Source: Acidobacteriota bacterium (GTDB lineage: Bacteria > Acidobacteriota > Holophagae > Acanthopleuribacterales > Acanthopleuribacteraceae). From it: 34,154 nucleotides of DNA. The DNA lies in the NCBI GenBank assembly GCA_020439745.1, contig JAGQSC010000007.1:1-34154 (forward strand), in the 5' to 3' direction. Shown in pieces: positions 1 through 34,154 of the stretch; position 1 is the first letter of the stretch, and each line of letters starts with the position of its first letter. A program made the position numbers and the translations under genes. The notes beneath the pieces were generated by a model, which ran no database searches, was not told the origin of the DNA, and was given only the letters and a program-made list of their open reading frames with translations.

Positions 1-126
1 AACTCAAAAAGAGCAGTTTTGACCCGCCACTTCAAGCATGAACTGCTTCCGTCGGGCTACGCCCTCCTCCACCAGTTCATGCTGAACCACATTAAGTGGA
101 ATTTACAGAAACGATGTTACACCCCC
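1..126 (+). mobile_element. Probable terminal segment of an IS256-type insertion sequence
   Basis: The stretch at 100-126 starts AATTTACAGAAA and ends in a run of C. Read outward, the end of the transposon at the right edge of the window (34054 down to 34028) gives the same 12 bases and matches 20 of 27 positions overall. At the right edge this end lies next to a transposase C-terminus, so 1-126 is read as the end of a related element lying mostly to the left of the window. A short frame ending in TGA at 18-20 could be its last codons, but that is too little to identify. The rest, up to the Fic operator near 216, shows no gene. Confidence 0.4.
26..101. repeat. Imperfect inverted repeat (large hairpin) near the left edge
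   Basis: TTCAAGCATGAACTG (31-45) pairs with CAGTTCATGCTGAA (73-86), leaving one unpaired A. CCACTT pairs again further out with AAGTGG near 96-101. The loop holds a small GGGC-TAC-GCCC hairpin (54-64). The bulged stem looks superficially like an integron attC site, but no GTTRRRY core box is visible. It may be a subterminal structure of the adjoining insertion element. Confidence 0.5.
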
Positions 127-215
127 ATGGCTGCAGGCTTTGGAATGGACGCCCATTCACACAAGCGTTGGCGACCGTAGTCAGCTATATATCTTCGCTC
201 GATCTTTTTCGGACT

Positions 216-267
216 CTTATTTTAGGATATGGGGTTATGTTAAAATAAGAACGAGCCTTATTTTAGG
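216..267 (+). promoter_or_regulatory. Operator-like repeats upstream of the Fic gene
   Basis: A 9-bp half-site CTTATTTTA occurs at 216-224, as its exact inverse TAAAATAAG at 241-249, and again directly at 257-265. The first and third copies share the longer 11-mer CTTATTTTAGG. The inverse copy contains TAAAAT, which could serve as a -10 element, so a bound protein would occlude the promoter. The Fic protein that follows has a C-terminal winged-helix segment, so autoregulation is a reasonable inference. Confidence 0.6.
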
Positions 268-282
268 TTCGAGGCAGGCAGG

Positions 283-1452
283 ATGAGGCGAAAACTTCAA
301 GGCCGGTACGTGAGTATTTCGACGGTGGGTGAGAGGGCCCAGGCCTTCGTGCCTGCGCCTTTACCGCCCCGTCCGCCGATCGAATGGACTCCGGAACTGC
401 GCGGCAAGTTTGATCAGGCGCTACTGGCGCTCGGACGGCTGGACAGCGTCTTGACCTTACTGCCGGACACTTCGCTGATCCTCTACATGTATGTTCGCAA
501 GGAGGCGGTACTCTCCTCCATGATCGAGGGAACCCAGTCTTCACTATCGGATCAGCTGTTGTTCGAGCTCGATCAGGTACCCGGCGTCCCGCTAGATGAC
601 GTTCGGGAGGTCAGTAACTATGTCGCGGCACTCGAACATGGTCTGCGCCTGCTTGAGCAAGGGTTGCCGCTGTCGCTACGCCTGTTCCGCGAGATTCACG
701 GCGTGCTGCTGAGCAAGGGCCGGGGTAGCGATCAGAGCCCGGGCGAATTTCGGCGAAGCCAGAACTGGATCGGCGGCACCCGGCCAGGCAATGCGGCCTT
801 TGTTCCGCCACCTGCCGAAGAGGTACTGGCGTGTATGAGCAAGCTGGAGCTGTTCCTACACGACCAACCCGAGCCGACACCGGTACTGCTTAAGGCGGCT
901 CTGGCCCATGTGCAGTTTGAAACCATCCACCCGTTTCTGGACGGTAACGGCCGTTTGGGGCGTCTGCTGATCGCACTTCTCCTGTGCGAACAGAAGGTGC
1001 TTCGGGAGCCGATGCTGTACCTCAGCCTCTACTTTAAGACGCACCGTCAGGTTTACTACGAGCTGCTCAACCAAGTGCGTATGACGGGTGACTGGGAAGC
1101 CTGGCTTGATTTCTTTGCCGAGGCCGTGATCGTGACCGCCACCCAGGCGGTGGAAACCGCGCAGCAGCTCCACGATCTGTCGAACCGGGACCGAGACAAG
1201 ATCCGCGGTCTCGGCCGGGCGTCGGCATCCGTCCTGCAGGTGCACCGAGCGCTGATGGAGCACCCCATCGCCACCTCAAGTTCGCTGGTGGAGAAGACCG
1301 GTATCACCCCGGCCACAGTCAACAAGTCGCTCAGTCACCTGGAACAATTGGGCATTGTCAAAGAGCTGACAGCCCAGAAACGCAACCGCCTGTTCAGCTA
1401 TGCGGGTTATATCGAGATCATGAATCGCGGAACGGAACCACCGGGAAGGTAG
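283..1452 (+). CDS. Fic-family protein adenylyltransferase with C-terminal winged helix
   Basis: This is a 389-residue Fic-domain protein, expected to transfer AMP from ATP to hydroxyl side chains of target proteins in the cytoplasm. The catalytic motif HPFLDGNGRLGR is at residues 216-227, with its histidine, acidic residue and both arginines intact. An N-terminal inhibitory motif S-x-x-x-E-G is at residues 78-83, the arrangement of class II Fic proteins such as Shewanella Fic, in which the glutamate blocks ATP until it is displaced. An N-terminal Fic_N-like region (about 1-110) precedes it. Residues about 318-372 look like a winged helix-turn-helix. ATG is preceded by AGGCAGG. The gene stands alone between the left insertion-element end and a repeat. 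Its base composition looks more GC-rich than nearby genes, which fits acquisition by transfer. The target is unknown. Confidence 0.9.
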   Translation: MRRKLQGRYVSISTVGERAQAFVPAPLPPRPPIEWTPELRGKFDQALLALGRLDSVLTLLPDTSLILYMYVRKEAVLSSMIEGTQSSLSDQLLFELDQVPGVPLDDVREVSNYVAALEHGLRLLEQGLPLSLRLFREIHGVLLSKGRGSDQSPGEFRRSQNWIGGTRPGNAAFVPPPAEEVLACMSKLELFLHDQPEPTPVLLKAALAHVQFETIHPFLDGNGRLGRLLIALLLCEQKVLREPMLYLSLYFKTHRQVYYELLNQVRMTGDWEAWLDFFAEAVIVTATQAVETAQQLHDLSNRDRDKIRGLGRASASVLQVHRALMEHPIATSSSLVEKTGITPATVNKSLSHLEQLGIVKELTAQKRNRLFSYAGYIEIMNRGTEPPGR

Positions 1453-1525
1453 GTGTTTGCTATAGACCCGTGAGTCGCTAATGGTTTAGCAATTTTTAAG
1501 AGTTACAGGATCGGGAGACATGAGG

Positions 1526-1624
1526 AACCCCGATGGGGTTATGTTTCGTAGTGATCCTATTCCACTGTAGGCCCACGTGCCTCGGTCCAACCACTGGTTA
1601 AGTGCCGCAGTCTCCATGGGATTG
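1526..1624 (+). repeat. R2 repeat, copy 1 (hairpin-rich intergenic element)
   Basis: This is about 100 bases that align with 6124-6230. It opens with the perfect hairpin AACCCC-GAT-GGGGTT (1526-1540). The later part contains GGTCCAACCACTGG and ends CATGGGATTG as in copy 2, but its stems are eroded: the CCAGTGG/CCACTGG stem of copy 2 has lost pairing here. It fills most of the gap between the Fic gene and the secreted protein gene. No coding signal is seen in 1453-1744. Confidence 0.65.
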
Positions 1625-1744
1625 TGTTGCGCGTTGGGGTCATCATGCGACAATGCGAATCGGGTTGCGTGTGCGGATGGTGCATCTGATAATAGGGTCG
1701 CGTTTTGCGCCGCACATCTACTCGATTCCTTGGGAGCATGCATC

Positions 1745-2689
1745 ATGAAGTTCATTAAGTTGGCAATACTTGTTGGCGTTCTTGCGATGCCGTTGTCGGC
1801 GCAGAACCTGATCGGCTGGATCAGCACCGGTGCCGGTCCGCAACTGAGCACGATTGATCCAACCGATGGGAGTGTGTCGTTCATCGGCGGCGGGCCGGTG
1901 GTCGGTACCACGGTTGGGCTACAGGGGATCACCGCAATTGATACCGCGGCCAACCGCTTCTTTTTTATCGGCATCCCGAGCATGTCCACCGCCAGCATCT
2001 ACACCGCGAATCTGGCAACGGGCGCACTGAGCGATGGACCCCACACCCTGAGTCAAACCAACCTTATGGGGATTCGCTATGACCAAACCGACGATGTGTT
2101 GTATGGCATGTTCATCGTGGCCGCAGGGAACCGCCAGGCGGGCACCATCGATCCGACCACAGGCGCGGTAACCTTGCTGGGTTCTCCCCTGGGTTCGATC
2201 GCCACGAACTTCGGTGGTGTGGCCATCGACGAAGCCAACAGTCTGCTCTTCTTTCGCGGGCTCGTTGGTACCTGGAACTTATATCGCGTGTCACAAGGGG
2301 CTGGCACTCAGACCAACGTGGCGCTCAATCCTGATCCGGGCAACTTCCTGGGCTGGGCCTACGATGCAGGGGAAACGACGTTGTTCGCCCTGTACAACCC
2401 CGGATCAAATCGTCAGCTGGGCACCGTGAATGTCTCCACCGGGGCGGTCACCGATATCGGTTCCGCTATCGCCGTGGCGTCCAGCCCCGCAATCACGGCG
2501 TTCGATGCGGATGGGAACCGTTACTTCTTCATTGCCACACCGACGGTAGGTAACCTGAGCATCTTCACCGTGAACACGGGGACCGGGGCGGCGACCAGTC
2601 AGGAACTTCCGGTGGGGACGAATGTGATCACCATGGAATACGATCCGGGCAGTTTGCCCGTGGAGTTGACTTCGTACGAAGTGTATTGA
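1745..2689 (+). CDS. Secreted propeller-like repeat protein ending in a PVEL motif
   Basis: This is a 314-residue exported protein of unknown function. The N-terminus MKFIKLAILVGVLAMPLSA is a clear signal peptide with probable cleavage before QN. The mature part is built from recurring blocks such as STIDPTDGSV, GTIDPTTGAV and GTVNVSTGAV, each followed by a GxxAxD segment and an aromatic strand (NRFFFIG, NSLLFFRG, NRYFFIA). This is the pattern of a beta-propeller or NHL-like fold. The chain ends LPVELTSYEVY-stop, a tail shared with two other secreted proteins in this window (20518-21132 and the pseudogene at 4432-4983). ATG at 1745 has GGGAG eight bases upstream; an earlier in-frame ATG at 1577 lies in the R2 repeat and lacks a signal peptide, so it was not used. 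Confidence 0.8.
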   Translation: MKFIKLAILVGVLAMPLSAQNLIGWISTGAGPQLSTIDPTDGSVSFIGGGPVVGTTVGLQGITAIDTAANRFFFIGIPSMSTASIYTANLATGALSDGPHTLSQTNLMGIRYDQTDDVLYGMFIVAAGNRQAGTIDPTTGAVTLLGSPLGSIATNFGGVAIDEANSLLFFRGLVGTWNLYRVSQGAGTQTNVALNPDPGNFLGWAYDAGETTLFALYNPGSNRQLGTVNVSTGAVTDIGSAIAVASSPAITAFDADGNRYFFIATPTVGNLSIFTVNTGTGAATSQELPVGTNVITMEYDPGSLPVELTSYEVY

Positions 2690-2728
2690 GCGAGCGTCGC
2701 GAATCGTTCATGTTTTGCGGCAATTAAT

Positions 2729-2972
2729 GGCTCCGCGCTTTCAGCGCTTGGGCTGTAAATAACCTGGACCTAGGGTCTTCGGTGCTTCGCAGATCTCGAC
2801 CCTGAGCTATTGAGGGCTTGGCCTTTGGCCTAAATGGGGCAAAGGGTTTTCGAATAGCAATGGCGGGGTGTTTACGGTCGCCCTTACGGGCTGATGGTGA
2901 TTGGGGATCGGTTACCCAGGGTTCCTCGCCTTGCTCGTCACCCTGGGCTTTGGACGGGCTGCCCTTACGGGC
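2729..2972 (+). repeat. R1 repeat, copy 1 (array of small hairpins)
   Basis: This copy is about 245 bases and shares most of its sequence with 4172-4410 and 8201-8544. Its hairpins, in order, are GCGCT-TTC-AGCGC (2735-2747), GGCC-TTT-GGCC (around 2820), GCCC-TTA-CGGGC (2880-2891), a 7-bp stem CCCAGGG/CCCTGGG (2915-2921 with 2941-2947), and a second GCCC-TTA-CGGGC (2961-2972). It occupies most of the gene-free gap 2690-3088. Short open frames in it are not conserved between copies and are not considered genes. Confidence 0.8.
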
Positions 2973-3088
2973 AATGATGGCGGCGATTGATATTGGGAGC
3001 CACATGGGGGATGGAGAAAAGCGGTGTTGGATATAACAAGTATGGTTACCAGAGACAAATTAACGTAACGTGGCCCCTGGTTCACCAT

Positions 3089-3904
3089 TCATGGAAAATT
3101 GACTCGCCAGACTTTTTTCTTTGGATTAAGCGGTGACTTTACATAATGAACAGGAATACGTTCGTCGGCATTTCTTCCAACTGTGTCTCCCTCTGGCAAT
3201 GGCTCACCCCGCAAGGCGAGATAGGCGAGCATGTCATAAGCTGTTTCTAGCGCCTCGTTCTCGGAGTTTTCGCCTGCCACCAGCAAGAGATCAGGCAGAT
3301 TGAGCTGCTCCATTCCCAAGCTGAGCACACTCAACCGGCCATCGGTTTCACGAGCGATGCTGATTCCAGACCACAACATCATCTTCGGTGTCACCCCTTC
3401 CTCGGCAGCAACGGACACGAAGAAATCTGAATCGTGGGTAGCGCCCGCATGACCCCAGTAGACGCCCACTGCGGGCGATGCCTTTATGACGGCTGCCAGA
3501 AGAGCCGTGAATCGCGACAGTCTGTCGATAGGTTTGGATTCAACAGTTCCATGAAATGTGACCATCAGATGGGCGTTATGGGTAGGGAGCGCCCAGTTGT
3601 TTCTGAATCTTGAAAGACTGAACTGAACACTATACTCGGCTTCTTCGTTGGGTACTGGAGCGGGAATCAACATCACAAAAGACTTCTCACCCGTACTCAT
3701 TTCAAGGGTAAGCACTTGTTTGTGTTCGTCTTTTTCGCTCGTTTTCAGGACGAGCTCAGACGAAGCGTATTGTCGATACGCGTTCTCCAGCGTTTCTGCA
3801 ACAGGAAGCGCCACGTTGGACAGCAATACGAACGCGTGATTGATCGGTGCATTTTCTTGCCTGCTCGCGTCTTTCTTGCCAAAGAGCCTACCTAGAATAC
3901 CCAC
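3089..3904 (-). CDS. DUF4261 domain-containing protein
   Basis: This is a 271-residue soluble protein. Residues of the type A-V-G-V-Y-W-G followed by a D-S-D-F-F segment, an M-L-W-S-G-I strand and a late alanine/leucine-rich helix are typical of the DUF4261 family, whose biochemical role is not established. No signal peptide or membrane segment is present. The chosen start is GTG at 3904, giving an N-terminus VGILGRLFGKK with GGGG six bases upstream. A longer reading from TTG at 3955 adds an unlikely hydrophobic leader. The gene is isolated, with repeat R1 copies on both sides. Confidence 0.7.
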   Translation of the reverse strand: MGILGRLFGKKDASRQENAPINHAFVLLSNVALPVAETLENAYRQYASSELVLKTSEKDEHKQVLTLEMSTGEKSFVMLIPAPVPNEEAEYSVQFSLSRFRNNWALPTHNAHLMVTFHGTVESKPIDRLSRFTALLAAVIKASPAVGVYWGHAGATHDSDFFVSVAAEEGVTPKMMLWSGISIARETDGRLSVLSLGMEQLNLPDLLLVAGENSENEALETAYDMLAYLALRGEPLPEGDTVGRNADERIPVHYVKSPLNPKKKVWRVNFP

Positions 3905-4171
3905 TTCACGCCCCAGTAAATTTGAAGATGCTAGCACAGCAGACAGCACAAACAACGCGTCAAATTTGGGGGCAGGTGAGCAGGGTCCCCCTGTGCGCGT
4001 TTCAAAAGGTCAAAGACCCTATATGCGAAATCACTGCACAGGAGAACCACTCATAAGTCTAGCGGAATTGATCTGCATCTGAAAACCAGAACGCTTTAGG
4101 TAGGTAGCATTTCACCAGTCGCTTCGATGTCTACCCGCCGCGATAGCCACCGTGATCGCCTGCCGTGGTGT

Positions 4172-4410
4172 GGCTTCGCGCTTTCAGCGCTTGGGTCGTA
4201 AATGCTTTGGACCTAGGGTCTTCGGTCTGCTTCGCAGATCTCGACCCCAGGCTATTGAGGGCTTGGCCTTTGGCCAAAATGGGGGCTTTGGTGTGCCAAT
4301 GCCGATGGTGGGGTGCTACACGGTCGCCCTGACGAGCTGAAGATGATTGGGGGGATACCCATGGGGTTCCTCGCGTTGCTCGTCACCCTGCACGAGCTGC
4401 ACTGCCGGGT
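4172..4410 (+). repeat. R1 repeat, copy 2
   Basis: This copy is collinear with copy 1 and in the same orientation. It keeps GCGCT-TTC-AGCGC, a TCTGC-TTC-GCAGA hairpin nested in GGTC/GACC, and GGCC-TTT-GGCC, but its right half is eroded: the CCCAGGG/CCCTGGG stem and the final GCCC/GGGC hairpin are no longer complete. The gene-free gap 3905-4431 otherwise holds a G-run/C-run inverted repeat near 3968-3991 and no recognisable gene. Confidence 0.75.
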
Positions 4411-4431
4411 AAATTGGCTGGATTGAGTTGT

Positions 4432-4983
4432 CTACTTGACGTCGAACGACATCAGTTCAACAGGTACATTCGGCCCGGATACACGGATCAACATATTGCC
4501 GTTGATGCCTCCGGTAAACCGAAAATACCCGGTTCCTGCTGCCGGATTAGTGACTTGAAATATGTGTTCAGAAACCGCTGTAACGTCTTCACGCGTCTAA
4601 CCCGCTCCATTGCCACCACCGGCTCCAATATCGACGGCCAAATAGAAGTCGCCGCCTGTCCAAGATCGAGTCACACTGCGGGTGACAAACCCATCTGCTG
4701 TCGTCGAAAGACCACTGACGGTGAAATGATTCGCACCCGATAGGGTAGAACCAGACAGCGTATCCCAGAATCGAAACTGCCTCACAGTTGAGGTTGTGGC
4801 ATCGAGGTAAAAAGTGATCTGCGTAAAACTTCCAGTTGCTGGAAGTGCGCCGCCCGTAGAGTTATTGGTAAATGCATTGCCATAGGCATAACCCGTAGAA
4901 AGGGAGGTTGTCCTCGCGGGATTTGTGGGATAAGCGTCGTATGTGATTGACTGGGCCAAAAGGCCACACCCACTCGCGAACAT
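4432..4983 (-). pseudogene. Broken secreted-protein gene with C-terminal PVEL motif
   Basis: The minus-strand frame encodes a secreted beta-rich domain (SITYDAYPTNPARTTSLSTG and onward to SWTGGDFYLAVDIGAGGG) interrupted by an in-frame TAG at 4597-4599. The same frame then continues for 55 codons (TREDVTAVSEHIFQVTNPAA, later GYFRFTGG) and ends NVPVELMSFDVK-stop at 4432. The 5' side begins within a signal peptide (MFASGCGLLAQ), so the true start is lost where the sequence runs into the sulfatase remnant at 4984. The gene is thus damaged twice. The PVEL tail matches those of 1745-2689 and 20518-21132. Its function cannot be assigned. Confidence 0.75.
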
Positions 4984-5797
4984 GAAAAAAGAGCATGGAA
5001 TGGGTGAGCTCGTTGTGCTCAAGCATGCCCTCTCCGTGATCTCCCACCACCACAATCAGTGTGTTGTCGTAGAGATTGTGTTTCTGCAAATGGTCTATCA
5101 GTTGACCCAAGCATTCGTCTGCGTATGCAATTTCGCCTTCGTACGGTCTGTCGGCATATTCTACTGAGTAGGGATGAGGCGCCTCGTACGGGCGGTGAGG
5201 ATCGAATTAGTGGGCCCAAAGAAAGAACGGCGCATCGTCCCGATCCTCAAGCCAACGCAACAACGGCTCGTTTACCTGAGCCGCCTTGCGTTCATTAAAG
5301 TAAAGGTTCCGTCGAATAAAGTCATCATGAGTCTCAGGTCCTTGCGGCTCGATTTGGTCATCGTACAGGTCAAATCCCTGATCCAACCCAAAACGTCGCA
5401 TCAGCGGGAAGGCTCCGATTGACGCGGCGGTCGAATACCCCAAAGCCTGTAATCGTTCCGCCAATGTGACATGCACGTCATCCAGGACGAACATCCCGTT
5501 ATCGCGGACCCCATGAGCAAAGGGCACCTTACCCGTCATGATCGATGAGTGAGAGGGAGCCGTAATGGGAATCGGCGACATGGCCATTTCAAACAGAACA
5601 CCCTCATTTGCCAATCGATCCAGGTTGGGTGTTGCGATCATGGTATTTCCGTAACAGCCAAGCCGGTCGGCGCGCGTCGTATCAAACGACACAATCAAAA
5701 TGTTGGGTCTTGCCAACGAGACTCGGTCGCTGCAACCAGCGAACCAGAACAGAAAAACGGATAGGATTCCGACAAGAATGGCGCTTAGACGCTTCAT
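4984..5797 (-). pseudogene. Truncated lipoprotein sulfatase-like pseudogene
   Basis: The frame starts MKRLSAILVGILSVFLFWFAGC, a lipoprotein signal with lipobox FAGC. The alkaline-phosphatase superfamily core follows: RPNILIVSFDTTRADRLGCY with its metal-binding aspartate, then the nucleophile region PITAPSHSSIMTG, where a threonine occupies the usual Cys/Ser position. At 5207-5209 a TAA replaces the tyrosine expected in the family motif H-Y-F-D-P-H; FDPHRPYEAP follows in the same frame. The reading continues through DTLIVVVGDHGEGMLEHNEL, which carries the second metal site. Homology stops near 4985 at the junction with the secreted-protein remnant, so the C-terminal third is gone. The intact reading to the stop is only 196 residues. 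One base restored at 5207 would reopen the frame but not recover the missing end. Confidence 0.85.
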
Positions 5798-5911
5798 GAG
5801 ACTCACACTCGGCAACTGCGTTAGGGATTCTACAAGATACACTAAGTACCAGCAATCCGACGATACCCGGGCGAACTGCACTCAAAGTCCTGTTTCTCAA
5901 CAACCCAGACT

Positions 5912-5978
5912 TCAGTTCATCAGGTCTGCACGGTTGCGGATTGCCATGATGGTGGCGAGCATGTTGGCGACAAGTTTC
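5912..5978 (-). pseudogene. 67-bp copy of the thioesterase 3' end
   Basis: This segment matches 6893-6959, the last 22 codons of the thioesterase gene including its TGA stop, with only three differences. Read on the minus strand it gives KLVANMLATIMAIRNRADLMN-stop. Similarity stops sharply on both sides. It is a fragment of a duplicated or converted copy and is not a gene. The rest of 5798-6299 holds repeat R2 copy 2 and short inverted repeats, with no gene seen. Confidence 0.85.
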
Positions 5979-6123
5979 AGCATGAACATACACATGCACA
6001 AGACTCATGGCCCATATTACCCTGGCTGTATGCAATCAGTCGCCCGCCGCTTCGCTCTGGGCTCTGTTATCTTGTTCGGCTACCCACCCCTCCCTGCGGT
6101 CGGGGTGGGCTGCCGGGTCAATC

Positions 6124-6230
6124 GGCCTACGGCCTCCGATGGGGTTCTGTTTCTCTGTGATTTGGTTCCAGTGGTAGGCCCGCTACGCGGTCCAACCACT
6201 GGCTAGGTGCCGCAATCCCGATGGGATTGA
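6124..6230 (+). repeat. R2 repeat, copy 2 (hairpin array)
   Basis: This is the better-preserved R2 copy. Its hairpins, in order, are GGCC-TAC-GGCC (6124-6134), a 7-bp stem CCAGTGG/CCACTGG (6168-6174 with 6196-6202) enclosing CCGC-TAC-GCGG (6180-6190), and AATCCC-GAT-GGGATT (6214-6228). It aligns with copy 1 at 1526-1624 in the same orientation. Loops are mainly TAC or GAT. Confidence 0.7.
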
Positions 6231-6299
6231 TGCCTAGCCCAAGCATTTCATTTCCAGGCTGACAATCGAAAAACTTGGGTCGTCGCCTTCCCCGCCTTA

Positions 6300-6869
6300 T
6301 CATGCTTCATCGATTGATTTGGCCAGCCGCCAGAGATTGATGCCGAACCCGATGAAAGCCAGTCCAGCGATTCTGGCAAGCAATTTATTGGTTCCCAGCC
6401 ACATGGCCACAAGCGGCATGAATGCGGCCGCAATCAGCAGAAAGGCAGGCCAGCGCCACAGGAGGCGGGCACGAAGTGAGGCTATGCCGTAGGCGGGCAA
6501 GCCCAACATATAGGCGACCCCACTGATGGCGCCAATCACAAAAGTGCCGCCTGATGATTCGATCAACTTGCGGTCCAGGCCGGGTGCCACTCCCGACAAC
6601 CGGGCAATGTCGGCAAATACGAAAGGGATGAAAAGGAAGGTAGCACCAAGCATGGCAAACCATCCAAACAAACCCAGCCATCCGGTCTGTCGGCTCTGAA
6701 ACGCGAAGAGCCCGGTCAACCCAAATCCGGACAGAACATAGCCAGCCATGGCAAACGACGCACCGATCAGCGAATCCCGCTGGGCATTCAGGGTCCAACC
6801 GCTGATCAGCAGAACACCTGAAAGCAGGAGCGCCAGGGCTGAAGCCTGGACCTGGAATTTTTGTATCAA
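6300..6869 (-). CDS. Polytopic membrane protein of unknown function
   Basis: This is a hydrophobic protein of 189 residues with about five to six membrane segments, for example ALALLLSGVLLISGW, SFAMAGYVLSGFGLTGLFAF, GWFAMLGATFLFIPFVF, GTFVIGAISGVAYMLGLPAY and PAFLLIAAAFMPLVAMWLG. No catalytic motif or known family was recognised. A GTG-initiated reading from 6884 is possible, but its first codons GTG-AGG-AGG contain a perfect ribosome binding site AGGAGG placed six bases before TTG at 6869, so TTG is taken as the start. It lies a few bases downstream of the thioesterase gene and is probably co-transcribed with it. Confidence 0.65.
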   Translation of the reverse strand: MIQKFQVQASALALLLSGVLLISGWTLNAQRDSLIGASFAMAGYVLSGFGLTGLFAFQSRQTGWLGLFGWFAMLGATFLFIPFVFADIARLSGVAPGLDRKLIESSGGTFVIGAISGVAYMLGLPAYGIASLRARLLWRWPAFLLIAAAFMPLVAMWLGTNKLLARIAGLAFIGFGINLWRLAKSIDEA

Positions 6870-6892
6870 TGCGAACCTCCTCACCTTGGCTA

Positions 6893-7348
6893 TCAGTTCT
6901 TCAGGTCTGCGCGGTTGCGGATTGCCATGATGGTGGCGAGCATGGTGGCGACAAGTTTCTCTTTACCGTCTGCGACAGCGAATACATCGCCAGTACAAAC
7001 CGTGATCGTACGCCCAGGCTTCGCGACACGGCCCCGAGCAATCATGTAGTCGCCTTTTGCTGGAGAAACCAGATTGACTTTGTACTCAACGGTCAGAACA
7101 GCCGCGTCGGTAGGCATAAGCGAGTAAGCCGCAAATCCACATGCGCTATCCAAGATCGTTGTCACCACGCCTGCGTGAAGGAACCCGTTTTGTTGCGTCA
7201 ATTCGGGGTTGAATGGCATCTGGATCTCCACCTCGCCAGGAGCAACTTTTGTCATCTCGGCTTTGAACACATGCATGACATTTTGGCCTGCAAACCCTGC
7301 ACGAACGCGCGTCTCGAAATCCGCGTCTTGCACTTCGAACATCGTCAT
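6893..7348 (-). CDS. PaaI-like hotdog-fold thioesterase
   Basis: This is a 151-residue cytoplasmic protein of the PaaI/YbgC-type hotdog superfamily, expected to hydrolyse acyl-CoA thioesters. The diagnostic segment QQNGFLHAGVVTTILDSACG (about residues 52-71) carries the H-x-G and the catalytic-type aspartate at residue 67. A second strand region VEYKVNLVSPAKGDYMIARG follows, as is usual in the family. The substrate is not evident. ATG at 7348 is used; a second ATG lies two codons on. The membrane-protein gene follows immediately. A 67-bp copy of its 3' end lies about 0.9 kb away at 5912-5978. Confidence 0.8.
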   Translation of the reverse strand: MTMFEVQDADFETRVRAGFAGQNVMHVFKAEMTKVAPGEVEIQMPFNPELTQQNGFLHAGVVTTILDSACGFAAYSLMPTDAAVLTVEYKVNLVSPAKGDYMIARGRVAKPGRTITVCTGDVFAVADGKEKLVATMLATIMAIRNRADLKN

Positions 7349-7471
7349 CTTTGCTCACTCACTTTCTTAGCTGCCCGACTCGTTGAATGCGGTTGTCAAT
7401 ACTCACACGTACACAATGATAGAGGGTATGTTTTCGAGCGCCAACGTGGAGGGCCGCAGAAAGGCACAGAT

Positions 7472-7505
7472 TTGACATACGTACGGCATTGCCGTATATT
7501 GGGTC
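7472..7505 (+). promoter_or_regulatory. Promoter with overlapping palindromic operator for the toxin-antitoxin locus
   Basis: TTGACA (7472-7477), a 17-base spacer and TATATT (7495-7500) form a near-consensus sigma-70 promoter. A perfect palindrome TACGGCA-T-TGCCGTA (7482-7496) lies in the spacer and touches the -10. It suits repression by the helix-turn-helix antitoxin encoded downstream. Transcription would begin about 7506-7507, at the toxin ATG itself, implying a leaderless transcript; no ribosome binding site precedes that ATG. Confidence 0.75.
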
Positions 7506-7832
7506 ATGCTCAGGTTCATTGAACTTCCGAGTTTCTCCAGGGTCATTCGCGACTACCTCAATGATGAAGACTACAGGATGCTGCAACTGTATTTAGTGGC
7601 TAACCCTTCTTCAGGAGACTTAGTGCCAAAGACCGGAGGCGTTCGGAAGCTCAGGTGGAACCGGCCAGGGATGGGGCGACGCGGAGGATTATGAATCATA
7701 TACTACGCAAGAATCCAATTGGGCCAAATATGGATGCTTGCCGCATATTCGAAATCAGCAAAAGAAAATATTGAGCGTTCAGTACTCAAAAAGTTGAGGG
7801 AGGCAATTGAAAATTATGATGACCGAACATGA
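7506..7832 (+). pseudogene. RelE/HigB-type toxin gene interrupted by one in-frame TGA
   Basis: The reading MLRFIELPSFSRVIRDYLND, then LQLYLVANPSSGDLVPKTGG and VRKLRWNRPGMGRRGGL, is the N-terminal two thirds of a RelE/HigB-family mRNA-interferase toxin. It meets TGA at 7692-7694. The same frame continues IIYYARIQLGQIWMLAAYSK and ends near ...LREAIENYDDRT at a stop at 7830-7832, giving a normal family length of 108 codons. Homologues usually have arginine at the interrupted position (GGL-R-IIYY), so a CGA to TGA change explains the stop. Selenocysteine is unlikely at an arginine site. The 62-residue product lacks the C-terminal catalytic part. The 3' end overlaps the antitoxin gene. Confidence 0.85.
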
Positions 7833-8133
7833 AATTGAGCAGCGCGATTCCCAACGCAACCTCAACCAAGAGCTACTCGGCGATCTAGCAGTGTTGCGCA
7901 CCGGCAACGTCAACCTAAGGACATTCGAAGTGGATGTACCCATGATCGTGGGCGCCAGACATGCAATGGGATTGAGTCAACGAGAATTTTCTCGAATATT
8001 GAACGTGTCTGTACGGACGTTACAAGACTGGGAACAAGGCCGACGTTCACCAACAGGACCAGCGCAATCTCTCATCAAAATTGCCATCAAACGGCCCGAA
8101 GTCCTCAAGGAAATCTTTGTCAGTTATCCATAG
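7816..8133 (+). CDS. HigA-type helix-turn-helix antitoxin
   Basis: This is a protein of about 105 residues with an XRE/HigA-like DNA-binding domain. The segment GARHAMGLSQREFSRILNVS, then VRTLQDWEQGRRSPTGPAQS, is a classic helix-turn-helix with the W-E-Q-G-R-R-x-P ending. It should neutralise the partner toxin and repress the palindromic promoter at 7472-7500. The start is uncertain: GAGGGAGG at 7796-7803 precedes TTG 7807, ATG 7816 and ATG 7819, and ATG 7816 is preferred on codon and spacing. The gene overlaps the toxin frame, so translation was probably coupled. It appears intact although the toxin gene is interrupted. Confidence 0.85.
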   Translation: MMTEHEIEQRDSQRNLNQELLGDLAVLRTGNVNLRTFEVDVPMIVGARHAMGLSQREFSRILNVSVRTLQDWEQGRRSPTGPAQSLIKIAIKRPEVLKEIFVSYP

Positions 8134-8200
8134 TTTGGACCCCATCAGAGAGCGAACGCTGTGTCTACCGATGCGTACGGTTCCATTCCAACCTGTCATT

Positions 8201-8544
8201 AGTGGCTTCGCGCTTTTAGCACTTGGGCCGTAAACTCTTTGGACCTAGCGTCTTCGGTCTGCTTCGCTGATCTCGACCCCAGGCTGGTTTGGGGCTTGGC
8301 CTTTGGCCAAAATGGGGCATGGGTGTGCCAAAGGAAAAACCCATTGGTAGAGTGTTTTACGATTAACCTCTGGGACCTGCGTGGTTGTTGATATGTTGAC
8401 GGCTTACCTCGAGCGTGGCGACACCGAAGGTTTGCCAAATAGGAGACGGTCGCCCTGACGGGCTTAAGGTGATTAGGGGTCGGTTACCCAGGGTTCCTCG
8501 CTTTGCTCGTCACCGCTGGGCTTTGAAAGGGCTGCCCTGACGGG
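8201..8544 (+). repeat. R1 repeat, copy 3, with internal insertion
   Basis: This copy matches copies 1 and 2 on both flanks but carries about 85 extra bases (roughly 8360-8445) between the GTGTTTTA block and the CGGTCGCC block. The GCCC-TGA-CGGGC hairpins are intact near both ends of the right half, with the loop changed from TTA to TGA while the stem is kept. The long stem has gained one base in its right arm. The gap 8134-8677 holds this repeat and no gene. Sequence just before the PhoX gene (8545-8677) is AT-richer and may hold its promoter. Confidence 0.75.
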
Positions 8545-8677
8545 CAAAGTTTGCAGCGGTTAAAACGTGTTAAGTTTTGGCTGACAAAAAATCAGATCAA
8601 TCAATATTGAATCAGCACATCAGGGCGCACGCATCAATGGTTGGGATGGTAAACTGCCGCTTTCTACGAGGTGCCAT

Positions 8678-10837
8678 ATGAAGCGGAGAACCATGCTTTC
8701 GTCCTTGGGCGCATTCCTTGCCGCCTGTACTGTTAAGAACAAGGGTCGCACCGCATCGGCAACCAAAGCAGTTGGATGGAACCACTGGACGCCTCTGCAA
8801 TCGCCGCTCGCCGGCCAAGCCACCTTTGACGTAGCGGATGAATTGCAAGTGCCCGAGGGATTTCGATATCGGGTTGTGGCCCGGTGGGGCGATACCTTTG
8901 GACCTCAGGGTCGAACCATCCGCGTCGGGTCCAACTGCGACTTCACCGGTTTGGTACCCATGGCCGACAAGCCAGGTGACTACTACTTGATCATCAACCA
9001 TGAAACGGTGTCCACACGTGCCTGGCTGGTGGGTGCCTCTGAATTCTTGGGGTACCAGCCGCCGGAGATCCACATCCACGGCAAAGAACGCACCTGCCAG
9101 ATCGGTGATCAGTCGTTCTCGTCGCTGGAAGTTGCATTGAGTGACATGAACGCGGCGGTCCGAGCATCGGTCGTAGAACTGGCGCACCAAATCATCGATG
9201 ATCATGGCGTGTCGATTCTGCATGTCCGAGAAGACAAAGACGGCATCCACGTGGTACCAGACTCGCCGCGCCACAAACGGATATCACCCGTATCCACGCG
9301 TTTTTCGGCACCGATTGCACCTCGGCCTTCCGCCTTTACTGGACCCGTTGCCTCCCTGTTGACGGAACCGATCCGAGGGACCATCTGCAACTGTTCGGGT
9401 GGTGTCACGCCCTGGGGCACCTTTCTTACTTGCGAAGAGAACATCGACGAACAGGTCCAGGAAGAGGTTCAACTGGATGGAAGCATGGATGCCCAGGAAC
9501 CGCACATCCGCTTCTATTGGAACGCGTCAGAACAAGCTGCCAAGTTGCCGACCCACATCTACGGTCTGGGTTCGTGCCTGGAGAAGCCGCTTGACGGCCG
9601 CACTTTTGGATGGGTCACGGAAATCAATCCGGACACGGGCCAGTTGACCAAGCACTCCTGTCTCGGTCGGTTCCGCCATGAGAATGCCGGACTGAGGGTG
9701 GTCGCCGGTCGGCCCCTTGAAGTGTTTATGGGAGACGATCGCCGCGGTGGCCACGTGTGGCGCTACCAGAGTCGCCAATCCGTGACCGACCCCGCCTCAC
9801 CATCCAATTCGGAACTCCTCGCCGATGGCACCCTCTATGTGGCTCAACTCAACGTCAATCAATCAGGCAAATGGATTCCACTTCGGCCAGAAACGCCTTT
9901 AGTCAAACCCCAACCTGAAATCACGGCCAAAGGGCTGATGTGGGTGCCTTCGATCAAAAAGGGTCGTGTGTCGGTGGGTGCAGGGGCCGAGATGACCAGC
10001 GACGCATGGTGCGCGGAGGTCGCCCAACATGCGGGTAAACCCTTTGAGGATTGCACCCTTGGTGACTTGGTCACCGCACCCAAGAAACAAGCACAGGCCA
10101 TTATCTTGATGGACGCCTTCGCCTTTGCCAACGCAGCTGGCGGGACGCCCTCGGCACGGCCTGAAGATGTGGAAGTCGCCCCCGACGGCTCCGTGTTTGC
10201 CGCCTTTACCAATGCGGATGGGTCCAGTGAAGGTTCACCTTCGGCATTGATCTTTCCAGAAGCGGTCGATGCCGTAAGCAGTCGGTACGGCTGCATCATG
10301 CGTTTGAAAAGCGAGGGGCCGGTGTTCACGTGGCAGAAATTCGTGCTGGCCAGTCACGCCAAGCACGGTTTTGCCTGCGCCGATAACCTGGCCTTTGACG
10401 CAGATGGTGACCTGTGGTTCACCACCGATGTCTCAACCGGAAAACTCAATCAAAACGTGGTCAAAACGAAGAGCAAACCCGGTGACGGTAGTTTCCAGGG
10501 CGTGTTCGGCAACAACTGTTTCTTTCGCGTGAAGCGGAGTGGGCCAGATGCCGGTCGACCACAATTGTTTGCCATGGCCCCCTGCGAAGCCGAATTAACA
10601 GGTCCCACATTCAGTCCCAGCGGCGATTCGCTCATCCTTTCGGTGCAGCACCCGGGCGAACTACATGGACCTTATCAAGGCAGCAAGGCTCGGCGTTCAT
10701 TCGAGTTTGAAACCGATGATGGATGGCTAACGCAAACTCGCCATATCCCACTGGGTAGTAATTTTCCGTCGAGCAACGTAGGTCAGGTTCCACGGGCAGT
10801 GGTGGTGTGCATTACACCAAGCAAAGACGTTTCATAA
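8678..10837 (+). CDS. PhoX-family (DUF839) exported phosphatase-like protein
   Basis: This is a 719-residue protein of the PhoX family, whose characterised members are Fe/Ca-dependent alkaline phosphatases exported by Tat. The N-terminus MKRRTMLSSLGAFLAAC combines an arginine pair, a hydrophobic stretch and a lipobox, so a Tat-exported lipoprotein is likely. The family motif NCSGGVTPWGTFLTCEEN begins near residue 238, with its cysteine at about 239 as a candidate metal ligand. Later hallmarks are VFMGDDRRGGHVWRYQS, a DGTLYVAQLN strand, PEDVEVAPDGSVFAAFTNAD, NLAFDADGDLWFTTD and, near the end, AELTGPTFSPSGDSLILSVQ followed by HPGE. The start has GAGG six bases upstream. Its 3' end overlaps the convergent cardiolipin synthase gene by six bases. 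Phosphatase activity and substrate are inferred from the family only. Confidence 0.85.
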   Translation: MKRRTMLSSLGAFLAACTVKNKGRTASATKAVGWNHWTPLQSPLAGQATFDVADELQVPEGFRYRVVARWGDTFGPQGRTIRVGSNCDFTGLVPMADKPGDYYLIINHETVSTRAWLVGASEFLGYQPPEIHIHGKERTCQIGDQSFSSLEVALSDMNAAVRASVVELAHQIIDDHGVSILHVREDKDGIHVVPDSPRHKRISPVSTRFSAPIAPRPSAFTGPVASLLTEPIRGTICNCSGGVTPWGTFLTCEENIDEQVQEEVQLDGSMDAQEPHIRFYWNASEQAAKLPTHIYGLGSCLEKPLDGRTFGWVTEINPDTGQLTKHSCLGRFRHENAGLRVVAGRPLEVFMGDDRRGGHVWRYQSRQSVTDPASPSNSELLADGTLYVAQLNVNQSGKWIPLRPETPLVKPQPEITAKGLMWVPSIKKGRVSVGAGAEMTSDAWCAEVAQHAGKPFEDCTLGDLVTAPKKQAQAIILMDAFAFANAAGGTPSARPEDVEVAPDGSVFAAFTNADGSSEGSPSALIFPEAVDAVSSRYGCIMRLKSEGPVFTWQKFVLASHAKHGFACADNLAFDADGDLWFTTDVSTGKLNQNVVKTKSKPGDGSFQGVFGNNCFFRVKRSGPDAGRPQLFAMAPCEAELTGPTFSPSGDSLILSVQHPGELHGPYQGSKARRSFEFETDDGWLTQTRHIPLGSNFPSSNVGQVPRAVVVCITPSKDVS

Positions 10838-12259
10838 GTAGGGCAACAACAATCGGGCAGTTCCATCTCGCAATCGAATGGGTAGGGGTCGCGCGTCTAA
10901 TTGCTCTAACGTGCATTTGTCAGCTTGGGCCAAGCGATGGTCGAACCATTCATGAAGCTTCTGACACAAATCGCGATCCAGACATTCCACGTTGAATTCA
11001 AAGTTGAGGCGCAGACTGCGTGCATCCCAATTGGCAGATCCAAACAAGCACCAGCTTTCGTCTACCAACATCAATTTGCTGTGATCAAAAGGGGGTGGAC
11101 CAAAGAAGACCTTGCAACCCTGCTTGAGTATCTGCCATAGCTGATGGCGACTGGCCCATTTAACCAACAGCAAATTATTGCGCCCGGGCAGTAATACCTC
11201 TACGTCAACACCGCGCAGTGCGGCGAGGTTTAACTGCGAAATCAGCGCAGCATCCGGCAGAAAATAGGGGCTGGCGATACGAATCCTCGTCTTCGCCGCC
11301 GCTATGGCGCCCAACAAAATCCACTTCAACTGTTCGAAATCTTCATCGGGGCCATCGCTGATACCGCGAGCCAGGGTACCTCCTTCTCTCCAGGCGGTCA
11401 CTTCATTAGTTTGAGGCGCAGATTTGGACACATGCGCCCAATCCTCTTCGAAGCACTGACTCAGATGATGGACCACCGGTCCTCGAAGTTTGAAATGGAG
11501 GTCTCGGGTGGCGCCGTCGCGGTCGCCCTGCCACAGATAGCTGTCGCGTATATTGGCGCCGCCCGAAAATCCCACTTCATCGTCCACAACAAGTAACTTG
11601 CGGTGGTTACGCAGGTTGAAGTAGTGCCAATGCCAGGGGAGAAAATGGCGCCCAAAAAGCGCAACAGGGATCTTGGCTTTCTTCAAAGCGCGCATGATCG
11701 AGGGAAACGAGTACCTGACCCCAACCGAATCGATCAGCACGCGAACCGATACTCCGCGTTGACGTGCGCGGGTCAATGCAGCCACTAACCGTTCGGCCAC
11801 CACGCCTCGATCAAAAATATAGGTACTCAGTACGATGCTTGTCTGTGCACCGTCCATGGTTCGCCCCATATCCTCGAACAGCGCTCCCATGTCTTCGAGA
11901 ACCTCGACTTGATTGCCGCTCACGAGTTGTTGTCGCGTGACTTGATCGGCCAACCGCGTATAGCCGCTGAAATCAGGATATAAGGAATCTACGGTTGCAA
12001 AGACATCAGGCTCGGTTTTGCGGGTAAAACGGGTAGCGCGTCTAAGACTAACAGCCTTTCGGCGGATGCGGTTGATGCCGAATAGCACGTAAAAAAGGGA
12101 TCCCACCAGGGGCACCATAAGAATGAGGCCAACCCAACCAAGCGCCGCCCGAACATCGCGCTTGTAAATAATGGCGTGGCCGGCAGCACCTACTGCCAAG
12201 CACAGCGTGAAACCCGCTGCGATGAGATGGGGCCATGCATCAAGGAGCCGCAATGGCAT
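10832..12259 (-). CDS. Cardiolipin synthase / phospholipase D family protein
   Basis: This is a protein of about 475 residues with two N-terminal membrane helices (HLIAAGFTLCLAVGAAGHAI and ALGWVGLILMVPLVGSLFYV) and two phospholipase D HKD motifs. The motifs are HRKLLVVDD at about residue 219 and HSKLMLVDES at about residue 393, each followed by G-x-N (GGAN, GSAN). This is the layout of bacterial cardiolipin synthases, which join two phosphatidylglycerol molecules at the inner membrane. ATG at 12259 gives the expected N-terminus and overlaps the end of the upstream propeller gene by 20 bases; an in-frame ATG at 12316 would add a cysteine-rich leader and is less likely. No clear ribosome binding site is seen, so translational coupling is probable. 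Confidence 0.85.
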   Translation of the reverse strand: MPLRLLDAWPHLIAAGFTLCLAVGAAGHAIIYKRDVRAALGWVGLILMVPLVGSLFYVLFGINRIRRKAVSLRRATRFTRKTEPDVFATVDSLYPDFSGYTRLADQVTRQQLVSGNQVEVLEDMGALFEDMGRTMDGAQTSIVLSTYIFDRGVVAERLVAALTRARQRGVSVRVLIDSVGVRYSFPSIMRALKKAKIPVALFGRHFLPWHWHYFNLRNHRKLLVVDDEVGFSGGANIRDSYLWQGDRDGATRDLHFKLRGPVVHHLSQCFEEDWAHVSKSAPQTNEVTAWREGGTLARGISDGPDEDFEQLKWILLGAIAAAKTRIRIASPYFLPDAALISQLNLAALRGVDVEVLLPGRNNLLLVKWASRHQLWQILKQGCKVFFGPPPFDHSKLMLVDESWCLFGSANWDARSLRLNFEFNVECLDRDLCQKLHEWFDHRLAQADKCTLEQLDARPLPIRLRDGTARLLLPYL

Positions 12260-13484
12260 ACAGGTTTTTGTGGCCGCGCAGCAACAGGGTGTCGCCTGAG
12301 ATCGCCGGCGACGCATCAAAGCGGTCGTCCAGCTGGTTCAATGACTTTATTTCCATCTCTTTGCCGTGTGCCAGTACGGCAATCTTGCCATCGCGCCCCA
12401 CAACCAAGACCCGATCGTCACTAGCCACAAGAGAGGCGTACACATTGCTCAATCCCTCTACCCGTTGCGGACCATAGGCCAGTTCTCCGTTCTTTGCATC
12501 GACACAGGTGAGCACAGCGGTGTTGTGCTTCAGGTAATAGAGCAAGCCCCGATGCAGCACGGCCGAAGGCACATAGGGTGTGTCTCGGTCCTTGGACCAG
12601 GTGAGCAGCGATTCGGTCATATCACCTTGGGCTTTTTTCAGTTCAAACGCCTGAAGCGCGTTGCCGCGGAACCCGCTCATAAGGTAGACCATTCCATCTG
12701 CGAAGATTGGGGAAGGGATGGTGTTTAGGGTCATGCCTGGAAGCGACCAAATCACTTCGCCGTCATCCAATCGATAGCCGCGCGTGCTACCTGTGGCGCT
12801 GACGATCACTTGATCGGTTCCAGCATGGTTTACCCAAAGCGGAGTCGACCAGGATGTCACCTCGTCTCGGCTCTTCTTCCAACGCAATTTACCGTCTTTC
12901 AGACCCAAGGCAGCGATGAACGAATCACCTTCATGGTCCCAGTTGATGATGACCAGGTCGTTGGCGATGACGGGCGAACTGCCCTCCCCGAAGCCACGCC
13001 TTGTCTGCATATCCCCCAAATCGGTGGACCACAAAATCTGGCCACTCAGGTCCAATGTATAGATACCTTGCGACCCGAAAGACGCCACAACCACCGATCC
13101 ATTGGTGACGGCAGACGGCGAGGCCCAACTGGCGTCCTTGTGGGTGCCTTCGGCGGGTACCGTTTTATTGACTTCACGTTGCCACACCACTTCGCCATCG
13201 GTGAGACGAACACCCATAACCAGAAAGGCGACCTCCGGTAAAGGTTGTTGATCCTCCACAATCACGGCTGAAGTGAGAAACGCCGTGCCATTTGCCACGA
13301 CGGGCGTAGAAAGGCCAAATCCAGGTAACGGAGTCTTCCAGGCAACCCCACCGGATTCCGAAAACACGGTAGGAAATCCAGATTTCTCCACGGCACCAGT
13401 TGCATTCGGACCACGCCACTGGTGCCAATCACCATTCCAAACGAGAAGCAATGCTATCCACATAAAAACCGCCCACTTTTTCAA
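12240..13484 (-). CDS. PQQ-binding-like beta-propeller protein, exported
   Basis: This is a 414-residue propeller protein. After a hydrophobic leader (KKWAVFMWIALLLVW) it shows the W-x-x-W-R-G-P-x-x-x-G opening and recurrent blades such as LTDGEVVWQREV, LDLSGQILWSTDLGD, LKDGKLRWKK, LDDGEVIWSLPG and VDAKNGELAYGP, the pattern of PQQ-like repeat proteins. Many such proteins lack the cofactor, so enzymatic activity is not claimed. The start is TTG at 13484 without a strong ribosome binding site; ATG at 13463 is an alternative but would shorten the leader. It precedes and overlaps the cardiolipin synthase gene and is divergent from the NHL-TPR gene at 13603. Confidence 0.8.
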   Translation of the reverse strand: MKKWAVFMWIALLLVWNGDWHQWRGPNATGAVEKSGFPTVFSESGGVAWKTPLPGFGLSTPVVANGTAFLTSAVIVEDQQPLPEVAFLVMGVRLTDGEVVWQREVNKTVPAEGTHKDASWASPSAVTNGSVVVASFGSQGIYTLDLSGQILWSTDLGDMQTRRGFGEGSSPVIANDLVIINWDHEGDSFIAALGLKDGKLRWKKSRDEVTSWSTPLWVNHAGTDQVIVSATGSTRGYRLDDGEVIWSLPGMTLNTIPSPIFADGMVYLMSGFRGNALQAFELKKAQGDMTESLLTWSKDRDTPYVPSAVLHRGLLYYLKHNTAVLTCVDAKNGELAYGPQRVEGLSNVYASLVASDDRVLVVGRDGKIAVLAHGKEMEIKSLNQLDDRFDASPAISGDTLLLRGHKNLYAIAAP

Positions 13485-13602
13485 ACGAGTCTATCACGGT
13501 GCGCGAGTTGTGAAATCATGTGAAGACTTGATCCATGGGCATCCTTTCATCGGCATCAAACGTAAAGGCCATTAAGCTCAGGACAATCTTAGGAGGACGT
13601 GC

Positions 13603-14799
13603 ATGTGGACCCTATTCGCTTTGTACATGTTTCAGATATCAGGCGAGCGTCTGGACACGCTTGTCGCAGCCTTGGATGGTGCCGTTGGCGGCGTGGCGGT
13701 GGACAAAACGGGCTTCATCTATGTGGCCGACTTCCGCAACAAGGTATGGCGAATTACGCCTGAGGGCGAAGTTGAAGTGTTTGCGGACTACCTTTATGGC
13801 GCATCCGGCAACCATATCGACGCCCAGGGTCGGTTGCTGCAGTCGAATTTCTTCGGCAACACGTTGACCCGCATCAATCGGGATGGGAGTCACGAAACAC
13901 TCACTACGGAGTTGAACGGACCTGTGGGGGTTACAGAACTAGACGATAGCGACATCGCTATTTGCAATTGCAGTGGCAATGAGGTTGTGCGACTGGACAA
14001 ACAGCGCAAGCTGGAGGTGATCGCCGATGGCGATTTGTTCAACTGCCCTAATGGCTTGAACAAAGGACCTGACGGCACCCTTTATGTCGCCAATTTCAGC
14101 GACGGTCGCGTGATCAAAATCGATTCCCAGGGTCAGGCACATTTGGTAGGTGTGGTGCCAGGTGGAGGCAATGGCCACTTGGTCTTGGTGGGCGACACGC
14201 TCTACGTGACGGGGTTTCGCTCGAACCGTCTTTACCGCTTGGGCCTCGATGGAACCGTCACGATTGCCGAGGGCTCGGGTCAGTTTGGTGTGGTTGATGG
14301 GTCGGGAGACCAGGCACAGTTCGCTTCGCCCAACGGCATTGCTTGGAACCCGACCCGCGACGAGTTGTACATCAACGACTACCTGGTTCCCTTTACCCAC
14401 CGAACACGCACGAAACCGCAAAGCGCATTGCGGCGTGTTGTGTTCCCCACCCTTACCGAAGCCTTTCAACAGGCCGACCAGCAATCAGGCATAGAAGCGG
14501 CCATCAAAGCGCATCGCAAGTACAAACAATCGAGAACCGGTAAGTTCACCGAGATCGAAACCAATATGCTCGGTTACACCTTGCTGCAATCCGGTAGAGC
14601 TGCAGACGCGATTCGAGTCTTCCAATGCAATACCGAGGATTATCCCAACTCATTCAACACCTGGGACAGTCTGGCAGAAGGTTACATGGTGGCTGGTGAC
14701 AAAGCCAATGCGGTGAAGTACTACCGAAAATCTTTGGCTCTGAATCCAAATAACCAAAATGCGGTGGACCGGCTCAAGAAGTTGGAATCGTCTCCTTAG
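13603..14799 (+). CDS. NHL/SMP-30-like propeller protein with C-terminal TPR repeats
   Basis: This is a 398-residue protein. Residues about 20-270 form repeated blades of NHL/SMP-30 type: GGVAVDKTGFIYVADFRNKV, CPNGLNKGPDGTLYVANFSD, NGHLVLVGDTLYVTGFRSNR and PNGIAWNPTRDELYINDY. Residues about 320-395 (LGYTLLQSGRAADAIRVFQC and a DSLAEGYMVAGDKANAVKYY unit) are two TPR units. Such propellers may bind ligands or act as lactonases; no specific activity can be read. A strong ribosome binding site AGGAGG lies seven bases before ATG. The N-terminus is hydrophobic but short, so export is uncertain. The 3' end overlaps the convergent DUF1295 gene by 26 bases. Confidence 0.8.
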   Translation: MWTLFALYMFQISGERLDTLVAALDGAVGGVAVDKTGFIYVADFRNKVWRITPEGEVEVFADYLYGASGNHIDAQGRLLQSNFFGNTLTRINRDGSHETLTTELNGPVGVTELDDSDIAICNCSGNEVVRLDKQRKLEVIADGDLFNCPNGLNKGPDGTLYVANFSDGRVIKIDSQGQAHLVGVVPGGGNGHLVLVGDTLYVTGFRSNRLYRLGLDGTVTIAEGSGQFGVVDGSGDQAQFASPNGIAWNPTRDELYINDYLVPFTHRTRTKPQSALRRVVFPTLTEAFQQADQQSGIEAAIKAHRKYKQSRTGKFTEIETNMLGYTLLQSGRAADAIRVFQCNTEDYPNSFNTWDSLAEGYMVAGDKANAVKYYRKSLALNPNNQNAVDRLKKLESSP

Positions 14800-15562
14800 A
14801 CCTCTTCGGCGGCAGTGGAAAGAAGGCGGACGTGACGGATTGGTAGTCGCGATAGGCATCCCCTTTGGACCTAACGGAACTCGCTTCTGCGGGCGGGATA
14901 CCCGTGACGAATAACAAAAAGAAGAGCATCATTATGGGGGAAAGCCAACCCCACCCGCTCTCGGGTGTCGCTGCCAAAGCGACGCCCACCCAAATCAACC
15001 ACTCAAAGAAGTAATTGGGGTGACGCGAATAGCGCCAAAGACCCACATTACAGACACGACCGGGCGAAGTTTGTCTGAAGAGCCGAAGTTGACGATCGGC
15101 AAGCGCTTCGCCGCTCCAGGCCACAATCACGACTGCGACCGCGATGAGGTCTATCCACAACCAGTGGGCACGGCCGACAATCCAAGCAAATGGCAGAGCC
15201 AAAATCAGTTGTAAACCGGCCTGGGCGAGGTAGAATCCGTAAGCCTTGAGGGTAAGGTGCTCCTTCCAATTATCTCTGATGACGGCATAACGCGGGTCAT
15301 CTCCCTTTTCGCTAAATAGACGCCTGCCAATGTGTAGCGCCAGACGCAATCCGTGGCCGCCAAACATGAGAGCCACCGCAACCCGCAAGACGAGCGACCC
15401 TTCCCCGAGCGCAGCATAGAGCACGGCCAATCCTCCAAGACCGAGTCCCCAGCCCACGTCCACCATGCCTAATTTCCCGGTCCTGAGGTACATCCACCAC
15501 CACAAGTGGATGTTCAACAGCACCCATGCAGTTCCGATCAGCGTAAGTTGCAGAACGCCCAT
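14774..15562 (-). CDS. DUF1295 (steroid 5-alpha-reductase-like) membrane protein
   Basis: This is a 262-residue polytopic membrane protein of the DUF1295 family, related to steroid 5-alpha-reductases and isoprenylcysteine methyltransferases. Visible hallmarks are GMVDVGWGLGLGGLAVLYAA near the start and the C-terminal motif RYSRHPNYFFEWLIWVGVAL, which in relatives binds the cofactor. A further sign is the ending YRDYQSVTSAFFPLPP. Start ATG at 15562 shares its A with the TGA of the upstream DUF1475 gene, so the two are translationally coupled. It is the last gene of the photolyase operon. The substrate is unknown; a lipid reductase role is only an inference from the family. Confidence 0.8.
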   Translation of the reverse strand: MGVLQLTLIGTAWVLLNIHLWWWMYLRTGKLGMVDVGWGLGLGGLAVLYAALGEGSLVLRVAVALMFGGHGLRLALHIGRRLFSEKGDDPRYAVIRDNWKEHLTLKAYGFYLAQAGLQLILALPFAWIVGRAHWLWIDLIAVAVVIVAWSGEALADRQLRLFRQTSPGRVCNVGLWRYSRHPNYFFEWLIWVGVALAATPESGWGWLSPIMMLFFLLFVTGIPPAEASSVRSKGDAYRDYQSVTSAFFPLPPKRSKETIPTS

Positions 15563-15882
15563 CAAAACACGTCCTTCAGCGATGTGTGTTTGGGCAGACG
15601 CATCAGGTGCAACCAGAAATAGAAGAGCGTGCCAAGACTGCCCAAGAGAAGAAAGGCCAGGGTCCAACACAACCTTGAAGCCCAACCGGGTTCATGGCGC
15701 CACATCCATAGCACCACCAGGGACATCGTGAGATAGAAATCCCACAGGGTGGCGCGCATCCAAGGGATGGCGCTCAAATTCTGCCACTCCACAAAAAGAT
15801 TACTCTCAAGAGAGGTTGCCACAATCACCCACAACATCCACAACCATGCAATCGCCGTTAGCACCCTCAATGCAACCATCAT
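15562..15882 (-). CDS. DUF1475 family small membrane protein
   Basis: This is a protein of about 106 residues with three membrane segments: VLTAIAWLWMLWVIVATSL, an amphipathic stretch then ATLWDFYLTMSLVVLWMW, and SRLCWTLAFLLLGSLGTLFY. The order, with a T-S-L-E-x-N-L turn and a D-F-Y-L motif in the second helix, fits DUF1475. The function of the family is not established. ATG at 15882 has AGGAGG five bases upstream; a GTG further out was rejected. Its stop overlaps the DUF1295 start by one base. It follows the photolyase gene by about 50 bases and is probably in the same transcript. Confidence 0.75.
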   Translation of the reverse strand: MMVALRVLTAIAWLWMLWVIVATSLESNLFVEWQNLSAIPWMRATLWDFYLTMSLVVLWMWRHEPGWASRLCWTLAFLLLGSLGTLFYFWLHLMRLPKHTSLKDVF

Positions 15883-15934
15883 TGGACCCTCCTCAACGAT
15901 TACTACGTGCAGCACACCCTATCTGGATCGGCAT

Positions 15935-17221
15935 CTAGGTCAGATTCCGGTAGCAAGCCAACGCACGCTTCCTAGCCCAAGCGTGATCCACCATAGGCAT
16001 GGGATATCTTTTTGTCCCCAATTCGGGCACCCATTGTTTGATGTAGGTTTGGTCAGGATCGAATTTCACGGCTTGAAGTTCCGGGTTGAAAATGCGGAAG
16101 TACGGCGCGGCATCACAGCCACAGCCGGCCACCCATTGCCAGTTGCCACAATTGGAGGCCAGTTCGAAGTCCAAGAGTTTACGTGCAAAATAGCGCTCGC
16201 CCCAACGCCAATCGATGATCAGGTCTTTGGTAAGAAAACTAGCGACTACCATACGCACACGATTGTGCATGAAGCCTGTCTGATTCAATTGACGCATGCC
16301 TGCATCCACCAACGGAAACCCGGTTGTGCCATCGCACCAACGCACAAACGCTTCTTCATCATGTTGCCAGGGGAACTGGCGAAATCGCTCCTTGAACTCC
16401 AGGTGGGTAATGGTGGGGTGGTGGTACAGATGTTGTTGGAAGAACTCGCGCCAGATGAGTTCCGCAAGGAACACATCGCTGATGTCACGGGCCAATGACA
16501 CGAGTTTTCGCGTACTGACCGTTCCAAATCGCAAATGAATGCCCAACTGGGTGGTCCCTTTGATTCCTGGCGAGTCGCGGTCTTGCGCGTAGCGAGCGAT
16601 CTGATCGGGGTCAACTTTAGCAGGAGACACGGAAATGGCGCTGCGTGAAAAACCCAGATCCGACAGGTCTTTGACCTCCCATTCTGGGGGTGAAGGATCC
16701 AGTCGGTGAAGCATGGACTCAGATGGGAACAACTCCAGTTGATGGGGCAAGGCTGCACACCAGGCTCGTTGATAGGGCGTGAAGACGCGAAAGTCGGACC
16801 CATCAGATGTCACAATATCGCCGCGTTCAAAGATGGCTTTATCTTTGAAAAGGTGTAGTTGAGCACCCATGTGTTCGAGGGCTAAGCGACAAGTTTCATC
16901 GCGTTGCATGGTGTCTGGCTCGTCATCGCGATTGGCAAACACGTCGGTGATGCCCGCCCCTTGGACCCACTTGGCCATCACCTCAACGGGATCGCCCAAG
17001 CCAACTTTGAGTCCACTACCGCGAGCGATCAAACGTTGGTCCAGCTCCTTCAATTGGTCCCAGATAAACGTGACGCGCGCATCGTCGCGATCTAAGTGAT
17101 TGAGGATGGACGGGTCAAATATGAAGACAGGCATCACCGAGTCGTGGCGGGTGAGCGCTTCAAAAAGCCCGCGGTTGTCTTCCAACCGCAGATCTCTTCG
17201 AAACCAGAATATCGCTTTCAA
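15935..17221 (-). CDS. phrB: Class I deoxyribodipyrimidine photolyase
   Basis: This is a 428-residue flavoprotein that should repair cyclobutane pyrimidine dimers using blue light. The N-terminal Rossmann region opens with AIFWFRRDLRLEDN. The FAD domain contains GTTQLGIHLRFGTVSTRKL, then ELIWREFFQQHLYHHP, WCDGTTGFPLVDAGMRQLNQ, and ASNCGNWQW, which keeps the asparagine and tryptophans expected near the flavin and in electron transfer. DAAPYFRIFNP and a Q-W-V-P-E-L ending follow, as in CPD photolyases. The start is TTG at 17221, overlapping the upstream stop as TTGA. A longer reading from 17287 would overlap by 70 bases and lacks homology. It is the second gene of a light-associated operon. Confidence 0.92.
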   Translation of the reverse strand: MKAIFWFRRDLRLEDNRGLFEALTRHDSVMPVFIFDPSILNHLDRDDARVTFIWDQLKELDQRLIARGSGLKVGLGDPVEVMAKWVQGAGITDVFANRDDEPDTMQRDETCRLALEHMGAQLHLFKDKAIFERGDIVTSDGSDFRVFTPYQRAWCAALPHQLELFPSESMLHRLDPSPPEWEVKDLSDLGFSRSAISVSPAKVDPDQIARYAQDRDSPGIKGTTQLGIHLRFGTVSTRKLVSLARDISDVFLAELIWREFFQQHLYHHPTITHLEFKERFRQFPWQHDEEAFVRWCDGTTGFPLVDAGMRQLNQTGFMHNRVRMVVASFLTKDLIIDWRWGERYFARKLLDFELASNCGNWQWVAGCGCDAAPYFRIFNPELQAVKFDPDQTYIKQWVPELGTKRYPMPMVDHAWARKRALACYRNLT

Positions 17222-18117
17222 GCCAGGAACTCTCGCATGGAAAACGCCCCCGGGTAAGGTGCCATAAACGTCTGCCGGTTCAGCCAATCCACCGGTCGCT
17301 GTTGCAGCGCCATTCGGAGCATGGAAATGGGTGCGGCAAATGGCAACCTCGCTTGTCGGTACGACTCAATCGCATCTGCAACCGCACGGCGCGCCGAGGG
17401 ATCCAATGACTTCTTAAAGAATCCCAGCGCATGGTACAGCACATTGGCCTGGCGTTTGTTGGACAAAGGTTGGGCAAGGCAAGCACGAAATCCTCTGGCA
17501 TAGTCTTGGAGCGTGTCTGCCGTGATCGGACCTTGACCGACAAGACGACCCAGTTGTCGGTACATGCGTTCATCATGGGCCATCAACTGCAGTTTGTGGT
17601 CGCGGTGGAAATCCATCAGTGCTGCAGGGCCCCGCTCCAATTGTTGTGACAGGCGATGGTGCGCAAAGACACGAGTCACAAAGCGGTCTCGAAGGCCCAA
17701 GTCGTTCAATCGGCCGTCGTCTTCCATGGGAAGATCTGGAAATGAACAGGCCACAGCGTCCGCAAATAGACCCCTACCCGTTTTGCTGTTGGGCACCCGT
17801 TCGATCCCACAACTGGGCGATTTGCGCTTCAGAATAAATCCATGTACCTCGCCAAACGAATCCATGAGGCGCTGCGACACTTGATCCATTTGACCGGTCC
17901 AGTCCTGACCGCTCTTGCTCTCCACCAGTCGCTGGTCAACCAACCGCAAGGTGGGTCGCGGCGAACCCATCCCCATCTCCATTTCTGGACATACGGGGAT
18001 CAGATCCACATGCTCCGCGAACGTTTGCGTCACCCAGCGATTGCGACAATGGCCCCCATCAAACCTGACAGGTTCCCCCAACAAACAGGCGGAAACCACC
18101 ACACGCGGTCGATCCAT
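17218..18117 (-). CDS. DUF523/DUF1722 fusion protein (TudS-like plus YbgA-like)
   Basis: This is a 299-residue two-domain protein. The N-terminal DUF523 half carries the three cysteines that bind a [4Fe-4S] cluster in thiouracil desulfurases: SACLLGEPVRFDGG (Cys11), VCPEMEMG (Cys43) and KSPSCG (Cys103). The C-terminal DUF1722 (YbgA-like) half includes FHRDHKLQLMAHDERMYRQL and KRQANVLYHALGFFK. The fused form is frequent beside photolyase genes. Desulfurase activity is known for DUF523 proteins; the role of the fused domain is not. ATG at 18117 has AGGAGGT six bases upstream. It leads the operon and is served by the promoter at 18136-18165. Confidence 0.9.
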   Translation of the reverse strand: MDRPRVVVSACLLGEPVRFDGGHCRNRWVTQTFAEHVDLIPVCPEMEMGMGSPRPTLRLVDQRLVESKSGQDWTGQMDQVSQRLMDSFGEVHGFILKRKSPSCGIERVPNSKTGRGLFADAVACSFPDLPMEDDGRLNDLGLRDRFVTRVFAHHRLSQQLERGPAALMDFHRDHKLQLMAHDERMYRQLGRLVGQGPITADTLQDYARGFRACLAQPLSNKRQANVLYHALGFFKKSLDPSARRAVADAIESYRQARLPFAAPISMLRMALQQRPVDWLNRQTFMAPYPGAFSMREFLA

Positions 18118-18135
18118 GTTGCACCTCCTACCTAC

Positions 18136-18165
18136 AACATGGCGTTTTGTTCATGTTTTGTCAAG
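18136..18165 (-). promoter_or_regulatory. Photolyase-operon promoter with CarH-type 11-bp direct repeats
   Basis: On the minus strand, TTGACA (18164-18159) is followed after 17 bases by CATGTT (18141-18136), a plausible -35/-10 pair. Two adjacent 11-mers, CTTGACAAAAC (18165-18155) and ATGAACAAAAC (18154-18144), form a tandem repeat with the shared pattern nTnnACAAAAC. This matches the nTnnACAn units described for operators of the B12-dependent photoreceptor repressor CarH. The repeats cover the -35, as expected for a repressor released by light. No CarH/LitR gene is in the window, so the regulator is inferred. Confidence 0.65.
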
Positions 18166-18184
18166 CTTTTATTTGGACAAACTA

Positions 18185-18415
18185 CTAGAGCCGGCGGTTT
18201 TGTAGGATGGCGCCCACGCTCGAGAAGGTGGAGACCAAATAAGGGACCATCACTGTGAGGCCCATTTTCAGGTACCTCGTCGGGTTCAGGTCGCCTTGCA
18301 AGATGGCGTCGCCGTGGTTGATGGCAATCAGAATCGTGCCTACGACGACCGCATAGGCAATTGCTCGACGCACGACAGATTTCGATAAGGCGGTTTCGAT
18401 CCAATCACTCTTCAT
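18185..18415 (-). CDS. nrtS: NrtS-like small membrane transporter protein
   Basis: This is a 76-residue protein with two membrane segments. The block VVGTILIAINHGDAILQGDL, then YLKMGLTVMVPYLVSTFSSV, matches the family annotated as nitrate/nitrite transporter NrtS, including N-x-G-D and V-P-Y-x-V-S-T. Assignment to transport rests on the family name only. ATG at 18415 overlaps the stop of the upstream gene as ATGA; a longer reading from 18550 is rejected because it would overlap that gene for most of its length. No other nitrate metabolism gene is nearby. Confidence 0.75.
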   Translation of the reverse strand: MKSDWIETALSKSVVRRAIAYAVVVGTILIAINHGDAILQGDLNPTRYLKMGLTVMVPYLVSTFSSVGAILQNRRL

Positions 18416-18669
18416 TTGGTCTGATAAGCCTTGATGGCAAGCAGGGCGCCCGTTTCGGCATCGATCTTCATCACCTTGTGACAGCGTTGTAACAGATCTA
18501 GACCCAACGATCCGCTGGGCCGATCGTCGTAGCTCATCAACACGATCCACAACTTGCCATCTTCACTCAGTTCGATCTCTTCCAAGTGAATCCGTTCAAA
18601 GGGATCATCGGCGAAGATCTCCTTGAAATGCCGCATAGCCGCCTGTGAAGCAGTTTTAATATCGATCAT
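18412..18669 (-). CDS. Small PepSY-like protein of unknown function
   Basis: This is an 85-residue soluble protein, MIDIKTASQAAMRHFKEIF and onward, with a beta-hairpin-like LEEIELSEDGKLWIVLMSYD and a C-terminal KVMKIDAETGALLAIKAYQ. The ending resembles the K-I-D-x-x-T-G-x-V strand of PepSY-like folds, but assignment is tentative. ATG at 18669 has GGAGGA five bases upstream. It is translationally coupled to the NrtS-like gene by a 4-base overlap. A two-gene operon is likely. Confidence 0.7.
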   Translation of the reverse strand: MIDIKTASQAAMRHFKEIFADDPFERIHLEEIELSEDGKLWIVLMSYDDRPSGSLGLDLLQRCHKVMKIDAETGALLAIKAYQTK

Positions 18670-18806
18670 GGGTTCCTCCGGTAATTGAAAGCCCAAACAC
18701 AAGGGCAACGTGACTGACGCATCCTGCCCTATCAAAACACGGATTTGGCATGGTGACCAACATGATCCAAGAGATTCTCAAACGCGGAATCCTCAAGATT
18801 TGCGGC

Positions 18807-18835
18807 TTGACAACGGTACACCCTCTTGCCATGTT
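18807..18835 (+). promoter_or_regulatory. Candidate sigma-70 promoter for the isomerase gene
   Basis: TTGACA (18807-18812), a 17-base spacer and CATGTT (18830-18835), preceded by an extended-10 TGC, form a good promoter. Transcription would begin near 18842, about 28 bases before the start codon at 18870. The same -10 hexamer CATGTT is proposed for the photolyase-operon promoter. Confidence 0.5.
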
Positions 18836-18869
18836 TGCTTCGTAAGTACCTAGGGAGTGAGGCATTCAA

Positions 18870-20438
18870 TTGATCATATTATTCATGTTCCACCTAGTCC
18901 AAGACCTAGCCGTATATGACGGCGGTACCGTGACCAGGGATGAATTAAACGTATATTTTGAAGGAGGCACCGAATTAGAGTCCAAGCCTTCAGCTGAAAA
19001 CGAGTTTCAGGCCTGGGTCACATTGATGATCGAGCGGATTGCAGCTGAGAAACTTATGGAACAACATCCTGTCGCGGTCCGGTTGATGAATTCCGCGGAG
19101 TACCAAGCCGAATGTTGGTGGCACGTCTGCGCACAACAAGTCGAAGATCAACGTCAGTCATTAAGGAAAACGTTGGAGCCCGACCCCGAACGCGTTGAAC
19201 AGAAGCGGTTAGAACTGAGCGACGCTGGCACGTACGCCATGTTTAACTTTTGCGTCATCACCCTGTTACGTGGCGGCCTCAAAGGTCTCGACGAAGCAAA
19301 AATGGCAACCCTGACCGAAACGGTCAATCAGGCGCTTGAGTCCGGGACGGACTTCGAGGAAGTTGCCAAGATGTATTCCATGGGCAGCGGCGCACAATCA
19401 GGTGGCTACCTACATATGATTCCTGCCAAATCTTTGGACGCTGAACTCACAAAAACGCTTTTCGAAATGGAAGAAGACCAGGTTGCAGGTCCCATCGAAA
19501 CAAGGACCGGCGTTCATTGGCTGAAGTTGAAAAAAGCGCACATCCCCACCTACGACCAAACGGACGTACTAGCTCGTGCGTACAACCTTGTGCTCGATGA
19601 GCAAGTCTCAGAGACCATTCAGATCCGCGCAACCGAGCTCTCTCAGTCGAACCAACAAGGCATTGACTCAATCATTCAAACCATTCGCCCTGATGTTCGA
19701 GCCCTCTTAGAGGAACGCGCATCAGCAACCAAAGGGGTTGAAAGCATGGCCAAACTCATCTGTCAGGCCGCCCTCTCGGGACATCTCGATCCGCGCAAAA
19801 CGGCGCTTTGGCCGACCAGTGAAAGAACCCTCAGTCTCAAAGCCACCCAAGAGGTGATGCAGACCCTTGTCCAAGACCGCACGAAGACCCTACCAGACGA
19901 GGTCATCAAAAACTACTATTTGGCCCACAAGCACCAATTCAAAAGACCTGAAGCACGCAAGACGACGCTTTGGTTTTTCGATAAGCAGCCAGATGCCTAC
20001 CAGCAGCAGATGTTTCTCGAATCTTTGGTGTCTGAACTGCGCGGCCTAAATTCAATAGAACGGAACGCGCGATTGGACGCACTTTCCAATCGCAAACTCG
20101 AATCCTCTTGGCGCACACAAAGAGAGCATAACCAACTCAACCCCAACATCCTCGGTGCCACGTCGGACCTACAACCAGGAAGCCTCTCCAACCCAATCTA
20201 CTGCCCGCATAGCACCAATCTGCTGGGCAATCCACCGCAATGGGCACGGGGATTTGCCATCGCAACCGTAGACGGAATCCGACCCATTGAAGCGCTTCCC
20301 TTTGAAGAAGCGATTGACCAGGTTCGTCACGCGTACATGATGGAACACCACGTGAGTCTCGCCAATGAGGCGCTTCGGGATCTTCTCAATCAGAAGCACT
20401 TCAGAATAGTGACCCTTCCCGATGCTGGGGACTTGTAA
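18870..20438 (+). CDS. Parvulin-type peptidyl-prolyl cis-trans isomerase
   Basis: This is a 522-residue protein with an N-terminal SurA-like helical region (AVYDGGTVTRDELNVYFEGG) and a parvulin domain at about residues 125-223. In it, FEEVAKMYSMGSGAQSGGYL, then a D-A-E-L-T-K-T-L-F block, GPIETRTGVHWLKLKK, carry the usual S-x-x-x-S-G-x-x-x-G-x-L and G-x-H-x-x-K-L signatures. A second, degenerate unit occupies the C-terminus (LQPGSLSNPIYC to FEEAIDQVRHAYM), so it is probably a periplasmic chaperone with one active and one inactive domain. The start is TTG at 18870 with GAGTGAGG upstream; ATG at 18885 is an alternative. The N-terminal hydrophobic stretch is short, leaving export uncertain. Confidence 0.8.
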   Translation: MIILFMFHLVQDLAVYDGGTVTRDELNVYFEGGTELESKPSAENEFQAWVTLMIERIAAEKLMEQHPVAVRLMNSAEYQAECWWHVCAQQVEDQRQSLRKTLEPDPERVEQKRLELSDAGTYAMFNFCVITLLRGGLKGLDEAKMATLTETVNQALESGTDFEEVAKMYSMGSGAQSGGYLHMIPAKSLDAELTKTLFEMEEDQVAGPIETRTGVHWLKLKKAHIPTYDQTDVLARAYNLVLDEQVSETIQIRATELSQSNQQGIDSIIQTIRPDVRALLEERASATKGVESMAKLICQAALSGHLDPRKTALWPTSERTLSLKATQEVMQTLVQDRTKTLPDEVIKNYYLAHKHQFKRPEARKTTLWFFDKQPDAYQQQMFLESLVSELRGLNSIERNARLDALSNRKLESSWRTQREHNQLNPNILGATSDLQPGSLSNPIYCPHSTNLLGNPPQWARGFAIATVDGIRPIEALPFEEAIDQVRHAYMMEHHVSLANEALRDLLNQKHFRIVTLPDAGDL

Positions 20439-20455
20439 AATATCGGCGGTTTTGT

Positions 20456-20485
20456 TTGCAGTCGCAGCGGCGGCTCGCTTAAAAT
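20456..20485 (+). promoter_or_regulatory. Weak candidate promoter before the secreted protein gene
   Basis: TTGCAG (20456-20461), 18 bases and TAAAAT (20480-20485) lie 33 bases before the start at 20518. The -35 is imperfect. The secreted protein and the overlapping sulfatase-like gene would be transcribed together. Confidence 0.35.
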
Positions 20486-20517
20486 AGGGGCGATTCTGGG
20501 CTCAATGAGGTTTCCAC

Positions 20518-21132
20518 ATGAAAAACTTGATTCCACTTTTCCTCAGCTTGATTTCAGGCTACATATTCGCTCAATGCGATGTTCAACCCAACCAGTTGGT
20601 GACCAACTGCGCCTTTGATTCTAATTTCACAGGATGGACAGCACCGGCTGGCAGAGGCATCCTAAGTCACAACAACGCGCAGGGTTCCAACGCTACGGGA
20701 TCACTGGCGTGTGTCGGACAAGCTGCCGGTGCATGGACATGGTGCCAACCGCAACAATGTATCGATGTGACGCCGAACACGATGTACGGTGCGGGATTTG
20801 ATTCTTGGTTGTTTTCACCCCCTAATGTACCTGGTTCCTATCCTCCATTTGTAGAAGTCCGCTATTTTGAGCACAGCAACAATACCTGTTCCATGTCTGT
20901 CGGCGGCTCCGGTGTCGCCACAGGTTCAGGTATGACAGTGCCCATGGGCGGCTTCGGCCAAACACAAGGCACCCTAACTTCGGGAGCCTCCACAGAGAGT
21001 ATTCTGATGGAGATCCGAATGCTGAATCAGGGTGGCAACGGCCCCAATGATGTGTTTACAGGTCTCTTTGACGACGTCTTTTTTGGCATTGGTATGACAC
21101 CCGTTGAACTGCAAAGTATGAGTGTCGAATAA
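20518..21132 (+). CDS. Secreted protein with CBM-like fold and PVEL C-terminus
   Basis: This is a 204-residue exported protein. MKNLIPLFLSLISGYIFA is a signal peptide with cleavage before QC. The mature part begins NQLVTNCAFDSNFTGWTAPA, the opening typical of carbohydrate-binding-module-like (CenC type) jelly rolls, and later has VEVRYFEHSNN and an ending FTGLFDDVFFGIGMTPVELQ then SMSVE-stop. Sugar binding is only suggested by the fold-like pattern. The tail TPVELQSMSVE matches the PVEL endings of 1745-2689 and 4432-4983. ATG has GAGG seven bases upstream. Its 3' end overlaps the next gene by 11 bases. Confidence 0.75.
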   Translation: MKNLIPLFLSLISGYIFAQCDVQPNQLVTNCAFDSNFTGWTAPAGRGILSHNNAQGSNATGSLACVGQAAGAWTWCQPQQCIDVTPNTMYGAGFDSWLFSPPNVPGSYPPFVEVRYFEHSNNTCSMSVGGSGVATGSGMTVPMGGFGQTQGTLTSGASTESILMEIRMLNQGGNGPNDVFTGLFDDVFFGIGMTPVELQSMSVE

Positions 21133-23389
21133 CGCAAGAATTCACACATATTTTTGGGCAGGCATGCTGTGTTGCATCACAGCATGCGGCCCTTCCTTAA
21201 AGCCGGACCACAAGTCAGTTGACCTGATTGAGTCTAATGGCATCGTGCAGCAACAAGTGCCCAGTTTGGTCTGGCATTTCGCCGATCGGCAAGAAGATCC
21301 AACCACGATTTGGACACCTTCAATGGCCCTTTCGGAGGCTGGGACACTACTCGTAGAGTCAGGACCGCCGACTCAGGGCGCTTTCCCAAGACCGCTGTTT
21401 GATGCCAGCCTTCTCCGTGCTGTCATCATTAGAGCCCGGGCCAGCGAACGATGTTCGATTTCAATCTCCGGCCTGAACCTTTCAATGCAGCGAATTCAAC
21501 TGGCTGAGCTAAATTTGCCAGCCTCTCGAGAGATGTTGAGCCTAAGCGTCAAAGTCGACTCCTTGGCCACATCATTCGTTAGCCAGATTGAGTTCCAAAC
21601 ACAAGACTGCTCTGTGGAAGTGGACTCGCTTCGATTCGTCTTTGATGACTCACACCCAACTAAAGTAGCTTGGCGCGACGTGGCTTTCAACGGCATTTAT
21701 CGCCATGCCATCAGAGCCCAAGACGATCCGATGCACCTTGACCTTGAGACCCACCAAGGTGACTGGCTGGATTTCGCAGTTGCATGGACAGATGACCGAA
21801 TTCCCACGTTCATCATTGAGTCCATCGACAGCCAGAACCGGGCTACACAAATTTGGCAATCGTCTCCCGCACAAGCCGACCAGTGGCACCCGTTCAAGGT
21901 GCACCTCCCGATTGGCATTGAGGCGTTGCGATTCAGAACCGAGCCCGTTGATGCCAATGCTTACTGGGCCACGCTTGCCTTAAGAAAAAAGCACAATCGA
22001 CCACAAATGCCCCTAAACGTTGTGCTGGTGATCATCGATACCTTGCGATCCGATCATTTAGGCCCCTATGGTTATGCCCGCGCTACGTCGCCCAACCTGA
22101 ACTTGCTGGCCAGCGAAGGAACGGTGTTCCTGAACACATATGCCGCATCCACTTGGACGAAGCCCTCAATTCCTTCGATTCTCACATCCGTTGAACCCCG
22201 TTTGTTGAACGGATTTGATCTTTATGGACAAGTTCCAGAGCATCTCACAACGATAGCCGAGGCCATGAAAGATGCAGGATTTGCTACTTTCAGTTCCTCA
22301 TCTGTGTCGTATTCGGGTCGTCAGAGTAATTTGGACCAAGGTGTCGACGTGATGGTGGAGCAATCGGCCTTAAATGTCGCAGCCGATTTGGCCCCAAGCA
22401 AGACGGCCCAGGCAGTCACCAACCAATTCGTGCCATGGCTTCAACAGCACGCAGATCAACCCTTCTTCGCGACACTGCACTTTATGGATCCACACTCACC
22501 GTATAAGACGTACCCGCCCCACTTGGGACTCTGGTCCCATGAAGGCTCCGAACGTGAGTTTGAAATGATGCTGCAACAAGTGGAACCCCACATCACTAAT
22601 GACGAACGAAAATATCGGCGTATGCCAGATGCTAACGAGCTGGCACAGGCCGGACTCGATCCACGTCAATTTGCGGCCTATGAAGAAAACTGGTACGACG
22701 AGTCAATACACGGAGCAGACGCCCAAATTGAACGTATTCGCAGCATTCTTCGACAACTGGAACTGGACAAACACACCATCATCGTTGTCATCAGCGACCA
22801 CGGTGAAGAGTTCCTCGACCACGGCTCCCATTTTCACGGCCACCACATCTTTGGAGAGCTTGCAAGAGTCCCTTGGGTGATCTTCGACCCGAGGCACCCT
22901 TTTGGAAAAACAATCTCTTCTGCGGTATCCCTTTTGGATGTCGCGCCCACTGTAACAAGTCTATGTGGTCTGCCCACGCCGGCCACATTTCGAGGCACCT
23001 CGCAAATGAGCGCTGTCGTATCCGGCACGGACGGGGAACGAAGCCAGCCCATCACCACAGAGCTTCAACCCAACAAGGGGAGATCAGGATCTTCGTTTCT
23101 TGCGCTGTTGGATGGAGAGTGGAAAGTCATGCGAACAACGTTGTCAACCAGCGAAACCCGTTGGACGTTATTCAACGTATTCAAAGACCCACTTGACCAA
23201 CATGATCTGGCTGATCAATATCCGACTCTGGTAAACCAACTACGCGCTAAGGTCTCTCTATGGGAAAACCACCTGGATCAGCTTGCTACTTCTTTTGAAA
23301 AAGCATCCCACCAACAGCTTATGGATCAAGGCTACAGCGAAGAAGAAATGGAACTACTTCGCAGCTTGGGGTATTTGGGTTATGAATAG
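21122..23389 (+). CDS. Lipoprotein sulfatase-like hydrolase (alkaline phosphatase superfamily)
   Basis: This is a 755-residue protein with a lipoprotein signal ending ITAC and an N-terminal beta-rich region of about 270 residues. A sulfatase-type domain follows from about residue 298. Metal-binding hallmarks are NVVLVIIDTLRSDHLGPYGY near 299-318 and VVISDHGEEFLDHGSHFHGH near 556-575. At the nucleophile site the sequence is STWTKPSIPSILTS: a threonine stands where formylglycine sulfatases have Cys or Ser, and the usual Arg is absent. A phosphoryl- or phosphonate-directed activity is therefore possible, and sulfatase activity is not assured. The start is GTG at 21122, overlapping the preceding gene; the next ATG at 21164 would cut the signal peptide. 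Confidence 0.85.
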   Translation: MSNNARIHTYFWAGMLCCITACGPSLKPDHKSVDLIESNGIVQQQVPSLVWHFADRQEDPTTIWTPSMALSEAGTLLVESGPPTQGAFPRPLFDASLLRAVIIRARASERCSISISGLNLSMQRIQLAELNLPASREMLSLSVKVDSLATSFVSQIEFQTQDCSVEVDSLRFVFDDSHPTKVAWRDVAFNGIYRHAIRAQDDPMHLDLETHQGDWLDFAVAWTDDRIPTFIIESIDSQNRATQIWQSSPAQADQWHPFKVHLPIGIEALRFRTEPVDANAYWATLALRKKHNRPQMPLNVVLVIIDTLRSDHLGPYGYARATSPNLNLLASEGTVFLNTYAASTWTKPSIPSILTSVEPRLLNGFDLYGQVPEHLTTIAEAMKDAGFATFSSSSVSYSGRQSNLDQGVDVMVEQSALNVAADLAPSKTAQAVTNQFVPWLQQHADQPFFATLHFMDPHSPYKTYPPHLGLWSHEGSEREFEMMLQQVEPHITNDERKYRRMPDANELAQAGLDPRQFAAYEENWYDESIHGADAQIERIRSILRQLELDKHTIIVVISDHGEEFLDHGSHFHGHHIFGELARVPWVIFDPRHPFGKTISSAVSLLDVAPTVTSLCGLPTPATFRGTSQMSAVVSGTDGERSQPITTELQPNKGRSGSSFLALLDGEWKVMRTTLSTSETRWTLFNVFKDPLDQHDLADQYPTLVNQLRAKVSLWENHLDQLATSFEKASHQQLMDQGYSEEEMELLRSLGYLGYE

Positions 23390-23434
23390 TCCGGTCCTCG
23401 CATTACCCACCCTAACCTAGGGGTCCTATTCCGC

Positions 23435-23470
23435 TGTTCGCAGTCGAACACAGATGTTCGAAAACGAACA
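23435..23470 (+). promoter_or_regulatory. Tandem palindromic activator sites (UAS)
   Basis: Two 16-bp palindromes, TGTTCG-CAGT-CGAACA (23435-23450) and TGTTCG-AAAA-CGAACA (23455-23470), have identical 6-base arms and centres 20 bases apart, two helical turns. They lie about 80-110 bases upstream of the sigma-54 promoter at 23546-23560. This position and spacing is typical of enhancer sites for NtrC-family activators. The operon encodes such an activator at 27969-29345. Confidence 0.8.
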
Positions 23471-23545
23471 GTCTACAACCGAACCGCAGGCAACTCAACA
23501 TGCGTAAATAACAAGGTCTAAACGTGTTGTATCGTTCCGTGATCA

Positions 23546-23560
23546 TGGCACCACATTTGC
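23546..23560 (+). promoter_or_regulatory. Sigma-54 promoter of the efflux/two-component operon
   Basis: TGGCAC (23546-23551), five bases and TTGC (23557-23560) match the -24/-12 consensus, with GG and GC exactly ten bases apart. Transcription should start near 23572. That leaves 7 bases before ATG 23579 and about 16 before ATG 23588, with GCGAGG in between, favouring the second ATG. Confidence 0.8.
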
Positions 23561-23587
23561 CCTTGCAAAGGGCGAGGTATGAAAACC

Positions 23588-24838
23588 ATGACCATGGACC
23601 GTCCGATTTCACAAGCCACAACCCACCGAAGACGCGCGAAACGAACTGTGACGGTTCTCGCCTGGGTCGGCCTTATTGCCGCATCCATTGCAGGACTTCG
23701 AACCAAACTCACGCCTTCTCTCAATGCTTCCAAGTTGCGCTTGGCGGTGGTCGAGACGGGTGATATCCAGGCAACCATTCAGGCAAGCGGCACGGTGATC
23801 CCGGAACAAGAAATTGAACTCACTAGTCCTTATGAGAGCACGTTGACTCGTATCATGGTGAAGCCCGGTGACGTGGTGCAACCAGGCACCATGATTGCCG
23901 AACTGGACGCCACACCCTATCGCCAACAATTGGCCAAGCTGCAGGAACAGATGCAGTTGAAAAAGAACGAAAAACAGTCGAAGCAATTAGCACTGGACAA
24001 AGAGGCCGGCGAACTGGCCGGACAACTTGAACTGAAACAAATCGAGTCTGAGTTGCAAAGTGCCAAACTCGCTCGTTACGAGACCCTTCAGGAATCAGGA
24101 CTCGTATCTCAAGACATATTTGCGGAGGTCCAGTTAGCGACACGAAAGGCCGAAATCGATCTGAGGCAGGTGCAGTTACAAGTCAGGAATGCTGAAGCTA
24201 GTCGACAAACAGAGCTTCATGCCATCGACCTTCAGATCCAGTTACTTCAGAACGACTTGAACGCTCAGGAAGACTTGTTGCAACAGGCACAAATTCGATC
24301 CGATCGGCCCGGTATGGTGACGATGGTCATGGAGTCGCTGGGACGTGCTGTTACTCGTGGCGAGAAGGTTGCCAGTATCGCGAACCTTGACCGTTACCGG
24401 ATCCGCGTCACCCTTTCAGACGTCTATTCCAGTCGGCTGCAATTAGGTCAATCGTCGGTCGTATCCATAATCGATCGCGACTACAAGGCAACCCTTGTCC
24501 AGATTCACCCCACCATCGAGAACGGCATCGTTTCGTTGATCCTGGCGTTGGATGAGCCACACGCGCCCGAGTTGAAGCCAAACCTCCGTGTAGAAGCACA
24601 GCTCGTGACCGGCTCCCGAGAACACACGCTCAAAGTGGCCAAAAGTCCGTTCATCACGGGTCCCGGGCCGTGGGATGTGTTTGTGGTTCAGGCTGGCAAA
24701 GCAGAAAAGCGGCAGGTTCAGGTGGGCCTCATCAATCATCGCTTTATGGAAATCGAACATGGGCTTGAAGCCGGAGAGCTAATCGTGCTGAGCGACATGT
24801 CTCGATACGAACACATGCAAGAAATTACCCTCAAATAA
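23588..24838 (+). CDS. HlyD-like periplasmic adaptor subunit of an ABC efflux system
   Basis: This is a 416-residue membrane-fusion protein. One N-terminal membrane segment (TVLAWVGLIAASIAGL) precedes the biotinyl-lipoyl-like domain (GDIQATIQASGTVIPEQEIE, SPYESTLTRIMVKPGDVVQ) and a long coiled-coil hairpin rich in Q, E, L and K (about residues 105-235). The second lipoyl half (IRSDRPGMVTMVMESLGRAV) and beta-barrel (YRIRVTLSDVYSSRLQLG) follow. It would bridge the inner-membrane transporter to an outer-membrane channel. Start 23588 suits the predicted transcript and GAGG site; 23579 is the longer alternative. It is the first gene of the sigma-54 operon. Confidence 0.88.
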   Translation: MTMDRPISQATTHRRRAKRTVTVLAWVGLIAASIAGLRTKLTPSLNASKLRLAVVETGDIQATIQASGTVIPEQEIELTSPYESTLTRIMVKPGDVVQPGTMIAELDATPYRQQLAKLQEQMQLKKNEKQSKQLALDKEAGELAGQLELKQIESELQSAKLARYETLQESGLVSQDIFAEVQLATRKAEIDLRQVQLQVRNAEASRQTELHAIDLQIQLLQNDLNAQEDLLQQAQIRSDRPGMVTMVMESLGRAVTRGEKVASIANLDRYRIRVTLSDVYSSRLQLGQSSVVSIIDRDYKATLVQIHPTIENGIVSLILALDEPHAPELKPNLRVEAQLVTGSREHTLKVAKSPFITGPGPWDVFVVQAGKAEKRQVQVGLINHRFMEIEHGLEAGELIVLSDMSRYEHMQEITLK

Positions 24839-24847
24839 GGAGTATTC

Positions 24848-25516
24848 ATGATCCAGTTGGAGCAAGTAGGCAAGGTTTATCGCACCGAAAAAATAGAGAC
24901 CCTGGCATTGGCCGACGTCAATATCTCAATCCCACAAGGTGCTTTTGTTTCCATCATGGGCCCTTCAGGCTGTGGAAAGAGCACGTTATTGAACATGATG
25001 GGGCTCTTAGATCAACCTTCCGACGGTGAAGTCCGCATTTCGGGCCAGAACATGTCGCACATGGGCGATGGTGATTTGGCCCGTTTTCGCAATCAACACA
25101 TTGGCTTTGTTTTTCAGAGCTTTCACCTGATACCCGATCTGAAAGTGATCGACAACGTGGAGATCCCTCTGCTTTACCGTTCGCTGACTCACAAAGAACG
25201 AACGCGTCTGGCACATGCAGCACTCGACCGCGTGGGTTTGTCATCGCGCGTGGATCATTTCCCCAGTCAACTCTCAGGGGGCCAGCAACAACGCGTGGCT
25301 ATTGCCCGCGCCATTGTGGGCGAGCCCAGCTACATTCTCGCCGACGAGCCCACTGGCAACCTAGACAGCCAGATGGGCGACCAAGTGATGGGGATTCTCG
25401 AAGGTCTGAACGAGGAACGTCAGGCGACCATTGTGATGGTTACTCATGACGAGGAAATGGCAAAACGCAGCCATCGCATCATCCGTCTTTTCGACGGTCG
25501 GCAGGTAGATGCATGA
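24848..25516 (+). CDS. MacB/LolD-type ABC transporter ATPase
   Basis: This is a 222-residue nucleotide-binding subunit. Walker A GPSGCGKST is at residues 38-46, the Q-loop FVFQSFHL near 88, the signature LSGGQQQR at 142-149, Walker B YILADEPTGNLDS from 162 and the switch histidine in VTHDEEM. Size and motifs match the MacB/LolD/FtsE group that powers membrane-to-periplasm transport. AAGGAG lies just upstream of ATG. It overlaps the next permease gene as ATGA and is the motor of the efflux operon. Confidence 0.93.
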   Translation: MIQLEQVGKVYRTEKIETLALADVNISIPQGAFVSIMGPSGCGKSTLLNMMGLLDQPSDGEVRISGQNMSHMGDGDLARFRNQHIGFVFQSFHLIPDLKVIDNVEIPLLYRSLTHKERTRLAHAALDRVGLSSRVDHFPSQLSGGQQQRVAIARAIVGEPSYILADEPTGNLDSQMGDQVMGILEGLNEERQATIVMVTHDEEMAKRSHRIIRLFDGRQVDA

Positions 25517-26763
25517 TTCTCAACGCGATCAAAATAGCATTAAAAGTGTTAGCCAGGCGGAAGTTCTTCACGTTCATCAGCCTGTTTGGAACTTCATTCA
25601 CACTGATTGTGCTGGTGGTGGTTGCAGCATTGCTGGACATTTTCATACGCCCCGGCGGCCCGGAACGAAACATGCCTCGCATGCTGGGTTTGTACCAGTG
25701 CGTCATGAAAAGTGAAGGCGGGAACTCAACCTGGTCGGGCTCACCGGGATACCGCTTTCTTTCGCGACACGTGAAGACCATGCAGTCACCTGAGAAGATC
25801 ACGATCTTTTCGAGTCACAATACGGTATCCATTTACGAAGGCACGGACAAATACAACATCGGTCTGCGTCATACCGATGCCACATATTGGGAGGTTTTGG
25901 ACTTCAGATTCATTGAAGGGGTCCCCTTTGACGCGCATCACGAGCAGCAAGCCAGCCAGGTGGCAGTCATTAACCAACAAACGAAGGAACGATTCTTTGG
26001 CTCAGGCTCGGCGTTGGGTGAAACGATAGAAATTGACGGGCAAACCTTCGAGGTGATTGGTGTGGTTGAAAATGTGCCAGCCACCAATCGGTCCGCCTAT
26101 GCAGACGTGTGGGTGCCCATCCCTACCAAAAAGAACAGAGACTACCTGGACGCGATGATGGGTGGCTTTAATGCGTTGCTGTTGGCCCGCTCTCGGTCTG
26201 ATTTCCCAGCGATCAAACGGGAGTATGCGGCAGTGCTGCAACAGATCGATTGGCCTGATCCGCATGGCGACTTTGAGATGTTGGGCGGCGTGGATACGCC
26301 CTTGGAAGTGATGGCCCGCAAGTTCTTCAACGAAACTGAAGAAGGCGAGGTGAGTACGGGCGTTCTGACAGCGGTCATGAGTCTCGCGGCTTTGATTTTC
26401 ATGTTACTTCCTTCGATGAACCTGACCAACATCAATCTCAGTCGGATCATGGAACGCGCATCTGAGATTGGCATTCGCAAATCATTCGGTGCGAATTCAA
26501 GGCACCTAGTGCTGCAGTTCGTGATTGAAAACTTGGTACTTACGGCCATTGCTGGTCTGATCGGGTTTCTCGGTGCCTATGTGATTCTTTGGTCCATCAC
26601 CCAGTCTGATTTGTTTGCCTACGCCACGTTTTCACCCAACTTCCGCGTGTTTGCCGCTGGCCTTTTATTGATCCTGGTTTTCGGAACCATGTCCGGTGTC
26701 TATCCGGCCTGGAAAATGGCGCGCATGCACCCCGTCTATGCACTCAAAGGAGGCCAGTCATGA
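25513..26763 (+). CDS. ABC transporter permease, MacB/FtsX type (first)
   Basis: This is a 416-residue permease. A first membrane helix (FGTSFTLIVLVVVAALLDIF) is followed by a large periplasmic MacB-PCD domain (GETIEIDGQTFEVIGVVENV is typical), then three C-terminal FtsX helices: VLTAVMSLAALIFMLLPSMN, LVLTAIAGLIGFLGAYVILW and FRVFAAGLLLILVFGTMSGV. The block ERASEIGIRKSFGANSRHLV before the second C-terminal helix is the FtsX signature. It starts within the ATPase stop (ATGA) and ends overlapping the next permease the same way, so the two permeases probably assemble as a heterodimer. Confidence 0.88.
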   Translation: MILNAIKIALKVLARRKFFTFISLFGTSFTLIVLVVVAALLDIFIRPGGPERNMPRMLGLYQCVMKSEGGNSTWSGSPGYRFLSRHVKTMQSPEKITIFSSHNTVSIYEGTDKYNIGLRHTDATYWEVLDFRFIEGVPFDAHHEQQASQVAVINQQTKERFFGSGSALGETIEIDGQTFEVIGVVENVPATNRSAYADVWVPIPTKKNRDYLDAMMGGFNALLLARSRSDFPAIKREYAAVLQQIDWPDPHGDFEMLGGVDTPLEVMARKFFNETEEGEVSTGVLTAVMSLAALIFMLLPSMNLTNINLSRIMERASEIGIRKSFGANSRHLVLQFVIENLVLTAIAGLIGFLGAYVILWSITQSDLFAYATFSPNFRVFAAGLLLILVFGTMSGVYPAWKMARMHPVYALKGGQS

Positions 26764-27947
26764 TTCGTCATATCATCAAATCGGTTTGGTACCGCAAGAA
26801 GACAAATGCACTGATTGCGTCGGAACTGTTCGTGGCGTTCCTGGTTCTGTTTGGCCTACTTTCGACCTTAATTTACTTCAAGGTCACGTTTCATCGCACC
26901 CTTGGATTTGACTACAGTGACACGTGGGTGGTCCAAATTGATCGAGGTGGAGAATGGCGCCCAGAGATGGCATCTACCATCAAGCAATTGATTCTGGCTT
27001 GTCGTGGCATGGATCAGGTGACAGCATGTGAACCTTTAGCGATGGTGCCATACGGTGGATCGACTTGGACGAGTACGATCACGACGAGAACAGGTGAGCG
27101 ATCGGCGATCCATAACAGCGTAGGCGACGGCATTGCCGATATGATGAACATTCACTTGGTATCCGGTCGTTGGTTCGGCCCGGAAGATGACCGCGACGAT
27201 TGGACGCCCGTCATCATCAATCAACGAGTCGCCGAGGCCGTATTTGGAGACGAGAACCCGCTTGGCCAGTTCTTGGATCATTTGGATAAAGAGGATGAAC
27301 GAAAGAGGACCGTGGTTGGGGTATTCGATGATTTTCGCCAGCATGGAGAGTTCAGTGCGCCCACGGACGTGGTGTTCATGCGTTACCCGCTACTTGAATC
27401 TTCCGAAGGTGCATTGCGAAACTTTGTGGTCAAGATCAAGCCCGACACCACCGCCGCGTTTGAACCTGAGCTCGTGACGCAATTACAAAAATTTGCGCCC
27501 GGATGGCAGTTCTTTGTCGAGCCTTTGGATCAGATGCGCAGCGAAAAGCACAAAGAAGTGCTGATCCCGCTTTCGATACTGGGCGTCGTCGCCGGATTTC
27601 TCCTGCTTATGGTGGCGCTGGGCATTCTTGGTGTGTTGTGGCAGAACGTCACACAGCGTCGTCAGGAATTAGGCCTCAAACGAGCGCTGGGTGCTAGCAA
27701 ATCCGATGTTCGCTGGCAAATCGTGCTGGAGCTCATGGTGCTTACCGGGTTCGCGGTAATTGCTGGTTCCTTTGTAGCCGTGCAGGTCCCCATCACCGGC
27801 CTTTTCGGATTTGTAGATGGATTCGTGTTTGCTTGGGGATTACTGGCAGCTGCGACGGTACTGTTTCTGCTCACCTTCTTGTGCACGCTTTACCCCAGTT
27901 GGTTGAGCACGCGCATTCGACCCGCAGAAGCATTGCACTATGATTGA
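26760..27947 (+). CDS. ABC transporter permease, MacB/FtsX type (second)
   Basis: This is a 395-residue permease with the same plan as its neighbour. The N-terminal helix is SELFVAFLVLFGLLSTLIYF. The periplasmic domain includes NQRVAEAVFGDENPLGQFLD and VVGVFDDFRQHGEFS. C-terminal helices are PLSILGVVAGFLLLMVALGI, LVLTGFAVIAGSFVAVQVPI and FAWGLLAAATVLFLLTFLCT. RRQELGLKRALGASKSDVRW is the FtsX signature. The end, LSTRIRPAEALHYD, is typical of MacB permeases. The two permeases differ strongly in sequence, supporting a heterodimer. Confidence 0.88.
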   Translation: MIRHIIKSVWYRKKTNALIASELFVAFLVLFGLLSTLIYFKVTFHRTLGFDYSDTWVVQIDRGGEWRPEMASTIKQLILACRGMDQVTACEPLAMVPYGGSTWTSTITTRTGERSAIHNSVGDGIADMMNIHLVSGRWFGPEDDRDDWTPVIINQRVAEAVFGDENPLGQFLDHLDKEDERKRTVVGVFDDFRQHGEFSAPTDVVFMRYPLLESSEGALRNFVVKIKPDTTAAFEPELVTQLQKFAPGWQFFVEPLDQMRSEKHKEVLIPLSILGVVAGFLLLMVALGILGVLWQNVTQRRQELGLKRALGASKSDVRWQIVLELMVLTGFAVIAGSFVAVQVPITGLFGFVDGFVFAWGLLAAATVLFLLTFLCTLYPSWLSTRIRPAEALHYD

Positions 27948-27968
27948 AAGGCACTGGTAGAATTCGCC

Positions 27969-29345
27969 ATGGCAACAGTTAAGCCTTCCATACTCGTGGT
28001 TGACGATGATGCTTCAGTCACTATGTCTCTTTCCATGCTCTTGAAGCGTGAAGGATTCGCTGTTCATACAGCACATCAAGCAGCTGAGGCGTGCGAGATA
28101 ATCGAACACCACAAAGTGGACTTGGTGATTCAAGACATGAACTTCACACAAGAAACCACGGGTATCGAGGGCATGCAACTATTGGCCGAATTGAAAGCAC
28201 ACAGCCCCGATCTTCCCATCATCTTGATGACAGCATGGGGTTCTATAGACTTGGCTGTCCGCGGTATGAAAGCTGGCGCCCGTGATTTCATCACAAAGCC
28301 ATGGGACAATCGCCAGTTGATGAGTGTCGTACGGACGTCCTTGTGCCTAAATGCGACACATCCAACCACTCAGATGACCCGAGAAGAGTTGGACGAACAC
28401 TACGACTTCAACACTATCGTCGGTGAAGATCCACAGCTGTTAAGGGTTTTGGAAACTATAGGTAGGGTAGCGGCTACAGACGCATCCGTGTTGGTGCTTG
28501 GCGAGAGCGGAACAGGGAAAGAGGCCGTCGCCCAAGCTATCCACGCCAACAGCAAAAGGCGGTCAAAGCCCTTCATCAAAGTGAATTTGGGCGGTGTGTC
28601 GTCAGCGCTGTTTGAAAGCGAAATGTTTGGACACGTTCGGGGTGCCTTCACCGATGCAAAAACAGATCGACTAGGTCGTTTCCAAATGGCCCATGGTGGA
28701 TCGATCTTCCTAGACGAGATCGGTGATTTGGACCTCGCTTCCCAGGTGAAGCTGTTGCGTGTATTGAGCGAACGTAACTATGAGCCCCTGGGCTCATCAA
28801 AATCGGTCCGCGCCGATGTGCGTGTGGTAGCGGCTACTAACCGAGACCTGGCCGCCATGGTAGCCGAAGGCTCCTTTCGTGAAGATCTTCTGTATCGGAT
28901 CAATCTGATCACCGTCAACATGCCGCCTCTGCGAAAACGCAGCGGAGACATCGCGTTGTTGGCACGACACTTCTTAGCCAATGCGGCCCAATCACATGGG
29001 CTGGGACAAACGCAACTCGACGGGTCTGCGGTGAGTTGGTTGAAACAACAAACATGGCCGGGCAACATTCGTGAACTGAAACAAACCATGGAGCGCGTGG
29101 TCCTGATGACCGGTAAGACCCATATAGGCGTTCAGGACTTGGAGGCCGTAGCTTCATCGCACGGGACCACATCTAAGCCGGGCCTGCCCACCGTCGGTGA
29201 GATGACACTCGACGAAATTGAGATCGCCATGATCGACAAGGCTCTGAAGCACCACGACGGGAACGTGTCGCGAGCCGCTAAGTCATTGGGGCTCAGCCGA
29301 GCCGCGCTTTACAGGCGTATCGAAAAGCACGGACTACACATTTGA
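27969..29345 (+). CDS. NtrC-family sigma-54-dependent response regulator
   Basis: This is a 458-residue regulator. The receiver domain (residues about 7-125) has the acidic pocket VDDD, phospho-acceptor Asp56 in LVIQDMNF, Thr88 and Lys110. The AAA+ domain has Walker A GESGTGKE (178-185), Walker B IFLDEIGDL (246-254) and, at 225-230, GAFTDA in place of the canonical GAFTGA loop that contacts sigma-54. A Fis-type helix-turn-helix ends the protein (NVSRAAKSLGLSRAALYRRI). It should activate sigma-54 promoters when phosphorylated by the adjacent kinase. The sigma-54 promoter and palindromes upstream of this operon are its likely target. Confidence 0.92.
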   Translation: MATVKPSILVVDDDASVTMSLSMLLKREGFAVHTAHQAAEACEIIEHHKVDLVIQDMNFTQETTGIEGMQLLAELKAHSPDLPIILMTAWGSIDLAVRGMKAGARDFITKPWDNRQLMSVVRTSLCLNATHPTTQMTREELDEHYDFNTIVGEDPQLLRVLETIGRVAATDASVLVLGESGTGKEAVAQAIHANSKRRSKPFIKVNLGGVSSALFESEMFGHVRGAFTDAKTDRLGRFQMAHGGSIFLDEIGDLDLASQVKLLRVLSERNYEPLGSSKSVRADVRVVAATNRDLAAMVAEGSFREDLLYRINLITVNMPPLRKRSGDIALLARHFLANAAQSHGLGQTQLDGSAVSWLKQQTWPGNIRELKQTMERVVLMTGKTHIGVQDLEAVASSHGTTSKPGLPTVGEMTLDEIEIAMIDKALKHHDGNVSRAAKSLGLSRAALYRRIEKHGLHI

Positions 29346-30658
29346 AACTGCACCAGCGCCTGGTCCTCTACCTGTGTGCCATCCATCTGGGCCTGGCGAT
29401 GATCGTTTGGTTTACCTTGAAGGACAATCCCTATTGGTTTTTTCCTTTGGAGGGTGTCTTCATTGTCTCACTGTTGGTAGGCGCTAAACTCTCAAGAGCC
29501 ATCCTGGAGCCGCAACAATTTCTACACGCCAGCCTCGACCAATTGCGAGAAGGTGAATTCGCAACCCGTTATCAACCCAGCGGAAATCCCGACCTCAATG
29601 CATTGGTAGAAACCTACAATCGCATGGTGGACTCGCTTCGCGAGGAACGTTTGAAACTGGGAGAGCAACGCGACTTTCTCGACAAGCTGTTGCATGCTTC
29701 TCCGGCCGCCGTGTTTGTATTCGATTTTGACGGCCGTATTTCCCATGTCAACCCAAGCGCAAGCGATCTACTACGACAGCAACCGGATGCAGTCATCGGA
29801 AGATCGCTGGACCAACTGGGTTTGGGTTGGACAAACGAGCTCAGCCAGCTTGGTTTGGACGTACCCAAGATTATTCATGCACAAGGCAGCCGACGGTTGC
29901 GCTGTGTCCGGTCACAGTTTAAGGATCGTGGATTTACGCGCGCGTTCATCATGGTCGAAGAGCTCACCGAAGAGCTTCGCGAACGCGATCGCATGGCCTA
30001 CGAAAAACTGCTCCGCATGATGGCCCACGAGATTAACAACACGGTCGGTGCCACCAACTCATTGCTGGAATCATGTCTCACGTTCGGGGAATCACTACAA
30101 GGCAACGACCAAGATGATTTTCGTACGTCCATTGAAACCATCATCACACGGCATGAACATCTGAACCGGGTCATGCGAGAATTCGCAGCGGTCTTAAAAG
30201 TGCCTGAGCCCAGATGTCAGGAAACAGACATCCATCAGCTCGTCAAAGACGTTCATCGTTTGGTGAGTGCGGCCTGTGAACGGACAGGAATCGAGTGGCG
30301 CTGGCATTGCCCCGATAGTCTGCCCGTGCTGTCCATGGACCAGCACTTAATGGAACAAGTCCTTATGAACATCGTCAAGAACGCCATGGAAGCCATTGGT
30401 GAGCGGGGCGCGATCGATGTTCACCTGATGACTCAGTCCGGTAGCGTAACATTAGTGATTGAAGACTCCGCAGGCGCCCTAACAGCGGAGGTCAAGAACC
30501 AACTATTCAGCCCATTCTTCAGTACGAAAGCCAGTGGGCGCGGCATTGGCTTGACCCTGATCCAAGAAATCCTCGTGCAACATGGCTTCGAGTACAGTCT
30601 GGAAGGCGAACCGGGTCGTTCTACCCGCTTCACCATACATTTCCCTATTCCTACATAA
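29342..30658 (+). CDS. Membrane sensor histidine kinase, NtrB-like
   Basis: This is a 438-residue kinase. Two membrane helices (LVLYLCAIHLGLAMIVWFTL and FFPLEGVFIVSLLVGAKLS) are close together, so there is almost no periplasmic sensor loop. A HAMP-like linker (about 52-105), a PAS-type domain (about 112-205), and a HisKA segment with phospho-acceptor His229 in MMAHEINNTVG follow. The ATPase domain has N-box NIVKNAMEAI (Asn347), EDSAG (Asp375), LFSPFFSTK and the G-x-G box GRGIGL. It starts at TTG 29342, overlapping the regulator stop as TTGA. It most likely phosphorylates the regulator encoded just upstream. Confidence 0.92.
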   Translation: MKLHQRLVLYLCAIHLGLAMIVWFTLKDNPYWFFPLEGVFIVSLLVGAKLSRAILEPQQFLHASLDQLREGEFATRYQPSGNPDLNALVETYNRMVDSLREERLKLGEQRDFLDKLLHASPAAVFVFDFDGRISHVNPSASDLLRQQPDAVIGRSLDQLGLGWTNELSQLGLDVPKIIHAQGSRRLRCVRSQFKDRGFTRAFIMVEELTEELRERDRMAYEKLLRMMAHEINNTVGATNSLLESCLTFGESLQGNDQDDFRTSIETIITRHEHLNRVMREFAAVLKVPEPRCQETDIHQLVKDVHRLVSAACERTGIEWRWHCPDSLPVLSMDQHLMEQVLMNIVKNAMEAIGERGAIDVHLMTQSGSVTLVIEDSAGALTAEVKNQLFSPFFSTKASGRGIGLTLIQEILVQHGFEYSLEGEPGRSTRFTIHFPIPT

Positions 30659-30789
30659 CGATCGAACAGCCCTCGAATCTCGATGGATGCCAATCCACCC
30701 TCACAACTCGGGTGCGCGGCAACAGTGAAACAAAAAGGGAGCCCTCACGTTAACTCAAGTGCGATATGCTCACATGGAGGGATTCAATC

Positions 30790-32301
30790 ATGCGCGAGTG
30801 GAAAAGCTGGTTGGGACCGGGCTTGATTGTAGCCATGGCTGTCATTGCTATCCACGTCATTTGGGCACCCGGTTACGGCGTTTTTCGCGATGAGCTCTAC
30901 TACATCGCCAGCATAGATCACCTGGACTGGGGATACGTAGATCACCCACCCATGGTAGCCTGGCTCGCTGCTGTCTGGGGTTCGATCTTTGGGAAATCCT
31001 ACGTGGGTTTCCGACTACTCACCGCCCTGATGGCAGGTGCAACAGTCTATGTCACCAGCCTGATCGTCAAACGTTTGGATGGAGGTTGGTACGCCCAATT
31101 ACTGGCCACAGTCTGCGTGGGACTTGCGCCCATCTATTTGTCCCTCTTCAGCATCTACTCCATGAACGCATTGGACCTCTTGGTGTGGTGCATCCTGCTC
31201 TATTTGGTTGTGTCCGTCCTCCAAACCAAAGATCCCAGCTATTGGCTTTGGTTTGGCGCGGTTTGTGGCGTCGGGTTGTTAAACAAAATTAGTGTGGGTT
31301 TTCTTTGTGTCGGTCTTCTCGTGGGCATGCTGGTGCAACGACAGTTCCAACACGCCCGTTCACCCAAACTTTGGATCGGCGCGGCAATCGCTGCGGCCCT
31401 ATTCACCCCTCACCTTTTGTGGCAAATCAACCACGGTTGGCCCACTGCTGAGTTCATCGAAAACGCGACTAACTTCAAAAACATTCAATTTGCACCGCAT
31501 ACCTACATACAAGCGCAGGTGATGATGTTAAATCCGCTCACCGCCCCGTTATGGATAGGCGGACTGATCATGCTCTTTCTGCGCAAGTCATGGTCAGCGT
31601 TCAGACCTCTGGCGTGGGCCTACCTTGCCACGTTGATCCTAATGTTGACCCAAGCGGCCAAGCCCTATTATCTCGCCCCGATCTACCCAATCCTATTCGC
31701 AGCTGGCGCCACTTACGTAGAAACTTGGTCCCGTCATTGGTTACGCATGCTCGCGTTTGCAACGGTGGTACTTTCTGGGATCGCCCTGATGCCGCTTGCC
31801 AAACCCATTCTCGATGAAGACCGTTACGTGCGTTATGCCGAGCGACTGGGCGCAGCACCCAATACAGAGGAACGCCACGAACTAGGACGGCTACCCCAGT
31901 TCTTTGCCGACATGCACGGTTGGCGCGAGCTGGCGGAAACCGTTGCCCAGGTGTATGGCGACCTGGCGCCGGACGATCAGGCTGAATGCTGTATCTACGC
32001 CAACAACTATGGCGATGCAGGTGCCATTGATTATTTCCGTGGTGTGTACCCTCTTCCACCTGTGGTTTCAGGACACAACAGCTACTGGTTATGGGGGCCA
32101 GGCAGTTGCAGTGGGCAAGTACTCATCATTATCGGCGGCGAGGAGGCAGATCACCTTCAGACGTTCGAGCAGGTGGAACCCGCAGCCATCTTTACCTGCG
32201 TCGACTGCATGCCCTATGAAAACAACCAAGTCATTTGGCTGGCCCGCAACCCTAAGCTCCCCGTCCCCGAACTATGGCCACGCGTCAAACACTACGACTG
32301 A
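30790..32301 (+). CDS. Glycosyltransferase family 39-like membrane protein
   Basis: This is a 503-residue multi-spanning protein with about ten membrane helices, of the PMT/ArnT-like GT39 superfamily that uses lipid-linked sugars. Hallmarks are the first periplasmic loop with FRDELYYIA (acidic pair at residues 34-35) and the motif GYVDHPPMVAWLA (49-61), both characteristic of the family, and a C-terminal soluble tail containing a YANNYGDAGAIDYFRG block. ATG at 30790 has GGAGGG eight bases upstream; an earlier ATG at 30766 lacks such a site. The acceptor is unknown. It stands alone, about 130 bases after the kinase gene and on the same strand. Confidence 0.85.
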   Translation: MREWKSWLGPGLIVAMAVIAIHVIWAPGYGVFRDELYYIASIDHLDWGYVDHPPMVAWLAAVWGSIFGKSYVGFRLLTALMAGATVYVTSLIVKRLDGGWYAQLLATVCVGLAPIYLSLFSIYSMNALDLLVWCILLYLVVSVLQTKDPSYWLWFGAVCGVGLLNKISVGFLCVGLLVGMLVQRQFQHARSPKLWIGAAIAAALFTPHLLWQINHGWPTAEFIENATNFKNIQFAPHTYIQAQVMMLNPLTAPLWIGGLIMLFLRKSWSAFRPLAWAYLATLILMLTQAAKPYYLAPIYPILFAAGATYVETWSRHWLRMLAFATVVLSGIALMPLAKPILDEDRYVRYAERLGAAPNTEERHELGRLPQFFADMHGWRELAETVAQVYGDLAPDDQAECCIYANNYGDAGAIDYFRGVYPLPPVVSGHNSYWLWGPGSCSGQVLIIIGGEEADHLQTFEQVEPAAIFTCVDCMPYENNQVIWLARNPKLPVPELWPRVKHYD

Positions 32302-32422
32302 TCTAATTGAAGTGACTGGGCGGAAAGATATCTCAACTCAACAAGAATGAAATCGGGTCTGATAAACTCACCGCGTCGATGATGTAATTTGTCACTGTCA
32401 AAGGTGAACGGGAGATTGTTAG

Positions 32423-34051
32423 ATGCGTGCATTTGCATTGGTTTTCGTTTATTCGTTGGGACTCAGCCAATTGCCTGAGCAGAATCCTGATTTTGCAGCG
32501 GTGAAAGGAATCAGAAACTTCCTCGATTCTGATCTTTCAAAAATCGCGGTTGGTTACGAAGTCCTCTATGGTGTGACCGACGAAAGCCATTTTGAACAAG
32601 CTTATAAAGCCGGCCTGCTTTTACAAAAGACACTTGCCCGAGGCAGGCACGAAAGTGCCATCCACCCTGATTTTGACCGAAAGGATCTAAAGACAGGCGC
32701 TTATAAGAACAACGCGTTCCTAAAAGGTCTCTCCACAGCTAATCGTGAATTACGCAAAATCGTTTCGGAGTTTCCAGACCCCAATGAACGGGTTCAACAT
32801 ATTATTCATCTTTATACTCAGTACCCCATTCATACGCCAACGATACTTGCGGCAGCGGCCACGCAACGTGAACTGGGCAATCATTTTTCGGCGGATCAAC
32901 TTGTTCGGCTCGCCATGAGCTTGGAAACGGAACAAGCTTATTGGCCACTTCTTGTCGCTCAGGCAGAAATGGCCCGCGCCAACGGGAATTTTGAACAGGG
33001 TCTCTTCTATCTTACAGAGGCGGTTAAAATTCGTTTTAGATCGAATACAGCTAAGGAAATGCTAAGAGCTTGGGAACACGAGCGGTCAGAGTCACAAGGT
33101 GACGCTTCCAAGCTAGCGGTTTTGGGTGATTTACCGAGTTTGAAAAAAATGGGTAAGAAGCCTGACGTCATGTTCGCAATGGGAGAAGTTTATGAACGTC
33201 GCCGGTTCCGCATTGATGCCACAAAGGCTTTCTTAGATGCAGTCAAGTATAGCGAAAGCAATATGTATCATGCATTAACTCGGGCAGCGAATAATGCAAT
33301 TGATCAATATGCCCTTCAAAACGTTTCTAAGACTGCACGCAAATTAGCCGAAAGTGGCGTCAGCGACCCACATGTTGTAACCCTTGCTACCATGGACGAC
33401 AAATACACTACAGACGATAGAATTTTTATGCTTACAAAAATAGTCAGCGATTTTCCAGATCACGTTGACGCCCGCATTAGGCTCATAGCGGCAATGGTAG
33501 AATATGGAGATTCCGAAGCGATCTTAAACCACGCCCGTATCTTAATGGACCGCCAACCCAATTCTGAAAACACACTTAGGTACGTGGATCTTTGCCAGGC
33601 AGAGAATGAAATCCATGCGGCTGTCACTTGTTATTTTGACAATTTAACCAATTTCAAGTCCGACCACGTTTATCTGGCATATGGCTGCAAGCTAATTGCC
33701 AACATGGGTGATCAAGCGCTGCTCCAACATCGAGAAAGACTCACCTACGAGCTGATTCGAGAAGGCTTATACCGGGCAAAGGCATTTGAGTTTGAAAGGG
33801 GCGTCAATCTCATTGAAAGAGCAGCAAAGGTATGGGACCAGCCCGAACTGGGTCTGCTGGCCGCAAATATCTATTATTCAAACGGGAGATTGGTCTCGGC
33901 ATTGCCCCATTACGAGGCTGCTGTTTTGCGACATCCAGATTCCTCGTCATTACACGAACTACTGGGTGATTCCTATTTCGCGAACAATCAAATGATGAAA
34001 GCAGTTGATGCATATGAGAAATCAGAGGGCAGAGCAACAATTTTTCTGTAA
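32423..34051 (+). CDS. TPR-like repeat protein, probably truncated at its 3' end
   Basis: This is a 542-residue protein with an exported-looking N-terminus (MRAFALVFVYSLGLSQL) and many helix-turn-helix repeats of TPR type. Examples are LLVAQAEMARANGNFEQGLF, MFAMGEVYERRRFRIDATKA, LAANIYYSNGRLVSALPHYE and, at the end, LGDSYFANNQMMKAVDAYEK. No enzyme motif is visible. ATG has GGGAGA upstream. Codon use looks more AT-rich than in the preceding genes. The last residues GRATIFL and the stop appear to be encoded by the terminal repeat of the insertion element beginning near 34028, so the native C-terminus, probably with more TPR units, is lost. Whether the shortened protein works is unknown. Confidence 0.75.
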   Translation: MRAFALVFVYSLGLSQLPEQNPDFAAVKGIRNFLDSDLSKIAVGYEVLYGVTDESHFEQAYKAGLLLQKTLARGRHESAIHPDFDRKDLKTGAYKNNAFLKGLSTANRELRKIVSEFPDPNERVQHIIHLYTQYPIHTPTILAAAATQRELGNHFSADQLVRLAMSLETEQAYWPLLVAQAEMARANGNFEQGLFYLTEAVKIRFRSNTAKEMLRAWEHERSESQGDASKLAVLGDLPSLKKMGKKPDVMFAMGEVYERRRFRIDATKAFLDAVKYSESNMYHALTRAANNAIDQYALQNVSKTARKLAESGVSDPHVVTLATMDDKYTTDDRIFMLTKIVSDFPDHVDARIRLIAAMVEYGDSEAILNHARILMDRQPNSENTLRYVDLCQAENEIHAAVTCYFDNLTNFKSDHVYLAYGCKLIANMGDQALLQHRERLTYELIREGLYRAKAFEFERGVNLIERAAKVWDQPELGLLAANIYYSNGRLVSALPHYEAAVLRHPDSSSLHELLGDSYFANNQMMKAVDAYEKSEGRATIFL

Positions 34052-34154
34052 ATTTGTAGCGGATCAAGAGCTGATCTCCTGAGCTTGCATATTCAAGTAG
34101 GACCTTCCTGTGAGCCATTCCTCGTCCCATTCCATGAGGAGGGCGCTGACCAGG
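34028..34154 (-). mobile_element. Right end of an IS256-type insertion sequence
   Basis: Read on the minus strand, the transposase C-terminus (34154-34064) is followed by the terminal stretch AATTTACAGAAAAATTGTTG and a GC-rich tip near 34028. The AATTTACAGAAA block is shared with the left edge of the window at 100-111. IS256-family ends commonly carry a TTTACA-type stretch like this. The element extends beyond the right edge of the window, so the other end and target duplication cannot be seen. Confidence 0.6.
34064..34154 (-). CDS. Partial IS256 (mutator-type) transposase, C-terminus only
   Basis: The minus-strand frame enters from the right edge and reads LVSALLMEWDEEWLTGRSYL then NMQAQEISS and a TGA at 34066-34064. 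The pattern L-x-x-A-L-L-x-E-x-x-E-E-W-x-x-x-R-x-Y is the usual end of IS256-family DDE transposases. Only about 29 codons are visible, so intactness cannot be judged. Confidence 0.65.
   Translation of the reverse strand, partial: LVSALLMEWDEEWLTGRSYLNMQAQEISS

Follow-up and report, generated by a model that had tools for sequence, protein, structure and literature searches.

The stretch of DNA analysed here (the window, 34,154 nucleotides from an Acidobacteriota bacterium) carries on its minus strand an operon encoding RudS, a DNA photolyase and two membrane proteins, preceded by a promoter region with repeated half-sites (Table 1). The first gene product, listed in an earlier note on this DNA as a DUF523/DUF1722 protein, is RudS, a tRNA 4-thiouridine desulfidase, as judged from its fusion of a TudS and a DUF1722 domain. 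RudS removes 4-thiouridine from tRNA, and its genes are often found in light-responsive operons, some of them together with photolyases and MerR-type regulators; one Pseudomonas operon under LitR control encodes PhrB, LitR and RudS (PMC11417400). The photolyase gene probably does begin at the TTG given in Table 1, and the same 4-bp overlap of rudS stop and photolyase start occurs in the sister genome (G001), where an ORF of 111 aa directly follows the photolyase gene. Further upstream of the operon, two short ORFs of 121 and 107 aa that overlap each other (18185-18735, minus strand) have no Pfam match.

Table 1. Features of the rudS-photolyase operon and its promoter (positions in the window)
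Feature	Positions	Strand	Remarks
Inverted half-site TGTCCA (+ strand TGGACA)	18174..18179	-	exactly 9 bp upstream of repeat 1
Direct repeat 1 TTGACA	18159..18164	-	also -35; full 11-bp AAGCTTGACAA 18158-18168
Direct repeat 2 TGAACA	18148..18153	-	-35/-10 spacer; full 11-bp AACATGAACAA 18147-18157
-10 element CATGTT	18136..18141	-	N17 from -35 TTGACA
rudS, first operon gene	17218..18117	-	TudS PF04463 E=4.3e-36 + DUF1722 PF08349 E=3.3e-28
DNA photolyase	15935..17221	-	likely TTG start at 17221 overlapping rudS stop (TTGA, 17221-17218)
DUF1475 membrane protein	15562..15915	-	domain match
DUF1295 membrane protein	14774..15685	-	domain match; start probably downstream of 15685

Ahead of the operon the minus-strand sequence is TAGTTTGTCCAAATAAAAGCTTGACAAAACATGAACAAAACGCCATGTTGTAGGTAGGAGGTGCAACATG, in which two TnnACA half-sites are spaced by exactly 11 bp. 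The earlier note had described adjacent 11-bp repeats that share nTnnACAAAAC and cover TTGACA, and the sequence bears this out: both CTTGACAAAAC (18165-18155, minus strand) and ATGAACAAAAC (18154-18144, minus strand) have this form, with TTGACA lying within CTTGACAAAAC. The match is real, but the frame chosen for the repeats is shifted with respect to the published CarH repeat, nnnnTnnACAn (PMC9304148), in which the units are those of Table 1. In this frame, two tandem 11-bp repeats lie over the -35 element and the spacer of the rudS promoter. The flanking 11-bp units match at most two of the four fixed bases, and an inverted half-site is present instead. As regards the class II LitR operator, T(G/A)TACA-N12-TGTA(C/T)A, no TGTACA was found in the 101 bp around the rudS promoter. 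The arrangement TTGACA-N17-xAxxTT is common to most rudS and carH promoters of the bacterial family, the -10 element at N17 being CATNTT before rudS/carH in G003, G005 and G006, TATTTT in G004 rudS and TAAATT in G001 rudS. This shared grammar fixes the -10 of the rudS operon at CATGTT, and it also accounts for the start, at 18136, of the interval marked in the earlier note.

The consensus -35 TTGACA by itself supplies one TnnACA and an A-rich spacer readily supplies another, so that a chance resemblance had to be considered. One TnnACA-N5-TnnACA pair was seen in the window against 0.89 expected by chance, and thus the window alone gives the pair no significance. The chance of an exact pair within the 150 bp before rudS is about 0.003, and TNNACAAAANNTNNACAAAA has a single occurrence in the 5.1 Mb genome, namely the rudS promoter.

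The earlier note had placed a CarH/LitR homologue elsewhere in the genome and had let the idea of light control depend on its presence. Such a homologue is indeed encoded on another contig (G000:C2:212745-213662, G000 being the genome under study), and the idea survives. The protein, of 306 aa, comprises MerR_1 (PF13411, E=5.8e-13), B12-binding_2 and B12-binding domains, the last scoring under the cut-off set by Pfam. Among solved structures, the closest relatives of the protein are those of T. thermophilus CarH (3whp, E=3.4e-28; 5c8d, E=5.3e-28). CarH is also the top-scoring NCBIfam model (E=3.5e-40), but the 138 bits of the homologue are far below its equivalog cut-off of 400 bits, a naming and not a biochemical threshold. 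The top PDB fold matches of its AlphaFold model (pLDDT 86) are all T. thermophilus CarH (E=6.9e-16); the cobalamin domain of the model lies at about 3 A rmsd from that of CarH, and the orientation of the DNA-binding domain towards the other domains is unreliable. The protein has RAWERRY in the recognition helix (RxWERRY), WEAGKLSIAQEH (Wx9EH) and ESHEFG (ExHx2G), and retention of the latter two motifs is the criterion for CarH over CarA (PMC9304148). Within the longer signature D/ExHx2G-x41-SxT/V-x22-27-GG, ESHEFG is followed by exactly 41 residues, SIN in place of SxT/V, and GG at about the expected distance. Moreover, Glu is found where T. thermophilus has, after the Trp, the His that is a ligand of photolysed cobalamin. 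A cobalamin adenosyltransferase is encoded in the genome, so that AdoCbl can probably be made.

The same repeats had been predicted before other light-response genes, and they were found at the promoter of carH itself and, in related genomes, ahead of rudS and carH. The carH promoter contains TAGACAAATTCTTGACA, with tandem half-sites TAGACA-N5-TTGACA ending in the -35 element. Two TTGACA-containing pair patterns, searched genome-wide, gave 19 matches. Of the 16 whose context was examined, 12 fall within predicted ORFs; the four intergenic ones are those at carH, at the rudS operon, at a gene for a TatT-like lipoprotein (C33:69808) and at C6:131205. The lipoprotein gene (L083 3857-4717, G000:C33) has the full composite arrangement TGTCCA-N9-TTGACA-N5-TGGACA, and TTGACAAAACATGGACA, a pair near-identical to that at rudS, occurs both there and at G001:C8:865307. 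In this last region (L084 4790-6268, 6579-7106), TTGACAAAACATGGACA stands before an SDR-DUF2867 gene that is divergent from a CIA30 gene; a gene of the SDR-DUF2867 type also follows rudS in G005 and G006, which suggests a further putative member of a light regulon. The promoter of the fasciclin genes upstream of carH was rejected as a target, since the best pair there points to a divergent SRPBCC gene. On scanning, no exact pairs were found at the SQS_PSY loci of the genome. Across seven family genomes, triple TnnACA repeats at 11 bp occurred in numbers like those of a reversed-pattern control, with one match in this genome and none at carH or rudS. Finally, the intergenic TGTACAAAAACTTGACA at G000:C6:131205 (L085 2706-2722) adjoins an elongation-factor-P-like gene, named by eye, and no gene on its own strand is apparent within 800 bp.

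Exact pairs lie upstream of rudS and/or carH in eight of nine distinct regions of the family, with 0.00-0.02 expected per region from shuffles. The eight are the rudS and carH regions of both G000 and G001, the intergenic regions shared by rudS and carH in G003, G005 and G006, and the carH2/rhodopsin region of G004; the ninth is G004 rudS, where two 7-of-8 matches stand in place of an exact pair. These counts are to be read with the facts that G005 and G006 are close relatives, the nine regions not all being independent, and that the G004 carH2 region entered the count because a pattern match lay there. The carH orthologue of G001 has the tandem pair in its own promoter too. Among four further carH homologues (L060, L062, L063 and L064) one has a pair upstream, and the nearest carH of G004 (L060) has none. 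The G004 carH2 locus (L102; G004:C318:64000-74000) brings together a photolyase, the CarH paralogue, a bacteriorhodopsin-like gene (PF01036) and a crtI-crtB fusion, with TTGACAAATTATAGACA (TTGACA-N5-TAGACA) between the paralogue and the rhodopsin gene. A chance resemblance could still appeal to the one pair expected in the window and to the 12 pairs within predicted ORFs, but the recurrence of pairs before carH, and before rudS/carH in five other genomes or regions, each with the low shuffle probabilities given above, together with an inverted half-site at a fixed 9-bp distance, makes it very improbable.

That the repeats serve some other regulator, of the MerR type or unrelated, whose half-site is similar and which has carH simply among its targets, is slightly less probable still. 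The genome does encode four MerR_1 proteins, but the three other than the CarH homologue are short (117-170 aa), with no room for a B12 module, and tandem TnnACA at 11 bp over the -35 is the form of a CarH site, occurs at the promoter of carH and accompanies carH from genome to genome.

That the repeats form a CarH operator, at which AdoCbl-bound CarH would repress in the dark and from which light would lift the repression, has an estimated probability of about 85%, and it is supported by the pair in carH's own promoter, the conservation in relatives and the motifs and fold of the regulator. The presence of only two exact repeats, the 138-bit score, Glu for His, SIN, and the lack of a pair at L060 were counted against it. 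CarH does bind operators in which one or two repeats are exact and the others degenerate (PMC9304148).

An unlikely alternative is that the CarH homologue binds the operator and senses no light via AdoCbl, responding to another partner or signal, as in M. xanthus CarA or Pseudomonas class II LitR, the latter not being thought to use B12 (PMC9758184). The CarH paralogues L062 1468-2409 (G003), L063 1483-2442 (G005) and L064 1438-2394 (G006) have lost the B12 motif (GTYEFG for ExHx2G) and have Wx9KH; like CarA, these paralogues may regulate independently of B12. Moreover, the CarH-like proteins encoded divergently from rudS in G005 and G006 (L100 4728-5654, L101 4384-5310) keep ExHx2G and have Wx9KH or Wx9RH for Wx9EH. 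Both observations indicate that B12 independence probably arises in this family. Against this alternative, the copies of the present genome and of G001 keep both Wx9EH and ExHx2G, and the adenosyltransferase is encoded.

The third, inverted half-site is a feature that the earlier note had missed. TGTYYA precedes the first direct repeat by exactly 9 bp at six of eight sites in the genus: as TGTCCA at G000 rudS, G000 carH and C33, as TGTCTA at G001 rudS, and at the carH-adjacent SRPBCC genes of G000 and G001, where it precedes, by 9 bp, a degenerate TCAAAA followed by two more repeats. It is absent at G001 carH and G001 SDR. In 20,000 shuffles no orientation and offset was common to more than three of the eight sites; at the SRPBCC sites the first repeat was chosen after the offset had been seen, which flatters the count, and the other four sites alone exceed the null. 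Read on its own strand (TGGACAAA, TAGACAAA) the inverted half-site resembles the direct repeats, which makes the same protein its likely binder. CueR/SoxR-type sites have a gap of 5-7 bp, and a pure MerR-dimer palindrome made of the inverted half-site and repeat 1 was rejected because its 9-bp gap is wider. The chances are somewhat better than even that CarH of this genus uses a composite operator, in which an inverted TGTYYA is followed, after 9 bp, by two or three 11-bp direct repeats. One more DNA-binding domain of the CarH oligomer would then hold the DNA the other way round, which differs from the purely tandem binding seen with T. thermophilus CarH. At G000 carH, TGTCCA is part of the loop of a very stable hairpin (-25.9 kcal/mol). 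This hairpin (L006 8680-8730), situated between the fasciclin genes and carH beside the carH operator, may be a terminator overlapping the operator, the TGTCCA in its loop being coincidental.

Known CarH proteins bind AdoCbl, sit in the dark on tandem repeats over promoter elements and are released in the light (PMC9304148, PMC8156234). By analogy, in the dark the AdoCbl-loaded homologue would occupy the two 11-bp direct repeats at rudS, and probably also the inverted TGTCCA, covering the -35 and the spacer and so blocking RNA polymerase. Light would break the Co-C bond of AdoCbl, CarH would leave the DNA, and the RudS-photolyase-DUF1475-DUF1295 operon would be transcribed. CarH would repress its own gene likewise, and possibly a few others, such as the SRPBCC gene next to carH and that of the TatT-like lipoprotein.

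The CarH systems of T. thermophilus and B. megaterium (PMC9304148, PMC8156234) share with the present one a MerR-B12 protein with Wx9EH and ExHx2G and tandem 11-bp nnnnTnnACAn repeats over promoter elements. They differ in the number of repeats, three in T. thermophilus and four in B. megaterium against two exact ones here, in the target, a carotenoid operon instead of the rudS-photolyase operon, and, for T. thermophilus, in the His after Trp that is Glu here; the operators of T. thermophilus and Bacillus CarH are tandem-only, whereas an inverted half-site is added here. The P_crt operator of CarA/CarH in M. xanthus (PMC9304148) is also made of tandem 11-bp repeats with the -35 inside one of them, and inverted repeats were noted there as well; those are not conserved in relatives, and binding was ascribed to the direct repeats (PMC9304148), whereas here the distance is fixed at 9 bp at six of eight sites. 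The class II LitR proteins of Pseudomonas, PplR1 and PmlR2 (PMC9758184), are, like the putative regulator here, LitR/CarH-family repressors of a photolyase-containing light regulon, and RudS belongs to one Pseudomonas LitR operon (PMC11417400) as it does to the operon here. Their site is unlike the tandem TnnACA described here, and PmlR2 takes its signal from a LOV partner and is not believed to bind AdoCbl (PMC9758184). Described RudS systems (PMC11417400) resemble the present one in the TudS-DUF1722 fusion next to a photolyase and in the probable MerR-type light regulator, which in the present genome is encoded on another contig and not in the operon.

The switch would thus be of a known type, CarH, in one more organism, and the operator arrangement may be a new variant. 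No description of B12-based light control in this Acidobacteriota group was found in the literature; the present reading would extend such control to the group and connect it, beyond pigments, with DNA photorepair and the removal of 4-thiouridine from tRNA. The fixed inverted half-site offers a testable case of how the CarH oligomer arranges its DNA-binding domains, which bears on the reported plasticity of its operators. Furthermore, with an unlinked regulator, comparing promoters can reveal a connection that gene neighbourhood does not show.

Outside the family, exact pairs were found at two of 79 rudS promoters of other bacteria, loci at which a photolyase is nearby in 26 cases and a CarH-like gene in 24. 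The repeat operator was therefore rejected as a general feature of rudS; the repeats follow the CarH of the family and not rudS as such. Among the same outside promoters (L121-L200, 300 bp upstream), TnnACA-N13-TnnACA occurs in 7 of 79, more than any other spacing, and it may represent the site of another regulator or the repeated counting of related strains.

Follow-up and report, generated by a model that had tools for sequence, protein, structure and literature searches.

A six-gene operon in an Acidobacteriota genome, lying within the 34,154-nucleotide stretch of DNA analysed here (the window), combines an ABC exporter with a two-component system and raises two questions: does the encoded regulator activate its own operon through sigma-54, and where is the signal for its kinase read?

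Gene organization and upstream region

All six genes lie on the forward strand. They encode a periplasmic adaptor of the HlyD/MacA type (23579–24838; PF13437, with RND_mfp TIGR01730 above its cut-off), an ABC ATPase of the LolD/MacB/DarD type (24848–25516; PF00005, with the NCBIfam models DarD and LolD on top, both below their cut-offs), permease 1 with MacB_PCD and FtsX domains and no fused ATPase (25513–26763; Pfam, closest solved structures MacB), permease 2 with the same two Pfam domains (26760–27947), an NtrC-type response regulator comprising a receiver, an AAA+ sigma-54 activator and a Fis-type HTH domain (27969–29345; Pfam, alignment and motif census), and a histidine kinase with a TTG start, a transmembrane hairpin, HAMP, PAS and HATPase (29342–30658; Pfam, hydropathy, conservation and an AlphaFold model). 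Open reading frames and Pfam matches thus agree with the initial annotation in gene content and positions, and its remark that most junctions overlap by 4 nt holds for three of the five (ATPase/permease 1, permease 1/permease 2 and regulator/kinase), the adaptor and ATPase being separated by 9 nt and permease 2 and the regulator by 21 nt.

Upstream of the adaptor are two predicted regulator sites, TGTTCG-CAGT-CGAACA (23435–23450) and TGTTCG-AAAA-CGAACA (23455–23470), both exact matches to the palindrome TGTTCG-N4-CGAACA that had been annotated there and 20 bp apart from start to start; sites similar to the first occur upstream of many orthologous operons. The annotated -24/-12 element, TGGCAC-CACAT-TTGC (23546–23560, forward strand), likewise matches TGGCAC-N5-TTGC exactly and begins 75 bp beyond the end of the second palindrome. 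Transcription would be expected to start near 23572. Three observations make 23594 (MDRPI) the more likely start of the adaptor: with 23579 as the start, some 7 nt of leader would remain beyond that point; ATGGA is in register across the five correctly oriented rows of a promoter alignment; and an MDR-like start motif is present in 42 of 88 adaptors, though absent from the other 46. A further row of that alignment, L156x, is on the wrong strand and was disregarded.

Taken singly, these motifs vary in weight. The promoter motif with at most one mismatch has 7 matches in the window against a shuffle mean of 3.35 (3 of 100 shuffles reach 7), which is modest evidence on its own, and the single palindrome with up to two mismatches has 4, a number reached by 12 of 100 shuffles and not significant. 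The pair, in contrast to its reversed control pattern (zero occurrences), occurs once in the 5.1-Mb genome at up to 3 mismatches of 24. The genome holds one rpoN gene. Exact single palindromes occur at four places, two of them the operon's own and the others at C63:301961 and C63:548332; homologues of the six genes were not found around the latter (L044). These two outlying sites, and the lack of such neighbours at C63:548332, would fit a reading in which the palindromes bind another factor, such as a repressor, and the encoded regulator acts elsewhere. We consider this very unlikely, since regulator family and site co-occur in several phyla, at fixed spacing and adjoining sigma-54 promoters.

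Conservation of gene order and control sites

Of the 100 loci collected, 55 show the same six-gene order, L066 among them being a repeat of L026, and all four transport genes lie upstream and the kinase downstream in 81 of 99 regulators with at least 50% identity and at least 5.5 kb of upstream sequence. Among 31 representatives, 16 carry the twin site TGTYCG-N4-CGRACA at 20 bp start to start, a count that never exceeds 2 in shuffles, whatever the spacing. Allowing up to 5 mismatches of 24, the pair is present in 19 of the 31, as against 0.06% of shuffled upstream regions; at spacing 20 the remaining 12 show at least 6. L066 and further duplicates by shared sequence (5 loci in one set, 9 in another) were left out, as were L054 and L072 from the representatives for their short upstream sequence and L157, L165, L198, L206 and L211, which have no scorable upstream region.

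With up to 5 mismatches and a spacing of 19–21 bp, the first set has the pair in 47 of its 58 loci; additional loci from Acidobacteriota have it in 8 of 15 cases, and additional ones from the Oxalobacteraceae/Xanthomonad group in 14 of 18. A -24/-12 element with at most one mismatch, 20–150 bp downstream, accompanies it in 38 of 47, 5 of 8 and 14 of 14 of these, respectively; the rate in shuffled windows is 0.85% for the first set and at most 1% over all sets. Ordered spacing of the sites ahead of the exporter genes, with a -24/-12 element further down, is seen in Acidobacteriota, Oxalobacteraceae, the Xanthomonad order, Latescibacterota (L049) and Bacteroidota. In six Bacteroidota genomes we counted 30 exact sites, compared with 8 for the reversed control. 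Seven of 18 sites examined there have a promoter (up to one mismatch), each 44–45 bp off, where 0.8 would be expected within 20–200 bp, and the genes behind these promoters encode an adaptor, an ATPase or an outer-membrane efflux protein; in two genomes the same site stands upstream of an OEP gene.

Pair and promoter together are absent, at the cut-offs used, from 20 of the 58 first-set loci: three paralogous ones (L032, L035 and L042) and 17 others, among them Kangiellaceae (L045, L046 and L092), Algicola (L058), Colwellia (L083), Ignavibacteria (L055), KSB1 (L069), Kapabacteria (L078 and L084), Rhodocytophaga (L086) and Bacteroides luti (L122). The gene order is therefore wider than the recognisable control region. 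For one regulator–kinase pair of the family (G004, L027), the 14.5 kb fetched contain no exporter.

Proposed autoregulatory circuit

Sequence and comparison establish the components and their order, the sites with their spacing, the presence of rpoN, the uniqueness of the pair and conservation across several phyla. The initial proposal that the regulator activates its own operon gains support from the twin sites and -24/-12 elements before exporter genes in several phyla, and we regard it as highly probable that the operon is a self-contained, autoregulated export module controlled by sigma-54 and its own two-component regulator through the twin palindromes. In such a circuit, the hairpin kinase would phosphorylate the NtrC-type regulator, which would occupy both palindromes upstream of the -24/-12 element, assemble an AAA+ ring and loop to sigma-54 polymerase, activating the whole operon, including the regulator's own gene, in positive feedback. 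The response may be switch-like, as first suggested. An operon transcribed by sigma-54 alone and carrying the gene of its own activator must in addition be expressed at some basal level; a sigma-70-like scan of the region gave no basal promoter for the regulator genes above chance, the site at 27917–27944 being one of 3 where shuffles average 7.7.

The regulator scores clearly above the cut-offs of PF00158 and PF00072, and above that of PF02954; its 25 best NCBIfam scores listed are all below cut-off. Its loop reads GAFTDA, not GAFTGA (residues 225–230, 28641–28658), as it does in 117 of 121 relatives, a variant to which the initial annotation does not refer. GAFTDA fails as a marker of exporter regulators, the genome having two GAFTDA regulators without an adjoining exporter, and as a requirement for one, a second exporter operon in the genome (L222) having a GAFTGA regulator. 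Could the change disable sigma-54 use, and the -24/-12 match be fortuitous? Single changes in GAFTGA mostly lower or abolish activity in a 2011 survey (available text of PMC3162934), and VfmH, which has GAFTDA, did not pull down RpoN according to the accessible part of PMC10714721. Against this, NorR with the identical substitution (G266D) is able to form open complexes with sigma-54 polymerase (PMC2941729, text available in part), and -24/-12 elements are found downstream of the sites far more often than in shuffles and at ordered distances, which makes a disabled activator extremely unlikely in our estimate. In the proposed module, GAFTDA would then be a naturally occurring variant that retains activity with sigma-54.

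Enhancer–promoter spacing

In Proteobacteria, the distance from enhancer to promoter changes in increments of about 11 bp, a pattern that the acidobacterial test set does not confirm. The discovery set (n = 38) gave R = 0.75 with a best period of 11.1 bp. In the test set, V was 0.52 overall (n = 26 of 33; p = 0.0002) and 0.85 for the Oxalobacteraceae/Xanthomonad members (n = 17 of 18), but –0.12 for the Acidobacteriota (n = 9 of 15; p = 0.79), so that universal helical phasing is not sustained. When members were pruned against the discovery set and against each other, p was 0.008 at 85% (n = 15), 0.025 at 80% (n = 13) and 0.098 at 75% (n = 9). Among 31 phylogenetically independent pairs, 12 differ by at least 6 bp, with a mean cosine of 0.44 (p = 0.011); the period comes partly from the same operons. 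The control distance from promoter to gene gave R = 0.57, which we attribute to a cluster of similar operons.

Exporter identity and substrate

Permease 1 is closest to MacB by sequence and structure, and the adaptor, ATPase and MacB_PCD/FtsX permease that define a MacAB-type system are all present. The ATPase is encoded separately (24848–25516) rather than fused to the permease in the MacB manner; the exporter is therefore MacB-like, not MacB. Its partner is probably a TolC-type channel in the outer membrane whose gene lies outside the operon. Assignment to the darobactin exporter DarCD was rejected, scores falling short of the NCBIfam equivalog cut-offs (DarC 81 of 450 bits, DarD 247.8 of 375 bits).

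The pump may serve to expel a compound that is toxic or acts on the envelope. Alternatively, and we put this forward tentatively, it might not serve drug efflux but export a cell product (a lipid, lipoprotein or peptide) or do envelope work, with the regulator reporting envelope state: the ATPase scores highest against the DarD and LolD models, if under their cut-offs, and type VII ABC systems perform varied mechanical work (available text of PMC7828314). The nearness of permease 1 to MacB speaks against such a role, weakly, since MacB substrates are varied, as do the Bacteroidota, where the same sites also stand ahead of outer-membrane efflux proteins.

Kinase architecture and signal sensing

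That the kinase has almost no periplasmic loop is borne out by hydropathy, which leaves a loop of 15 residues, and by the AlphaFold model (mean pLDDT 80), in which helices H3–28 and H30–70 are separated by a one-residue break. By hydropathy, the first two segments are 1–18 residues apart in all 115 family kinases; that of L161 has one extra N-terminal segment. Glu37 in TM2 (29450–29452) is kept in 113 of the 115, His15 in TM1 (29384–29386) in 96 and Ser43 in 93. The HAMP match lies just under its Pfam cut-off, and PAS covers residues 112–156 by Pfam. Whether the hairpin kinase marks all exporter operons of this kind is less clear, given L222, where hydrophobic peaks at 12–28 and 92–108 are 63 residues apart and the ORF start is uncertain, and a distant clade in which 2 of 14 kinases have a single hydrophobic segment.

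The hairpin shared across the family and the glutamate in TM2 lend weight to the suggestion, itself plausible, that sensing takes place within the membrane or by way of the transporter; the signal may be read in or at the inner membrane. A serious possibility, if short of an even chance, is that the kinase reads a cytoplasmic cue through PAS, the hairpin being an anchor only and the exporter standing outside the signalling. PAS is present and modelled with good confidence, and the hairpin is retained in kinases without adjacent exporter genes (among them L110, L111, L114, L119, L121, L123 and L124); conservation of Glu37, His15 and Ser43, however, exceeds the needs of an anchor. Taken furthest, sensing through the transporter would make the operon a Gram-negative Bce counterpart, in which the TM2 glutamate, with His15 and Ser43, lets the hairpin kinase detect the state of its own MacB-type exporter or the substrate that this handles. 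A GAFTDA regulator and a sigma-54 promoter, with the twin enhancer on a fixed helix face, would complete the circuit, which would have spread as a portable unit across several phyla. We offer this as a speculative and rather doubtful extension.

Discussion

If the autoregulated module is real, comparison alone identifies the activator, binding site and likely targets for widespread exporter operons. It also bears on whether GAFTDA activators use sigma-54, a question left open for VfmH in the accessible part of PMC10714721, and would provide a Gram-negative setting for exporter-coupled sensing, so far studied in Firmicutes, and a natural series of enhancer–promoter distances for studies of DNA looping. 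Recurrence of the genes in very distant bacteria, and of the sites in several phyla, makes signal and sensing mode testable.

A literature search, mostly outside subscription journals, found nothing on this operon, nor did the available text of PMC12502800 and PMC9723704. A 2025 survey by motif scan ties sigma-54 promoters to COG0577/COG1136 systems as "first evidence" (PMC12316311, available in part). Its predictions resemble ours in giving sigma-54 promoters to FtsX-like ABC permeases, with the link to such exporter operons drawn by promoter motif only. It differs in keeping only GAFTGA-containing activators, so that the GAFTDA regulator family would drop out, and its available text names no enhancer site or cognate kinase for these permeases.

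Among known systems, the operon shares domain order, rpoN, a -24/-12 promoter and paired upstream palindromes with the NtrC, ZraR and AtoC two-component systems, from which it differs in GAFTDA and in the predicted target, its own exporter operon. As in HssRS-HrtBA, a heme system whose kinase senses at the membrane, the exporter is MacB-like; HssS, however, has a 133-residue extracellular domain and the kinase here none (PMC11237747, accessible text). Adaptor, ATPase and MacB_PCD + FtsX permeases are common to MacAB-TolC and other type VII ABC systems, whereas a separate ATPase gene, two different half-permeases and the lack of an outer-membrane channel gene in the operon set the operon apart from these. 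Bce-type modules have an OmpR-type regulator and a single large permease of the BceB type. Here, by contrast, an NtrC-type regulator and sigma-54, an adaptor and two MacB-type half-permeases are found. Like the BceAB-BceRS-type modules of Firmicutes (BraSR, VirRS), as described in the available text of PMC7828314 and PMC10295115, the operon encodes an ABC exporter together with a kinase that has no extracytoplasmic domain; BceAB-S also appears, low down, among the matches of the fold search. We do not file it as a Bce module, but by analogy it may work like one.

Organization and neighbourhood of the exporter operon

ORF and Pfam analysis places six genes in one run downstream of the promoter, as the initial annotation had proposed: a HlyD/MacA-type adaptor (23579–24838), an ABC ATPase (24848–25516), two MacB_PCD+FtsX permeases (25513–26763 and 26760–27947), an NtrC-type response regulator (27969–29345) and a histidine kinase (29342–30658). 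The 4-nt overlaps claimed for most junctions occur at three of five, and the two palindromes (23435–23450 and 23455–23470) and the –24/–12 element (23546–23560) lie at the positions claimed, all as exact matches. This six-gene sigma-54 exporter operon is conserved and real, and very probably autoregulated. For the adaptor, 23594 is a more probable start than 23579: an MDR-like start motif is present in 42 of 88 orthologous adaptors, and ATGGA stays in register across the five correctly oriented rows of the promoter alignment.

The upstream neighbour on the same strand (21122–23389) encodes a 755-aa sulfatase-family protein and ends ~190 bp before the adaptor; its transcript could provide basal read-through into the operon. 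Downstream, a gene for a PMT_2-family glycosyltransferase-like membrane protein by Pfam (30766–32301) gave no evidence of operon membership. Elsewhere the window encodes a Fic-family protein (283–1452), a DUF4261 protein (3089–3955) and a PhoX alkaline phosphatase (8678–10837).

Distribution of the gene order

Two further genomes, G003 and G001 (the latter of the same genus as the window's genome), carry the corresponding six genes in unchanged order. The full order is present at 55 of 100 loci compared (the window, its relatives and the best 80 from a regulator scan of genome contigs), one of the 55 being a repeat (L066 of L026). They include Acidobacteriota, Massilia, Duganella, other Oxalobacteraceae, Arenimonas, Kangiellaceae and Colwellia, as well as Latescibacterota, KSB1, Ignavibacteria, Kapabacteria, Rhodocytophaga and Bacteroides luti. 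With seeds counted, a regulator match at E ≤1e-135 occurs in 23 of 396 genomes sampled from the window's phylum and, for the Massilia family, in 27 of 245; the 369 genomes from the Arenimonas class gave one match, which is the seed. At E 1e-130, 5 of 397 genomes from the Arenimonas order have the regulator. With so few carriers per sampled group, occurrence is patchy, for which transfer between lineages is one candidate explanation. In L027 (G004:C319:2000-16500), an orthologous regulator–kinase pair (54% and 42% identity) stands with no exporter genes found within the surrounding 14.5 kb.

Paired sites upstream of related operons

Single palindromes with two mismatches are unremarkable in the window (the real count is reached in 12 of 100 shuffles), and the –24/–12 motif by itself is modest evidence. 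The statistical weight rests on the pair: a genome search allowing ≤3/24 mismatches found it once in 5.1 Mb, and the reversed control gave zero matches in the same search. The genome has one match for rpoN; the domain of sigma-54 activators is matched 29 times, with 22 strong matches (≥136 bits).

Enough upstream sequence was available for 53 operons, reduced to 31 representatives with <80% regulator identity. Paired TGTYCG-N4-CGRACA sites 20 bp apart occur in 16 of the 31; at that spacing, 100 shuffles gave a count of zero in 97 and one in three, and ≤2 at every spacing. The best pair has ≤5/24 mismatches in 19 of 31 representatives vs. 0.06% of shuffled regions. Under a wider rule (spacing 19–21, ≤5/24 mismatches; –24/–12 element with ≤1 mismatch 20–150 bp below), the pair is present at 47 of the 58 first-set loci whose upstream region could be scored, 38 of these with the promoter (vs. 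0.85% of shuffled windows). Further Acidobacteriota loci gave pairs in 8/15 and promoters in 5/8 (vs. 0%), and further Oxalobacteraceae/Xanthomonad-order loci pairs in 14/18 and promoters in 14/14 (vs. 1%). At these cut-offs, pair plus promoter was not found in 20 first-set loci: paralogous L032, L035 and L042, and 17 others including Kangiellaceae, Algicola, Colwellia, Ignavibacteria, KSB1, Kapabacteria, Rhodocytophaga and Bacteroides luti. Conservation of the gene order thus extends beyond that of the recognisable control region; some of the 20 (e.g. L045, L055, L084) have one good site.

Pair-to-promoter distances are 39–45, 49, 52–55, 60–66, 72–78, 86–89, 95, 109 and 129–130 bp, those in Proteobacteria clustering near 42, 53, 64, 75 and 86 bp. 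This pattern emerged from the first set and was put to the test on later ones: it held in the Oxalobacteraceae/Xanthomonad set (V=0.85; 17/18 usable) and was not confirmed in the Acidobacteriota set (V=–0.12, p=0.79; 9/15 usable). Independent sister pairs favour phasing (p=0.011), with a period derived from partly the same data. Helical phasing is likely in Proteobacteria and a possibility elsewhere.

Bacteroidota offer a separate check. Among 99 family regulators with ≥5.5 kb of upstream sequence, 13 keep the kinase but lack all four transport genes on the upstream side; nine of these 13 are from Bacteroidota. Six Bacteroidota genomes, five with unlinked regulators, contain 30 exact sites vs. 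8 for the reversed control. At the 18 loci examined, a –24/–12 element (≤1 mismatch, 20–200 bp) accompanies seven sites, each 44 or 45 bp away, with 0.8 expected from element density. The genes behind them encode adaptors (L232, L237 and L242, the last being the operon of L118 itself and not an unlinked case), ATPases (L235, L243) and outer-membrane efflux proteins (L248, L249; Pfam OEP). Two further sites precede adaptors with an imperfect –12 (L246, L247), and in each of these nine cases a weaker second site lies 19–20 bp upstream (1–5/12 mismatches). The other nine sites yielded neither a –24/–12 element by that rule nor any homologue of the six genes.

The window's own genome holds a second operon of the same order (L222, G000:C10:48000-60000), with more distant proteins and a GAFTGA regulator. 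Read by eye, two CGGACA-N2-TGTCCG palindromes 21 bp apart (741–775) carry the window operon's half-site in inverted orientation; 127 bp downstream is a –24/–12-like element (903–917; 1 mismatch), at chance level in that stretch.

The GAFTDA regulator

GAFTDA replaces GAFTGA in the window's regulator, in 117 of 121 relatives with ≥50% identity (exceptions: GAFTGA 2, GAFTSA 1, GAYTDA 1) and in 15 of 16 more distant ones. A survey reports that single GAFTGA changes mostly reduce or abolish activity (PMC3162934), the paper on VfmH does not settle what the GAFTDA change does (PMC10714721), and work on D. vulgaris counts GAFTDA as one of the variants expected to keep activity (PMC4641369). NorR G266D, at the same position, is described as constitutively active, forming open complexes with sigma-54 polymerase and freed from its N-terminal domain (PMC2941729). 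Given this precedent and the promoters found here, a regulator functional with sigma-54 is by far the likelier reading. Two further GAFTDA regulators of this genome (L126, G000:C8:167954; L140, G000:C58:120670) have no adjoining exporter within 12-kb stretches.

Comparison with known systems

Permease 1 is nearest MacB by profile (5nik, 1.3e-35) and by fold (5lil, 1.6e-20), with LolCDE, HrtBA, YbbAP and BceAB-S lower down; the best full-length matches have moderate TM-scores (0.43–0.61 by query length). The near-absence of a periplasmic loop noted for the kinase is borne out by an AlphaFold model (mean pLDDT 80, pTM 0.49), in which helices 3–28 and 30–70 are separated by a one-residue break. 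By hydropathy, the first two hydrophobic segments lie 1–18 residues apart in 115/115 family kinases. Two segments are seen in 85 (median gap 6), while 29 show a third peak that mostly falls within the PAS region; L161 has four, one an extra N-terminal segment. Conserved residues are Glu37 (TM2; 113 of 115), Pro57 (106), His15 (TM1; 96) and Ser43 (93), and the hairpin recurs in 12 of 14 kinases of a more distant clade.

This hairpin topology is shared with the intramembrane-sensing kinases of BceAB-type exporters (PMC7828314). HssS, according to PMC11237747, differs from exporter-coupled kinases in sensing heme itself, the exporter being unneeded. Exporter-coupled, direct and PAS-domain sensing are all possible candidates for the kinase here. 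No study of this six-gene operon came up in the literature searches on it. As far as these searches reach, a family described together with its enhancer, its variant activator and its type of kinase is new, though built from parts of known kinds.
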